From: Actinomycetota bacterium | GTDB taxonomy: Bacteria > Actinomycetota > Acidimicrobiia > Acidimicrobiales > Ilumatobacteraceae | NCBI GenBank assembly: GCA_009702045.1 | Contig: WLIV01000023.1 | Location: 1-55,932, forward strand | DNA length: 55,932 nucleotides | Direction: 5' to 3' | Shown here: piece after piece, positions 1 through 55,932 of the stretch | Numbering within the stretch: the first letter of the stretch is position 1 | Layout of the letters: each line of letters opens with the position of its first letter | Notes under the pieces: model-generated | The model's input: only the letters and a program-made list of their open reading frames with translations | Database searches by the model: none | Told to the model about the DNA's origin: nothing | Made by a program: the position numbers and the translations under genes

Positions 1-703
1 CCTGCTCCACCTTGCCGGTGACAACAGTGCCACGACCGGTAATGGTGAACACATCTTCGATCGGCATCAAGAACGGCTTGTCGAGCTCACGAACCGGCTC
101 GGGAACCGCCGCGTCACACGCAGCCATCAGTTCCATGATCTTTTCCTGCCACGCAGGGTCGCCCTCGAGCGCCTTGAGCGCCGAGACACGCACGACCGGG
201 CAATCATCGCCGGGGAACTCGTACTCGCTGAGCAATTCGCGAACCTCGAGCTCAACCAGCTCCAGCAGTTCCTCGTCATCGACCATGTCGGACTTGTTCA
301 ACGCAACCACGATGTACGGCACGCCCACCTGACGGGCCAACAGCACATGCTCACGAGTCTGGGGCATCGGACCGTCAGTCGCCGCGACCACCAGAATCGC
401 ACCATCGACCTGCGCCGCACCAGTGATCATGTTCTTGATGTAGTCAGCGTGACCCGGCATGTCGACATGCGCGTAGTGACGGTTCAACGTCTCGTACTCG
501 ATGTGCGCGATGGAGATCGTGATACCACGAGCCTTCTCCTCCGGCGCCTTGTCGATCTGATCGAACGGCGTGTACTTCGCCAACCCCTTCTCCGACAGCG
601 TCTTGGAGATCGCAGCAGTCAACGTGGTCTTGCCGTGGTCGATGTGACCCATCGTGCCGATGTTGACGTGCGGCTTAGTGCGCTCGAATTTCGCCTTGCT
701 CAT
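1..703 (-). CDS. tuf: Elongation factor Tu, N-terminal part (runs off left edge)
   Basis: GTPase that delivers aminoacyl-tRNA to the ribosome. About 234 codons are present out of the usual ~397; the C-terminus lies beyond the left edge. The P-loop GHIDHGKT sits near residues 19-26, followed by DMPGHADY (G3) and NKSD (G4). The start ATG at 703 is preceded by GGAG eight bases upstream, one of the few clear Shine-Dalgarno sites in the window. Its usual neighbour fusA lies 2.1 kb upstream on the same strand, separated by two metabolic genes. A good promoter (TTGACA/GACACT) stands directly in front of it, so it is probably transcribed independently. Confidence 0.97.
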
Positions 704-716
704 TGCGGTCTCCGTA

Positions 717-744
717 AGTGTCGGGGATTCATTGGGGTTGTCAA
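717..744 (-). promoter_or_regulatory. Probable tuf promoter
   Basis: On the minus strand there is a perfect -35 TTGACA (744-739), a 16-base spacer and GACACT (722-717) as -10, ending 13 bases before the tuf ATG. The predicted 5' leader is very short but still carries the GGAG ribosome site. This explains how tuf can be expressed although it is detached from fusA. Confidence 0.6.
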
Positions 745-813
745 AGAACGGCACGATCTTAACGGTGTGCCACCCCGATCGCTACGGGGAATCGGAACAG
801 ATCTCGCCAGACC

Positions 814-1716
814 TCACAACGGCGCAAGCGCTGCTGCGACCGCGAGGTCTTGCCACGACTCCCCCACCGACTTGAACACCCACGGTCCGTGCGCGCGCAC
901 CGCAGTTGCGCCGCGCACCACGTCACCGAGGCTGCAACTCGTCAGCGGCCGATCCAGTTCGGCTGTTGCCAGCACCAGGTCGCCAGCCGTGTCGAGCCCC
1001 GATGTACCGTCCAGACAGAGAAACGCCCGACTCATCAGACCAGTGGGCAGTTCGCGTTCATCTGGTCGGTGCGAACCGATCGCCACCACGATCGCCGAGT
1101 CGTCGACCAAATCGGCGTCGAACAGTGGGGTACGCGCTGAGGTGCAGCAGACCACCAGATCGGCGCTGGCCACATCTGCCACGCTCGCCGCGCGCACGAC
1201 GATCGTCGGGCACAGCGCCTGACAGCGATCGGCGAACGCCTCCATGGCGGTGGCGTTCCGACCAACCAGCAGGACTTCACCCGCCAGGCCCAGCTCGACG
1301 ATCGCCTGTACGTGCTGCGCGGCCTGCGGTCCGGACCCGATGATCACCGCCCGCTCCAGCGGAGCGCCACGAGCGACCAACAACTTACGAACACCCAGCA
1401 TCGAGACCGCAGTGGTGCGCAGCAATGTGAGCCACGACGCATCGGTCTGCCAGACAGGTGTGAGCGTGGCGGCATCCATCAGCACATAGACACCCTGGAT
1501 ACGCGGCAGACCCAATGCCGGGTTGCCGTGCGCCACCGAGACGATCTTGGTGCCCACGAAGCGGCCACCGGCGGCTGGCATCAACAGCAGTTCGCCGGCA
1601 TCCACCGGCACGACCATCCGTCGTATGCCCTGTTCGTCGCGCCGCTCGATCAGCGCACCCCGGAGCGCGTCCACCAGCGCCGCCATCGACACCTGGCTGC
1701 CGTCGGGAGCGGTCAT
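814..1716 (-). CDS. Ornithine cyclodeaminase / mu-crystallin family reductase
   Basis: 300-residue protein of the ornithine cyclodeaminase/mu-crystallin family. An N-terminal half with the family's LLMPA and KIVSV segments is followed by a Rossmann dinucleotide site, VIIGSGPQAAQH. Family members are true ornithine cyclodeaminases or NAD(P)H-dependent delta-1-pyrroline-2-carboxylate (or other ketimine) reductases. The ATG at 1716 overlaps the stop of the preceding proline racemase-family gene (ATGA), so the two are translationally coupled. That pairing favours a role in (hydroxy)proline or ketimine catabolism, with pyrroline-2-carboxylate reductase as best guess. The exact substrate is inferred, not shown. 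Confidence 0.85.
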   Translation of the reverse strand: MTAPDGSQVSMAALVDALRGALIERRDEQGIRRMVVPVDAGELLLMPAAGGRFVGTKIVSVAHGNPALGLPRIQGVYVLMDAATLTPVWQTDASWLTLLRTTAVSMLGVRKLLVARGAPLERAVIIGSGPQAAQHVQAIVELGLAGEVLLVGRNATAMEAFADRCQALCPTIVVRAASVADVASADLVVCCTSARTPLFDADLVDDSAIVVAIGSHRPDERELPTGLMSRAFLCLDGTSGLDTAGDLVLATAELDRPLTSCSLGDVVRGATAVRAHGPWVFKSVGESWQDLAVAAALAPL

Positions 1717-2726
1717 CGCAGCTGGAACCCCAGGCCCAGCACATCGAGTGGGTCGAGTGTGAACGAGTGCTCGCCGGTGCGGTGGGCGATGCCCTCGATC
1801 TCGGTGAGCACCGCACCATCGTCGTTCACGCCGACCACGCTGCCGAGGAACCGGCTGCCGACGATGCTGAAATGCTCGAGCGTCTGCCCCACCTGCAGTT
1901 GGCCAGTGGCGTGCAGCAGGGCCAGCCGGGCGCTCGTACCCGAACCGCATGGCGACCGGTCGACTTCGCCGTCGGCGAAGACGGTGCAGTTGCGCTGACG
2001 CACCGCGCCGGCCGCTCCGGGTTCGAGTTCATCGAACCAGATGGTGCCGTACACATCGGAGAGGCGATCATCGGTGGGATGCCGCACGTCATCGCACTGC
2101 AGCAGCGCCGCCTTGATCTCGCGACCGACCTGCACGAGTTCGTGCAGGTGCTGCGGAGCCACCGACAGGCCGAGGTCGGCAGCACGCGCCGACCCGTAGA
2201 TCGCCCCACCGAAGGACGCATCGACCGTGATCTCGCCTCGCGAAGTGGCGACACGAATGCCGCGCGCCACCACGAACGACGGCACATTGCGGAACGCCAC
2301 CGACACCGTGCACCCTGCCTCCCGGCGCACCCGCGCCGTGACCCGGCCACTCGGAACATCGAGCACGACATCGACCTCACCGTGTTCGGGCGCCGCCACC
2401 CAACCGGCATCAACGGCATACACGCCCAGGGCAATGGTGCCGTGACCACACGCCGTGGAGAACCCGTCCTTGTGCCAGAACAACACACCGGTACGAGCAC
2501 CGTTGTCGTTCGCCGGCACCAGGAAACAGCCGTACATATCCGCATGGCCACGAGGTTCGTTGCACAACAGGGCACGAATCGGGTCGAGTGGCCCACCGGG
2601 CGCCAGGGTGCGCCGTTCGAGCACCGTGCTGCCAACGGTCGCTGGCATCTCACTGACGACGATTCGGAACGGCTCGCCACCCGTGTGGTAGTCGACAGTT
2701 CGAACGGGCAGGTGACGGGCAGGCAT
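1713..2726 (-). CDS. Proline racemase family protein (4-hydroxyproline epimerase-like)
   Basis: 337-residue enzyme of the proline racemase superfamily. Both halves of the active site carry cysteine: ACGHGT near residue 91 and DRSPCGSGTSA near residue 258. Cys/Cys members are racemases or 4-hydroxyproline 2-epimerases; trans-3-hydroxyproline dehydratases have Thr or Ser at the second position. The ATG at 2726 was chosen because homology begins with VRTVDYHTGGEPFR about eight residues later; longer in-frame extensions would run through the fusA terminator. The stop overlaps the next gene. It lies downstream of fusA behind a terminator, so it probably has its own promoter or relies on read-through. 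Confidence 0.88.
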   Translation of the reverse strand: MPARHLPVRTVDYHTGGEPFRIVVSEMPATVGSTVLERRTLAPGGPLDPIRALLCNEPRGHADMYGCFLVPANDNGARTGVLFWHKDGFSTACGHGTIALGVYAVDAGWVAAPEHGEVDVVLDVPSGRVTARVRREAGCTVSVAFRNVPSFVVARGIRVATSRGEITVDASFGGAIYGSARAADLGLSVAPQHLHELVQVGREIKAALLQCDDVRHPTDDRLSDVYGTIWFDELEPGAAGAVRQRNCTVFADGEVDRSPCGSGTSARLALLHATGQLQVGQTLEHFSIVGSRFLGSVVGVNDDGAVLTEIEGIAHRTGEHSFTLDPLDVLGLGFQLR

Positions 2727-2759
2727 GTGTGCATGGTAACGGCGCCGAAAATCCGCTGG

Positions 2760-2803
2760 CCGAAAACGACAAACCGCCCGGGCCGCTGGGGCACCGGGCG
2801 GTT
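2760..2803 (-). terminator. Rho-independent terminator downstream of fusA
   Basis: Perfect 10-bp stem AACCGCCCGG (2772-2781) / CCGGGCGGTT (2794-2803) with a 12-base loop. Read on the minus strand the stem is followed by TTTGTCGTTTTC, a usable U-rich tail. It sits about 30 bases beyond the fusA stop and separates fusA from the racemase-reductase pair. Confidence 0.8.
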
Positions 2804-2832
2804 CATGCGGAACCTTCGAGTGTTCAGGCGAG

Positions 2833-4932
2833 TTATTCGCCGCGAACGCGCTTGATGATCTCGGCCGACACAGTGGCCGGCACTTCCTGGTACAGAGCGA
2901 ACTGCATCGTGTAGGTAGCGCGACCCTGGGTGCGGCTGCGCAGGTCGGTGGAATAACCGAACATCTCCGACAGCGGGATCTGCGCACGGATGACCTGGGC
3001 GTTGCCCTGGGCCTCCATCCCCTCGATGCGGCCACGACGGCTGCTGAGGTCGCCCATCACGTCGCCCATGTAGTCCTCGGGGGTGACGACCTCGACCGAC
3101 ATGATCGGCTCGAGGATGACCGGCTTGGCCATCTCGGCAGCCTTCTTGAACGCCATCTGACCGGCGATCTTGAATGCCATTTCCGAGGAGTCGACGTCGT
3201 GGTACTGACCGTCGACCAGGCTGGCCTTGACGTCCACGGTCGGGTAGCCGGCGAGCACACCCGAATCCAAGGCCATCTGCATGCCCTGGTTGGTCGGGTT
3301 GATGTACTCACGCGGGATGCGGCCACCGCTGATCTTGTCGACGAACTCGTAGCCCTTGCCCGGGTTCGGTTCGAGCGTGATCTTCACGACGGCGAACTGA
3401 CCCGAACCACCGGACTGCTTGATGTGGCGGTACTCGACTGCTTCCACGATCTTGGTGATCGTCTCGCGGTAGGCCACCTGCGGCTTACCGACGGTGGCGA
3501 CCACGCCGAACTCACGCATCATGCGGTCGACGAGGATTTCGAGGTGGAGCTCACCCATACCGGAGATGACGGTCTGACCGGTCTCTTCGTCGGTGCGCAC
3601 CCGGAACGTCGGGTCTTCGTCGGACAACGACTTGAGCGCCTTGCCCAGCTTGTCCGAGTCGTCCTTGGTCTTGGGCTCGATGGCCACGTGGATCACGGGC
3701 TCGGGGAAGATCATCCGCTCGAGGATGATCGGTTCGTTGCGATCGCACAGGGTGTCACCCGTGGTGGTGTCCTTGAAGCCGAGGCCCGCAACGATGTCGC
3801 CGGCCATGGCCACGTCGAGGTCTTCACGCTGGTTGGCGTGCATCAACAGAATGCGGCCAAGGCGTTCCTTGCGCTCCTTGGTGGAGTTGTAGACCTCTTC
3901 ACCCTTGTTGATCGAGCCCGAGTAGACACGGAAGTACGTGAGCTTGCCGAACGGGTCGGCCACGATCTTGAAGGCCAACGCCGCGAACGGCTCGGACTCG
4001 GACGCCTTGCGGAAGAGGATCTCGTCCTCGTGGTTGGGGCGCACACCCTGGGTCGGGGGAATGTCGAGCGGGCTGGGGAGGAAGTCGATGACCGCGTCGA
4101 GCATCGGCTGGACGCCCTTGTTCTTGAACGCCGAGCCGCACAGGATCGGCACAAAGTCGAACGCCAGCGTGCCTTTACGGATGGCCCGCTTGACTTCAGC
4201 TTCGGTGAGCTCCTCGCCAGCGAGGTACTTCTCCATCACTTCGTCGTCGCTGGTGGCGATGGTTTCGAGCAGCTGCTCGCGGTAGTCGTTGGCCTCGTCG
4301 ACCATGTCGGCGGGGATGTCGAGCTCGTCCCACTTGGCACCGAGTTCTTCGTCGTGCCACACGAGGGCCTTCATCTTCACCAGGTCGATCAGACCGACGA
4401 AGGGCTTGTTGCTCTCCGGGCCGCCCGAGCCGATGGGAAGGTGCAGCACAGCGGGGTTCGCCGCCAGGCGGGTGCGCACCATGTCGACGGTGCGGTAGAA
4501 GTTGGCACCGATGCGGTCCATCTTGTTGACGAAGCACATGCGCGGGACTTTGTACTTGTTGGCCTGACGCCACACCGTTTCGGTCTGCGGCTCGACACCG
4601 GCCACCGAGTCGAACACCGTGACGGCACCGTCGAGAACACGCAACGAGCGCTCGACCTCGATGGTGAAGTCCACGTGACCGGGGGTGTCGATGATGTTGA
4701 TGCGGTGCTCGTTCCAGATGCACGTGGTGGCAGCGGACGTGATGGTGATACCACGCTCCTGCTCCTGCGCCATGTGGTCCATGGTGGCCGCACCGTCGTG
4801 CACTTCACCGATCTTGTAGCTCTTGCCGGTGTAGTAGAGGATGCGCTCGGTCGTCGTGGTCTTGCCCGCGTCGATGTGGGCCATGATGCCGATGTTGCGG
4901 GTGCGCTCCAGGGGATATTCGCGCTTGGCCAT
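2833..4932 (-). CDS. fusA: Elongation factor G
   Basis: Complete 699-residue translocation GTPase, the family's normal length. It begins [17 protein letters not shown] and has the P-loop [17 protein letters not shown] and NKMD, then the domain III-V signatures [11 protein letters not shown] and [14 protein letters not shown]. The ribosome site is a weak GAGAGA run. The genes that normally precede fusA (rpsL, rpsG) are absent: the next upstream gene is a NERD-domain membrane protein on the same strand. A terminator follows the stop, so fusA is probably transcribed alone. Confidence 0.98.
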
Positions 4933-5055
4933 CAGTGTCTCTCTCTACTCTTGTGCGTCGTACTGCGATCTCAGGGGCGCGCAACGACCGAAAACGGCCG
5001 GTGGCGCGGCTGACGATGCTATCGGGGCGGCAGGCCAACACGACCCCGGACGCCG

Positions 5056-5110
5056 GTTCAGCCCAGAGTTCAGCCAGTGTTCAGCCCAGAGTTCAGCCCA
5101 GAGTTCAGCA
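5056..5110. repeat. Short tandem repeat, ~12-base unit (GTTCAGCCCAGA)
   Basis: Four and a half tandem units of GTTCAGCCCAGA (one unit has 11 bases with two changes) run from 5056 to 5110. The last unit contains the stop codon of the NERD-domain gene. The array fills part of the gap between that gene and fusA. It is too short and too regular to be CRISPR; slippage is the likely origin. Confidence 0.85.
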
Positions 5111-6478
5111 GGGCGACGTCGGGGTGGTGAACGGTGTCGGCTGATTGGCGCTGCGGCTGCCGTCGGTCATCACTGCAGTGATCCGGAGCGTGACCGTCAC
5201 ATTTGGGCCGTAGCCCTCCAGCGAGGCCGCAGTCACCGCAGCGGACAGCAGCGGCGCCAAGGCCGTCCATGTCGCGTCGGCGTTCTGCAGCTCCACGTCG
5301 TACTGCGTGAGACCGTCGACGTCGCCCGGCCACGTCGCAACCAGTTGCCATCCCGAGCCAGCGGCCGGGCAGACCGCCGAAAACGCCACCGTCGGTGCCG
5401 GCAGCGCCGCTGCGAGCGGGGTGGACACATCCACGGACTCTGCGGTGGTCGAGGTGGTCGATGCGCTCTTGGGGGCGCCGTCATCCTTCAAGATCAGGTT
5501 CGCGGCAGCGCCGAGCGTGCCCGCAACGAGGCACAGGCTGACAACAACGGCCAGCACGAAACCCTTCGAACGCTTGTGGTGCACCAGCGCCACGGGCATC
5601 ACCGGTGCCGCAGCCCGGGCAGCACGCGATGCCGCAGCGGCAGCCGCCGCGGTTGCGGCCGCCTCGGTCAGGCCCACGGAGGAGACTTCCGGAGCCACGG
5701 TGCCCGATGCCGCCTCGTTGGCATTCTCCGGCACAGCGAGCGGAGGAAACGCTGGGGGTGGCGGTGGCGGAGACGGCGTCAGCGTCAGTGGTGTGAAGGC
5801 TGGCGGAGCGACCGCAGCGACGGCGACGGGCACGATCGGCGCCACTGTGGTCATCACCGCCGGCGGCAGCGTGGGTGCCTCAGCGTTCGCCTGTATCTGA
5901 TCACGCGGCGTGGAACCTGGGTTGAACAGCAGCGGCAGCGCCTTTTCCAACACGCCGGTGACCTGATGCGGTGGCAGCAATGTGTGCGATGCGCGGGTGA
6001 TCACCCGAACCAGGTTCTCGCTTGCGCAGACCAGCACGCCGTCCACCTGCGGCGGAGCGGTGGCCGACAGCACGTTGCCGTGAAACCCCACCACGGGCAC
6101 CACCGGGGTGCCGAGAAGATCGGTCAGTTGGGCGGCGATCACTGCCACACCGGCAAGTTCGGCCTGCAACGACCGACCGCCTGCGTGCAGCGTCTCCTCA
6201 CGGAACTCGATCGGCTCAGCGAACCGGCGGGTCACCACCACGAACGCCCCACCCGGGCCGACCACCACATGATCGATGTTGCCCTGAGTCCCGGGCAACT
6301 TCAGATCGTGCAGAATCGCATACGACTGCGACAACAGCTGCAGAAACTGACCGGTGGCACGCTCGTCGGCGGCAACTGCGTCGAGCCAGGTTGCCTCCGA
6401 CTCAAGCCGAGCGGCGACGGTGCGACGCTGGTCGGCATGATGCGCGGCACTTCCTCCGGCTACTCCTCCTTCGATCAC
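5105..6478 (-). CDS. Membrane-anchored NERD-domain protein with Pro/Ala-rich linker
   Basis: 457-residue protein of unknown function. Residues ~20-170 resemble a NERD (nuclease-related) domain, with NIDHVVVGPGGAFVVVT near residue 70. A long Pro/Ala/Thr-rich linker with polyproline and polyalanine runs follows, then one membrane helix near residues 306-330 preceded by HHKRSKG. A C-terminal outer domain of ~120 residues looks like a fibronectin III fold (WQLVATWPGDVDGLTQYDVEL). Topology would put NERD in the cytoplasm. The GTG start at 6478 lies six bases after TAGAGT, the leaderless pattern seen across the window. It ends inside a short tandem repeat. NERD is usually linked to DNA processing, but no activity can be assigned here. 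Confidence 0.75.
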   Translation of the reverse strand: MIEGGVAGGSAAHHADQRRTVAARLESEATWLDAVAADERATGQFLQLLSQSYAILHDLKLPGTQGNIDHVVVGPGGAFVVVTRRFAEPIEFREETLHAGGRSLQAELAGVAVIAAQLTDLLGTPVVPVVGFHGNVLSATAPPQVDGVLVCASENLVRVITRASHTLLPPHQVTGVLEKALPLLFNPGSTPRDQIQANAEAPTLPPAVMTTVAPIVPVAVAAVAPPAFTPLTLTPSPPPPPPAFPPLAVPENANEAASGTVAPEVSSVGLTEAAATAAAAAAASRAARAAAPVMPVALVHHKRSKGFVLAVVVSLCLVAGTLGAAANLILKDDGAPKSASTTSTTAESVDVSTPLAAALPAPTVAFSAVCPAAGSGWQLVATWPGDVDGLTQYDVELQNADATWTALAPLLSAAVTAASLEGYGPNVTVTLRITAVMTDGSRSANQPTPFTTPTSPC

Positions 6479-6526
6479 GGCAGCACTCTATTCGTCCTGG
6501 ACACCGACCCGGCGACCAGGACGGCC

Positions 6527-7816
6527 TCACCCAGCCAGGACGGCCTCGCCGCACCGGCGACCCGAGAACATCGCACCTTGGATGGACGGCGTGTCGCGAT
6601 GGTCGCCGCACACGAACAGACCCTCGCCGAGCGACACCAGTTGTTTGGGGTGGAACGGCGGCCGCGAGTCGGGCTGCCCGTGCGCGATGCGGTCGACGCG
6701 CAACACGCGCCAACCGTCCACCTGCACACCCCACCATCGTCGCAACTGCATGCGGACCAACCCCGCAAGTGCGGCATCAGTGAGCGCCGCGGCCTCACCC
6801 AGGTCGCCCGGACACGCGGCGGCGATCAGCGCTTGACCCGCTGGTGCGTAGCCCTCAGCCACGTCGCTCATCACGGCCACGTTCAACGCCGGACCCTGGC
6901 CCGTGCCATCCAGCACGATCAGCTTGCCGGGCGCCGGCGACTCGGGAGCGGCGAACCACACACAGGCCGCAGCACGCGAGCCAGGTTCGACGACCGGACG
7001 CGTACCCGCCTGACCGTGCAACAACTTCGCCGCCGATGGGCCTTCGGCGGCAACGATCACGCTGGCGGCGCGAACCGTCCGCCCGTCGGCCGTGCGCACC
7101 AGACCTGGCTCGACCTGGGCGACCGGCACTCGCAGATGCACGGTGCCAGCAACCAGGTGGGCTGCCATCTGATCGGGGATGGCCTGCATGCCGTCTGCGG
7201 GCACGGCCGAGTCGCCGGTGGCGAGACACCGCAACACCACCTGTGCCATGCGACCGCTCCCCGACAGTTCCGGGTCGAGTTGAATACCGCCCAACAGCGG
7301 GCGCAGGAACCGCTCGGTGATGCGATGACCGAATCCTTCGTCACGCAAGGTGAGGATGGTGGGCACGTCGTGGCCCTTCAGCAGCGCCACGGGGTCGGAC
7401 TTGCGTAATCGGTGCAGAAATCCAGCCAACCGCACCTTGTCGAGCAGGCTGCCCACCGGCGCCACCGCGCTGGCCGCCGCCATGCGGGGGCGTCGCATCG
7501 GGTCGCCGAGCGTGTGCATCCGCTTGCCCAGCCAGATCAGCGAGCCGGGCTCGAATGTCTGCAGGCGCAGTGCCGCCACGTCGAGTTGCCGTTCCACCTC
7601 GGGATAGGCCGTCAACAGCACTTGGAAGCCACGGTCGAGACGGAACCCATCGACCACATCGGTGCGAACTCGTCCACCGACCCCGTCGGAGGCCTCCAGC
7701 ACCACCACCGAGCGACCCCCAGACTGCAGCACTCGGGCCGCTGCGAGCCCGGCCAGTCCGGCGCCGACGACGACGACATCGGCCTGATCGGGCAACGACG
7801 GCACGGTTGAACTCAT
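6527..7816 (-). CDS. NAD(P)/FAD-dependent oxidoreductase, amine oxidase family
   Basis: 429 residues. The N-terminal dinucleotide fold VVVVGAGLAGLAAARVL and LEASDGVGGRVRT is typical of the flavin amine oxidase/phytoene desaturase superfamily. A C-terminal FAD-contacting segment, LFVCGDHRDTPSIQGAMFSGRR, closes the fold. The substrate is unknown; the family includes protoporphyrinogen oxidases, desaturases and amine oxidases. The ATG at 7816 follows TATCGT by seven bases, a leaderless start. The NERD gene follows 48 bases downstream on the same strand. Confidence 0.9.
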   Translation of the reverse strand: MSSTVPSLPDQADVVVVGAGLAGLAAARVLQSGGRSVVVLEASDGVGGRVRTDVVDGFRLDRGFQVLLTAYPEVERQLDVAALRLQTFEPGSLIWLGKRMHTLGDPMRRPRMAAASAVAPVGSLLDKVRLAGFLHRLRKSDPVALLKGHDVPTILTLRDEGFGHRITERFLRPLLGGIQLDPELSGSGRMAQVVLRCLATGDSAVPADGMQAIPDQMAAHLVAGTVHLRVPVAQVEPGLVRTADGRTVRAASVIVAAEGPSAAKLLHGQAGTRPVVEPGSRAAACVWFAAPESPAPGKLIVLDGTGQGPALNVAVMSDVAEGYAPAGQALIAAACPGDLGEAAALTDAALAGLVRMQLRRWWGVQVDGWRVLRVDRIAHGQPDSRPPFHPKQLVSLGEGLFVCGDHRDTPSIQGAMFSGRRCGEAVLAG

Positions 7817-7912
7817 GTCGGCGACGATACCGTCGGGCCCATTCTTGGACTTCGCGAACCCTCACCAGACATGCGTTTCAACACAGTTCGAACTTTGGCG
7901 TACCTTGACGGC

Positions 7913-7933
7913 ATGATTGCGGTCGCATGCTGA
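7913..7933 (+). CDS. Putative leaderless mini-ORF (MIAVAC) overlapping ABC exporter start
   Basis: Six codons (MIAVAC) plus TGA. Its ATG lies six bases after TACCTT (7901-7906), the spacing of leaderless starts elsewhere here. Its stop lies inside the second codon of the ABC exporter gene, whose ATG is at 7927. If real, ribosomes loading on the leaderless ATG would terminate at the exporter start and could couple to it. Chance is a real alternative. Confidence 0.35.
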   Translation: MIAVAC

Positions 7934-9663
7934 TCCGACTACTGCGTACCCATCTGCGGCCCTATAAGAAGGTCCTCATCGCCGTCCTGCTGCTGCAAAC
8001 CGTGCAGGTCGTGGCGGCGCTCTATCTCCCCAGCATCAACCGCGACATCATCGACAAGGGTGTCGCCACCGGCGACACGGGCTACATCTGGGCCCACGGC
8101 GCGCTGATGCTCGCTGTCAGTGCCATCCAACTGGTGTTCAACGTCGGGGCGATCTACTACGGCTCACGCGCCGCGATGGAGTTCGGGCGCGATGTCCGCG
8201 CCGCGCTCTTCCATCAGGTCACCAACTTCTCGGCGCGCGAGGTGAACCAGCTCGGGCCGTCGAGCCTGATCACTCGCGTCACCAACGATGTGCAGCAGGT
8301 GCAAATCCTCGTCCAGATGACGTGCACCCTGCTGGTCGCCGCACCCATCACAGCCGTCGGTGGCGTGATCATGGCGCTCCGCGAGGACGTGGCCCTCACC
8401 TGGATCCTCGCTGCCGCCATTCCGCTGCTGATGCTCAGCGTGGGTTCGGTCATCATCCGGATGGTGCCCACGTACCGCAAGGTGCAGGAACGAATCGACG
8501 ACATCAACCGCGTGCTGCGCGAGCAGATCACCGGAATCCGCGTCGTGCGTGCCTTCGTGCGCGAACCGTACGAGACCGCCCGCTTCGAGGACAGCAACGA
8601 CCTGCTCACCACGGTGTCACTGCGCGGTGGCCGTTTGATGGGTGTGATGTTCCCGTCGGTGTTGTTGATCATCAACCTGTCCAGTGTTGCCGTCGTCTGG
8701 TTCGGCGGTACACGTGTCGCCAATGGCGAGATGAAGGTCGGCGCGCTCATCGCGTTTCTCACCTACCTCACGCAGATCCTGATGGCCGTGATGATGGCCG
8801 CCTTCATTGGCGCCCTCGCGCCGCGCGCAGCTGTCAGTGCCGAGCGCATCCAGGAAGTGCTCGACACGCCGACCAGCGTCGTGCAATCCGAGCACCCTGT
8901 CACCGAGGTGGAACCCGTGGCCTCGGTGGAGTTCCGCGCTGCGGGCTTCCGTTACCCAGGAGCGGAACACTCCGTGCTCTCCGGTATCACATTGCGCTGC
9001 GTCGCTGGTCAGACCACTGCGGTGATCGGCAGCACTGGCTCCGGCAAGACGACGCTGATCAGCCTCGTGGCTCGCCTGTTCGACGTCACTGAAGGCGCCG
9101 TCCTGATGAACGGCGTCGATGTACGCGACCTTGCCGCCGAAATGCTCTGGCAGCGCATCGGTTTGGTGCCGCAGCGCCCGTACCTGTTCAGCGGCACCGT
9201 GGCCAGCAACCTGCGTTACGGCAAACCGGACGCCACCGACGACGAACTCTGGGAGGCACTCACCGTCGCTCAGGGCGCCGAGTTCGTGCGGGCAATGCCC
9301 GGCGGCCTCGATGCAACCATCGCCCAGGGCGGTAGCAACGTCTCCGGCGGCCAACGTCAACGCTTGGCGATTGCCCGCGCGTTGGTGCGCAAACCCGACG
9401 TGTACCTGTTCGACGACTCGTTGTCGGCCCTCGACATGGCCACCGACGCTCGACTACGCGAAGCGCTGACGCCCCACACACGAGATGCCGCAGTGATCAT
9501 CGTCGCCCAACGAGTCACCAGCATCCGCAACGCCGACCAGATCCTGGTGTTGGAGGACGGCGAGCCGGTCGGCTTGGGTACCCATGCCCAACTGATGGCG
9601 GACTGCCCCACCTACGCCGAGATTGTGCACTCGCAGCTCACCGACGACGAGGCCGCCGCATGA
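7927..9663 (+). CDS. ABC exporter half-transporter, subunit A (degenerate NBD)
   Basis: 578 residues: an N-terminal six-helix transmembrane domain (~15-310) fused to an ATPase domain. Walker A GSTGSGKTT lies near 368, an intact signature VSGGQRQRL near 474 and Walker B VYLFDDSLSALD near 495. The catalytic Glu after Walker B is Asp and the switch His is Gln (VAQRVTS), so its own ATP site is expected to be non-hydrolytic. It overlaps the next half-transporter by ATGA. Together they look like a heterodimeric multidrug/lipid exporter of the TM287/288 or BmrCD type. The substrate is unknown. Confidence 0.93.
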   Translation: MLIRLLRTHLRPYKKVLIAVLLLQTVQVVAALYLPSINRDIIDKGVATGDTGYIWAHGALMLAVSAIQLVFNVGAIYYGSRAAMEFGRDVRAALFHQVTNFSAREVNQLGPSSLITRVTNDVQQVQILVQMTCTLLVAAPITAVGGVIMALREDVALTWILAAAIPLLMLSVGSVIIRMVPTYRKVQERIDDINRVLREQITGIRVVRAFVREPYETARFEDSNDLLTTVSLRGGRLMGVMFPSVLLIINLSSVAVVWFGGTRVANGEMKVGALIAFLTYLTQILMAVMMAAFIGALAPRAAVSAERIQEVLDTPTSVVQSEHPVTEVEPVASVEFRAAGFRYPGAEHSVLSGITLRCVAGQTTAVIGSTGSGKTTLISLVARLFDVTEGAVLMNGVDVRDLAAEMLWQRIGLVPQRPYLFSGTVASNLRYGKPDATDDELWEALTVAQGAEFVRAMPGGLDATIAQGGSNVSGGQRQRLAIARALVRKPDVYLFDDSLSALDMATDARLREALTPHTRDAAVIIVAQRVTSIRNADQILVLEDGEPVGLGTHAQLMADCPTYAEIVHSQLTDDEAAA

Positions 9664-11576
9664 GTCCCGGCGACGACGTGCAGGAAGACCACAGCACCGC
9701 GCCTGCTGGCACCGACGACAGCGTTCGTCCTCCCGGACCTGCGACCGATACGCGCAGCGGCCGGTGGAATACCGTCGGCGTGCCGATGGAGAAGTCGAAG
9801 GACTTCAAGAGCTCAGTCAACCGCCTCGGCCGCCGCCTCTCCCCCGAGCGCGCCCAGGTCGTGCTGGTGCTGGTGATGGCATTCATCAGCGTGTCGCTCG
9901 TCGTGATCGGCCCGAAGGTGCTCGGCCATGCCACCAACATCCTGTTCGATGGTCTCCGCAGCAAGTTCTCGGGCGGCCCCGGCGTCGACTTCGGAGCGAT
10001 GCACCGAACGCTGTGGTTCGCCATCGGTTTGTACACGGTCGGCGGTCTGCTGTCGTATCTGCAGGCATATCTGCTCGCGGGTGTCGTGCAGCGCACGATG
10101 TTCCGACTGCGCGCGGACGTCGAGGCCAAGCTGCACGCAATGCCGCTGTGGTACCTCGACCAGCAGGCCCGTGGCGACGTGCTCAGCCGCGTCACCAACG
10201 ACATCGACAACGTGTCACAGAGCATGCAGCAGTCGATCAGCCAGCTGCTCACCGGCGTGCTCACCATCGTCGGCACGGTCGGGATGATGATCTGGATCTC
10301 GTGGGAGCTGGCGTTCGTTGCCATCATCTCCGTACCCATCTCGATCCTCACGATGCAGCAGATCGCCAAGCGATCGAAGGGCCGCTTCATCGCCCAGTGG
10401 AAACAGACCGGCTTGCTGAACGCGCAGGTGGAGGAGACGTTCACCGGGCACGCGATCGTGAAGTCGTTCGGCCGCGACAAGGAAGCACAGGCCACGTTCG
10501 ACGCAACGAACGCGGAGCTACACGAGGCCAGCTTCGACGCTCAGTTCATCAGCGGCTGTGTGCAGCCAGCCACCACGTTCATCGGCAACCTCAACTATGT
10601 CGCCATCGCGGTGTTCGGCGGCCTCAAGGTAGCCAGCCGATCGATGGGCCTCGGCGATGTGCAGGCGTTCATCCAGTATTCGCGACAGTTCTCGCAGCCG
10701 CTCACGCAGGTGGCCTCGATGGCCAACGTGATGCAGTCCGGTATCGCGTCGGCCGAGCGGGTGTTCGAACTACTCGATGCGCCCGAGCAATCCCCCGACC
10801 CGGAACCCCAGGCCGACCCGCAGCATGTGAAGGGCCGCGTCGAGTTCCACGACGTGTCGTTCGCGTACCGCCCCGACCGTCCGCTGATCGAGCACCTGTC
10901 ACTCATCGCCGAACCTGGCCAGACCGTGGCCATCGTCGGCCCGACGGGTGCTGGCAAGACGACGTTGGTGAACCTGATCATGCGGTTCTACGAACTCGAC
11001 GGCGGACACATCAGCCTCGACGGCAACGACATCGCGAAGATCCGCCGCAGCGAACTGCGCAGCGAGATCGGCATGGTGTTGCAGGACACCTGGTTGTTCG
11101 GCGGCACCATCCGCGAGAACATCGCCTACGGCAACATCGGGGCCACCGAGGAAGAGATCATGTCGGCCGCACGGGCGTGTTACGTCGACCGGTTCGTGCA
11201 CTCGCTCCCGCACGGCTACGACACGGTGCTCGACGACGAAGGCACCTCGGTGAGCGCCGGTGAGAAGCAGTTGCTCACCATCGCCCGTGCGTTCCTGGCC
11301 GACCCCTCGATCCTGATCCTCGATGAGGCCACCAGTTCGGTCGATACTCGCACCGAAGTGCTCATTCAGCGGGCGATGGCCAAGTTGCGCGGTGGCCGCA
11401 CCAGCTTCGTGATCGCCCACCGTCTCAGCACGATCCGCGACGCCGACACGATCCTGGTGATGGACGCCGGACGCATTGTCGAACAGGGCACCCACCTTGA
11501 ACTGTTGGCCACGGCTGGGGCGTACTACACGCTGTACAACGCCCAGTTCACCGGGGCCGCCGCAGAACTTGCCTGA
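9660..11576 (+). CDS. ABC exporter half-transporter, subunit B (canonical NBD)
   Basis: 638 residues with a ~70-residue N-terminal cytoplasmic extension, a six-helix transmembrane domain and an ATPase domain. Walker A GPTGAGKTT lies near 426 and Walker B LILDEATSSVD has its catalytic Glu; the switch His is present (IAHRLSTI). The signature is changed to VSAGEKQLL. In a heterodimer, subunit B's Walker motifs plus subunit A's intact signature form the one consensus ATPase site, while the other site is degenerate. The start overlaps subunit A's stop (ATGA), so expression is coupled. Confidence 0.93.
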   Translation: MSPGDDVQEDHSTAPAGTDDSVRPPGPATDTRSGRWNTVGVPMEKSKDFKSSVNRLGRRLSPERAQVVLVLVMAFISVSLVVIGPKVLGHATNILFDGLRSKFSGGPGVDFGAMHRTLWFAIGLYTVGGLLSYLQAYLLAGVVQRTMFRLRADVEAKLHAMPLWYLDQQARGDVLSRVTNDIDNVSQSMQQSISQLLTGVLTIVGTVGMMIWISWELAFVAIISVPISILTMQQIAKRSKGRFIAQWKQTGLLNAQVEETFTGHAIVKSFGRDKEAQATFDATNAELHEASFDAQFISGCVQPATTFIGNLNYVAIAVFGGLKVASRSMGLGDVQAFIQYSRQFSQPLTQVASMANVMQSGIASAERVFELLDAPEQSPDPEPQADPQHVKGRVEFHDVSFAYRPDRPLIEHLSLIAEPGQTVAIVGPTGAGKTTLVNLIMRFYELDGGHISLDGNDIAKIRRSELRSEIGMVLQDTWLFGGTIRENIAYGNIGATEEEIMSAARACYVDRFVHSLPHGYDTVLDDEGTSVSAGEKQLLTIARAFLADPSILILDEATSSVDTRTEVLIQRAMAKLRGGRTSFVIAHRLSTIRDADTILVMDAGRIVEQGTHLELLATAGAYYTLYNAQFTGAAAELA

Positions 11577-11640
11577 ATCCTGACGACAACCTGTCTGGAT
11601 CTCGACTCATGTTCCGAGGTGGACGGTCGATATCTGCTGC

Positions 11641-11874
11641 ATGAGTCGTCGACGCTTCCGCACAGGTGAGTTCTTCGTGGCGATGGGGCTCACCATCGGC
11701 GCACCGTGCGGAACGGCGGTCATCGTCTTCGCCGGAGTGGCGCAGTCCAAGGCACCAATCCAGCAGCTTGAGTCGCCGGGAGTTGCCGACGGGGCCACGG
11801 CCAGCGGTCTGATCGCGCCCTCTGCAGAAACCTTCACGCCATCGGGCAAGGGAGTTGCGGGTCGCACCCCCTAA
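11641..11874 (+). CDS. Small membrane protein, unknown function
   Basis: 77-residue ORF with a basic N-terminus (MSRRRFR), one hydrophobic stretch (FFVAMGLTIGAPCGTAVIVFAG) and a Ser/Pro-rich tail. Codons are strongly G/C-ending, as in neighbouring genes, which supports coding. No homologue is recognised. Its TAA stop lies within the probable -10 box of fixB. The region between the ABC genes and fixB (11577-11884) holds nothing else that I can support. Confidence 0.5.
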   Translation: MSRRRFRTGEFFVAMGLTIGAPCGTAVIVFAGVAQSKAPIQQLESPGVADGATASGLIAPSAETFTPSGKGVAGRTP

Positions 11875-11884
11875 TCTGCACCCG

Positions 11885-12826
11885 ATGATCGCAGTCGTTG
11901 TCGTGAGGTCCGGGCAGCTCCCGGCAGGAGGTATCGAGACCGTCGCCGAGTGCGACGGCCGCGCCCTGCTCGTGGGAACGGGCACGCACGCTGCCGCCGC
12001 CGAACTTGTCGGCGTCTCGGCCGAGGTCGCCTGCGCCGAACTCGACGATGCTGCACTGGCCACCGGCGGTGGTGGCGCCTTCCGCCCAGCAGCACTGGCA
12101 GCGGCGCTGGCCGAGGTGCTCGCCAACGAACCGATCGTCGTACTGCCGGCCTCGCCGGACGGCCGCGACCTGGCACCGCGCCTCGCCGCGCTGATGCACC
12201 GCCCGTTGTGGGCAGGAGCTGTACAAGTCACACGCTCGCGAGTCGACCTCGCTCGCAACGGCAGCACCGAACTCCACCGGGTGTCGCCCGGCGAGGCGTT
12301 CGTGGCCACGTTGCACCCGGGTGTGCGCGGCGTCGCCGTGACACCCGATGCGGAGATCCCGGTGATGCTTCCAGCAACGGTCGACCTCACCGTGCTCGAG
12401 GAACTCGATGCCCGCGTGACTGCCGTCCTGCCACCCGACCCGGCCACGATCGACCTGGCCGAGGCACCACGCATCGTCGCCGGCGGTGCCGGACTCGACA
12501 CTCCCGCCCGCATGGAGCAGATCACCCGCATCGGCGTGACACTCGGCGCCAGCATGGGCGCGACCCGTGTGGTCACCGACCGCGGCTGGGTACCCCACGC
12601 CCGCCAGATCGGCACCACCGGTGTCGTCATCGACCCCGACCTGTACCTCGCGTTCGGTATCAGCGGTGCGGTGCAGCACACCTCGGGCCTCGGCAACCCC
12701 ACGCACATCATCTCGGTGAACACCGACGGCCACTGCCCGATGATGCAGCTGGCCGACCTCGCCATCACCGCTGATGCGAACGCCACACTCGACGAGTTGG
12801 AGCGACTGTTGGAATCCGGATCATGA
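11885..12826 (+). CDS. fixB: Electron transfer flavoprotein alpha subunit, FixB type
   Basis: 313 residues. The C-terminal FAD-binding domain is clear: LGASMGATRVVTDRGWVPHARQIGTTG, then YLAFGISGAVQHTSGLGN and ISVNTDGHCPMMQLADL. The alpha subunit holds the electron-transferring FAD and pairs with FixA. The ATG at 11885 follows TAATCT by seven bases (leaderless); an upstream in-frame GTG/ATG extension was rejected. It is the first gene of fixB-fixC-fixX-fixA and overlaps fixC by ATGA. Confidence 0.93.
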   Translation: MIAVVVVRSGQLPAGGIETVAECDGRALLVGTGTHAAAAELVGVSAEVACAELDDAALATGGGGAFRPAALAAALAEVLANEPIVVLPASPDGRDLAPRLAALMHRPLWAGAVQVTRSRVDLARNGSTELHRVSPGEAFVATLHPGVRGVAVTPDAEIPVMLPATVDLTVLEELDARVTAVLPPDPATIDLAEAPRIVAGGAGLDTPARMEQITRIGVTLGASMGATRVVTDRGWVPHARQIGTTGVVIDPDLYLAFGISGAVQHTSGLGNPTHIISVNTDGHCPMMQLADLAITADANATLDELERLLESGS

Positions 12827-14136
12827 GCGTGCCCGGTATCGACGTCGACGTCATCGTGGTGGGCGGCGGCCCCGCCGGGTCGTGCGCGGCAATCGTCGCC
12901 GCCCGCGCTGGCCTCGACGTCGTACTCATCGAGCGTGGCCCGTTCCCCGGCAGCAAGAACATGTACGGCGGGGTCGTCTACCCGCGCATCCTGGACGATC
13001 TCATTCCGGAGTGGTGGCTGGAGGCACCCGTGCAGCGCTGGGTCACGCGCCGCAGCACGATGCTGCTCACCGACACCCAAGCGATGACGGTCGACTTCCG
13101 CAGCGAAGCCTGGGGGGCGCCGCCGTACAACGGCGCCACCGCTTTCCGCCCCGACTGGGACCACTGGCTGGCCAGCCATGCCGAGGCCGCCGGTGCACAG
13201 ATCATCACCAGCACCACGGTTACCGGTCTCATCCGGGACGCCTCCGGCACTGTGGTGGGTGTGCGTACCGACCGACCCGACGGCGACCTGCGTGCTCGCG
13301 TGGTGATCGCGTGCGACGGGGTGAACAGCTTCCTGGCCAAAGAGGCCGGGCTGTACACGCACACCGATGCCAAGCACTTCACGCTCGGCGTGAAAGAGAC
13401 GTTGGCGCTGCCCGAAGAAGTGATCGACGAGCGCTTCAACGTGCGCGACCGTCAGGGTGTCGACATCGAGATCCTCGGTGGCACGTCCGGCGTCAACGGC
13501 GGTGGGTTCATCTATACCAACCTCGACACGATCGCCGTCGGCGTCGTGCTGAAGCTGCCCAAGCTGGCAGCGCAGAAACTGCGGCCCGAGCAGATCATCG
13601 CCAACCTCAAGGCACACCCCGCGATCGCACCACTGGTGCAGGGTGCGGAGTTGCGCGAGTACAGCGCGCACGTCATCCCTGAAGCCGGTCTGGAAATGAT
13701 GCCGAAGATGACCATGCCCGGCATGCTCGTCGCTGGTGACGCTGCGGCGCTGTGCCTGGCCGCCGGCATCTGGCTGGAGGGTGTGAACTTCGCGATGGCC
13801 AGCGGCATGTATGCCGGTGAGGCCGTCGTCGAGGCAGCACGGGCCAACGACTTCGGCATGAAAGGTCTCGCCGGGTACGGCCGCCGCCTGCGCGACACGT
13901 TCGTGCTGAAGGACCACCGCAAGCTGCGACGAGCCCCGAACCTGGTGCTCAGCGACCGCGTGCAGCACCTCTACCCGCAGATGGTGGCCAACACCGTCGA
14001 GCGCATGTTCCGCGTCGACAACCCGCAGCCCAAACCTGGTGTGCGCCACATCCTTGGCCAGGAACGCAAACGCGCAGGCGTCAAGTTGCGCAACCTCGCA
14101 CGTGACGGCTGGGCCGGTTTCAGGAGCTTCGGATGA
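12823..14136 (+). CDS. fixC: ETF-quinone oxidoreductase-like flavoprotein FixC
   Basis: 437 residues. An N-terminal FAD site VIVVGGGPAGSCAAIVA and the family hallmark FPGSKNMYGGVVYPRIL are present. The segment GMLVAGDAAALCLAAGIWLEGVNFAMASG is the FAD-contacting C-terminal motif. FixC accepts electrons from FixAB and, with the ferredoxin-like FixX, passes them to quinone. It overlaps fixB and fixX by ATGA on both sides, so the set is one transcript. Confidence 0.95.
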   Translation: MSVPGIDVDVIVVGGGPAGSCAAIVAARAGLDVVLIERGPFPGSKNMYGGVVYPRILDDLIPEWWLEAPVQRWVTRRSTMLLTDTQAMTVDFRSEAWGAPPYNGATAFRPDWDHWLASHAEAAGAQIITSTTVTGLIRDASGTVVGVRTDRPDGDLRARVVIACDGVNSFLAKEAGLYTHTDAKHFTLGVKETLALPEEVIDERFNVRDRQGVDIEILGGTSGVNGGGFIYTNLDTIAVGVVLKLPKLAAQKLRPEQIIANLKAHPAIAPLVQGAELREYSAHVIPEAGLEMMPKMTMPGMLVAGDAAALCLAAGIWLEGVNFAMASGMYAGEAVVEAARANDFGMKGLAGYGRRLRDTFVLKDHRKLRRAPNLVLSDRVQHLYPQMVANTVERMFRVDNPQPKPGVRHILGQERKRAGVKLRNLARDGWAGFRSFG

Positions 14137-14474
14137 GCGGCACCACTCCCCCCACCAACCGGCCGACGGAGATGCTCGAACCCCATGCGTGGGGTGGTAT
14201 GTCGTTCCAGGAGCGCATGGCCACGGCCGAGTTCCGCATCCACCACGAACCGCACATCGTCGTCGACGGCAAGGTGTGCGCCGACTGCAGTACCCGTGAA
14301 TGCGTGGTGGCCTGCCCGGCATCGTTGTTCGTGCCCACCAGCGACGGCGGCATCGTGTTCAACCACGAGCAGTGCTTCGAATGTGGCACGTGCTACATGG
14401 TGTGCAACCGCGAGGGTGCAATCAGTTGGAACTACCCCGAGGGCGGGCACGGCATCGTGTTCCGCCGGACGTGA
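14133..14474 (+). CDS. fixX: Ferredoxin-like protein FixX
   Basis: 113 residues with two cysteine groups, CADCSTRECVVACP and CFECGTCYMVC, as expected for FixX-type 4Fe-4S ferredoxins. The C-terminal NYPEGGHGIVFRRT is also typical. The N-terminal ~45 residues are an extension. It partners FixC in electron delivery to quinone. It overlaps the fixC stop by ATGA and fixA starts seven bases beyond its stop. Confidence 0.94.
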   Translation: MSGTTPPTNRPTEMLEPHAWGGMSFQERMATAEFRIHHEPHIVVDGKVCADCSTRECVVACPASLFVPTSDGGIVFNHEQCFECGTCYMVCNREGAISWNYPEGGHGIVFRRT

Positions 14475-14481
14475 GGCATTC

Positions 14482-15300
14482 GTGAGCGGGGCTCCCGTGA
14501 TCGTCGCCTGCCTCAAGTGGGTCGCCCATCCGGGTGAGCCCAACGACGAGCGCTTCGCCGGCATGAGCCCGGCCGACCAGTCGGCGCTCGAGTTCGCGCT
14601 CCAGCAGGCGGCTGCGTTCGGTGTCGGCGCCATCGCCATCACCGTCGGCCCTGCCGGTGCCGACAAGGTGTTGCGCGACGCACTCGCCGCGGGCGTCACC
14701 CGCGCCGTCCGCATCCACACCGAGCGCCCGCTGATGTCCAACGACGTCGCCGCCGCGATCGCGGCCATCGTCGCCGACGCTTCGTGGGTGTGGTGCGGCG
14801 ACTACTCACTCGACCGTGGCACCGGCAGCGTGCCCGCGTTCCTCGCCGGCCGGTTCGCCGCGCAGCAGGCGCTGGGCATCATCGCTGTCGAATCCGGCGG
14901 GGCAGGTGGGAACCACGGTGTGATCACCGCCACCCGGCGCCTCGACGGTGGCCGCCGCGAACTGCTCGAGGTTGCGGCCCCCGCCGTCATCAGCGTGGAA
15001 GGCGCCACGGCCCACCTGCGCCGCGCCGGCCTGGCCGCGGTGCGTGCTGCGGGCAAAGCCACCATCGAGGTCGTGCAACCGTCCACCCCGGCCGAGCCGT
15101 ACCACGCCGTCGTGCACCCCTATCGGCCGCGTGCACGCGCCCTGGCCGCCCCCGCCGGCGATCTTGCGCTCGACCGCCTGCGTGCACTCACCGACGCTGG
15201 CGCCGCCACCGCCGCCCGCGGCGAACAGGTGACCCTCGAACCCGCAGCTGCTGCGGCCAAGATCATCGACGCCCTGAAGACCTGGGGCTACCTCGACTGA
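14482..15300 (+). CDS. fixA: Electron transfer flavoprotein beta subunit, FixA type
   Basis: 272 residues from GTG 14482, preceded by GAGG. The N-terminus VIVACLKWV, SPADQSALEFALQQA and ITVGPAGADKVLRDALAAGVTRAVRI match the EtfB/FixA fold. It pairs with FixB upstream. The order B-C-X-A differs from the classical A-B-C-X. I cannot tell from sequence alone whether this FixAB is electron-bifurcating. A large nested palindrome follows the stop and may end the transcript. Confidence 0.9.
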   Translation: MSGAPVIVACLKWVAHPGEPNDERFAGMSPADQSALEFALQQAAAFGVGAIAITVGPAGADKVLRDALAAGVTRAVRIHTERPLMSNDVAAAIAAIVADASWVWCGDYSLDRGTGSVPAFLAGRFAAQQALGIIAVESGGAGGNHGVITATRRLDGGRRELLEVAAPAVISVEGATAHLRRAGLAAVRAAGKATIEVVQPSTPAEPYHAVVHPYRPRARALAAPAGDLALDRLRALTDAGAATAARGEQVTLEPAAAAAKIIDALKTWGYLD

Positions 15301-15320
15301 CCCGGTGCGAGTGCCAGCGC

Positions 15321-15465
15321 GCCGGCCCGAGTGCCACAGGTGCACCCGAGTGGGTGGTGGCACCCTGGGTGCCACCACCCACTCGGGTAGCACGTGGCAC
15401 TCGGGCCGGCGGCGACCCACTCGCACAGGTCACCACGCACTCGGGCCGGGGGGCAGCCACTCGGG
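15321..15465. repeat. Nested perfect palindrome with CCCGAGTG/CACTCGGG repeats
   Basis: Outer arms of 17 bp (15321-15337 and 15394-15410) and inner arms of 22 bp (15344-15365 and 15367-15388, one central base) are perfect inverted repeats. The octamer CCCGAGTG occurs at 15326 and 15345 and its complement CACTCGGG at 15380, 15398, 15438 and 15458. The structure lies between fixA and the next gene. It lacks a U tract, so it may be a factor-dependent terminator, a multi-site operator or a mobile palindromic element. The last octamer abuts the -10 box of the following ORF. Confidence 0.85.
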
Positions 15466-15477
15466 TAGCGTCGGAGC

Positions 15478-15576
15478 GTGAGCCTCGAACTCACCCACGC
15501 GAACACGACCGGCATTGACGGGTCGATCGTTTTCACCGACGCCACCGGCGCGGTCATGAAAGGTTTGGCTACATGA
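15478..15576 (+). CDS. Putative leaderless 32-codon ORF coupled to PQQ-propeller gene
   Basis: GTG start exactly six bases after TAGCGT, then 32 codons beginning MSLELTHANTTG and ending VMKGLAT. The stop overlaps the ATG of the next gene (ATGA at 15573). Codon choice resembles neighbouring genes. The peptide is neither hydrophobic nor Cys-rich and does not end like a mycofactocin precursor (no C-terminal VY). It could be a small protein or a translational-coupling leader. Confidence 0.5.
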   Translation: MSLELTHANTTGIDGSIVFTDATGAVMKGLAT

Positions 15577-17150
15577 ATCAGCTCACCAAACAAGCGCTGA
15601 TTTTCGCGTTCGTGCTGGCCCTGCTCGGGGCAGGCGTCTTCGCTGTCGGCCAGGTGATCAGCAACGACAGCAGTAACGGTGCGGTCGGCACCACTCCCGC
15701 ACCGGTGAACAGCGAGACGGTCGGCACCGACACGGTCACCACCGAAACCGCATCGACCAGCAGCACCTCCACCACCTCCACCACGACCACCACGACGGCA
15801 CCCGCGGCGCTGGTCGACCCGAACTCGTTCGGCCAGCCCTGGGGCACGACGGTGCAGGGCGTCCTCACGTTCCGCGGCAACCCGACGCGCAGCTACTACG
15901 GCACCGGGCCGATCCCACAGACCAAGCCGCAGGTGCTGTGGCGTTATCCCGGCAAGAAAATGTGCGGCAGCAGCAGCGAGTACGGCAACGTGCGCACGTG
16001 GTGCGGCACCGGCTGGACCGGACAGCCGGCAGTGTTCGAGCGTGACGGACGCACCTGGTTGGTGTTCGGCGCGTACGACTACAAGATCCACTTCGTCGAC
16101 GCCGCGACCGGGCAAGACATCATCCCTCCGTTCCCCACCAAGGATCTCGCCAAGGGCAACGTCACCGTCGATCCCGACGGCTTCCCGCTGATCTACGAAG
16201 GGTCGCGCGACAACCATTTCCGCGTCATCGCCTTCGACGGTGCCGCCCCGCGTGAGCTGTACTCGATCGACGCCCACACACCCGACCGCGTACACAACGA
16301 CGACTGGGATGCTGCTGCGCTCATCGTCAACGACTACCTCGTCGAAGGCTCGGAGAACAGTTGGTTCTACGGACTGAAGCTGAACCGCGGCTATGCGACC
16401 GACGGCACCGTCACGGTTGACCCGCAGGAGGCGTTCCGCGTGCAAGGGTGGGATACCCAACTATTCCACGACCTCGGCAGCAAGGACCCCCGCCGCGTCA
16501 GTCTCGAGGCATCGGTGTCGATCAGCGGCGACACGGCGTGGCTGAACAACTCCGGCGGTCTGGTGCAGGGCTGGGATCTCTCGTCGCTACGCACCGGCGT
16601 CGGCACCGTCACCCGCACGTTCCGGTTCTGGACCGGCGACGACAGCGACTCGACGATCGTCCCCGACGCTGAGGGGTTCCTCTACGTGGGTGTCGAGGTC
16701 GACCGCGCGACCAAACGCAACGAGGAGGTCGGGCAGATGCTGAAGCTCGATCCGCGCAAACCCGACAACCCGATCGTCTGGTCGGTGCACCTACCCTTCC
16801 GCGTTGACGACGGGGTGTGGAGCACACCGATCATCGCTGGCGACGTGGTGCTCTGGACCAGCAAGCCCGGCTGGATCTACGGCATCGACAAGAACACCGG
16901 CGAGGTGCTCTGGAAGCAGAAGATCAACGGTCCTGCGCTCAGCTCACCGGCGCTCGTCGACGGCGTGCTGATCCAGGGCGACGGCGCCGGCATCCTGCAC
17001 GCATACGACCTGTCGAACCCGCGGGCGGCTCCGGTCGAACTCTGGTCGCTGGCGCTCGGTGGCAATATTGAGAGCACACCCGTCGTGTGGAAGGGCCGCA
17101 TCTACGTCGGCACACGCGCCGGTTTCGAAGTCGCCGTCGGTATTCCCTGA
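15573..17150 (+). CDS. Membrane-anchored PQQ-type beta-propeller protein
   Basis: 525 residues. A single N-terminal membrane helix (~8-28) is followed by a Ser/Thr-rich stalk (~40-75). An exported domain then carries beta-propeller repeats of the PQQ-dehydrogenase type (VDAATGQDI, IDKNTGEVLWKQKINGPALSSPALVDG). It lacks the full set of dehydrogenase residues that I would expect for a true PQQ enzyme, so a structural or sensory role is equally likely. The ATG at 15573 overlaps the upstream 32-codon ORF; AAAGG lies ten bases upstream. mftE follows 48 bases later. Confidence 0.8.
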   Translation: MNQLTKQALIFAFVLALLGAGVFAVGQVISNDSSNGAVGTTPAPVNSETVGTDTVTTETASTSSTSTTSTTTTTTAPAALVDPNSFGQPWGTTVQGVLTFRGNPTRSYYGTGPIPQTKPQVLWRYPGKKMCGSSSEYGNVRTWCGTGWTGQPAVFERDGRTWLVFGAYDYKIHFVDAATGQDIIPPFPTKDLAKGNVTVDPDGFPLIYEGSRDNHFRVIAFDGAAPRELYSIDAHTPDRVHNDDWDAAALIVNDYLVEGSENSWFYGLKLNRGYATDGTVTVDPQEAFRVQGWDTQLFHDLGSKDPRRVSLEASVSISGDTAWLNNSGGLVQGWDLSSLRTGVGTVTRTFRFWTGDDSDSTIVPDAEGFLYVGVEVDRATKRNEEVGQMLKLDPRKPDNPIVWSVHLPFRVDDGVWSTPIIAGDVVLWTSKPGWIYGIDKNTGEVLWKQKINGPALSSPALVDGVLIQGDGAGILHAYDLSNPRAAPVELWSLALGGNIESTPVVWKGRIYVGTRAGFEVAVGIP

Positions 17151-17198
17151 CCGAGGCATTCCGGGCTGCGAAGATCTAGGCGACATGATCGGACCGAC

Positions 17199-17885
17199 GT
17201 GACGCGCTACCTGGGGCACACCACCTGGACGGACTTCAACGCACCCCGCCGGCGACCGTTGCTGGTCGTGCCCGTCGGCTCATGCGAACAACATGGGCCG
17301 CACCTGCCGCTCGACACCGACACCCGGATCGCCAAGGCGTTGGCGGAGAGCCTGGTGGACAAATACGACGAGGGTGACGTGCTGGTGGCACCGGCGCTCT
17401 CCATCACCGCCAGCGGCGAGCACCAGTCGTTCCCGGGCACGCTCTCACTGGGCACTGCGGTGTTCGAGCAGGTACTCATCGAACTGGTGCGCAGTGCCGA
17501 CTGGAGTGCTGGCGTCGTGCTGGTCAACGGCCACGGCGGGAACCGCAAAGCAGTGCGCAATGCAGTGCGAACACTGGAGTCCGAACAACGGCGAGTGTTC
17601 GCCTGGTGGCCGAAGGTGGAGGGCAGCGATGCGCACGCAGGCGGCACCGAGACCTCGATGATGTTGGCCATCTCCCCCGAACTGGTGCGTATGGACCTTG
17701 CCGAGCGCGGCAACACCGAGCCGTTGCGCGATCTGCTGGACGAGATGGCCGAACGGGGCGTGAGCGCAGTCAGCCCGAACGGGGTACTCGGCGACCCCAC
17801 ACGCGCGACAGCCGTCCACGGACGCACGATCCTCACGCGTCTGTCGATCGATCTCGTGGCGGCAGTGGACGAATGGTGGCAGTGA
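17199..17885 (+). CDS. mftE: Mycofactocin precursor peptidase MftE (creatininase family)
   Basis: 228-residue creatininase-family metallohydrolase. Metal ligands are visible in EQHGPHLPLDTD (~30-41), NGHGGN (~109-114) and HAGGTETS (~146-153). The family member MftE removes the leader from the modified precursor MftA during mycofactocin synthesis. The identification rests on these motifs and on the adjacent mftF. The GTG start at 17199 overlaps the stop of a five-codon ORF MIGPT (17185-17202, GTGA). No mftA, mftB, mftC or mftD gene is present in the window. Confidence 0.85.
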   Translation: MTRYLGHTTWTDFNAPRRRPLLVVPVGSCEQHGPHLPLDTDTRIAKALAESLVDKYDEGDVLVAPALSITASGEHQSFPGTLSLGTAVFEQVLIELVRSADWSAGVVLVNGHGGNRKAVRNAVRTLESEQRRVFAWWPKVEGSDAHAGGTETSMMLAISPELVRMDLAERGNTEPLRDLLDEMAERGVSAVSPNGVLGDPTRATAVHGRTILTRLSIDLVAAVDEWWQ

Positions 17886-19285
17886 ACCCGCCGCCCGGCG
17901 ATGAACCATCCGTGCGAGTACGCCTGGACTCGACATGGCGGCGGCCCACCGACGCCCCCGCTGACGGCCGCGTCGTCATCGCCGGTTCACCGCTGCGACT
18001 GTTCCGCCTCTCTACCGGCGGCGCGCATGTCATCGCTCAAGCCGAGCAGGGTTCAGTGCCGAACACGCCCTCAATCCGCTCGCTGATCGATCGCTTCATC
18101 GATGCCGGAGCGATGCATCCGATCCCTTCACGCGGCCCGTACGGCCCGGCCGATGTCACTGTCGTGATGCCCGCACACCAACGGCTGCCCGCCGCAGTCG
18201 GCAGTTCCGCGATCGCAGCACTCCGCACGATCATTGTCGACGATGCCGGAGCGACCCCGGTGGAACTCGTCGGTGAGTACGAGTTCGTCAGCGTCGTACG
18301 CCGCAGCGAGAACGGCGGCCCGGCCGCAGCGCGCAACACCGGCCTCGCTCAGGTCACGACCCCACTGGTGGCGTTCGTCGATGCCGACGTGCACCTGCCT
18401 ACCGAGTGGCTGACGCCACTGCTCGCGCACTTCGCGGACGAACGGGTCGCGCTCGTGGCCCCACGCGTGGCTGGCGCGCCTGGACATGGCACGCTCGCCG
18501 GGTACGAGCAGCGCCACAGCCCGCTCGACCTGGGCGCTGAACCCGCCCGTATCTCCGCCGGCACACGCGTCAGCTACGTGCCCGCGGCAGCGCTCGTGTG
18601 CCGCACGGAGGCCCTGCGTTCGCTGGGCGGCTTCGATGAAGCCATGCGTCTGGGCGAGGACGTTGATCTGGTGTGGCGCTTGACCAACGCCGGGTATCGC
18701 TGCCGTTACGAACCAGCAGTGGTGGTGCACCACGAATCGCGCGACTCGCTCGGCGGATGGTTGCGCCAACGATTCGGCTACGGCCGCTCGGCTGCGACAT
18801 TGGCCCGCCGACACCCGGGCGCGCTGACTCCGCTGCGGATGAGCGGGTGGAGTGCTCTCGCGTGGGGTCTGCTGCTGTTGCGTCGACCGTTCCTTGCGCT
18901 CGGAGTGGCGATAGGTACTGCCGTGGCGTTGCAGCGCAAGCTCACGGACGTGCCGCCCCGCGAGTCGATTCGCCTCGCAACGCGTGGGCACCTCGCAGCT
19001 GGCCGCCAGTTCGCGCAGGCGACGGTGCGCGTGTGGTGGCCGGTCGCGCTCGTCGCGGCTGTGCTCGTCCGCCGCACCCGCCTGCCATTGCTCGCAGCGT
19101 TCACCGTGCCGGCGTTGATCGACGGTGTCCGCGAGCGTTCGCTACAACCGGTAATCGATACGCCGATCAGAATCGCTGATCAGGCCGCGTACGGCGCCGG
19201 CGTGTGGGCCGGGGTGATCGCCGAGCGTGAACCAGGTCCGCTGGTGCCCGACTTCAGGAGTTGGCCGACACGAGGCGGCGGCTGA
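17882..19285 (+). CDS. mftF: Mycofactocin glycosyltransferase MftF
   Basis: 467 residues. An N-terminal MftF-type segment (VRLDSTWRRP, GGSPLRLFRL-like GSPLRLFRLS) precedes a GT2 glycosyltransferase domain with VVMPAHQR (~93), VDADVHLP (~166) and a GGFDEAMRLGEDVDLVWRL acceptor motif. Membrane-associated hydrophobic segments follow (~320-430). In the mycofactocin pathway MftF adds glucose units to the redox cofactor. I chose GTG 17882, which overlaps the mftE stop (GTGA); ATG 17873 is possible. The 3' end overlaps the convergent DUF4395 gene by 32 bases. Confidence 0.85.
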   Translation: MNPPPGDEPSVRVRLDSTWRRPTDAPADGRVVIAGSPLRLFRLSTGGAHVIAQAEQGSVPNTPSIRSLIDRFIDAGAMHPIPSRGPYGPADVTVVMPAHQRLPAAVGSSAIAALRTIIVDDAGATPVELVGEYEFVSVVRRSENGGPAAARNTGLAQVTTPLVAFVDADVHLPTEWLTPLLAHFADERVALVAPRVAGAPGHGTLAGYEQRHSPLDLGAEPARISAGTRVSYVPAAALVCRTEALRSLGGFDEAMRLGEDVDLVWRLTNAGYRCRYEPAVVVHHESRDSLGGWLRQRFGYGRSAATLARRHPGALTPLRMSGWSALAWGLLLLRRPFLALGVAIGTAVALQRKLTDVPPRESIRLATRGHLAAGRQFAQATVRVWWPVALVAAVLVRRTRLPLLAAFTVPALIDGVRERSLQPVIDTPIRIADQAAYGAGVWAGVIAEREPGPLVPDFRSWPTRGGG

Positions 19286-19751
19286 TGTCGTTGCAGTCCT
19301 CGCACACGTGGTCGGGGATGATGCCCCACTTCATCATCTGACCGAAGGCCACGCAGCCGAGGCAGAACCCGGCGAACGCCTCCAGCGAGGCGGCCATGAC
19401 GAGACCGGCGATCAGCACATAGCTCACGGTGTGGGCGCCGAGGCCCCACGACAGCAGTGCGCCACCGCTGAACACGAGCCCGACGGCCTGGGCGAAGCGC
19501 TTCGGCGGGCCGGGAACGATCTTGTGCTCAATGTGCAGCAGCGGCGTCAGCACGTGCGTGGACAGTTGGCCGAGGGGGCTGAGCTTCGGCCCGGTGAGCA
19601 CTCGGGCGAGGAAGCCGTAGACGAGAGGGATGAGCACCCACCACTGACGAATGGCAAGGAACACGATGCCCTGGGCGACGACGCCACCGGCGACAAGACG
19701 CGCCGACGTCTCGTTGACCGGGTTGGGGAAGCCGAACAGACGTGAACGCAT
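19254..19751 (-). CDS. DUF4395 family membrane protein
   Basis: 165 residues with about four hydrophobic segments and the DUF4395 C-terminal signature FCLGCVAFGQMM and IPDHVCEDC. The four conserved cysteines suggest a thiol or metal role, but the function is unknown. The ATG at 19751 follows TACGCT by six bases (leaderless). Its end overlaps mftF convergently. Confidence 0.85.
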   Translation of the reverse strand: MRSRLFGFPNPVNETSARLVAGGVVAQGIVFLAIRQWWVLIPLVYGFLARVLTGPKLSPLGQLSTHVLTPLLHIEHKIVPGPPKRFAQAVGLVFSGGALLSWGLGAHTVSYVLIAGLVMAASLEAFAGFCLGCVAFGQMMKWGIIPDHVCEDCNDISRRLVSANS

Positions 19752-19820
19752 GGCCTCAGCGTAGATGCTTAAACCCGACCAGACAACTCAGGATTACTTC
19801 CCCCGGCTACCCTCGTGGTG

Positions 19821-20780
19821 ATGACCGTGCGCCTCACCGTCCGCCGCGCCGACTGGTTGCAGCACGTGTACGGCACGGCCGGCGCGTACGGCTCCACGAT
19901 GGTGCCCGTGGTCAAGGGCAACGGCTACGGCTTCGGTCGGCCAATACTGCACGATCTCGCCCGCGACGTCTCGGGCGATGTGTGTGTCGGCTCGATCCAC
20001 GAACTCATCGACGTGCCGGCGGCCCTCAGCCCAGTCGTGCTCACCCCCGCGCTCCGTCCACCGTCCGACACCTGGCCGGTGCTCACGGTCGGCCACGTCG
20101 ATCACGTACGTGCCCTCGCCGGCTGGAACGGGCGCGTGATGGTGAAGTTGGCCAGCAGTATGCGCCGCTACGGGGTCGGCCCCGACGAGTTGCGGCCCTT
20201 GCTCGACACGGTGGCGGCGGCCGGGCTCACCTGCAGCGGGTTCGCGCTGCATCTCCCGCTCGCTGGCGACGACGATGCACGGCTGGCCGAGATCGAGGCG
20301 TGGTTTCCTCACCTCCCCAACGAGTCGGCGCTGTGGGTCAGCCACCTCGCGCCCGCGGCCTACACGTCGCTCCGCGAACGGCATCCTGATCGCGACCTGC
20401 GCATTCGCATCGGCACCGCGCTGTGGCACGGCCGCCCTCGCGGAACGTTCCTGCACCTTTCCGCCGAAGTGCTCGACGTTCGAACCATCCGCGCCGGTGA
20501 GCGCGCCGGGTACCGGCTCACGCCGGCACCGCATGGCGGCGCCCTCGTCGTCATCGGCGCGGGGAGCACACACGGAATCGCTCCGCTCGAACACGACGAC
20601 CCGACTCAACGCAGTCCGTTCCACTTCGCCCACCGCCGGCTCACGTTGCTGGAGCCACCGCACATGCACAGTTCGCTGGCGATCGCCGACGCCAGCGCTG
20701 CGGTACCTGCGGTCGGTAGCCGCGTCGATGTGCAACACCCTCTAGTGCACACACACGTCGACGAGGTGGAGTGGGTGTGA
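19821..20780 (+). CDS. Alanine racemase-like PLP protein, short form
   Basis: 319 residues. The N-terminal barrel carries the PLP lysine motif VVKGNGYGFG and a KLASSMRRYGV segment equivalent to the family's KVDTGMxRLG. GERAGYRL and GAGSTHGIAP in the second domain replace the usual SYGxxF and GYADG motifs. The protein is about 50 residues shorter than typical alanine racemases and these motifs are altered. Racemase activity on alanine is therefore uncertain; another D-amino-acid or a non-catalytic role is possible. ATG 19821 follows TACCCT by seven bases. The next gene overlaps by GTGA. Confidence 0.75.
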   Translation: MTVRLTVRRADWLQHVYGTAGAYGSTMVPVVKGNGYGFGRPILHDLARDVSGDVCVGSIHELIDVPAALSPVVLTPALRPPSDTWPVLTVGHVDHVRALAGWNGRVMVKLASSMRRYGVGPDELRPLLDTVAAAGLTCSGFALHLPLAGDDDARLAEIEAWFPHLPNESALWVSHLAPAAYTSLRERHPDRDLRIRIGTALWHGRPRGTFLHLSAEVLDVRTIRAGERAGYRLTPAPHGGALVVIGAGSTHGIAPLEHDDPTQRSPFHFAHRRLTLLEPPHMHSSLAIADASAAVPAVGSRVDVQHPLVHTHVDEVEWV

Positions 20781-21862
20781 ACACACCGGCTCGCAGCCGG
20801 CTGGTGGAACTCGACGCGTTGCGCGGCCTTGCGCTCATCGGCGTGTGCGTCTTGAACTACCACGGGTACCTCGTGCAGGAGGGTGGCAGTTGGCCGCCCG
20901 GCAACTTCGCCGAGCGTGTGTTCGACCCCTGGAACGGCCCGCTCAGCACCCGTTTCGCGGCCGTGTTCGTGACGCTGGCCGGAATGGGTGTGAGCCTGCT
21001 GGCCGCCCGCGCTGTCGCCGCGGCTGATCGGCAAGCGATCAGCGATGTGCGCTGGACGCTCGTGCGCCGCGGGGTGCTGCTGTACACGTGTGGCTACTTC
21101 CTGAACTGGGTCTGGAGCGGCACGATTCTGTTCTTCTACGGCGCCTACTTCCTCGCTGCGGCAGTGCTGTTCACGTTGCGTTGGCGATGGCTGATCGCCA
21201 TCGGCGCCGGCGCTGCGCTCGCTGCGGCAGCCGTGCGTTGGTGGGCGCTCGACCGGCAGTCGGACGGCCACGCCGTCACCTGGCTGCTGCAGCCACCGTC
21301 CCCAGACCCGCACTCGCCGCGCGAGTTGCTCCTCGACACTTTCGTGCGCGGCACCCATCCGCTGCTGCCGTGGCTGGTGTTCCTGTGTATGGGCATGGTG
21401 CTCGGCCGGCTACTGCCGCTCAGCAGGTTGTGGCGAACACGCCTGGCCGTCACCGGCGCAGTCTGCCTCGCACTCGGCTACGTCGCCGGAACGTGGCTCC
21501 CATGGCACCTCGTGCTGCGCTCGACGCGCCCATTCGATCGCGGTGTGTGCTTCGTGATCGCAGCGGTGGGCAGCACACTGTTGGCCGTCGCTGGGCTCGG
21601 CCTGCTGTTTCGACGCACAGCGAACAGGGCCGCAACTCGTCTGCTCGCCGATGCGGGTCGCACCACGCTCACCATCTACGTCGGGCACATCCTGGTGTTC
21701 AACCTGCTGGTCCACCGCCTGGGCTGGGTGCACCCAGCGGGCTTGGGCACTTCCCTCGTCTTCGCCGTCGTCTACTGGGTGGTGGCTGTCGCCGCGGCAC
21801 ACGAACTGCAGCGGCGGCATGCGACCGGACCACTCGAATGGGCGTATCGCCGCTTCAGTTGA
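20777..21862 (+). CDS. DUF418 family membrane protein
   Basis: 361 residues with ~8-10 membrane helices. The N-terminal LDALRGLALIGVCVLNY and the C-terminal TGPLEWAYR are the hallmarks of DUF418/YeiB-type proteins, related to membrane acyltransferases. HILVFNLLV in the last third fits the family. The GTG at 20777 overlaps the alanine-racemase-like stop, so the two are co-translated and may act on the same cell-envelope substrate (inference). Confidence 0.85.
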   Translation: MNTPARSRLVELDALRGLALIGVCVLNYHGYLVQEGGSWPPGNFAERVFDPWNGPLSTRFAAVFVTLAGMGVSLLAARAVAAADRQAISDVRWTLVRRGVLLYTCGYFLNWVWSGTILFFYGAYFLAAAVLFTLRWRWLIAIGAGAALAAAAVRWWALDRQSDGHAVTWLLQPPSPDPHSPRELLLDTFVRGTHPLLPWLVFLCMGMVLGRLLPLSRLWRTRLAVTGAVCLALGYVAGTWLPWHLVLRSTRPFDRGVCFVIAAVGSTLLAVAGLGLLFRRTANRAATRLLADAGRTTLTIYVGHILVFNLLVHRLGWVHPAGLGTSLVFAVVYWVVAVAAAHELQRRHATGPLEWAYRRFS

Positions 21863-21874
21863 GCGCGAACGATC

Positions 21875-22900
21875 TCACTGCTGAGAGCGGGCGGCGCGGC
21901 GAGCGCGGTGCATCCCGCGTACAGCCACTGCCCCGGCACCGATGAGCGGCCCGCGATCGCCGAGGCGCACGGGCGTGATGCGGGCACCGCGCGAGAAGCT
22001 GAGCTTGGCGTGCTCATCGAGCGTCTCCTGAGCGGAGTTGAAGAACGTCGCGCCAAACCCCAAGGCCACCGACCCGCCGACGACCACTAGGTCGAGGTCG
22101 AGCAAGTTGCACACCGAGGCGGCGGCGCGGCCGACCAGGCGACCGGTGCGTTGCATGATCTCGTATGTCGGTTCACTGGGCGGGCGACCGGTGATCGCTT
22201 CAATTGCGTTACCGGAGGCCTCGGCTTCGAGACAGCCTTTCGATCCGCACCCGCAACGACGGCCATTGGGTTCGACAACGATGTGGCCGACATGGCCCGC
22301 GTTCCCTTCGGCGCCGTCGAGCAGTTGACCGTTCAGCACGATGCCGCCACCCACTCCGGTGCCGACGACCATCGCCATGAAGCTTTCCTTGCCCTGGGCG
22401 CCGCCCAACCAACCCTCGGCGAGAGCGAGTGCCTTGGCGTCGAGGTCGGCGTACACCGGCAACGTGGTGCCTGCGACCAAACGCTCACGCAGCGGAAACT
22501 CGCGCCACGAATGGATGTTGATCGGCGACACGGTCTCGGCGCCGCGCGACATCGGGCCAGCGCAACCGACACCGATCGCGACAGGCCGCATGTGGTGATG
22601 GTCGCGGGCGCGTACCAATTGCGAGTTGACCAACGTGTGCAGGCTGTTGAACAGGCCGTCGGCCGACAGACGGTGATCGACAGGGATCTGGTCGCGGTCG
22701 AGCAGTTCACCCTGCATCGTCATCAGACCAGCCGCCATCTTCGTGCCGCCGATGTCGACCGCGACGATGACGTCGCCGACGAGTTGACGCGATTTGCCCT
22801 CGTCCTCACCCTGATCGTCGGTGCGTCCCGGCTCCGTCGACAGCAGTCGGTCGAGTGTGTCGTCACTCATCGAACCAGTGCGTTCATCCGATCCGCTCAT
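21875..22900 (-). CDS. ROK family sugar kinase (glucokinase-like)
   Basis: 341 residues. After a ~42-residue polar N-terminal extension come the phosphate-binding VAVDIGGTKMAAG, VGTGVGGGIVLNG and the ROK zinc motif GHVGHIVVEPNGRRCGCGSKGC. It probably phosphorylates glucose or a related hexose or N-acyl-hexosamine. ATG 22900 overlaps the stop of the oxygenase gene upstream; an internal ATG at 22870 would remove part of the extension. Confidence 0.9.
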   Translation of the reverse strand: MSGSDERTGSMSDDTLDRLLSTEPGRTDDQGEDEGKSRQLVGDVIVAVDIGGTKMAAGLMTMQGELLDRDQIPVDHRLSADGLFNSLHTLVNSQLVRARDHHHMRPVAIGVGCAGPMSRGAETVSPINIHSWREFPLRERLVAGTTLPVYADLDAKALALAEGWLGGAQGKESFMAMVVGTGVGGGIVLNGQLLDGAEGNAGHVGHIVVEPNGRRCGCGSKGCLEAEASGNAIEAITGRPPSEPTYEIMQRTGRLVGRAAASVCNLLDLDLVVVGGSVALGFGATFFNSAQETLDEHAKLSFSRGARITPVRLGDRGPLIGAGAVAVRGMHRARRAARSQQ

Positions 22901-23865
22901 CCGACACGCCGCGCGTTCTCGACCAGGTTGATCTCATAGAGCACCAGATCGAGTGCGTCCGCGCTGGCCATGCCGGAGAACCGCTGAGGGTGTTCGGGAG
23001 TGATGCAGCACGACAGCGGGTTCAGCAGCGTCCACGGTGTGGGGTGGGCGAACTGCACCACGCTGTAGCGCTCGCCGGTGTACCCCGGGGCTGCGACCAC
23101 ACGATGGATGCCGGTGGGAATGACACCGTTGGTGAGCCGTTCCAGCATCATGCCGGTGTTGACGATCACCTGGCCGTCGGGGGCCATCGCATCGACCCAC
23201 TGATCATCGACCAGCACTTGCAGGCCCGGGGCGGTGGCCCGCGGCAACGCGGTGATGAGGTTGATGTCGCCGTGCGAACCAGCCCACACATGACCACCCT
23301 GCGGTGCGTGTTGCATCGAGGGATAGCGGATCGCGCGGGTGAGCGTGGCACCGTTGGTGGTCATCTCGTCGAAGAACGATTCATGACAGCCGAGACCCTC
23401 GGCAATGATTCGCAGGAAACGGCGCTGCACATCCTCCACCTGCTTGTGGAAGGTGTTCAGCACCTCGGTGATGCCGGGCACGGCCGCCTCGGGCAGCACC
23501 TGCGGGCCGTAGCGATGCGGGTAACGAGCACGCAGTGGGTGACCCTCGGAGAGCGAGATACCCCAGTTCAGCATCTCCTTCCAGTCGGGAACATCGCTAC
23601 TGGCGGCGGTCTCCACCAGCAGCCCGGTGTACCCGGTCTGGCCGTGGCTCTCGGGAGCGATGAACGACTGCTTGACCTCCTGCGGGTGCTCGAAGAACTC
23701 CTTCAACATCCCGTACGCGGTGTCAAGCATGTCCTCGGACAGGTCGTGGCGGGTGTACACGAACCCGGTCGTCAGGCTGCGACGCACCCCGTCGACGACG
23801 GCTCGACGCTGCTCGCCGCTCCCGCGCTCGAACGCGAGCAGATCGACGTCCAGAATCTTGTTCAT
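22897..23865 (-). CDS. 2-oxoglutarate/Fe(II) oxygenase, isopenicillin N synthase family
   Basis: 322 residues. The iron ligands are visible as HGD (SHGDINLITAL) and the distal His in GIHRVVA, with the 2-oxoglutarate-binding RYSVVQF downstream. The family includes plant-type dioxygenases and isopenicillin N synthase; the substrate is unknown. ATG 23865 follows TACGGT by six bases, a textbook leaderless start here. The next gene, a ROK kinase, overlaps by four bases. Confidence 0.88.
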   Translation of the reverse strand: MNKILDVDLLAFERGSGEQRRAVVDGVRRSLTTGFVYTRHDLSEDMLDTAYGMLKEFFEHPQEVKQSFIAPESHGQTGYTGLLVETAASSDVPDWKEMLNWGISLSEGHPLRARYPHRYGPQVLPEAAVPGITEVLNTFHKQVEDVQRRFLRIIAEGLGCHESFFDEMTTNGATLTRAIRYPSMQHAPQGGHVWAGSHGDINLITALPRATAPGLQVLVDDQWVDAMAPDGQVIVNTGMMLERLTNGVIPTGIHRVVAAPGYTGERYSVVQFAHPTPWTLLNPLSCCITPEHPQRFSGMASADALDLVLYEINLVENARRVG

Positions 23866-24001
23866 CCCGCCACCGTAGCGCCGCAGTTGGAAGTCACCCG
23901 TGACGGCAGGAGCCGACATGGGCCGCGCAGTGGTCGCCCACACCCAGACACCGTTCCGCCCACACCTTCGACAACTTTGGCCGAAGAATTCCGCAGATCA
24001 A

Positions 24002-24028
24002 CCAAACCTGTTCCATACTGCCGTCGTG
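24002..24028 (+). promoter_or_regulatory. Candidate ECF promoter of the sigma factor gene
   Basis: GATCAACCAAACCT (23996-24009) followed 15 bases later by CGTG (24025-24028). The same GATCNNCCAAACCT-N15-CGTG arrangement occurs before the repeat protein gene at 25215-25247. A -35 with AAC and a -10 with CGT are typical of ECF sigma recognition. A housekeeping-like CATACT (24014-24019) overlaps it. Confidence 0.6.
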
Positions 24029-24061
24029 TCCTGGCTGTGGAATCGCTGGTTTACCCGATGA
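24026..24061 (+). CDS. Putative Trp-rich leader mini-ORF (VSWLWNRWFTR)
   Basis: GTG six bases after CATACT starts an 11-codon ORF with three Trp codons, whose TGA overlaps the sigma factor ATG (ATGA at 24058). It could be a coupling leader or, with its Trp content, sense charged tRNA-Trp. If transcription instead uses the ECF promoter, the GTG would fall inside the -10 element and would not be transcribed. Real status is uncertain. Confidence 0.3.
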   Translation: MSWLWNRWFTR

Positions 24062-24579
24062 ACGAGGCGATCACGACGATCTCCGTGGCCGCCGGCGACA
24101 GCGTCGAAACCTTGTTCCGTGCTCATTACGCGCGGTTGGTGCGCGCGCTCGCTGTCGTGGCCGGCAGCCAGGAGGCTGCCGCCGATGCGGTGCAGGAGGC
24201 GTTCGTCAAGGCGCACCTGCATTGGCGCCGAATCCAGCGCTACGACGATCCGGTCGGCTGGATTCGCCGCGTTGCGATCAACAAGCTGCGCGACGACCAC
24301 CGCCGCGGCGGCCGCAAGGAACGAGCTGTCGAACGCCTGAAGGCCGATGCCCGGCCCGACCAGATTGAGTGGAGTAACGGCCAGGACGTCACCGCACTCC
24401 TCGCCGAGCTGCCCCGCCAACAGCGTCTGGCGATGGCGCTGTTCTATGTCGAGGGCCTCCCGATTGTCGAGGTCGCAGCGGCGATGAAACTCAGTGAGGG
24501 AGCCGTGAAGTTCCATCTTCATCAAGGGCGCGACCGCCTCCGCGGTGTGGTCGCCATCAGCCAGGAGCAATTGCCATGA
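24058..24579 (+). CDS. ECF-type RNA polymerase sigma factor
   Basis: 173 residues. Region 2 is visible as LFRAHYARLVRALAVVAGSQEAAADAVQEAFVKAHLHW and PVGWIRRVAINKLRD, and region 4 as LPRQQRLAMALFYVEGLPIVEVAAAMKLSEGAVKFHLHQGR. It overlaps the downstream membrane protein gene by ATGA, the usual sigma/anti-sigma arrangement. Its promoter region shares a motif with the repeat protein gene downstream, suggesting autoregulation. Confidence 0.92.
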   Translation: MNEAITTISVAAGDSVETLFRAHYARLVRALAVVAGSQEAAADAVQEAFVKAHLHWRRIQRYDDPVGWIRRVAINKLRDDHRRGGRKERAVERLKADARPDQIEWSNGQDVTALLAELPRQQRLAMALFYVEGLPIVEVAAAMKLSEGAVKFHLHQGRDRLRGVVAISQEQLP

Positions 24580-25205
24580 GCGAATTCGACGACGATCGGA
24601 TGGAGCGCTTGCTGGGCGCCGCAGGTGGCGCCTTCCCCGATGTCAACACCGCCTACGCCCAGGTACAAGGCCGAGTGCGGCACATCAAGCAGCGCCGTTC
24701 GATGATCGCCGGCACGGCGGCCTGTGCCGTGCTCGTCGTCGGCGGCGCCTTCGCGCTCGGCTCCACGGGTCAGCGCAGCAACCTGCAACCCGGCGATCAC
24801 GGCAGCCTGTCGGTGGATGCCAGCGTCGACACCCAGTCCACCCCGGCCACCGACGACACCAGCGCCATACGGCCGAGCACCACCACCGCTGGCTCTGGCG
24901 CTGGGTCGAACGGCCAGGGCACCAGCAGCCAGCCCACGGGGCCGTCATCCAGCACTGCGGCCACGACGACGCCCTCCAACCCGGCCACCGCCGATGTGCA
25001 GACCTACACCTGCGCTGGCGGCACGATCACCGTCAGGCTGGCCGCTGGCGCATTGGAACTGGTGTCCAGCCAGCCAGCGGCAGGCTTCGCGTTGGATACA
25101 TCCACAGCGACTGCCACTCGCATCGAGTTCCGCTGGCGTTCGAGCAGCGACGACCAGAGCATCCGTATCGACCTGATCGGTGGAGTTCCCGTCCGCAAGG
25201 TGTGA
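24576..25205 (+). CDS. Probable membrane anti-sigma factor
   Basis: 209 residues. A short cytoplasmic N-terminus (~45 residues) is followed by one membrane helix (MIAGTAACAVLVVGGAFALG), a long Ser/Thr/Gly-rich outer stalk and a small C-terminal beta domain (~135-209). No HxxxCxxC zinc anti-sigma motif is present. The role is inferred from topology and from the ATGA overlap with the sigma factor gene. Confidence 0.6.
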   Translation: MSEFDDDRMERLLGAAGGAFPDVNTAYAQVQGRVRHIKQRRSMIAGTAACAVLVVGGAFALGSTGQRSNLQPGDHGSLSVDASVDTQSTPATDDTSAIRPSTTTAGSGAGSNGQGTSSQPTGPSSSTAATTTPSNPATADVQTYTCAGGTITVRLAAGALELVSSQPAAGFALDTSTATATRIEFRWRSSSDDQSIRIDLIGGVPVRKV

Positions 25206-25214
25206 TTTTCTGCT

Positions 25215-25247
25215 GATCGGCCAAACCTTCCGCTCGTCGGCGGCGTG
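25215..25247 (+). promoter_or_regulatory. Candidate ECF promoter of the repeat protein gene
   Basis: GATCGGCCAAACCT (25215-25228), 15 bases, then CGTG (25244-25247), matching the site in front of the sigma factor gene. It lies 50 bases before the repeat protein ATG, a sensible promoter distance, and right after the anti-sigma stop. Confidence 0.6.
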
Positions 25248-25297
25248 ACTGTTGCAACCCAGCGCACTCCCGCCGCCCGGAAGAAGGAATCCAGCTC

Positions 25298-25753
25298 ATG
25301 AACCTCCGCAATCAGCCCCGTCGCTTTGTCATCGTCAGCGCCATCACCGGCGCCCTCGTGATGGGTCTCGCCGGGTTCGCCGCCGCCAGCTCAGGCGCCA
25401 GCCACCATGTCGAGATCGAGACACCGGCGGTGGAGCGCCCCGAAACCTCCACAGCTGACCGCTCCCCCGAGATGCCGACCACGACCGAGCAAGGTGTCGA
25501 AACCACGACCGAGCACAGTGTCGAGACCGAGACCGAGCACGGCGTCGAGACCGAAACCGAGCACGGCGTCGAGACCGAAACCGAGCACGGCGTCGAGACC
25601 GAAACCCACGACGTCTCCGGAACACACGACCTGAACGACGACAACGGCACCGCGACCAGCACCGGCAACACCACCGGCACCAGCGTCGACGACCGCGGCT
25701 CGAACAGCAACAAGGCCGGGGGCGGTAGCGGCCACAGCGGGCTTGACGGCTGA
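25298..25753 (+). CDS. Secreted Thr/Glu repeat protein, unknown function
   Basis: 151 residues. An N-terminal signal or anchor (FVIVSAITGALVMGLAGFAAA) precedes a mature domain with five 8-residue repeats of the form ETEHGVET and an acidic Gly/Asn/Ser-rich tail. The mature part is strongly acidic and low-complexity, so it is probably unfolded or cell-wall-spanning; His in each repeat could bind metal (inference). The ATG at 25298 has AAGGA nine bases upstream. It is the likely target of the neighbouring ECF sigma factor. Confidence 0.7.
   Translation: MNLRNQPRRFVIVSAITGALVMGLAGFAAASSGASHHVEIETPAVERPETSTADRSPEMPTTTEQGVETTTEHSVETETEHGVETETEHGVETETEHGVETETHDVSGTHDLNDDNGTATSTGNTTGTSVDDRGSNSNKAGGGSGHSGLDG
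25481..25600. repeat. Five tandem 24-base coding repeats
   Basis: Five in-frame 24-base units encode TTEQGVET, TTEHSVET and three copies of ETEHGVET. The last three are nearly identical in DNA, implying recent expansion, so copy number may vary between strains. Confidence 0.9.
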
Positions 25754-25792
25754 GTCGCTGCGGTCGGTCACGCCAGAGTCCATACTGACCGA

Positions 25793-26449
25793 GTGACGAC
25801 GGACTGGAACCCCGTGCTGCGCGGCGAGTTCGCCAAGCCCTATTGGCAGCACCTGCAGCAGTACGTTGCCGACCAGCGTGCGGCATACACCGTGTTCCCG
25901 CCCGACGCCGACGTGTTCGCGGCGTTGCACCTCACCACCTACGCCGACACGCGTGTGATGATCCTGGGTCAAGACCCATATCACGGGCCCGGACAGGCGC
26001 ACGGTCTGTGCTTCTCGGTGAGGCGGGGTGTGGCGACCCCACCGTCATTGGCGAACATCTACAAGGAACTGCACACCGACGTCGGCCTGGCGATTCCTGG
26101 TCACGGGAACCTGGAGGCCTGGGCGGCCCAGGGTGTGCTGTTGTTGAACACCACGCTGACGGTGCGCGCCGGAGAGGCTGCGTCGCACCACGGCAAGGGT
26201 TGGGAAACGTTCACCGATGAGGTGCTGCGAGCGGCCAACGGCAAAGAGCATCGAGTGGTGTTCATCCTGTGGGGAGCGAATGCTCGGAAGAAGAAGACGC
26301 TCATCGACCTCAACCGGCACACGGTGATCGAGTCTGCGCACCCGTCCCCGCTCAGCGCCCACAACGGGTTCTTCGGCAGTCGCCCGTTCAGTCGCACGAA
26401 TGCTGCGCTCGTGGCCGATGGTCTGGCGCCGATCGACTGGGCGCTCTGA
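25793..26449 (+). CDS. ung: Uracil-DNA glycosylase, family 1
   Basis: 218 residues. It removes uracil from DNA in base-excision repair. The catalytic water-activating loop GQDPYHG (~59-65) and the DNA-intercalation loop HPSPLS (~183-188) are intact, as is LLLNTTLTV. GTG 25793 follows CATACT by six bases (leaderless). Confidence 0.97.
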   Translation: MTTDWNPVLRGEFAKPYWQHLQQYVADQRAAYTVFPPDADVFAALHLTTYADTRVMILGQDPYHGPGQAHGLCFSVRRGVATPPSLANIYKELHTDVGLAIPGHGNLEAWAAQGVLLLNTTLTVRAGEAASHHGKGWETFTDEVLRAANGKEHRVVFILWGANARKKKTLIDLNRHTVIESAHPSPLSAHNGFFGSRPFSRTNAALVADGLAPIDWAL

Positions 26450-26483
26450 AGGTGACTTGTCTCCTGCCGAAGAACTCGCCACG

Positions 26484-27068
26484 ATGTCAGGCACCATGAG
26501 CGACACGATGAACTCCACTCCGCTCGCCACACCGACTCGTCACCGCTCGGTGGTGGCGCGATGCGCACTCGTGCTGTGCGCCATCGTGGTTCCCCTCGCG
26601 TGCTCCAGTACCCGTGGAGCGCGCACGGAACCCTCCACGACCACCACCGCGTCCAGTACGACAACATCATCCACGTCCACCACCACGTCGACGACGCTGG
26701 CGCCGACGACCACCCAAATTCCGCTCGTCACTACCGGTGCCACAGTGATGGTGGCGAACTCGTCGACGAAGAGCGGCGCGGCGCGCACGCTGACCGATGA
26801 ACTCGCTGCCACAGGGTTCACACTCGCCCATCCGACAGACGGGTTCGGCCCCGACGTTGGCCTCGACGAGAGCAAGATCTACGTGATCGTCGGTTCGGAG
26901 GATGTGGCCGACTCGGTCAGTCGGGCGATGGGAGGCGTGAAGGTGCTGCCGATGCCGACACCTGTTTGGATCACCGGCGGCACCGCAGCACTCGGCGATG
27001 CAACAGTGGTAGTGATGCTGGGCAACGACCTCGCCGGCATGCACCTCGGAGCGATGGGCAACCGCTAG
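26484..27068 (+). CDS. Lipoprotein with LytR C-terminal (LytR_C) domain
   Basis: 194 residues if started at ATG 26484; ATGs at 26496 and 26508 are in frame. A signal peptide with lipobox VPLAC (LVLCAIVVPLAC) precedes a poly-Thr/Ser stalk. The C-terminal ~95-residue domain is LytR_C-like (VMVANSSTKSGAARTLTDELAATGF). Such domains accompany cell-wall polymer transferases; here it is alone. It follows ung by 34 bases. Confidence 0.75.
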   Translation: MSGTMSDTMNSTPLATPTRHRSVVARCALVLCAIVVPLACSSTRGARTEPSTTTTASSTTTSSTSTTTSTTLAPTTTQIPLVTTGATVMVANSSTKSGAARTLTDELAATGFTLAHPTDGFGPDVGLDESKIYVIVGSEDVADSVSRAMGGVKVLPMPTPVWITGGTAALGDATVVVMLGNDLAGMHLGAMGNR

Positions 27069-27087
27069 ACGCGTACCCGGCGCGGCG

Positions 27088-27561
27088 TCAGTGCTCGACG
27101 ACTGCCGCCAGTCGCTCCAGCGTCTTGGTCATCGCATCGATCGTCTTCGAACGCAACGGACGCACCATGAACGAGAACTTCTCGTGGCGGATGTCCCAAC
27201 TCTCACGCACGATCGTTCCGCCGTCGGCGGGCTCAAGCTCGTATCGCCAAATGCGGCCACCGACAAACGCTCGCAGCGGCGCCACCGTCGGGCGAGGCTG
27301 CCACGCAATGCGCCGGTTCTCCTCGAACTCGATGACCGTGTTGGCCATCGAGTAGCCGATACCCATCTTCATCGACATGCCGAAGACCGTGCCTTTGGCC
27401 AGACGCTGCGAACCCTCGGGCGCACTCACCACGGTGCCTGAGCCATCGATCTCGTGGTGTCGCGACGGGTCGGCCAACACATCGAAGATCGCTGCGGCCG
27501 GGGCCTTGACGAGACGTTCGACGGTGGCCACGTCGCGGATGGGATCGGAAGTTGCGGACAT
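27088..27561 (-). CDS. SRPBCC family protein (START/polyketide cyclase-like)
   Basis: 157 residues. The pattern VERLVKAPAAAIFDVLADPSRHHEIDGSGTV followed by beta strands and a long C-terminal helix (RPLRSKTIDAMTKTLERLAAVVE) is the SRPBCC ligand-binding fold. The ligand is unknown. ATG 27561 lies seven bases beyond the GH3 gene stop, so they are probably one transcript, although a functional link is not evident. Confidence 0.8.
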   Translation of the reverse strand: MSATSDPIRDVATVERLVKAPAAAIFDVLADPSRHHEIDGSGTVVSAPEGSQRLAKGTVFGMSMKMGIGYSMANTVIEFEENRRIAWQPRPTVAPLRAFVGGRIWRYELEPADGGTIVRESWDIRHEKFSFMVRPLRSKTIDAMTKTLERLAAVVEH

Positions 27562-27568
27562 GCCGCAG

Positions 27569-29977
27569 TCAACCGCCTGCCGGTGCGCTGCATTCCCCGG
27601 CGAACCGCAACGAACGTGACGAGAAACCGACCATGACTCGGTGGTCACCTGCGGGAACGACCCACGAACGGAATGGTTCATCCCACTGACTGAACGCTCG
27701 CCGGTCGAGCCGAATCGTGGCGGTCGCGGTCGTTCCTGGGCCGGCGACCAGCTTGGCGAACCCGCGCAGGGTGCGCACCGGACGTTGCGGCGCTGATGTG
27801 GCCCCCTGGATGGTCGGTGCCTCGACGTAGCACTGCACCACCGTGCTGCCCTCGCGAGTACCCGTATTGCGCACGGTGGCGGTCAGCATGACCCCGCCAT
27901 CGATCGCGCCGCTGACCGCCGCCGACTCGAGTTCCCAGGTCGTGTAGCCGAGTCCGTGACCGAATGGGAACAAGGGCTCAACCCCCATCGCGTCGTACCA
28001 GCGGTGTCCGATCAGCAGTCCTTCGGCATACTCCATCGTTCCGTCGTGCCCCGGGTAGTGAGCAAACGCAGGAGTGTCTTCCATGCGGCGCGGCAACGTG
28101 ACCGGCAGTCGCCCGCCGGGTTCGGCAACCCCCAGCAGGATGTCGGCCAGCGCTTCGCCGAACTCCTCTCCGGGGAACCACACCTGCATCACCGCCGCCA
28201 CGTCGTCCAACCACGGCATCGCCACAGGAGACCCGGCATTCACCACGACGATGGTGCGCGGGTTCACTGCCGCAACCTGGGCCACGAGCGCGTCCTGATC
28301 GCCGGGCAGCGCCAACGTCGTGCGGTCTTCACCTTCGGTCTCCCAGTCCGAACTGGTACCCACCACCACGACGGCCACGTCCGCGGCAGCGGCAGCAGCG
28401 ACCGCCGCCGCCATCGGATCTGCCAACACGGGCGGTGCCGCGCCCACGAGCAGACCACGGACCTGACCGCGCTCAACGTGGCCCATTTCCACCTCGACAG
28501 CCCTGACGACACCTGCTTCGCAGGCCACTAGGGCGCGGACCTCGTCGTTCCCGAGGCCGAAGAACGCGCCACCGGTCTGCGGCGTGCTGAGGTCGATGAC
28601 CACCTCGCCGTCGATGCGCAGCATGCACGGCCCCACCACGGTGAGCCCGATCTGCCAGTCGCCGGTGACATCGGGAACGAATGATCCACGCGCCGTCAGC
28701 CGGAAGTCGGAGCGGTCAATGCCATTGCCGGGCGCTTCCATCCACAGAAAGCTCAAACGGTCGACCGTGTCCTCCGCCCGGTTGCCAGCAGTGTCCTCGT
28801 ACTGCAAGTGGAAGGTGCCGCGCATCGCTCGTAGCCGCTTCTCGATCGAGCAGCCCGACTCGTGCACCAGTTCCAGTCCACGTTGCTGCAACGCGACCAG
28901 CGGATTCGACGCACGCTGGACACGCACCTGGGCGCTGCCACCACCTTGCACCTGCCCGCGAGCGGCGTTGGGTCCGAGCAGTGCGATTCGGCTGCTACCC
29001 GCAAGCGGCAACACGCCGTCGTCGTTCTTCAACAACACCGTGCCCGCGATCGCCGCACGGCGGATGATCGCCCGTGTCTCGGGTGAATCGTCGGTGCGCT
29101 CGCTGCCATCACCATCGCCGGCGCTCGTCCAATCGGCCAATTGCAGCAGGCGCCGCACCGATTCGTCGACACGCGCCTCGGGCGTGCGGCCGTCGCGCAC
29201 GGCCGCCAGCATCGCGTCGCCGCGTTCGCGTGGCGGCCCTGGCATCTCCAGGTCGAGGCTCGCCTCCAACGATTCGGCGGCCGTGTGTGTTCCGAACCAG
29301 TCGCTGATCACGACACCGTCAAAACCCCATTCGTCGCGAAGTACGTGACGTAGCAACTCTGGGTGTTCACTGGCGTAGACGCCATTGACCCGGTTGTACG
29401 AGCTCATCAACGCACGTACATCGGCGCCGCCGTCGGCCACCGAGCTCACCGCCTGTTCGAATGGCAGCAGATACGCCTCGCGCAACGTAACCGGGTCGAC
29501 CTCGCACGAGATGGTGTGCCGTTCGTGCTCAGTGTCGTTGGCCACGAAGTGCTTGATACAGCACGCCACACCCTGGCTCTGCACGCCACGGATGTATGCG
29601 ACGGCACTACGCGCTGTGAGCAGCGGGTCTTCGCTCATGCACTCGAAGTTGCGGCCGCCGATCGGCGTACGGTGCAGGTTCACCGTCGGGGCGAGCAGTA
29701 CCTGCGCATTCTTGGACCGAGCTTCGCGACCGATGGCTGCGCCGACTGCTTCCACGAGTGCTGGATCGAACGATGCACCAAGCGCCGTCGCACAGGGGAA
29801 CGAGGCCGACGCCGGGCCGTTCCACTTCGTACCACGCACACCCGCCGGCCCATCGCTGCAACGAATCGCTGGCACACCAGGCAGGGTGACCGTGTGCCAG
29901 GTGTCGTGGCCGCCCAGCAGACTCACCTTCTGCTCGAGTGTCAGAGACGCCATCACCGCTTCGATGTCGATCGTCAC
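27569..29977 (-). CDS. Glycoside hydrolase family 3 beta-glucosidase
   Basis: 802 residues. The GH3 barrel domain contains the nucleophile Asp in GVVISDWFGTHTA (~225) and the substrate motif KHFVANDTE. A PA14-like insert (~385-520) with GDWQIGLTVVGPCMLRIDG lies within the second domain, and a fibronectin III-like domain closes the C-terminus. No signal peptide is visible, so it is likely cytoplasmic and acts on imported oligosaccharides or glycosides. The start is GTG 29977 with GGGGGA just upstream. Confidence 0.93.
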   Translation of the reverse strand: MTIDIEAVMASLTLEQKVSLLGGHDTWHTVTLPGVPAIRCSDGPAGVRGTKWNGPASASFPCATALGASFDPALVEAVGAAIGREARSKNAQVLLAPTVNLHRTPIGGRNFECMSEDPLLTARSAVAYIRGVQSQGVACCIKHFVANDTEHERHTISCEVDPVTLREAYLLPFEQAVSSVADGGADVRALMSSYNRVNGVYASEHPELLRHVLRDEWGFDGVVISDWFGTHTAAESLEASLDLEMPGPPRERGDAMLAAVRDGRTPEARVDESVRRLLQLADWTSAGDGDGSERTDDSPETRAIIRRAAIAGTVLLKNDDGVLPLAGSSRIALLGPNAARGQVQGGGSAQVRVQRASNPLVALQQRGLELVHESGCSIEKRLRAMRGTFHLQYEDTAGNRAEDTVDRLSFLWMEAPGNGIDRSDFRLTARGSFVPDVTGDWQIGLTVVGPCMLRIDGEVVIDLSTPQTGGAFFGLGNDEVRALVACEAGVVRAVEVEMGHVERGQVRGLLVGAAPPVLADPMAAAVAAAAAADVAVVVVGTSSDWETEGEDRTTLALPGDQDALVAQVAAVNPRTIVVVNAGSPVAMPWLDDVAAVMQVWFPGEEFGEALADILLGVAEPGGRLPVTLPRRMEDTPAFAHYPGHDGTMEYAEGLLIGHRWYDAMGVEPLFPFGHGLGYTTWELESAAVSGAIDGGVMLTATVRNTGTREGSTVVQCYVEAPTIQGATSAPQRPVRTLRGFAKLVAGPGTTATATIRLDRRAFSQWDEPFRSWVVPAGDHRVMVGFSSRSLRFAGECSAPAGG

Positions 29978-30001
29978 GAATCCCCCGTTCGGCCCCGGAT
30001 G

Positions 30002-31357
30002 TTACGAGATCGGAACCGTGAACCCGAGCACGGCGCCGCCGTCAGGTGCGTTCTGAGCGAACACCTCACCGCCGTGTGCGTCGACGACGGACTTCACAAT
30101 TGCCAATCCCAGCCCGGAGCCGGGCTTGCTGCGCATTTCCACTGATCGGTAGAAGCGGTCGAACAGGTGCGGTATGTCCTGCTCGTGCAGACCAGGTCCG
30201 TGATCGCGCACGGTCACGCTGCCGTCGAAGATAGAGACCTCCACCGGCCCATCGGGCGCGAACTTGCAGGCGTTATCGATCAGGTTTTGAATCGCGCGTT
30301 CGATCGCATTCGGCTGACCATCGACTGTGGACTCATCGGCGACGACCAGCACATCACGCGAGAACCGGCGGCGCGAGCGGGCGGCAGCCCGTTCTGCCGG
30401 ATCACCGAGACGGACCGGTTGCACAGGTTCATCGTCACGCCGATCAGTGGCAAGTTCCACGAGTTCGTTCACCAGGTCGGTGAGTTCGCGGGTCTCGCTG
30501 TCGAGATCCGCCAGCAACTGGTCGCGCGACTGATCGTCGAGGCTGCCGAACCGACGACGCAGCACGGAGACGTTTGTGCGCAAACTGGTGAGCGGTGTCC
30601 GCAGTTCGTGGCTGGCGTCCTGCACCAACTGATGCTGCTCCTGACGACTGGCATGTAGCGCGGAGAGCATGCCGCTGAAGGCGCGCCCCAACTGACCGGT
30701 CTCGTCGCTGCCGTCCGTGGGCACTTCCACATCGAGCCGGCCGGTGGACGCCACGATTCCGGCAGCGAGGGTTAGACGCAGGAGGCGGCGGGTGGTCTGC
30801 CGGGCGACCAGCCAACCCAACATGGCCGACACGAGGGCGACAATGATCACGGCAAGGAGCGTGCTGCGCAGGATGGCAGACAGCGACTTCTGGCTCTCAT
30901 CGAGCGAGCGTGCGAACTGAGCGGCGCCGTCCTTGTATTTCACGGTCAGCATTCGGAACGGTTCGCCGTCAAGGTCGACCTCGTAACGGGTGCGGGCGTT
31001 TACATCGGCACTGGCCGCCACCGCGAGGTCGGCGCCGCTGATCGGCAGTTCACCAGAAGTCGGTGACACCAACACCATCCCGAGCGAATCGATGCGCTGG
31101 TACAGCACCTGTTCAAAACTGCGCGGACGGTCCCCACCGGGTACGTGTGCATTGCCATTGCCAGTGCCGTCACCGTCGTTGTCCGGGTCGCCCATACCGG
31201 GTCGTTCTGTGAACTGCTGCGACGCCGCTTCCAGCGAGCGGTCGACCGTGTGTTCCATCTGCCGCTTGGTGTTGGTGTAGGACGCGACACCGATCGCAGC
31301 GGTAGCGCACACTGCCAACAGCGTGAGCGCGAGGACCAGTTTGAGCCGCAGGCTCAC
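30002..31357 (-). CDS. Sensor histidine kinase (two-component, MprB-like layout)
   Basis: 451 residues: an N-terminal membrane helix, an outer domain of ~130 residues, a second helix (~165-185), HAMP, a HisKA domain with phospho-acceptor SHELRTPLTSLRTNVSVL and an HATPase_c domain with N (NLIDNACKFAP), G1 (DHGPGLHEQD) and G2 (GSGLGLAIVKSVV) boxes. The GTG start overlaps the response regulator stop (GTGA). The signal is unknown; the layout resembles envelope-stress kinases of actinobacteria. Confidence 0.93.
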   Translation of the reverse strand: MSLRLKLVLALTLLAVCATAAIGVASYTNTKRQMEHTVDRSLEAASQQFTERPGMGDPDNDGDGTGNGNAHVPGGDRPRSFEQVLYQRIDSLGMVLVSPTSGELPISGADLAVAASADVNARTRYEVDLDGEPFRMLTVKYKDGAAQFARSLDESQKSLSAILRSTLLAVIIVALVSAMLGWLVARQTTRRLLRLTLAAGIVASTGRLDVEVPTDGSDETGQLGRAFSGMLSALHASRQEQHQLVQDASHELRTPLTSLRTNVSVLRRRFGSLDDQSRDQLLADLDSETRELTDLVNELVELATDRRDDEPVQPVRLGDPAERAAARSRRRFSRDVLVVADESTVDGQPNAIERAIQNLIDNACKFAPDGPVEVSIFDGSVTVRDHGPGLHEQDIPHLFDRFYRSVEMRSKPGSGLGLAIVKSVVDAHGGEVFAQNAPDGGAVLGFTVPIS

Positions 31358-32040
31358 CCGACACGCACCGTGTAACCCACACCTCGAACGGTGTGGATCA
31401 GCTTGGCTTCGCCGTCGCCCTCCAGCTTGCGCCGCAGGTACGAGATGTAGACCGCCAGGTTCTTGGAGTCGGGGCCGAAGTCGTAGCCCCAGATGCGGTC
31501 GTAGATCGTGCTGTGCTCGAGCACGATCCCTTGGTTCCGCACCAACAGTTCCAACAGGTCGAACTCGGTCTTGGACAACTCGACCTCACGCTGACCACGC
31601 CACACGCGGCGTGCGGTCGGGTCGATGCGCAGGTCGGCCAACTGCAACGGTTCGTCGGTGGCTTCATCCTCGGGGCGAGCACGGCGCAGCAGAGCGCGGA
31701 TGCGGGCCAACAGTTCGTCCAGGTCGAACGGCTTAGCCAAGTAGTCGTCGGCGCCGGCATCAAGGCCGGCCACGCGGTCGGGAGTCTCGGTGCGAGCGGT
31801 GAGCATCAGCACCGGGATCCGGTTGCGCTCGGCGCGTAACACTCGACACACGGTGAGGCCATCGACGTTCGGCATCATCACATCGAGCACGGCCACATCA
31901 GGTTTGCTGCTCTCGATCAACGACAGCGCCTGCGCACCATCGGGAGCCTGCACCACGTCGTAGCCCTCCAGCGTGAGCGCACGGGTGAGCGCCTCGCGAA
32001 TCGCACGATCATCGTCGGCGAGGAGAATCCGTCCGCTCAT
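31354..32040 (-). CDS. OmpR/PhoB-family response regulator
   Basis: 228 residues. The receiver domain has the acidic pair LADDD, phospho-acceptor Asp in VAVLDVMMPNVDG and Lys in YLAKPFD. The C-terminal winged helix shows DLLELLVRNQGIVLEHSTIYDRIWGYDF and the terminal GVGYTVRVG. ATG 32040 has AGGAA upstream, a Shine-Dalgarno start. It is the first gene of the regulator-kinase pair. Confidence 0.95.
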   Translation of the reverse strand: MSGRILLADDDRAIREALTRALTLEGYDVVQAPDGAQALSLIESSKPDVAVLDVMMPNVDGLTVCRVLRAERNRIPVLMLTARTETPDRVAGLDAGADDYLAKPFDLDELLARIRALLRRARPEDEATDEPLQLADLRIDPTARRVWRGQREVELSKTEFDLLELLVRNQGIVLEHSTIYDRIWGYDFGPDSKNLAVYISYLRRKLEGDGEAKLIHTVRGVGYTVRVG

Positions 32041-32124
32041 GGTGTTGTTCCTGCCTGTGTCCTGTGTTCTGTGTGCTGGTGGCCGATCGTACGACCTGGC
32101 GGTGGCATCCATCGCCGAGCAGCG

Positions 32125-32583
32125 TCACCCCGTGGTGGTGGTGGTGTCGGCCGGGCCGCCGTCGATGAAGGGCACGGTGCCGATGGTGCCGGGCTGACCC
32201 GGCTTGCCGGGCAGACCGTTCTGATCGTCATCTCCCCCGAGGCCGCCGTGATCGCCGTCGCCGTCGCCACCGCGGCGGCGCCCGAGCGGGTCGGCAGCGA
32301 CGAGGGCCGCAATCACTTTGTCGGCCTGAGCCTGGGTGATGGTGCCGTTGTCGATCAATGGCTGAAGCGCGGCCTGCATGCGAACGTACGGGTCGAAGCC
32401 GTCTTGATTGCCCTGGCCTCCGTCACCGAGGTTGATCGGCGTAGTGCCATTGTCGCCCGGGGCCACGACAACCTCTGAACGGTGCTCGGCATCGGCGTTG
32501 CCCGAGTTCTCGAGTGCGTAACCGATTCCGGCTCCGGCGAGCAGGCCCACAGCGAGGCCGGCGGCGACGATCTTGTTGTTCAT
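32125..32583 (-). CDS. Small exported Gly/Asp-rich protein upstream of two-component pair
   Basis: 152 residues. An N-terminal helix (IVAAGLAVGLLAGAGIGYAL) acts as signal or anchor. A central helical segment (MQAALQPLIDNGTITQAQADKVIAALVAADP) resembles the short periplasmic repeats that follow 'QALID.GTITQ.QAD', and a Gly/Asp/Pro-rich tail follows. ATG 32583 has AAAGGA upstream. It is 84 bases from the response regulator on the same strand, so it may be part of that operon; function unknown. Confidence 0.65.
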   Translation of the reverse strand: MNNKIVAAGLAVGLLAGAGIGYALENSGNADAEHRSEVVVAPGDNGTTPINLGDGGQGNQDGFDPYVRMQAALQPLIDNGTITQAQADKVIAALVAADPLGRRRGGDGDGDHGGLGGDDDQNGLPGKPGQPGTIGTVPFIDGGPADTTTTTG

Positions 32584-32691
32584 CGGGGTGGTCCTTTCTG
32601 GAACTGTGTCCAGGTGCGTGGCTGACGCCTCTCCATGATGCGCAGCCGCTGGTAAAGGCCCAACCCGCGGAACGTGAGAGAACGGTGAGAG

Positions 32692-34122
32692 TCAGCGCTG
32701 GCGATCGGCCTCGGACCACGCATCGAACGCGTCCATCAACGACAGCAGCGCCTGCTCCACGACCTCACCGAGCGCGGGATGGATCCAGACCTGACCGACG
32801 GCCATCTCGTCCGCCGTGTTGCCGAGGTGCATTCCCTGGACCAGGAGTTGCACCAGTAGCGAGGCCTGCGGACCGATGACGTGGGCGCCAAGTACCGCGC
32901 GCGTGAGCGGGTCGCCGATCAACTTGCAGAACGACGTCGTGTCCTCCATCGCCCAGCCGTACGCGGCGCTGCCGTAGTGCTGGATGATCGCGCAATACGG
33001 CTGACCGGTCTGCTGGGAGCGGTGGAGTGCCTGTTCCTCGGTGAGGCCGACCGCTCCGATCTGCGGGCTGGAGAACACTGCGTGCGGCGCCGGACGGCTG
33101 TCGTACTCGCGAAGCGCATCCGGGTGCAGCAGGTTGTGACGCACCACCTTCGCTTCACCATTGGCCATGTGCTTCAACTGATGACGCCCGTTGATGTCGC
33201 CCAGTGCCCACACCCCGGGAGCACTGGTGCGGCCATACCGGTCGACCGGCACCGCACCGTCTTCGTGCATCTCGATGCCAGCGGCCTCGACGCGCAACTG
33301 GTCGCCGTTGGGACGCCGCCCCGCCGCCACCAACAGAACATCACCCTCGATCGTGCGCGATCCGCCGTCACAGGTCAGTTCGACGGAGATGCCGGTGTCG
33401 GTACGCCGCACATGTTCGATATGTGCGCCCAGCGCGAGGTCGAACCGTTCTGCGGCGAGCTCGGTGAACCGAGATGAGATGTCGTGGTCCTCGGCGCGCA
33501 ACAAGTGGTGGCTGCGGTTGATGATCGTGACCTGCGAGCCGAAGGCCTGGAAGATGTGGGCGAACTCGGCGGCGATGAACCCACCGCCGATGATCACGAG
33601 GTGCTCGGGCCGATGGGCGATGCGCATGATGCTGTCGCTGGTGTGGAACGGCGCGTCGACCAACCCGGGCACATCGGGAATGAATGAGCGAGCGCCGGCG
33701 GCGAGCACCACCCGCTCGCCGCGAATGCGGGTTCCCAGCACCTCGAGTTCGCGATCACCGACGAAGTGGGCGCCGCCCTCGTACACATCGACGTTCGCCA
33801 GACCCACGCGGTAGTTTCGCCCGCCCTCGGCGATCGGATCGATACGCCCGAAAATGCGGTGCACCATCGACTGCCAGTCGGCGCCGTCGAAGCTCGTGTG
33901 CACTCCGAGGCGCTCACCGTGACGAGCTTGCTCGGCAAGGTCGGCCGGGTACACCAGCATCTTCGTGGGAATGCAGCCGCGGTTCAGGCAGGTGCCGCCG
34001 AACACGCCACGCTCCACCATGGCGATGCGCCATCCATCCATCTCGGGGCCGATGACCGAGTTCCCGGAACCAGATCCGACGATGATCAGGTCGTACTGCT
34101 CGGCAGAGGGTGCGGTGCTCAC
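32692..34122 (-). CDS. mtr: Mycothione reductase
   Basis: 476 residues. It is an NADPH-dependent flavoprotein disulfide reductase with the redox-active Cys45/Cys50 in GTCLNRGCIPTK, the FAD site LIIVGSGSGNSVI, the NADPH site VIIGGGFIAAEFAHIF and the C-terminal catalytic His region WIHPALGEVVEQALL. It regenerates mycothiol, the actinobacterial low-molecular-weight thiol. The GTG at 34122 follows CAACCT by six bases. It is divergent from the superoxide dismutase gene across a palindromic element. Confidence 0.92.
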   Translation of the reverse strand: MSTAPSAEQYDLIIVGSGSGNSVIGPEMDGWRIAMVERGVFGGTCLNRGCIPTKMLVYPADLAEQARHGERLGVHTSFDGADWQSMVHRIFGRIDPIAEGGRNYRVGLANVDVYEGGAHFVGDRELEVLGTRIRGERVVLAAGARSFIPDVPGLVDAPFHTSDSIMRIAHRPEHLVIIGGGFIAAEFAHIFQAFGSQVTIINRSHHLLRAEDHDISSRFTELAAERFDLALGAHIEHVRRTDTGISVELTCDGGSRTIEGDVLLVAAGRRPNGDQLRVEAAGIEMHEDGAVPVDRYGRTSAPGVWALGDINGRHQLKHMANGEAKVVRHNLLHPDALREYDSRPAPHAVFSSPQIGAVGLTEEQALHRSQQTGQPYCAIIQHYGSAAYGWAMEDTTSFCKLIGDPLTRAVLGAHVIGPQASLLVQLLVQGMHLGNTADEMAVGQVWIHPALGEVVEQALLSLMDAFDAWSEADRQR

Positions 34123-34155
34123 CCGCACAGGTTGCCACGCGCCCCGCCCCTTTCC

Positions 34156-34198
34156 GTTTGAAGGCGCAACCGCACCGGGTGCGGTTGCGCCTTCAAAC
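34156..34198. repeat. Palindromic element, copy 1 (mtr-sod intergenic)
   Basis: Perfect 21-bp arms (34156-34176 and 34178-34198) around a single base, with the centre AACCGCACC-G-GGTGCGGTT. Flanking GCCCCGCCCC (34141-34150) can also pair with 34210-34219. A near-identical copy lies at 45237-45279. It sits between the divergent starts of mtr and the superoxide dismutase gene. It may be an operator, an RNA element or a small mobile palindrome. Confidence 0.85.
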
Positions 34199-34258
34199 GC
34201 AGCGGGGCGGGGGCGGGGCCGACGTTTGCGGGTTCTGCACGCGGGGTACGGTGACGAC

Positions 34259-34867
34259 ATGTACGCACTGCCGGAACTGCCCTATTCGCCCGGCGCCCTC
34301 GAGCCGCACTACAGCGGCGAGATCGTGTCGCTCCACCACGAAAAGCACCACGCCGCCTACGTGAAAGGCGCCAACGACACGCTGGCGGCTCTCGACGCCG
34401 CTCGCGCCGCCGGCGACTTCTCGACGATCAACATGTTGTCGCGCAGCTTCGCCTTCCACCTCAGTGGCCACGTGCTGCACAGCATCTTCTGGACGAACAT
34501 GAGCCCCGATGGCGGCGGTCGACCCGAGGGCGAACTGTCCTCGGCGGTCACCGAGTTCTTCGGCGGCTTCGAGCCGATGCAGGCGCAACTCACGGCGGCC
34601 ACCGTCAATGTGCAGGGAATCGGCTGGGGTGCGTTGGCATGGGAACCCGTCGCCAAGCGATTGGTCATCGAGCAAATTCACGATCACCAGGGCAATGTCG
34701 GCGCTGGCAGCATTCCCCTGCTGGTGATCGACTCGTGGGAGCACGCCTACTACCTGCAATACAAGAACGTGAAGGCCGACTATGTGAAGGCCTTCTGGAA
34801 CATCGTCAACTGGCCCGACGTCGCCAGCCGATTCGCGGCCGCGCAACTCGTGCCGTCCACAATCTGA
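34259..34867 (+). CDS. Superoxide dismutase, Fe/Mn family
   Basis: 202 residues. Metal ligands are evident: His in SLHHEKHHAAYVKG, His in FAFHLSGHVLH, and Asp/His in VIDSWEHAYYLQYKNVKADYVKAFWNIVNW. It detoxifies superoxide. Metal preference cannot be settled by eye. ATG 34259 follows TACGGT by six bases (leaderless); the ORF could extend upstream through the palindrome but that is not needed for the family. Confidence 0.95.
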   Translation: MYALPELPYSPGALEPHYSGEIVSLHHEKHHAAYVKGANDTLAALDAARAAGDFSTINMLSRSFAFHLSGHVLHSIFWTNMSPDGGGRPEGELSSAVTEFFGGFEPMQAQLTAATVNVQGIGWGALAWEPVAKRLVIEQIHDHQGNVGAGSIPLLVIDSWEHAYYLQYKNVKADYVKAFWNIVNWPDVASRFAAAQLVPSTI

Positions 34868-34887
34868 TCCGGAGTAGCCTCTGGACG

Positions 34888-35550
34888 ATGAGCGACGAGT
34901 TCGTCGAGATTCCCGACAGCGACACGTTGTGGCGCTTTGAGCGCACGTTCCTCGAGTCCAACTGGACCTGTATCTGGGGTCGCGGATGCAGCGGCATTCT
35001 CGACCACCCTGCCGCCGAGCTCCAGCAGGGCTGTTGCTCCGTAGGCGCCGAACTGGCCGACGTCGAAGAAGCGATGACCGTGTCAGCATTGGCGGCCACG
35101 GTGCCAACGCATCTGTGGCAGTACCACGACCGAGCCGACGCCGACGACGTATTCAGCGACGACACGCGCACCAACACCAAGGTCGTCGACGGTGCCTGCA
35201 TCTTCCTCAACCGTCCCGGTTTCGAGGGTGGCGCCGGGTGCGCCCTGCACCTGTCAGCACAGGCCGTCGGCGAGTCAGCGATCGACTGGAAGCCATCCGT
35301 GTGCTGGCAGTTGCCGATCCGCGTCGAGTGGGAAATGCAGGACAGCGGTATCGAGCACGCCACTGTGCGCCGCTGGAGCCGGGCCGACTGGGGTGAGGAC
35401 GGCGAGACGATGTCGTGGTGCTGTACCGAAGGTGCCGAGGCATACGTGGGCGACCGGCCAGTGATTGAGTCCTTGGCCGAAGAACTGTCGGCGATCGCCG
35501 GTCAGACCGTGTTCGTACAACTTCGTCAGCGACTCGGCAACGTCAGCTGA
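34888..35550 (+). CDS. Cysteine-rich protein of unknown function
   Basis: 220 residues. Cysteines cluster in the first half: TCIWGRGCSGI (~27-35), QQGCCSVGA (~48-53), GACIFL (~101) and GGAGCALH (~113), with two more Cys pairs toward the end (SVCWQLP, SWCCTEG). The pattern suggests a zinc or iron-sulfur site, akin to but not clearly the same as YkgJ/DUF3109 proteins. ATG 34888 follows TAGCCT by seven bases. It follows the dismutase gene by 20 bases. Confidence 0.7.
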   Translation: MSDEFVEIPDSDTLWRFERTFLESNWTCIWGRGCSGILDHPAAELQQGCCSVGAELADVEEAMTVSALAATVPTHLWQYHDRADADDVFSDDTRTNTKVVDGACIFLNRPGFEGGAGCALHLSAQAVGESAIDWKPSVCWQLPIRVEWEMQDSGIEHATVRRWSRADWGEDGETMSWCCTEGAEAYVGDRPVIESLAEELSAIAGQTVFVQLRQRLGNVS

Positions 35551-36103
35551 CCGAGCGAAAGATCACTTCCGCCTCGGACAACCGACGGCAGGCCTCGCGT
35601 TCGCGACGCACCGGCCACCACTCGTACAGGAAGATCTGCAATGGCTTCCACATCGAGACCCACCCCAGCACGGTGAGTCCTTCGTGCACGACATCGAGCA
35701 CCGGGTTGGGGCTGGTGCCGATGAGGTGCGACAGGGAGATGAAGACCGTGAGGGCGCAGAGGCCAATCACCATGCTGATGCGGCCTTCGCGCCACAACTT
35801 CTGTAGTTCGCGGCCCTCCTGCCACGCGCGGTACTCGAAGTGGTTGTGCAGACCGCGAGCCACCGCGTCGCGTCGGCCGTCGACGTTGCCGTCGATCACA
35901 TGGATCTCGATGGTGATCGGCTTGTCGCCCCCGAGATCTTCCGCCCACTCCTCGATCCAGTCAGCCACTTCTGGGTTCAGCGAACGTTCCTCCAGCGGCG
36001 TCGGATCCATCGCATTGAAGATCTGATCCAGCCCGGCGACACGCACCTTGATCGCGCCGGCGTTGAGTTCCTTCTGCGACCTCGGCCACTCCCGTTGTTC
36101 CAT
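35543..36103 (-). CDS. Membrane protein of unknown function
   Basis: 186 residues: a ~115-residue soluble N-terminal part (ITIEIHVIDGNVDGRRDAVARGLHNHF) and two C-terminal membrane helices (ISMVIGLCALTVFISLSHLIG and VLDVVHEGLTVLGWVSMW). The C-terminus is charged. No family is recognised. The 3' end overlaps the convergent upstream ORF by eight bases. ATG 36103 follows AAGACT by six bases. Confidence 0.65.
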   Translation of the reverse strand: MEQREWPRSQKELNAGAIKVRVAGLDQIFNAMDPTPLEERSLNPEVADWIEEWAEDLGGDKPITIEIHVIDGNVDGRRDAVARGLHNHFEYRAWQEGRELQKLWREGRISMVIGLCALTVFISLSHLIGTSPNPVLDVVHEGLTVLGWVSMWKPLQIFLYEWWPVRREREACRRLSEAEVIFRSVS

Positions 36104-36124
36104 ACCGCGAGTCTTTCGCGAATG

Positions 36125-37411
36125 TCAACCGTTCTTGGGCAGTTCCGCCCAGGACTTGACCTTGTCCTCGTTCGGCTCCTTCGGCAGGCCGAGGGCGCGC
36201 TCGCCGATGATGTTGCGCTGCACCTGGTCGGTACCGCCGTAGATCGGCGGGCCCTGGGCGAAGAGGGCCAACTCTGTGACGTGGGCAATGCTGGGGTTAC
36301 CGGTGGCAGCCTCGATGACCTCGCGACCCGCCGTGGTGTACGAGTGCAACATGCCGCTCGCACCGAGCAACTTCAGCCCCAGGTCGCGACTCTGACGGTT
36401 GATTTCGCTCATCGACAACTTGGCGATGTTAGGGGCGCCGGGGATCTCGCGGCCGACAGCCGCGTGCGCCTTCATCCGCAGGGCCAACATGCGGCCGACT
36501 TCGTGCAACGTGTGCAGGCGGACGATGTCTTGCCGAACGATCGGATCGTTGACCATGCCGTTCTGCCGCGCCAGGCGCAGGAACAGCTTCTGCGTGTCGG
36601 TCGAACCGGCCCCGCCCGCGCTGGCCGGGCCGGCCTCGCGGAGGAACTCCCCGACGCGCTTCGGCAGATCACCGGCAATGGTTCCGGGGATGCAGAGCGC
36701 AGCGGCGCTGTGCCCGCCTGCGCCCAGGCCGGTGCGCTCGAACATCAGCGTCGTGTTCGCCACGGCCCACCCGTTGTGGGTGCCACCGATGATGCCTGAA
36801 TCGGGCACGCGGGCGTCGCTGAGGAACACCTCGTTGAACATCGCGTGACCGGTCATCTCCTTGAGCGGACGGATGTCGACCGCGCCCGGCTGGTGCATGT
36901 CGAACGCGTACCAGGTGATGCCCTGATGCTTGGGAACGTCGGGGTTGCTGCGGGCGATGAGCATGCCCATGTCGGCGATCTGGCCACCGCTGGTCCACAC
37001 CTTCTGACCGTTGACGACCCACTCCTCACCATCCTTCACGGCGCGAGTGCCGAGACCAGCGAGGTCGCTGCCGGCACCGGGTTCGCTGAACAGCTGGCAC
37101 CAGGCGGCCTGGCCGGTGACGATCGGAAGCACGTACGTGTCGATCTGCTCCTGCGTACCGTGTACCGCGATGGTGGGCGCGGCCAACAGCATGCCGAGGC
37201 CGCCTGGGGCGCCGACGACACCGCGCTGCACGATGCGCTGGGCGACGGCGATGGCCTCGTTGCGCGACAGACCTTTGCCGTAGGCCTTGGTGGGCAGTGC
37301 CGGGGCAGCCCACCCGGAGCTGCCGAGGCGTTGCCACCATTCCGCGACCGTGAGGGCGGGGTCCCAGTTCGCGTCCAGCCAGGTGTCGAGTTCAGCAAGA
37401 AGATCGCTCAT
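36125..37411 (-). CDS. Acyl-CoA dehydrogenase family protein
   Basis: 428 residues. The flavin/substrate motif LFSEPGAGSDLAGLGTRAV, WVVNGQKVWTSGG and C-terminal YGGTDQVQRNIIGERALGLPKEP are typical acyl-CoA dehydrogenase segments. It oxidises acyl-CoA in beta-oxidation or steroid/branched-chain catabolism. The specificity is unknown. The start ATG 37411 follows a GGGAAG/GAGGA run. No CoA ligase or ETF gene is adjacent (the Fix module is 22 kb away). Confidence 0.93.
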   Translation of the reverse strand: MSDLLAELDTWLDANWDPALTVAEWWQRLGSSGWAAPALPTKAYGKGLSRNEAIAVAQRIVQRGVVGAPGGLGMLLAAPTIAVHGTQEQIDTYVLPIVTGQAAWCQLFSEPGAGSDLAGLGTRAVKDGEEWVVNGQKVWTSGGQIADMGMLIARSNPDVPKHQGITWYAFDMHQPGAVDIRPLKEMTGHAMFNEVFLSDARVPDSGIIGGTHNGWAVANTTLMFERTGLGAGGHSAAALCIPGTIAGDLPKRVGEFLREAGPASAGGAGSTDTQKLFLRLARQNGMVNDPIVRQDIVRLHTLHEVGRMLALRMKAHAAVGREIPGAPNIAKLSMSEINRQSRDLGLKLLGASGMLHSYTTAGREVIEAATGNPSIAHVTELALFAQGPPIYGGTDQVQRNIIGERALGLPKEPNEDKVKSWAELPKNG

Positions 37412-37471
37412 TTCCTCAGCTTCCCGCACTGCGGCCGACCATGTCGAACCCTGACGGTAAGGTTGGCCGCG

Positions 37472-37993
37472 ATGGTGTCCCGATCCCTCGGCAAGGTCGC
37501 TGCTCGATTCTCCAACGCGGTGAAACCGTTCACCTCGAAGGACCGCGCCGCCGAGTTCGCTCGGCGACTGAAATCCGAGTACGTGGCGGGTCGCTCCGGC
37601 GCAGGTGACACACCACTCGACGAGAACGCCGACACCGCTGAGACCGAGTCCGTGGTGACTGCAATCCGCGATGTCGACTGGGCCGCCGTCAGGTCGTCCA
37701 CCGCCGAACGCACCGCCGACGCTGCCAAGAAGATGCGAGCGCTGGCGGCCGAGGTGGATTGGGGCAAGGTGCAGCCGGCGGCAGCACAGGTGTCGAGTGC
37801 GCTGATCGCCGCCGTCGCCGCCGGTCAGTTGCCGGTCGGTGGCCGCTTGGGTGCCACCGTGGTGCGGGCGATCATGAACGACCGTGACCTCGCTCAACGC
37901 GTGGGATCCACGATGCGTCAACAGCGCGAGCCGATGCCGCCTGACTTTCGACCCGAACTCGGCCAGGCCATCGACACCACCGCCACCGAGTGA
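37472..37993 (+). CDS. Hypothetical helical protein
   Basis: 173 residues, mostly predicted helical. The hydrophobic part is limited to ALIAAVAAGQLPVGGRLGATVVRAI. Two related segments, DVDWAAVRSSTAERTADAAKKM and EVDWGKVQPAAAQVSSALIAAV, look like an internal repeat. No family is recognised. ATG 37472 follows TAAGGT by eight bases. Confidence 0.6.
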   Translation: MVSRSLGKVAARFSNAVKPFTSKDRAAEFARRLKSEYVAGRSGAGDTPLDENADTAETESVVTAIRDVDWAAVRSSTAERTADAAKKMRALAAEVDWGKVQPAAAQVSSALIAAVAAGQLPVGGRLGATVVRAIMNDRDLAQRVGSTMRQQREPMPPDFRPELGQAIDTTATE

Positions 37994-38006
37994 CGGTGCA
38001 CCGGGG

Positions 38007-39230
38007 CTAGAACTCGAAGTCCTTGGGGATCACGACGATTCCGTGATCGCTGATCGTGAACATCGCGGCGTCGGCGGCGCGGTCGAAGCCGATACGGGTT
38101 CCGGGCGGAACGATGACGTTCTTGTCGATGATGCACCGGTTGAGTCGAGCACCGATTCCCACCTGCACACCGGGAAACACGATGCTGTCCGTGACGTGAG
38201 CGTCGTGGTGCACACGCACACCCGGCGACACGATCGAGCGCTCGACATGCGCGCCCGAGACGATCGAGCCGGCGCACAACAGGCTGCCGTCCACATACGA
38301 GGGTTCGCCGCCAGCACCACGCGAGATCTTCGCCGGCGGCAGCGACTGATGGCTGGTGAACACCGGCCAGTCGTCGTTATAGAGGTTGAACACCGGTACC
38401 GGCGACAACAGATCCATGTTCGCGTCGTAGTACGAGTCGATGGTGCCGACATCGCGCCAGTAGCCCTTCTCGCGCTCGTCCTGGCCGGGGACGATGTTCT
38501 TGGAGAAGTCGTACAGCTTGGCAACGCCGCGCGCCGTCAGGGCCGGAATGATGTGGCCGCCGATGTCGGTGCGCTGATCGTCGTCGCCTGTGGGTGTGAC
38601 GATGTCAATGAGCGTCTTGGTGTCGAACACGTAGTTGCCCATGCTGGCCAGGCAGCGAGTGTCGTCGCCGGGCATCGTGGGTGGGGTTGGCGACTTCTCG
38701 TGGAACCCCACGATCTGGTTGTCGGCGCCAGCCTCGATGACACCGAACGACTTGGCATCCTCGTAGCCCACCGGGATGGCAGCGACCGTGACGCCCGCAC
38801 CACTGGCGATGTGTTGGTCGACCATCTGCCGCGGATCCATGCGGTAGATGTGGTCGGCGCCGAACACACACACCACATCGGGGTTCTCGTCGTTGATCAG
38901 GTTGAGGTTCTGATAGATCGCATCGGCCGAGCCGGCGAACCAGTGAGGGCCGTTACGCATCTGCGCGGGCACGGGCGTCACGTAGTTGCCGAGCAGGCCG
39001 CTGAACCGCCAGGTCTGGCTGATGTGGCGGTCGAGGCTGTGGCTCTTGTACTGCGTCAGCACCACGATCTTGAGATACCTGGCGTTGGCGAAGTTGGACA
39101 ACGCGAAGTCGATGATGCGGTAGCTGCCGCCGAACGGGACCGCCGGTTTCGCTCGATCCTGGGTGAGCGGCAGCATGCGCTTGCCCTCTCCGCCGGCAAG
39201 GACGATGACGAGCACCTTCGGTTCAGTCAT
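38007..39230 (-). CDS. glgC: Glucose-1-phosphate adenylyltransferase
   Basis: 407 residues. It makes ADP-glucose for glycogen. The nucleotide-binding motif [35 protein letters not shown] and [19 protein letters not shown] are all present, with a C-terminal left-handed beta-helix. It is divergent from glgA; the shared region is only 58 bases. ATG 39230 follows TACATT by seven bases. Confidence 0.95.
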
Positions 39231-39288
39231 GTGCCCGAATGTATCCCAGGGTCGCCCATTGGCCCAGTACGCGTTACGTTCCATTCGT

Positions 39289-40737
39289 GTGAAGGCTCTC
39301 TTCGTGACGTCCGAGTGTTACCCGCTGGTCAAGACCGGCGGCTTGGCCGACGTCGCAGGTGCCCTGCCGCTGGCGCTCGCCCCGCTCGGGGTCGAGACCC
39401 GAGTGCTGCTGCCCGCCTATCCCGGTGTCCGCGAGCAACTCACCGGGGCACGCAAGATCGCTAGCCTGCCCGACCTGTTCGGCGGACCCGGCGGTCTCAT
39501 CTCGGGCACCACCGCCGACGGACTGCACGTAGTACTGGTCGATGCTCCGCACCTGTTTGCCCGCAAGGCCGGCGGCCCCTACCTCGGCCCCGACGGTCTC
39601 GATTGGCCCGACAACCACCTACGCTTCGCTGCGCTCTCGTGGGTCGGCGCACAGATTGCGCTCGGGGAGGTCGGCACGTGGCAGCCCGACGTGGTGCACC
39701 TGCACGACTGGCAAGCGGCGCTCACCGCGGCGTATCTCCACACAGCAAAGGCTCCAGCACCCCCAAGCCTGCTCACCATCCACAACCTTGCGTTCCAGGG
39801 TGTGTTTGCAATGGCACTGGCCGACACGCTGCGACTACCGAAGACCGCGTTCGGCTACGACGGCCTGGAGTACTGGGGCAACCTCAGCTTCCTCAAGGCC
39901 GGTGTGCAGTGGTGCGACCGACTCAGCACCGTCAGCCCCACGTATGCCCGGGAGATCCTCACGCCCCACCAAGGTATGGGGTTCGACGGCCTGTTGAGGG
40001 CACGCGCCGACGTGCTCACCGGCATCGTCAATGGCATCGACGAGACAGTGTGGAACCCAGCCACCGACCCGCACCTCGCCAGCCCGTACTCGGCGCGACG
40101 TCTGCAAGCGAAGGCGTTCGACAAGGCCGCGCTCCAGGTAGAGCTCGGCCTACATGTGCGCACCGATGTGCCGCTGTTCTGCGTGGTCAGCCGACTCACC
40201 ACGCAGAAAGGTCTCGACCTGCTGCTCGATGCGATGCCAGCGCTGCACGCTCGTGGCGCGCAACTCGCGGTGTTGGGCAACGGCGACGCCGCCATCCAGG
40301 ACGAGTTCCTGCGGCTGGCCGAAACACACCCGGGCCAGGTGGCCACCACCATCGGCTATCACGAACCGCTGTCGCACCGCTTCCAGGCCGGCGCCGACGC
40401 GATCATCGTTCCGTCACGGTTCGAGCCGTGCGGCCTCACCCAGTTGTACGGCCTGCGCTACGGCACCCTGCCGGTGGTGGCGCGTGTCGGCGGGCTGGCC
40501 GACACCGTGATCGACGCCAACGAGGCCGCACTGCGCGATGGCGTCGCCACCGGCTTCCAGTTCAGCCCGGTCGACGCAGTGCAACTGGGTGTGGCGATCG
40601 ACCGCGCGTGCACGCTGTTCGCCGACCCGCTCGCCTGGCAACGGGCACAGAAGCGAGCGATGACCCGCGACGTCGGCTGGGGCATCGCCGCTGGCGCCTA
40701 CCTCGACCAGTACGAACGCATCCTCTCCCGTCGCTGA
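39289..40737 (+). CDS. glgA: Glycogen synthase, GT5 family
   Basis: 482 residues. The ADP-glucose site KTGGLADV is near residue 15, and the C-terminal [22 protein letters not shown] is the GT5 nucleotide-binding motif. It extends the alpha-1,4-glucan with ADP-glucose supplied by GlgC, encoded divergently. The GTG at 39289 follows TACGTT by eight bases. Confidence 0.94.
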
Positions 40738-40793
40738 CCCAATATCGGCGTTCAGGTCCGGACAGGTCAGACCTGACCGCCAACTTGGTCGGG

Positions 40794-41249
40794 TCAGACG
40801 GTCTTGACGATCAGCACACTGCAGGGGGCGCTGTGGGCGACATCGTTGCCGACGCTGCCGAGTACGCGACCGAGACCCTGCATGCGTACGTTGCCGACGA
40901 CGATGAGGTCGGCGTCGACGAGTTCGGCGACGGTGACCAGCGCCTTCGCCGGCGTGGCCTCCACGGCCTGGACGGTGTAGGCGACGGAACTACCCAGCGT
41001 CTCGACGAACCGTTCGACGGCCAGACGCGAGGACTCGACGGTGTCGAGCACGAACCGGTCGGAACCGACCTCGATGACCACCACTTCACCGTCGGTGACA
41101 GCGGTGACGAAATGCACCGTGGCGCCCATCGCCTCGGCGAGTTCGACCGCTTTGCGACCAGCGACCTGTGATGTCTCCGTGTCGGCGACCCCGACGACGA
41201 TGTTCTGGAACCCCTTGGCTCCGTGTGTGTTGCTCATTGCAGCCCCCAT
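40794..41249 (-). CDS. Universal stress protein family protein
   Basis: 151 residues. The UspA fold is indicated by NIVVGVADTETSQVAGRKAVELA and the C-terminal VVGNVRMQGLGRVLGSVGNDVAHSAPCSVLIVKT, a G2xG9xG(S/T)-type ATP-binding segment. Two starts are possible: ATG 41249 with GAGGAG three bases upstream and ATG 41237 with GGGGG upstream. Confidence 0.9.
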   Translation of the reverse strand: MGAAMSNTHGAKGFQNIVVGVADTETSQVAGRKAVELAEAMGATVHFVTAVTDGEVVVIEVGSDRFVLDTVESSRLAVERFVETLGSSVAYTVQAVEATPAKALVTVAELVDADLIVVGNVRMQGLGRVLGSVGNDVAHSAPCSVLIVKTV

Positions 41250-41343
41250 TGGCTCCTCGCTGACTGGGAACCTATCAGCCCAGCTACTCTCCGGTCATCG
41301 GTGCGCTCCAGTCCGTGCTCGTGCCTGCCGATGACACCTCGCC

Positions 41344-42309
41344 ATGACCTTCGCTCTTGCACCCGACCGCTCGCCAACACCCTCGGCCGCCACCACGCTC
41401 GCCGCCGCCCTCAACGACTGCGTCACATCGGTGCTGGCAGGTCGCCGTGAACAGATTGAGGTGGTCACCGCGTGCGTTCTCGCCGGTGGCCACGTGTTGC
41501 TGGAAGACATCCCCGGCGTGGGCAAGACGTTGCTGTCGCAGACCGTCGCTGCTGCGATCGGCGGGTCGTTCGCACGAGTGCAAGGGTCGGCAGATCTCTT
41601 GCCAGCCGATGTGGTCGGTTCGTTGGCACCCAACGCCGATGGCTTCGGACTGCACTTCCGACCCGGCCCGGTGTTTGCCAACGTGGTCCTGTTCGACGAG
41701 TTGAACCGCGCCAACCCGCGCACACAGTCGGCCCTGCTGGAAGTGATGGAAGAGGGCCGCGTCAGTGTCGACGGCCACACCCATCCGGTGCCGACACCGT
41801 TCGTGGTGCTGGCGACGCAGAACCCAGTCGAGATGGTGGGCACTTACCCGCTCGCGGAGGGTGTCACCGATCGCTTCATGGCAGCAATCAGCCTCGGCCG
41901 TGCCACCGCAGCGGAGGAGGTCGAGGTACTCACTGGTCGCCGCGGCCGTGGTCGCTTGGCACATGTGCAGCAGGTCACTACACCCGATGAGCTGGCAGCA
42001 TGCCGTGCTGCGGTCCAGCAGGTGCACCTCGCCGAAGCCGTGGCTCACTATGCGGTCGAACTGCTGCACGCCACACGCGCCCACGCTCGCGTGCGTCTTG
42101 GAGCGTCCACACGAGCAGGTGTGGCAATGGTCGCGCTGGCTCGATCGTTCGCGGTGATGGCCGGCCGCGATCACGTCGCCCCGCACGACATCGCCCGCGC
42201 TGCCGAATGTGCATTGCCCCATCGCTTGGTGCTGGCCACCCGCGAACGCGGTGCCGCGACGGACGTGGTCGACGAATGTCTCGCTCAGGTCGACGCACCG
42301 CGCCGCTGA
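41344..42309 (+). CDS. MoxR-family AAA+ ATPase
   Basis: 321 residues. Walker A is EDIPGVGKT, Walker B VVLFDELNRANPRTQSALLEVMEEG, and the sensor segment VLATQNPVEMVGTYPLAEGVTDRF is typical of MoxR. MoxR proteins act as chaperone-like ATPases, usually next to DUF58 proteins; the next gene starts with DUF58 and overlaps by 34 bases. Confidence 0.93.
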   Translation: MTFALAPDRSPTPSAATTLAAALNDCVTSVLAGRREQIEVVTACVLAGGHVLLEDIPGVGKTLLSQTVAAAIGGSFARVQGSADLLPADVVGSLAPNADGFGLHFRPGPVFANVVLFDELNRANPRTQSALLEVMEEGRVSVDGHTHPVPTPFVVLATQNPVEMVGTYPLAEGVTDRFMAAISLGRATAAEEVEVLTGRRGRGRLAHVQQVTTPDELAACRAAVQQVHLAEAVAHYAVELLHATRAHARVRLGASTRAGVAMVALARSFAVMAGRDHVAPHDIARAAECALPHRLVLATRERGAATDVVDECLAQVDAPRR

Positions 42310-45242
42310 CGGCACGCCCGCCCGGACGGCCGCGGCCCGCCGGCCTGTCGCACGGCGCACTGTCCCTCATCGCCGCGTGGTTCGCCGCGGGCACGATTGC
42401 GTTGCTCACCGGCGCGACAGCCGTGGTCATCCTGCTCGCTGTCGGCCTGGTGGCGATGATCGCGGCGGTGATCTCCGGGTGGCGTGGCGTCAGCGGCACG
42501 AGGATGCACTCGGTCGTCACCTCACCCCTCGTTGCGACCGGCGACGAGATGACGTGGCACATTGAGGTCACAGGGTCGCAGCCGGCGCATCTCATCCTGC
42601 GCCTCGCCGGTGACGGCGGTCGACAGACCGTCGCCCACGGCTGGGTGAACCCGGGCACCAGCACCATCGGCGGCACCGCGCCCCGCCGTGGCGTGTACCG
42701 CGCGGTCGAGGCCGAGTGGTGCAGCGCTGGTCGTGTTGGCCTGGTGTGGTGGCGTCGGCGCTGCCGGCTGACGATCACTGAGCTCGTGGTCGCACCGCGC
42801 GCTGCTGCCGATGGTGCCCCACTGGCGCTGGCCACCGACGAGGCCGAAGGCGAACGGGTAACGAGCACACACCCGGGTCGCGACGAGCTCGACGGCGTGC
42901 ACTCATGGCGCGACGGCGACGAGCTCACCGGCATCCATTGGCCCTCCACGCTGCGCACCGGCGAGTTCGTCGTGCGTCAGCGCTTCCGCGAGCACGACGA
43001 GCGATGGGTCGTGCACGCACGCACCGGCACCACCGACTCGACGGCGGAAGCGGCACGCGTTCGCCACACACTCGAACGCGGCCTGGCCGCTGGCGCAACC
43101 GTTGCAGTGCAAGTCGACGGCGGCAGCGCGGTGGATCTGGTCGACGATGCGGCAGTGCTGCACTGGGCTGCCAGGTTCGACCCGCACGATTCTGCGCAAC
43201 CCACGCTGCCGTGGTGGAAGCGGGCGGTGCTCGTCTCGCCGGAGCCGGATCGAGCGCTGTCAGCCACTGCGCGCCGGTTGCTCAGCATCGCTACAGCGGT
43301 CAGCATGCTGATGGTCCTCGAACCGCTCGGGTATGGGTCGACAGCGGTAGCGGTGGTGCTCACCGCCGTGCTCGTGGCCGCGCTCGTCACCGGATCTCGC
43401 CGCCAACTTCCCGACGTCTACCGCCAGCTGCTCGGACTCGTCGCAGGTGTCGCCGTCGGTGCAGTGCTCATCGATTTCACTGCGATCGACAGCGTCGGCG
43501 CGTCACTTCGATATTTGCTGCCACAGGTGTTGGTCAGCCTGGTCGTGATGCAGGGCTTCGAGTGTGTCGATCGCCGAGGAGCGCGAGTCACCCTCGCCTG
43601 CGCCGCGGTGCTCACCGCCTACGCGGCGGGCATCCGGATAGATGACCATCTCTCGCTGTGGCTGCTTGCCGCTGTGGGCTCGATGGCGATCGCGTCGCAT
43701 CAGGTCGGTCGACACCGCCAACTCCACCCACGGCCATGGCACTCGAACGTCACCCGGGTGGTGTCGTTCCTCGTCGCCGCGGCCGCCGTCGTGGCGATTC
43801 TGGCCGTCGTGCCGGTGCCGCGCGGGCCTGCGCAGTTGACGCTGCCCACCTGGCTGACGGAGTTGCGACCCACACAGGGCCGCGGTGAGCTGGCCGCGGC
43901 GGACGGATCGCCGTTGCTCGGCGGCCCGACCAACAACCGCACCAGCGCAGCGGGTGCCAGTGGGTATCCAGGGTTCAGCACCACCATGGACACGTCGCTG
44001 CGCGGCGATCTCGGCGACGAGGTGATCCTGCGTGTGCGGTCGCCGTACCCCGACTTCTGGCGCGGCCAGACGTTCAGCAACTTCGACGGTCGCACGTGGT
44101 ACGTGGAGGACGGCACCGCCAACGTGAAGGCCGACCGTACCGAAGGTCCCGACCACCTGCTGAAGCTCGCCGACGGTGACGCTTCGCTCTACGGCAACGA
44201 CGAGATGGTGCAGACCTTCTATTTGCAGGTCGATATGCCGAACATCGTCTTTGCCGCCTACCGGGCCAAGCGGGTGTTGTTGAACGCTCCGCTGTGGCAA
44301 CGCTCCGACGGCGCATTGCGTGCCGATGTGGTGTTGCCGGCGGGAAGCGCCTACACGGTGGTGTCCGACCGCACGGAGGCCACCCCGGACGTACTGCGCA
44401 GGTACGGAGATCTCGCCCGATTCGGTAGCCCCGGGCGCTACCTGCAACTTCCGGACTCGGTCACCGACCGCACCCGCGCACTTGCCCGCGAGATCACCGC
44501 CGGATCGACCACGACGTACGACGCGATCCGCGCAATCGAGTCATGGATGAACGCCAACATCACCTACGACCTGAGCGCTCCGGTGCCGCCCGAGGGCACT
44601 GACTCCGTCGACCAGTTCCTGTTCGAATCGCAGACCGGTTTCTGCGAACAGATCGCAACGGCCACGGCGATCATGTTGCGCACCTTGGGTATCCCGGCTC
44701 GCATCGCCACCGGTTACGTACCCAGTTCACGCGACAAGGTCGCCGGGGTCTGGATCAGCCGCGCTCGCGATGCCCATGCCTGGGTCGAGGTGAACTTCCG
44801 CGATCCGGGGTGGATCGCTTTCGACCCCACTGCATCCGTACCGCTCTCCGGCGAGGCCAGGTTGCACACGATCGGCGCCGACCTCGCCGCAGCCATCGGT
44901 GCGGTCATCGGCGAGCACATCACGCTTGTACTGCTGGTGGCGCTCGGTGGGGCCGCTCTACTCGTCGCCGTCCGGCTCACCCGGCGCTGGTGGCGGCGTC
45001 GCCGTCGTGGCCGATGGGGTCTGTTGCAGGACCACTTCGCCGCCGAAGCAGTCGCTCGCGGCGCACCGCCTACGGCTGCGAACGCACAACTGGCGGCGGC
45101 CTTCACGGACGACGACGCGATCGCGGCCACGGCGGCGGCGCTGGCGGCCGAACTGGATGCGTCCGCCTTCTCCGCCACCTGGGTCGACGACGACGAGACC
45201 TACGCCCGCACCCGCGCCGCCCTCCGCTCACTCCGCGTGTGA
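42276..45242 (+). CDS. DUF58-transglutaminase fusion membrane protein
   Basis: 988 residues from ATG 42276. Part 1 (~1-310): two membrane helices and a DUF58 domain with DGVHSWRDGDELTGIHWPSTLRTGEFVVR. Part 2 (~320-530): several membrane helices of the TgpA/DUF3488 type. Part 3 (~555-870): a transglutaminase core, TGFCEQIATATAIMLRTLGIPARIATGYV (catalytic Cys) and AHAWVEVNF (His), then a helix and a basic cytoplasmic tail. In most actinobacteria the DUF58 and transglutaminase proteins are separate genes; here one frame covers both. The stop lies inside a palindromic element. Confidence 0.88.
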   Translation: MSRSGRRTAPLTARPPGRPRPAGLSHGALSLIAAWFAAGTIALLTGATAVVILLAVGLVAMIAAVISGWRGVSGTRMHSVVTSPLVATGDEMTWHIEVTGSQPAHLILRLAGDGGRQTVAHGWVNPGTSTIGGTAPRRGVYRAVEAEWCSAGRVGLVWWRRRCRLTITELVVAPRAAADGAPLALATDEAEGERVTSTHPGRDELDGVHSWRDGDELTGIHWPSTLRTGEFVVRQRFREHDERWVVHARTGTTDSTAEAARVRHTLERGLAAGATVAVQVDGGSAVDLVDDAAVLHWAARFDPHDSAQPTLPWWKRAVLVSPEPDRALSATARRLLSIATAVSMLMVLEPLGYGSTAVAVVLTAVLVAALVTGSRRQLPDVYRQLLGLVAGVAVGAVLIDFTAIDSVGASLRYLLPQVLVSLVVMQGFECVDRRGARVTLACAAVLTAYAAGIRIDDHLSLWLLAAVGSMAIASHQVGRHRQLHPRPWHSNVTRVVSFLVAAAAVVAILAVVPVPRGPAQLTLPTWLTELRPTQGRGELAAADGSPLLGGPTNNRTSAAGASGYPGFSTTMDTSLRGDLGDEVILRVRSPYPDFWRGQTFSNFDGRTWYVEDGTANVKADRTEGPDHLLKLADGDASLYGNDEMVQTFYLQVDMPNIVFAAYRAKRVLLNAPLWQRSDGALRADVVLPAGSAYTVVSDRTEATPDVLRRYGDLARFGSPGRYLQLPDSVTDRTRALAREITAGSTTTYDAIRAIESWMNANITYDLSAPVPPEGTDSVDQFLFESQTGFCEQIATATAIMLRTLGIPARIATGYVPSSRDKVAGVWISRARDAHAWVEVNFRDPGWIAFDPTASVPLSGEARLHTIGADLAAAIGAVIGEHITLVLLVALGGAALLVAVRLTRRWWRRRRRGRWGLLQDHFAAEAVARGAPPTAANAQLAAAFTDDDAIAATAAALAAELDASAFSATWVDDDETYARTRAALRSLRV

Positions 45243-45279
45243 AGGCGAAACCGCACCGGGTGCGGTTTCGGCTTCAAAC
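45237..45279. repeat. Palindromic element, copy 2 (3' end of transglutaminase gene)
   Basis: Arms 45237-45257 and 45259-45279 (two mismatches) around a single base, with centre AACCGCACC-G-GGTGCGGTT and right arm ending CTTCAAACGCA, the same as copy 1 at 34156-34198. The upstream gene's TGA (45240-45242) lies within the left arm. It could serve as a terminator, although no U tract follows. Confidence 0.85.
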
Positions 45280-45283
45280 GCAT

Positions 45284-45340
45284 GAGGCGCGGGGCGCGGG
45301 TCAGGGCGGGGCGCGGGTGAGGCGCGGGGCGCGGGTCAGG
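45284..45340. repeat. G-rich direct repeats after palindromic copy 2
   Basis: Two identical 22-base direct repeats (45284-45305 and 45319-45340) starting GAGGCGCGGGGC, separated by 13 related bases. Copy 1 of the palindrome is likewise followed by a G-rich run (34204-34219). G runs could form quadruplex structures. Confidence 0.8.
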
Positions 45341-45352
45341 CCGGGCGAGCGG

Positions 45353-46813
45353 TCACTCGAACACCAGACAGCCGTCGTCCAGATCTGCGGCCGGCAACGA
45401 CTCCTTCTCCAACCAGTAGTCCTGAGTGTGCATCCACTCCGGCTTGTCGCCGCGCTTGGGCAACAGGTGCATCGAACGCTTCAAGTAGTTCGGGTTGAAG
45501 TTGTCGTCGGAGATCCACTCGAGCGTCGGCATGTCGGCGTCCTCGGGCCGCAGCCGCGGAGTCACCCGCGCCGCACCCTTGTCATCCATCAACTGCAGCA
45601 GGCGCAGCACCAGGTCGCTGATCAGATCGGCGCGCAGCGTCCAACTGGCACGGAAGTAGCCGAACACCCACAGCAGGTTGGGCACGTCGGTGAACATCAT
45701 CCCTCGGTAGGTGATGGTCTTCGACAGGTCGAGTGGTTCGCCGTTCACGGTGAACGCGATGTCGCCGAGCACGCTGAGGTTGAAGCCCGTGGCCGTGATG
45801 ATGATGTCGGCCTCGAGGTCTTCACCACCCTTGGTACGAATACCGGTCTCGGTGAACGTCTCGATCTCGTCGGTGACCATGCTGGCCTTGCCGGCGCTGA
45901 TTCCGGCGAACAGATCGCCGTCGGGCACGAACGCGAGCCGCTGCTGCCACGGCCGATACTTGGGGCCGAAGTGCTGCTCGACGTCGTAGCCCTCGGGCAG
46001 CAACGCCTTCACACCATCCATCAACGCCTGACGAACGAGCTCGGGCTCGTCGAGTGCCAACTGGGTGAGCGCCCCTTGGTCGAACAGCACCTTGCGGCGC
46101 ACGATCTCGTGGATCCAGGTCTCGTCGATCTGCAGTTCGCGCAACGTGTCGGCCAACTCGTTGACGTTGCGGCCCGTCCAGAAGTACGTGGGCGAACGCT
46201 GTAGCACGGTGACATGCGCGGCATCACCGGCGATGGCGGGCACCAGCGTGGCGGCGGTGGCACCAGACCCGATGCACACGATCTTCTTGCCCGCGTAGTC
46301 CAGATCTGTGGGCCAGTTCTGCGGGTGCACGATCTGCCCCTGGAAACGGTCCATACCGGGCCATTCGGGCGTGTAGCCCTGGGCGTGCTGGTAGTAGCCC
46401 TGGCACATCCACAAGAAGTTGGTGGTGAACGTGAACGCCTCACCCGTCTGGGTGTTCGTGGCGTGCACCGTCCAGAGGTTCGTCGTACCGTCCCACGAGG
46501 CATCGCTGATGTGGTGGTGGTAGCGGATGTGCGGCGCGAGGCCAGCCTCGTCGATCACCTCGCCCATGTACTTGAGGATCTCGCCAGCGGTAGCGATGGG
46601 AGCGCTCGTCCACGGCTTGAAGCGGTAACCGAACGTGTAGAGGTCGCTGTCGCTGCGCACCCCCGGGTACTTGTGCGTCAGCCATGTACCGCCGAAGTCC
46701 TCGAGTGCCTCCAGGATGACGAAACTGCGCTCTGGCATCCCTTGCGTCAGGTGGTACGCGGCGCCGATACCCGAGATACCGGCACCCACGATCAACACGT
46801 CGAAGTGCTCCAT
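45353..46813 (-). CDS. Flavin-containing (Baeyer-Villiger type) monooxygenase
   Basis: 486 residues. FAD site VLIVGAGISGIGAAYHL, a BVMO-type fingerprint FQGQIVHPQNW and a second dinucleotide site IVCIGSGATAATLVPAI are in place. It resembles EthA-type monooxygenases acting on ketones or sulfides with NADPH and O2; the substrate is unknown. ATG 46813 has GGGAGG eight bases upstream, within an inverted repeat. Confidence 0.92.
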   Translation of the reverse strand: MEHFDVLIVGAGISGIGAAYHLTQGMPERSFVILEALEDFGGTWLTHKYPGVRSDSDLYTFGYRFKPWTSAPIATAGEILKYMGEVIDEAGLAPHIRYHHHISDASWDGTTNLWTVHATNTQTGEAFTFTTNFLWMCQGYYQHAQGYTPEWPGMDRFQGQIVHPQNWPTDLDYAGKKIVCIGSGATAATLVPAIAGDAAHVTVLQRSPTYFWTGRNVNELADTLRELQIDETWIHEIVRRKVLFDQGALTQLALDEPELVRQALMDGVKALLPEGYDVEQHFGPKYRPWQQRLAFVPDGDLFAGISAGKASMVTDEIETFTETGIRTKGGEDLEADIIITATGFNLSVLGDIAFTVNGEPLDLSKTITYRGMMFTDVPNLLWVFGYFRASWTLRADLISDLVLRLLQLMDDKGAARVTPRLRPEDADMPTLEWISDDNFNPNYLKRSMHLLPKRGDKPEWMHTQDYWLEKESLPAADLDDGCLVFE

Positions 46814-46815
46814 CA

Positions 46816-46834
46816 CACAACCTCCCTGGTTGTG
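46816..46834 (-). promoter_or_regulatory. Inverted repeat over the ribosome site of the monooxygenase
   Basis: CACAACC (46816-46822) and GGTTGTG (46828-46834) form 7-bp arms with a 5-base loop. Read on the minus strand the loop is AGGGA and the ribosome site AGGGAGG spans loop and arm, ending just before the ATG. It could be an mRNA hairpin that hides the ribosome site or an operator for a dimeric repressor. Confidence 0.45.
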
Positions 46835-46887
46835 GCGGAGCATATGACTCCCGTCGAGCAAGCCCGAAGTCAGGCGTACCTCGGCCC

Positions 46888-48417
46888 TCAGGGCCAGTAG
46901 CGGTTGCGGAGTTCGCGCTTGAGCAGCTTGCCCGTGGGCAGCCGCGGCAACTCATCGACGAAGTCGACGCTGGCCGGACACTTGAACGTGGCCAGGTGCT
47001 CCTTGCAGTAGGCGATCAACTCGGCCTCCAGCGCAGGACCTGCAGCGTTCGCGTCCGCAGCGATGACGACTGCCTTCACGACCTCACCCATGTCGGTGTC
47101 GGGTACGCCGATGATCGCCACATCGGACACCGCGGGATGCATGGTGAGCAGGTTCTCCACCTCTTGTGGGTAGATGTTCACGCCACCAGAGATGATCATG
47201 TGCGATACCCGGTCGGTGAGGAACAAGAAGCCATCCTCGTCGAGATAGCCGATGTCGCCGAGCGAGCTCCAGCCACGATCGTTGAACGCGTTGCGGGTCT
47301 TCTCCGCATCGTTGTGGTACTCGAACAACGTGGCGCTTTCGAACCAGATTTGTCCCGCATCCCCGGTGGGTTGTTCGTTACCGTCCTCATCGAGGATGTG
47401 CGCGACGCCCAGCATCATCCGCCCGACAGTGCCGGGTTTGGCGAGCCACTCCGGCGAGTTCACCGCGCAGAAACCGTTGCCTTCGCTCCCGGCGTAGAAC
47501 TCATAGATGATCGGCCCCCACCAGTCGATCATCTGTTGCTTCACGTCCTTGGGGCACGGCGCTGCAGCGTGCACCGCGACCTGCAGGCTGGACAGGTCGT
47601 ATGCCGACCGGCGCTCTGCGGGCAGCTTCAGCATCCGCACGAAGTGGGTGGGAACGAACTGGGCGTGGGTGACGCGATGTTGTTCGATGAGCGCGAGTAC
47701 GCGCTCAGGGTCGAACTTCTCCATCACGACGACTGTGCCCCCAAGGCGTTGCACCGACGTCGTCCAGCCGAGCGGAGCGGCGTGATAGAGCGGCGCCGGG
47801 CTGAGGTACACGGTGTCGGCGGTGAAGCCGTACATGGTCTGGATGAGCCCGATGAGCGCACCGCCGCCAGCGCCGTACGGCACCCCGGGCAACGGAGGCT
47901 TGATGCCCTTCGGGCGGCCGGTGGTACCCGAGGAGTAGAACATGAAGCTGCCCTCGACCTCGTCGGCCAATGGCTCGGCCGGGTAGGCGGCGATGGCCGT
48001 CTCATAGCGCTGGAACCCATCGACGTCGCCGTCGATGACCAGGCGCGTCGGCACGTTCGCGAGTGCAGGTGCGAGCTTCCCCAGCACGCCACTGAGCGCA
48101 ACGGACGTGACGATCGCCGCCGCCGCGCAGTCCTCGAGGATGTAGGCGGCCTCTTCGTGCTTGAGGTGCCAGTTGATGGGCGTGACGTACAGCCCGGCGC
48201 GCACACCGGCCCAGTACACCTCGAAGTAACGAGGGTGGTTCTCCAGCAGGATCGCAATGTGGTCGCCGGGCCGCAGACCGGCGGCGTGGAACAACTGCGC
48301 CAAGCGCATCGAGCGCTCGTCGAGTTCGCCATAGGTGACGACCACACCGCTGTCGGCCATGATCACGGCCGGTGCGGCGGCCCTGGTCGCTGCGTGCGCA
48401 CCCGGTTGCTTGTCCAT
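46888..48417 (-). CDS. Acyl-CoA synthetase (AMP-forming, FadD-like)
   Basis: 509 residues. The AMP-binding P-loop YSSGTTGRPKGIKPP, the acid-thiol motif GDIGYLDEDGFLFLTDR and the C-terminal Lys segment PRLPTGKLLKREL are intact. It activates a carboxylic acid to acyl-CoA, specificity unknown. I chose ATG 48417, which has GAGAGAGAGG upstream; a 22-residue extension from ATG 48483 would run into the divergent promoter. It lies 75 bases upstream of the monooxygenase on the same strand. Confidence 0.92.
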   Translation of the reverse strand: MDKQPGAHAATRAAAPAVIMADSGVVVTYGELDERSMRLAQLFHAAGLRPGDHIAILLENHPRYFEVYWAGVRAGLYVTPINWHLKHEEAAYILEDCAAAAIVTSVALSGVLGKLAPALANVPTRLVIDGDVDGFQRYETAIAAYPAEPLADEVEGSFMFYSSGTTGRPKGIKPPLPGVPYGAGGGALIGLIQTMYGFTADTVYLSPAPLYHAAPLGWTTSVQRLGGTVVVMEKFDPERVLALIEQHRVTHAQFVPTHFVRMLKLPAERRSAYDLSSLQVAVHAAAPCPKDVKQQMIDWWGPIIYEFYAGSEGNGFCAVNSPEWLAKPGTVGRMMLGVAHILDEDGNEQPTGDAGQIWFESATLFEYHNDAEKTRNAFNDRGWSSLGDIGYLDEDGFLFLTDRVSHMIISGGVNIYPQEVENLLTMHPAVSDVAIIGVPDTDMGEVVKAVVIAADANAAGPALEAELIAYCKEHLATFKCPASVDFVDELPRLPTGKLLKRELRNRYWP

Positions 48418-48481
48418 CGAACGTGCTACCTCTCTCTCGACGTACGTGGCGCGAGAGTAGCCATTTGAACTAGGTTGAGAC

Positions 48482-48511
48482 ATGCGTCACAGAAGGGACA
48501 CAACGAGATGA
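48482..48511 (+). CDS. Putative leaderless mini-ORF (MRHRRDTTR) before cNMP-binding gene
   Basis: ATG five bases after TAGGTT (48471-48476) starts nine codons, and its TGA overlaps the next gene's ATG (ATGA at 48508). The downstream gene also has its own AGGGA ribosome site inside this ORF. The peptide is highly basic (four Arg, one His). Chance cannot be ruled out. Confidence 0.35.
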   Translation: MRHRRDTTR

Positions 48512-48915
48512 ATCGCCACGACGACGAACTGCTGCAGATCCCACTGTTCAAAGGTTTCACCAAGCACGACTTGGAGCACATCCATGCGGTCTCCACCACC
48601 CTCAAGGTGAAGAAGGGCGATGTGCTGATGGAAGAGGGCAGCACCGGCCACGACATGGTCGTCGTGCTGGACGGCGCACTCGAGGTCAGCCACAAGGGTC
48701 AGCACGTGGCCGATATCCAGCAGGGCGGTTTCGCTGGCGAACTGGCGCTGTTGTGCCATCGTCCACGCAACTCACGGGTTGCCGCCAAGCTCGACTCCAC
48801 GATTCTGCACATCGACGGCCGCGGCTTCATGGTGCTGCTCGAAGATGTCCCGCATCTCGCGGTGAAGATGCTGCCCATCGTGGCGGCTCGTGTGAACCCC
48901 TCGCTCGAGCACTGA
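48508..48915 (+). CDS. Cyclic nucleotide-binding domain protein
   Basis: 135 residues, a stand-alone cNMP-binding beta-roll: LQIPLFKGFTKHDLEHI, GDVLMEEGSTGHDMVVVLDGALEVS and the phosphate-binding cassette GGFAGELALLCHRPRNSRVAAK. No DNA-binding domain follows. It may sense cAMP/cGMP and act through protein partners, or be a degenerate member. AGGGA lies ten bases before ATG 48508. Confidence 0.9.
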   Translation: MNRHDDELLQIPLFKGFTKHDLEHIHAVSTTLKVKKGDVLMEEGSTGHDMVVVLDGALEVSHKGQHVADIQQGGFAGELALLCHRPRNSRVAAKLDSTILHIDGRGFMVLLEDVPHLAVKMLPIVAARVNPSLEH

Positions 48916-48925
48916 CGCACGTCAC

Positions 48926-48951
48926 CTGCCGACGCCCACGGGCGCCGGCAG
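48926..48951. terminator. Hairpin between convergent genes
   Basis: CTGCCG (48926-48931) pairs with CGGCAG (48946-48951), with further GCC/GGC pairing inside. It lies between the convergent ends of the cNMP-binding and esterase genes. No U tract on either side, so at best an intrinsic-like or factor-assisted terminator. Confidence 0.4.
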
Positions 48952-48954
48952 GGA

Positions 48955-49872
48955 TCAGCGCTGGAAGGCCTTGCGCAGCAGTTCGGCAGTGAGGTCTTCA
49001 GCGACGACAGCATCAGGCACCGCGTTTGGCATCGAGAAGAAGCCGTGGATCTGCCCGGCGAAATGGCGGTGCACCACCGACACTCCGGCTGCCGTCAGGT
49101 GCGCGGCGTACGCCTGACCCTCATCGCGCAGCGGGTCGTACCCGGCCGTGATCACGAGTGCCGGAGCGGTGGCGGCCACCGTCGACGTCGGCGCCAGCAG
49201 TGGCGACACGCGCAGATCGCTCGGGTCGATACCACTGTCCTCCAAGTAGTGGGCCTCGAACCACTCCATCATCGACTTCGTCAGCAGGTAGCCGTCCGCG
49301 TTCTCGACGCGCGACGGGTAGTCGCCGGTGACGTCGGTGGCGGGGTAGATCAGTGCCTGGAAGCACAACGCTCCACCGAGCGCCTGGGCGACGAGGGCTG
49401 ACAGATTGCCACCGGCCGAGTCGCCGCCCACGGCGATACGGGTTGGGTCGCCGCCAATGTCGCCAGCGTGCTCCACGAGCCACGCCGTCGCCGCCACGCA
49501 GTCGTCGTAGGCGGCAGGTGCCTTGTGCTCGGGCGCCATGCGGTAGTCCAACGAAACAACCACGCACTGGGCCTTCGCGGCCAGGTTCTTGCCGGTGGCC
49601 AACGACTCGGTCGGCGAGCCGACGACCCAGCCACCACCGTGCATCCACACCAACACCGGGAATGGGCCGGTGCCGTGCGGTGTGATCACCAACGCCGGCA
49701 CGCCCCCGACCTCGCGTGACTCCACCGATGCCACCTCGGCGCCGTCGCCGCCGAGCAGAGCGAAACCGTCAGAGAGCAGGCGAGCTTCGGACGGGGACAA
49801 CGTCTCCATTGGCGCACCACCCATCGCCACGAGCAGATCGAGTATGGATTGAGCAGCGGGATCGACGGCCAT
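48955..49872 (-). CDS. Alpha/beta hydrolase, HSL-type esterase/lipase
   Basis: 305 residues. The oxyanion hole MHGGGWVVGS, nucleophile elbow GGDSAGGNLSALVAQ and the later Asp (GYDPLRDEG) and His (GQIHGFFSMP) complete the hormone-sensitive-lipase-type triad. It hydrolyses small esters; native substrate unknown. ATG 49872 follows TACGGT by seven bases (leaderless). Confidence 0.92.
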   Translation of the reverse strand: MAVDPAAQSILDLLVAMGGAPMETLSPSEARLLSDGFALLGGDGAEVASVESREVGGVPALVITPHGTGPFPVLVWMHGGGWVVGSPTESLATGKNLAAKAQCVVVSLDYRMAPEHKAPAAYDDCVAATAWLVEHAGDIGGDPTRIAVGGDSAGGNLSALVAQALGGALCFQALIYPATDVTGDYPSRVENADGYLLTKSMMEWFEAHYLEDSGIDPSDLRVSPLLAPTSTVAATAPALVITAGYDPLRDEGQAYAAHLTAAGVSVVHRHFAGQIHGFFSMPNAVPDAVVAEDLTAELLRKAFQR

Positions 49873-49930
49873 GTGGGGCACCGTAGCCCTGATGTGCAGC
49901 GGGACCCGCGTCGAGCGTGGCGCGACGCCG

Positions 49931-50987
49931 TCAGCAGATCCGCGGCAACTGTTCGCCGAGCGGGCGATCCACGATCCGGGTCGAGCCGAGCCGAGTGCGG
50001 GCGACGACCACACCCCGATGCTCTTCCACCACGCGCCCGATCACGACGGCTCCGCGGCCGACGTCCGTCGCGGCCATCGCGGCCAGGACCGACTCAGCGT
50101 GCTCGGGGGCCACGAACGCGACGAGCTTCCCCTCGTTCGCCACATGGATCGGGTCGAGCCCCAGGAACCCGCACGCTGCACGCACCGCTTCGGGCACCGG
50201 CAGCGAGCGCTCGTCGTATTCGATCCCCACCTGTGCAGTCTCAGCGATCTCGCACAACGACGCAGCGAGTCCACCACGTGTGGGGTCGCGCAACACGTGG
50301 ATGTCGCTGCACACGGCGAGCATCGCGGCCACGAGGTGGTTCAGCGGCGCAGTGTCCGACCGCAGTTCAGTGCCGAACTCGAGACCTTCGCGAAGGCTGA
50401 GCACGGCGATGCCATGGAGGCCGATCTCACCGGAGACGATGACGACATCGCCGGGGCGGGCGCGTTCGGGTCGGATGTCGACACCTTCCGGCACCAGGCC
50501 GATGCCAGCGGTGTTGATGTACACACCGTCGCCATGGCCACGCTCGACGACCTTGGTGTCGCCGGTGACAAGTTGCACCCCGGCAGTCGTCGCTGCCGCG
50601 CCCATCGCGGTGGCGATGCGGCCGAGCACGTCCATCTCCAAACCCTCTTCGAGCACGAACCCGGTGGAGAGAGCGAGGGGCACTGCGCCGCTCATCGCCA
50701 GATCGTTGACCGTGCCGTAGACGGCGAGTTCGCCGATGTTGCCGCCCGGGAAGAACAGTGGATGCACGACATAGGTGTCCGTGGAGAACGCCAGTCGTTG
50801 GCCGTTGGCCAGTGTGAGCACATGTGAGTCGGTCGGCGTGGCACTGCTGGCCGCTGCGCCGAAGGCCGGTAGGAACAGATGCTGGATCAGTTCTGCGGAC
50901 ATCTGCCCGCCACCGCCATGCCCCATCACGATGCGCTCCTGCTGGCGCAGTGGCAGCGGACACGACCACCCTTCGATGTCGGCCGAA

Positions 50988-50995
<8 letters not shown>
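49931..50995 (-). CDS. hypE: Hydrogenase maturation protein HypE
   Basis: 354 residues. HypE dehydrates a carbamoylated C-terminal Cys to a thiocyanate that supplies CN for the NiFe active site. The C-terminus PRIC with its essential terminal Cys is present, along with [14 protein letters not shown] and [20 protein letters not shown] chose GTG 50995 because the CPLPL segment precedes GHGGGG in homologues; it overlaps the hypD stop by eight bases. Confidence 0.95.
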
Positions 50996-52096
<1,101 letters not shown>

Positions 52097-52100
<4 letters not shown>

Positions 52101-52327
52101 CCCAGGTCCCCGAGTTCCGCGAACAGCCGCAACGTTTCCAGCGCGGACTCCTCATCGAGCCGGGTGATCGCGAACCCGGCGTGCACGATCGTGTAGTCCC
52201 CCACCTCCACCTCGGGGACGTACACCAGGCACACGGTCTTGGTCGCCCCGCCGAAGTCGACGGTCGCCATGCGCGTGCCCTGCTCGAAGCGGATCTCCAA
52301 CACCTTGCCAGGCACTCCCAGGCACAT
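52097..52327 (-). CDS. hypC: Hydrogenase maturation chaperone HypC
   Basis: 76 residues, starting [12 protein letters not shown]: the N-terminal Cys after the initiator Met is the ligand of the Fe unit. It is a small OB-fold chaperone that works with HypD. ATG 52327 lies two bases after the hypF stop and the stop overlaps hypD by GTGA, so hypF-C-D-E is one operon. Confidence 0.96.
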
Positions 52328-52329
52328 GA

Positions 52330-54657
52330 CTATTCCCTTCCGTGGCCGGCGATGATCGCCTGGCCGAGCGACAACCCGCCGTCGTTCGGCGGTACAAGAC
52401 GGTGGGTCAGCACCACATACCCAGCGGCTTCCAGGCTCGCCCGAGTGATCCGGGTGAGTAATGCATTCTGGAACACCCCGCCGGTCAGCGCCACCGGATG
52501 GGTGCCGTGCGCCGAGGAGACCTGCTGCACGACCGCCACCACGGCGGCGGCGACGGCATGGTGGAACGCGAGTGCGGCGGCGGCTCGGTTGCCATCGGCC
52601 GCAACCGTGTCGACGATTCCCTGGAGCACCGGAGTCGGGTCGATGATGCCCGCGCCGTCCAGACCGAACATCCACGGCAGCGCCGACGGGTCGCTGACTC
52701 CGCCTTCGGCGAGCACCTCGAGTTCGATCGCCGCCTGTGCCTCGTAGGAGACGCGGTGGCGAACTCCGAGCAGCGATGCGACCACGTCGAACAGGCGACC
52801 CATGCTCGTGTTCGGCGTGCAGCCGATGTTGCGCTCCACCTGCCGACGCACGACGGCGAGTTCGGTGGCGTCGCAGGCCGCGACGGCAGGCTGCGACGGG
52901 TCGACCTCGATACTGAGGGCGGCGAGATAGGCAACAGCGAGACGGCACGGGTTGCTCACCGAGCCATCGCCGCCCACGAGTGGCAACGGTCGCAGGTGGC
53001 CGGCGCGCACGAAACCGCGGTAGTCGGCGAGCAGCACTTCGCCGCCCCAGATCTCGGGAGCGCCATCGTCGCCGATCCCGTAGCCGGTGCCGTCGAAGGC
53101 AACACCGATGACCGGTTCCGTGCCGTCGAGGCCGTGTTCGGCCATGACCGCGGCGATGTGCGCGTGATGATGTTGCACGTGCACCAAGGTGCGGTCGGCA
53201 CGGTGCTCGATCGCCCAGCGGCGGGTGAGATATCCCGGGTGCCCGTCGGCGGCGATGACCGTTGGTTGCACTGCGTACATCCGCTGGAAGCCCTCGACCG
53301 TCCGTTCGAACGTGTGCAGCGTCTCCAGGTTCTCCATGTCGCCGATGTGCTGGCTCACCCAGGCTCGACGACCTGATGCGACGCAACACGTGTTCTTCAG
53401 TTCGCCGCCGACCGCGAGCGTCGGAGCGACGCTCACCGGCAAGGCCACGGGAAGTGGCGTGTACCCACGTGACCGCCTGATCGGCTGCACCGCACCGTCC
53501 ACGATCCGAATCACCGAATCGTCACAGGGCACGTGGATCGGCCGGTCGTGAGTGAGGAAGGCATCTGCCAGGTCGGCCAACCGAATCCGCGCGTCGGCAT
53601 CGTCGATGCAGATCGGTTCGTTCGGCAGGTTGCCCGACGTCAGCACCAGCACTCGTGGCGGCACCGCATCGGAACCAGGAACCTCGGCGAACAGCAGGTG
53701 GTGCAGCGGGCTGTACGGCAGCATCACGCCCAACAGAGGGTTGCCCGGTGCCACGAATGCCGAGACGTCCGCGCCCGAGCGTCGGCGCAGCAACACGATC
53801 GGCCGGGCCGGCGACTGCAGTGCGGCGGCTTCCTCATCGCTGATCTCCGCCAGTGCTCGAGCCGCGGCCAGCGTCGGCACCATCACCGCGAACGGCTTGT
53901 CCGAGCGACCCTTGCGGGAACGCAACGTGCGGAGTGCGTGGTCCGATCTGGCGTCGACCGCGAGGTGGTAGCCGCCGAGACCCTTGACGGCGACGATCGC
54001 CCCGGCGGCAATGGCCCGCTGTGTCGCGGCGATGACGGCATCGGTTCCGTCGACGACCGTCCCCTGAGCGTCGAACCGCACCTGCGGCCCGCAGACGGCG
54101 CACGCCGAGGGCTGCGCGTGATACCGGCGGTTCGTCGGGTCGTCGTATTCGCGATGGCACGAAGGACACATCACGAACTGCGCCATTGTCGTGGCGGGCC
54201 GGTCGTACGGAAGGTCGGTGATGATGGTGAAGCGGGGACCGCAGTTGGTGCAGTTCGTGAACGGATACCGATAGCGCCGGTCGGCAGGGTCGAGCACCTC
54301 GACCATGCAGTCGTCGCACGTGGCGACATCGGGGGGCACCGAGGTGCGGTCGCCGCCGACCGCCGACGACTCCACGATCGCGAAGCCATCCGCCCCAGTG
54401 GGAGGAACCGTTGTAGCGATCACCGAATCGATACTCGCGAGGGGTGGGGCATCACCGTCGAGTCGCTCCACGAACGTCGCGATCGCTGACGGCGCCCCTT
54501 CGATCTCGATGAACACACCTGCCGAGTCGTTCCCGACAAACCCGGTGAGGCGAAGTTCACCTGCGAGTCGGTGCACGAAGGGCCTGAACCCGACGCCCTG
54601 CACCACACCGGTGATGACCAGTCGCCGCCGTTCGGCGATCGTCGGTGTGCTCGTCAC
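52330..54657 (-). CDS. hypF: Carbamoyltransferase HypF
   Basis: 775 residues from GTG 54657. Domains in order: acylphosphatase (GVVQGVGFRPFVHRLA), two zinc fingers (CDDCMVE, NCTNCGPRF, CPSC, CAVCGP), a YrdC/Sua5 domain (VAVKGLGGYHLAVDA) and a Kae1-like carbamoyltransferase domain (HHHAHIAAVMAEHG and VALTGGVFQNALL). It transfers carbamoyl from carbamoyl phosphate to HypE. The GTG lies seven bases after TATGGT (54670-54665), so that box is more likely the -10 than a translated ATG at 54669. Confidence 0.95.
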   Translation of the reverse strand: MTSTPTIAERRRLVITGVVQGVGFRPFVHRLAGELRLTGFVGNDSAGVFIEIEGAPSAIATFVERLDGDAPPLASIDSVIATTVPPTGADGFAIVESSAVGGDRTSVPPDVATCDDCMVEVLDPADRRYRYPFTNCTNCGPRFTIITDLPYDRPATTMAQFVMCPSCHREYDDPTNRRYHAQPSACAVCGPQVRFDAQGTVVDGTDAVIAATQRAIAAGAIVAVKGLGGYHLAVDARSDHALRTLRSRKGRSDKPFAVMVPTLAAARALAEISDEEAAALQSPARPIVLLRRRSGADVSAFVAPGNPLLGVMLPYSPLHHLLFAEVPGSDAVPPRVLVLTSGNLPNEPICIDDADARIRLADLADAFLTHDRPIHVPCDDSVIRIVDGAVQPIRRSRGYTPLPVALPVSVAPTLAVGGELKNTCCVASGRRAWVSQHIGDMENLETLHTFERTVEGFQRMYAVQPTVIAADGHPGYLTRRWAIEHRADRTLVHVQHHHAHIAAVMAEHGLDGTEPVIGVAFDGTGYGIGDDGAPEIWGGEVLLADYRGFVRAGHLRPLPLVGGDGSVSNPCRLAVAYLAALSIEVDPSQPAVAACDATELAVVRRQVERNIGCTPNTSMGRLFDVVASLLGVRHRVSYEAQAAIELEVLAEGGVSDPSALPWMFGLDGAGIIDPTPVLQGIVDTVAADGNRAAAALAFHHAVAAAVVAVVQQVSSAHGTHPVALTGGVFQNALLTRITRASLEAAGYVVLTHRLVPPNDGGLSLGQAIIAGHGRE

Positions 54658-54708
54658 ACACCAGACCATACGGCGAGCGGCAGCGCTGGGTTGCCCACCA
54701 CCTCGGCT

Positions 54709-55257
54709 TCAACGAATGGTGAGCGTCCGCAACCGCTCCACGCGCGGGTCGCCGCCGAGCAGATCGGCCAGACGATCAGCTGCCAACTGCAGATCGATGG
54801 CGTTGCTCTCCACCATCGCTTCGATATCGGCCCAGTCCTGGCTGCGGTCGAACAGCGCTGCGAACACTGCGAGATCCTCTGCCGACAGGACCTGGATGCG
54901 GCGACCCTCGAACGGCACCACCCGACAGCGCGCCGCCACATCGTGATGGAACGGATCGGCGGCGAAGAAGACATCGATCGGCATCGTGTCCCACCACAGG
55001 CGCACCTGATCGTGCGCACCCGCATCGGCCACATCGGAGTCGGTGAACACCACACCGGCGGGGAGCGCCGCGAACACCGTGCGAGCATCGCCCGAATCGA
55101 CGAACACGTTGACGTCGATGTCGCCGGTACCTCGCGGTTCGTTGGTCGCGTAGGCCAGAGCGAGCGCGCCCCCGAGCGCCCAGGGAAGGCTCGCGCGGTC
55201 GAGCGATTCGCAGACCGCAACGATGCGGTCGATCAGACCGATTGTTGGCGCGCTCAT
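54709..55257 (-). CDS. Nucleotidyltransferase, toxin-like partner of HTH gene
   Basis: 182 residues. The minimal nucleotidyltransferase motif is seen as LPWALGGALALAYATNEPRGTGDIDVNVFV, with the two catalytic Asp of GDIDVN. It is coupled to an XRE regulator by ATGA. HTH/NTase pairs of this kind are poorly characterised; related nucleotidyltransferase toxins (AbiEii, MenT) modify tRNA or similar targets. A toxin-antitoxin role is an inference. Confidence 0.7.
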   Translation of the reverse strand: MSAPTIGLIDRIVAVCESLDRASLPWALGGALALAYATNEPRGTGDIDVNVFVDSGDARTVFAALPAGVVFTDSDVADAGAHDQVRLWWDTMPIDVFFAADPFHHDVAARCRVVPFEGRRIQVLSAEDLAVFAALFDRSQDWADIEAMVESNAIDLQLAADRLADLLGGDPRVERLRTLTIR

Positions 55258-55541
55258 CGCCTGGCCGATGCGAGTGGCCGCGGCTGATACGGGAGCGCTT
55301 CGGCGAGTTCCAGCACATCGTGCAATCGGCGGGCCTGCTCGGCGGGGTCGAGTACGAAATCGAACTTCACCGAGTACCCAAGCGCATCGATGATGCGTGA
55401 CGCATTGGCCAGGCTGGGCTCGCGCCGCCCACGCTCGTAGGCACTGAGCACCGATGCGGGGATGCCGACCGCTTGCGCCACCTCGGACTGCGTACGACCC
55501 GACCGGCGTCGCAACGTGGCCAGAGTGTCACCGGTGATCAT
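55254..55541 (-). CDS. XRE-family HTH regulator (probable antitoxin)
   Basis: 95 residues. The helix-turn-helix LRRRSGRTQSEVAQAVGIPASVLSAYERGRREPS is N-terminal, followed by a helical tail (LHDVLELAEALPYQPRP) typical of regulators paired with nucleotidyltransferases. ATG 55541 follows TAAGAT by six bases, and a palindrome overlaps this box, so autorepression is likely. The stop overlaps the nucleotidyltransferase start. Confidence 0.85.
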   Translation of the reverse strand: MITGDTLATLRRRSGRTQSEVAQAVGIPASVLSAYERGRREPSLANASRIIDALGYSVKFDFVLDPAEQARRLHDVLELAEALPYQPRPLASARR

Positions 55542-55567
55542 GGCCAGATCTTAGCGGATCCGCTAAG
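55542..55567 (-). promoter_or_regulatory. Promoter and palindromic operator of HTH/NTase operon
   Basis: The perfect 18-base palindrome CTTAGCGGATCCGCTAAG (55550-55567) overlaps the -10 box TAAGAT, which is six bases before the ATG. A dimer of the XRE protein bound here would block RNA polymerase. I see no second copy in the window. Confidence 0.7.
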
Positions 55568-55620
55568 TCAAGCATTCGGATCGGGCTCCAGATGAGCCTG
55601 ACGACCCGGTATGCACACAG

Positions 55621-55693
55621 CGCCCCCGGCAGGAATCGAACCTGCGACCTGCGGTTTAGGAAACCGTTGCTCTATCCACTGAGCTACGGAGGC
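55621..55693 (-). tRNA. tRNA-Arg (anticodon CCT)
   Basis: 73 bases including discriminator G. The acceptor stem GCCTCCG/CGGGGGC contains one T-G pair; D arm GCTC-GAGC; anticodon loop TTCCTAA gives CCT; T arm GCAGG-TTCGAAT-CCTGC. The anticodon stem has an A-C mismatch at its outer pair. CCA is not encoded. It reads AGG codons. Confidence 0.95.
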
Positions 55694-55702
55694 GGGACCG
55701 CA

Positions 55703-55932
55703 TCACTGCAGCGTGCGGACGGTCGAAAGGTTACCGAGTAGGGCGTGCCGGAACCGCAGACCTCCGCCAGACCTTGCGAGTTCGGCCAGCGAACTCGGGC
55801 CTTCGTCACAGAGCACTTCAGCGATGGTCGCGGTGAACTCGACCGAGCCACCGTCCGCGCCTGGGCCGCCCGAGGTGTGCGTCATCTCGCCGCTCTCGAC
55901 CTCAGGCAACTCAAGTGGGCGATGCCCCCAAC
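55703..55932 (-). CDS. Possible partial ORF at right edge
   Basis: An open frame on the minus strand continues to the window edge without a stop and ends at 55703. The visible ~76 codons include SSLAELARSGGGLRFRHALLGNLSTV. No family is recognised. Only the C-terminal end of any gene would be here. Coding is uncertain; otherwise this stretch holds nothing that I can support. Confidence 0.3.
   Translation of the reverse strand, partial: WGHRPLELPEVESGEMTHTSGGPGADGGSVEFTATIAEVLCDEGPSSLAELARSGGGLRFRHALLGNLSTVRTLQ

Follow-up and report, generated by a model that had tools for sequence, protein, structure and literature searches.

The palindromic element downstream of fixA

The analysed stretch of DNA (the window, 55,932 nt) contains a fixA/ETF-like gene whose stop codon (15298–15300) is followed, from 1 nt beyond, by a palindromic element. 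The features of the locus are listed here with coordinates and strand.

14497–15300, plus strand: upstream gene, fixA/ETF-like (PF01012), stop codon abutting the element (own gene finder and Pfam)
15302–15466, no strand: whole element, one of 31 genome copies (inverted-repeat scan, genome search, RNA fold)
15308–15313, minus strand: left unit 3, CGAGTG, degenerate octamer
15321–15337, no strand: left arm of the outer perfect pair, 17 nt, pairing with 15394–15410 (by reading)
15326–15333, minus strand: left unit 2, CCCGAGTG (octamer count)
15344–15388, no strand: central hairpin with perfect arms of 22 nt and a loop of 1 nt; CGAGTG is 33 nt from CACTCG
15345–15352, minus strand: left unit 1, innermost, CCCGAGTG (octamer count)
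15380–15387, plus strand: right unit 1, innermost, CACTCGGG (octamer count)
15394–15410, no strand: right arm of the outer perfect pair, 17 nt (by reading)
15398–15405, plus strand: right unit 2, CACTCGGG (octamer count)
15418–15423, plus strand: right unit 3, CACTCG, degenerate octamer
15438–15445, plus strand: right unit 4, CACTCGGG (octamer count)
15458–15465, plus strand: right unit 5, CACTCGGG (octamer count)
15573–17150, plus strand: downstream gene, beta-propeller-like protein (Pfam match below cut-off)

The two concentric perfect inverted repeats of 17 and 22 bp described in the first-pass annotation were confirmed in length and position by an inverted-repeat scan and by reading the sequence. 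The inner arms (15344–15365/15367–15388) are 22 nt long and 100% complementary, with a loop of 1 nt. The outer perfect pair (15321–15337/15394–15410; 17 nt, by reading) is contained in a 36-nt pair with 81% complementarity (15302–15337/15394–15429). The six octamers (CCCGAGTG/CACTCGGG) previously counted in 15321–15465 were found again, starting at 15326, 15345, 15380, 15398, 15438 and 15458. The whole window holds 10 such octamers, compared with 4.06 ± 1.83 in shuffled sequences, and none of 100 shuffles reached 10. With two additional degenerate units (CGAGTG at 15308 and CACTCG at 15418), the element (~15302–15466) is slightly bigger than first described.

The predicted RNA fold of the element has an energy of −132.4 kcal/mol, with z-scores of −8.7 (plus strand) and −9.2 (minus strand) against 60 shuffles per strand. 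As had been observed before, no U tract follows the palindrome, and a terminator scan of 15250–15620 gave no hits. Rfam returned nine matches at E ≤ 1 for positions 15000–15800 and none above the gathering score; all nine were models of animal or viral microRNAs that scored far short of gathering (the best was mir-607, with 47.2 of 94 bits). Phage and plasmid collections held no similar DNA at E ≤ 1e-5, and one exact two-unit pattern had no match in viral contigs. In the literature on REPs and terminators, we found no description of a CGAGTG/CACTCG family, which does not prove that there is none.

Copies in the genome and in the nearest relative

The first-pass annotation proposed looking for the octamer elsewhere in the genome and in relatives. 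This revealed a dispersed two-strand family (family A, CGAGTG/CACTCG), while the short motif alone is mostly due to chance, since an exact 9-mer search gave 123 hits and its reversed control 90. A BLAST search of the element against its own genome (3.65 Mb, 56 contigs) gave many matches on both strands that were resolved to 31 places; 40 of 82 candidates were scored, and weak copies may be missing from this count. A covariance model built from 29 copies found 30 places, each on both strands, and the 31st copy is cut by a contig end (C34). Contigs C11 and C34 of this genome and C247, C453 and C315 of the nearest relative (G009) break off within the element or right at it, with C315 ending where fixA does; the repeats seem to fragment the assemblies.

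Every copy has a central inverted pair CGAGTG/CACTCG about 33 nt apart and up to five more direct units of 18–20 nt outward on each side. The hexamer distance was 33 nt, or 34 nt in 3 of 29 cores, and the core length was 39 nt in 26 and 40 nt in 3 of 29; as the cores were selected by the hexamers and their spacing, the invariance of the hexamers is by construction. Unit spacings were 17–20 nt (112 values) or 28 nt (3 values), with none of 21–27 nt. The remaining spacings comprised nine values of 7–12 nt (overlapping chance motifs) and four values of at least 39 nt. A 5-mer count gave up to 6 units on either side, the innermost included. In 12 of 31 copies, one side holds the innermost unit alone, and the outer stem therefore cannot form there. 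Cores that lack an array on one side frequently terminate there in CTTTCGAGTG or CACTCGAAAG.

The hairpin interior is variable among copies. Pairing of the inner stem scored 277, compared with 239 ± 8.9 when the right arms were re-dealt among the copies, and none of 5000 re-dealt sets reached 277. Hence, the arms fit their own partners better than re-dealt ones; with related copies, this is support rather than proof. Units within one arm were slightly homogenised (identity of 0.692 versus 0.665). Of 30 copies, 21 had RNA folds with z ≤ −3 on each strand. The other nine were L068, L072, L074, L075, L076, L077, L078a, L083 and L084, with z-scores as weak as −0.9/−1.2 (L077) and −2.2/−0.1 (L072). 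A U tract was absent from the 30 cores: the longest T run within 15 nt on both sides was 2.

The copies lie predominantly at gene ends. According to gene calls from a simple codon-usage gene finder made for this analysis, 28 of 31 copies start within ~20 nt of the stop codon of a gene reading into the copy (the exceptions are L064, L080 and L084). The flanking genes are tandem for 17 copies, convergent for 11 and divergent for 1; the other 2 copies are at contig ends. The divergent fraction (1 of 29) was smaller than in an unrelated second palindrome family of the same genome (7 of 23; Fisher p 0.016) and than among predicted neighbours at least 60 nt apart (25 of 92; Fisher p 0.0045), a background taken from the same fetched loci with the element gaps included. 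Many identical copies at operon ends with mapped 3′ ends had been named in the first-pass annotation as the mark of a standard terminator; the many copies at gene ends agree with this, but they are not identical.

The second palindrome family showed no orientation bias among 24 sites (9 tandem, 7 divergent, 7 convergent and 1 unknown), one of which (L204) was flagged inside a predicted gene. In the window, it is present at 34121–34233 and 45198–45318 (core CGTTTGAAGGCG..CCGCACC and complement), and it has 53 matches genome-wide. The window also contains tandem 24-nt repeats rich in GAGACCGA at 25453–25613, within the predicted gene 25298–25753.

The comparison with G009 was made from its copies to those of the window's genome (G000). 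The flanks of the 20 fetched G009 loci align at 88–96% to element loci of G000. These loci hold 22 copies (21 cores were found by pattern; the L157 core was missed by it and is present in the alignment), and 21 of the 22 lie inside alignments, corresponding to 20 distinct G000 copies, as L151 and L154 match the same one. Thus, a genome assembled independently of G000 holds counterparts of 20 of the 31 copies. The G009 contig ends at fixA, so the counterpart of the window copy could not be checked there. Ten of the 19 aligned pairs differed in their number of units, by as many as three (counted by eye), showing that 20-nt units have been gained and lost.

One G009 copy (L146:2521, G009:C390) has no counterpart in G000. 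It is 97.6% identical over 83 nt both to its neighbouring copy and to the G000 copy L076, and it lies between divergent predicted genes, where the gene order of the two genomes breaks. Judging from the alignments, it may be a recent copy, or else a rearrangement or an assembly joint.

Compensatory changes in orthologous stems were few and not clearly above chance. Three valid paired double changes were found (two in L142/L062 and one in L156/L081), where about 3 doubles of any kind are expected, and two more were seen by eye in L153/L073, a pair left out of the count for its length. The count had misplaced two rows, L150 (paired with the second L078 core) and L146 (a non-orthologous copy), and two of the five paired double changes it listed were false (L150 row). 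Of the single changes, 15 break a pair and 23 make one, with the two misplaced rows included.

Distribution and other repeats at the same gene ends

The covariance model identified family A in 12 of 61 genomes: G000, 8 of 14 others of the genus and 3 of 22 from the rest of the family. None was found in 24 genomes of other families of the order; the filters were strict and lose weak matches, and the model was built on G000. The hexamer context is altered in distant genomes (e.g. CACTCGGATGG in G005 and GACTCGGATGG in G013), and the clusters picked up there had a core distance of mostly 34–35 nt and a unit step of mostly 18–20 nt.

Few positions were shared when the flanking genes of 31 loci of more distant genomes were compared, with hits of 28–32% identity not counted as orthologous. 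L164 matches L072 on both flanks, and the matches of L162/L060, L187/L069 and L179/L071 are partial. In the 12 other genomes of the genus that were read, fixA is not followed by a visible array, and the gene content downstream of fixA differs between species. A Pup-ligase gene stands beside an element both in G000 (L071:4258–5634) and in a genome of another genus, G031 (L179:2655–4010), with a protein identity of 90%; gene and adjoining element were possibly transferred together.

Two convergent gene ends were followed through the genus. At the methyltransferase end (L072 site), CGAGTG or CGAGTC arrays were seen by eye in G002, G004 and G006, and GGGCGCGATTC repeats were present in G010 and G014. 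At the amidohydrolase end (L063 site), GGGGGTTTC repeats were present in G003 and G001, a different perfect palindrome in G014 and a simple hairpin in G004; several genomes had no visible repeat there. The GGGCGCGATTC and GGGGGTTTC repeats were confirmed by search matches at both places each. Species that lack family A have repeats of other families, in two cases at exactly the gene end concerned.

The GGGGGTTTC family (family B, called GGGTTTC) had 25 matches in G003, 20 in G001 and 2 in G011, some places being matched on both strands; the 16 other genomes, among them G000, had no match. Its inner distance was 26 nt (16 loci) or 27 nt (3 loci) in the 19 of 20 loci where it was measurable. Within a search range of 10–35 nt, its outer steps were 17–19 nt (17 values) or 27–29 nt (19 values), with none of 20–26 nt, and left and right outer steps differed by ~10 nt in 13 of 17 copies with both. 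Ten of the 20 loci were convergent, 7 tandem and 3 divergent.

The GGGCGCGATTC family (family C) had 15 matches in G010, 9 in G009, 7 in G000, 5 in G014, 2 each in G004 and G008 and 1 in G002; its inverted-unit layout was recognised by eye. It constitutes a third repeat family of G000 (C55:71451–71533, C5:26089–26174, C9:14091–14171 and C9:4100–4184; L273, L280, L287 and L290).

The tails of orthologous genes also folded: z ≤ −2.8 was reached in 11 of the 18 that were long enough, compared with 1 of 15 among the window's other 3′ ends. The 20 tails considered (2 of them too short) were chosen by eye from 31 and are a favourable subset. The 11 left out had little or no gap, a contig end or other neighbours, and 35 orthologue tails had been printed in all, 4 of them from G000/G009.

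With about thirty copies mostly after stop codons and repeats of similar layout in relatives, the evidence points to the palindrome being one copy of a genome-wide gene-end family and not a one-off operator.

Known systems and probable function

Family A works like both REP/REPIN sequences and terminators, by analogy most like the former. REPINs are described in the excerpted text of PMC3116915 as having conserved ends and a spacer constrained in length and hairpin capacity, and inverted short conserved ends with such a spacer were also found here. As with REPs, the repeats are dispersed outside genes, for the most part at 3′ ends where the neighbouring genes are tandem or convergent, and they form lineage-specific families, several per genome; REPs described elsewhere are found chiefly in gaps between unidirectional or convergent genes, and many of them are less than 20 bp from the ORF end (PMC3733652, in excerpt). 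Family A differs in that the genus yielded no RAYT, neither a GTAG nor a CGTC tag is conserved, and arrays of direct ~20-nt units in variable number flank the core.

The RAYT domain (Y1_Tnp, PF01797; E ≤ 0.001) was found in none of 14 genus genomes (G000–G010 and G012–G014), nor in G024 and G031, while 5 of 14 well-known genomes used as a control were positive. RAYT-driven spread was rejected on its absence from the genus genomes searched. G021, from another genus of the family and also with CGAGTG elements, has two PF01797 matches (C72:106577–106903 and C8:188–514; L210 and L211). Within 15 nt beyond the core, GTAG was seen at 2 of 60 ends (window copy and L061) and CGTC at 2 of 60 (L070 and L073), both by eye. 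Tags on REPs have been described chiefly for Proteobacteria, with GTAG REPs linked to RAYT transposases (PMC3733652 and PMC2817692). For CGTC REPs, the excerpt of PMC3733652 reports a dedicated transposase to be absent, so a missing RAYT alone is not new. Acidimicrobium ferrooxidans appears in a table of candidate REP counts (excerpt of PMC12306157).

BIMEs are likewise mosaics of repeated units in intergenic DNA, but their REPs alternate in orientation (PMC2817692, as excerpted), whereas the orientation in family A flips once, at the centre. With intrinsic or clustered-hairpin terminators, family A shares GC-rich hairpins just after the stop codon; it differs by the missing U tract and by a primary sequence common to 31 sites. 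Poly-U is reported as unnecessary in many genomes, and clustered hairpins without it have been proposed as intrinsic terminators (PMC8355165, in the text excerpted). Family A was not filed as a REP/REPIN because of the absence of RAYT from 14 of 14 genus genomes and of a conserved tag, nor as a canonical terminator because of the absence of a U tract.

BOX elements of Streptococcus pneumoniae are modular repeats with a variable number of an internal unit. Compared by description only, family A resembles them in its modularity and variable internal unit and differs in modules and host.

With a probability of about 0.53, we consider family A to be a REPIN-like 3′-end repeat family that putatively acts mainly as a two-way transcript-end hairpin. 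The conserved hexamer pair at its fixed distance closes a hairpin, and direct copies of the unit ~20 nt apart extend it outward to one side or to both. Transcripts from either side could then fold at once into a long hairpin past the stop codon, which may end or shield the mRNA 3′ end and insulate neighbouring genes. A putative protein may read the hexamer at its fixed spacing and bind the elements, spread them, or both. Reading the repeat at the RNA level explains the position, the folding on two strands and the other hairpins at the same sites. Reading it at the DNA level accounts for the conservation of the hexamer, for its survival in arrays on one side only and for spacings about ten base pairs apart. 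REPINs combine both, in that a protein reads their conserved ends and their spacer is preserved in length and pairing (PMC3116915, excerpt), and this analogy led us to the reading adopted here. Against a transcript end are the missing U tract, the weak folds of 9 of 30 copies, the one-sidedness of 12 of 31, the compensatory changes that do not clearly exceed chance and the divergent G009 copy; moreover, there are only 31 places in 3.65 Mb, and a plain terminator needs no shared hexamer. If this reading is correct, actinobacterial REPIN-like ends with unit arrays, no tag and no detectable RAYT extend this kind of repeat and raise the question of what spreads it.

The interpretation in the first-pass annotation is thus retained in part. 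A transcriptional barrier is the best functional reading, given the 3′ ends, the strong two-strand folding in most copies and the near-absence from divergent gaps; past dispersal is also retained, and the multi-site operator is not.

Tentatively, a RAYT-independent system may maintain 3′-end repeats in this lineage, with the motif replaced wholesale at least twice (CGAGTG, GGGTTTC, GGGCGCGATTC) and the layout and some sites kept. As some gene-end sites and the layout, an inverted hexamer pair with outward units in steps about one helical turn apart, would persist while the motif changes, this implies a putative protein whose specificity co-evolves with the motif. Sister species that differ in the repeat family at an orthologous gene end provide a natural experiment to learn if the repeats are selected as transcript ends.

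The elements could instead act in DNA as multi-site elements, with a putative protein (a nucleoid protein, gyrase-like or a roadblock) bound to the hexamers on one DNA face and the hairpin as a by-product of the dyad. We regard this as possible but rather unlikely. Hexamer and core distance do persist in one-sided arrays and, by eye, where the inner pairing looks poor (G005 loci), the unit spacings of families A (17–20 and 28 nt) and B (17–19 and 27–29 nt) lie ~10 nt apart, and so do left and right outer steps in 13 of 17 family B copies. However, inner stem pairing exceeds the re-dealt level, and the discrete spacings could also stem from shared descent of the copies.

A selfish REPIN-like repeat without host function, tolerated at gene ends since insertions elsewhere are harmful, appears improbable. 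It would fit dispersed, lineage-specific families whose positions are mostly not common to more distant species of the genus, and L146:2521, unmatched in G000, nearly identical to its neighbour and at a gene-order break, may be recent. Against it are the absence of RAYT from all 14 genus genomes searched, the 21 of 22 G009 copies at shared sites and the fact that one gene end can hold different families from species to species. For the mobile palindrome considered in the first-pass annotation, past dispersal and perhaps one recent G009 copy remain, while the shared sites and the missing RAYT speak against it.

That the element is a multi-site operator of the gene at 15573 is very improbable: it lies between fixA and this gene and its repeated units resemble an operator array, but the 31 copies neighbour a wide variety of genes, with 28 located at a 3′ end and 1 of 29 in a divergent gap, and the 12 other genus genomes read have no array after fixA. 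An assembly artefact, which two contig ends of G000 and some of G009 falling in copies might suggest, is hardly credible, because contig breaks are expected at repeats and the same layout is found 30 more times in the genome and, for 20 of the 31 copies, at orthologous sites of the separately assembled G009.
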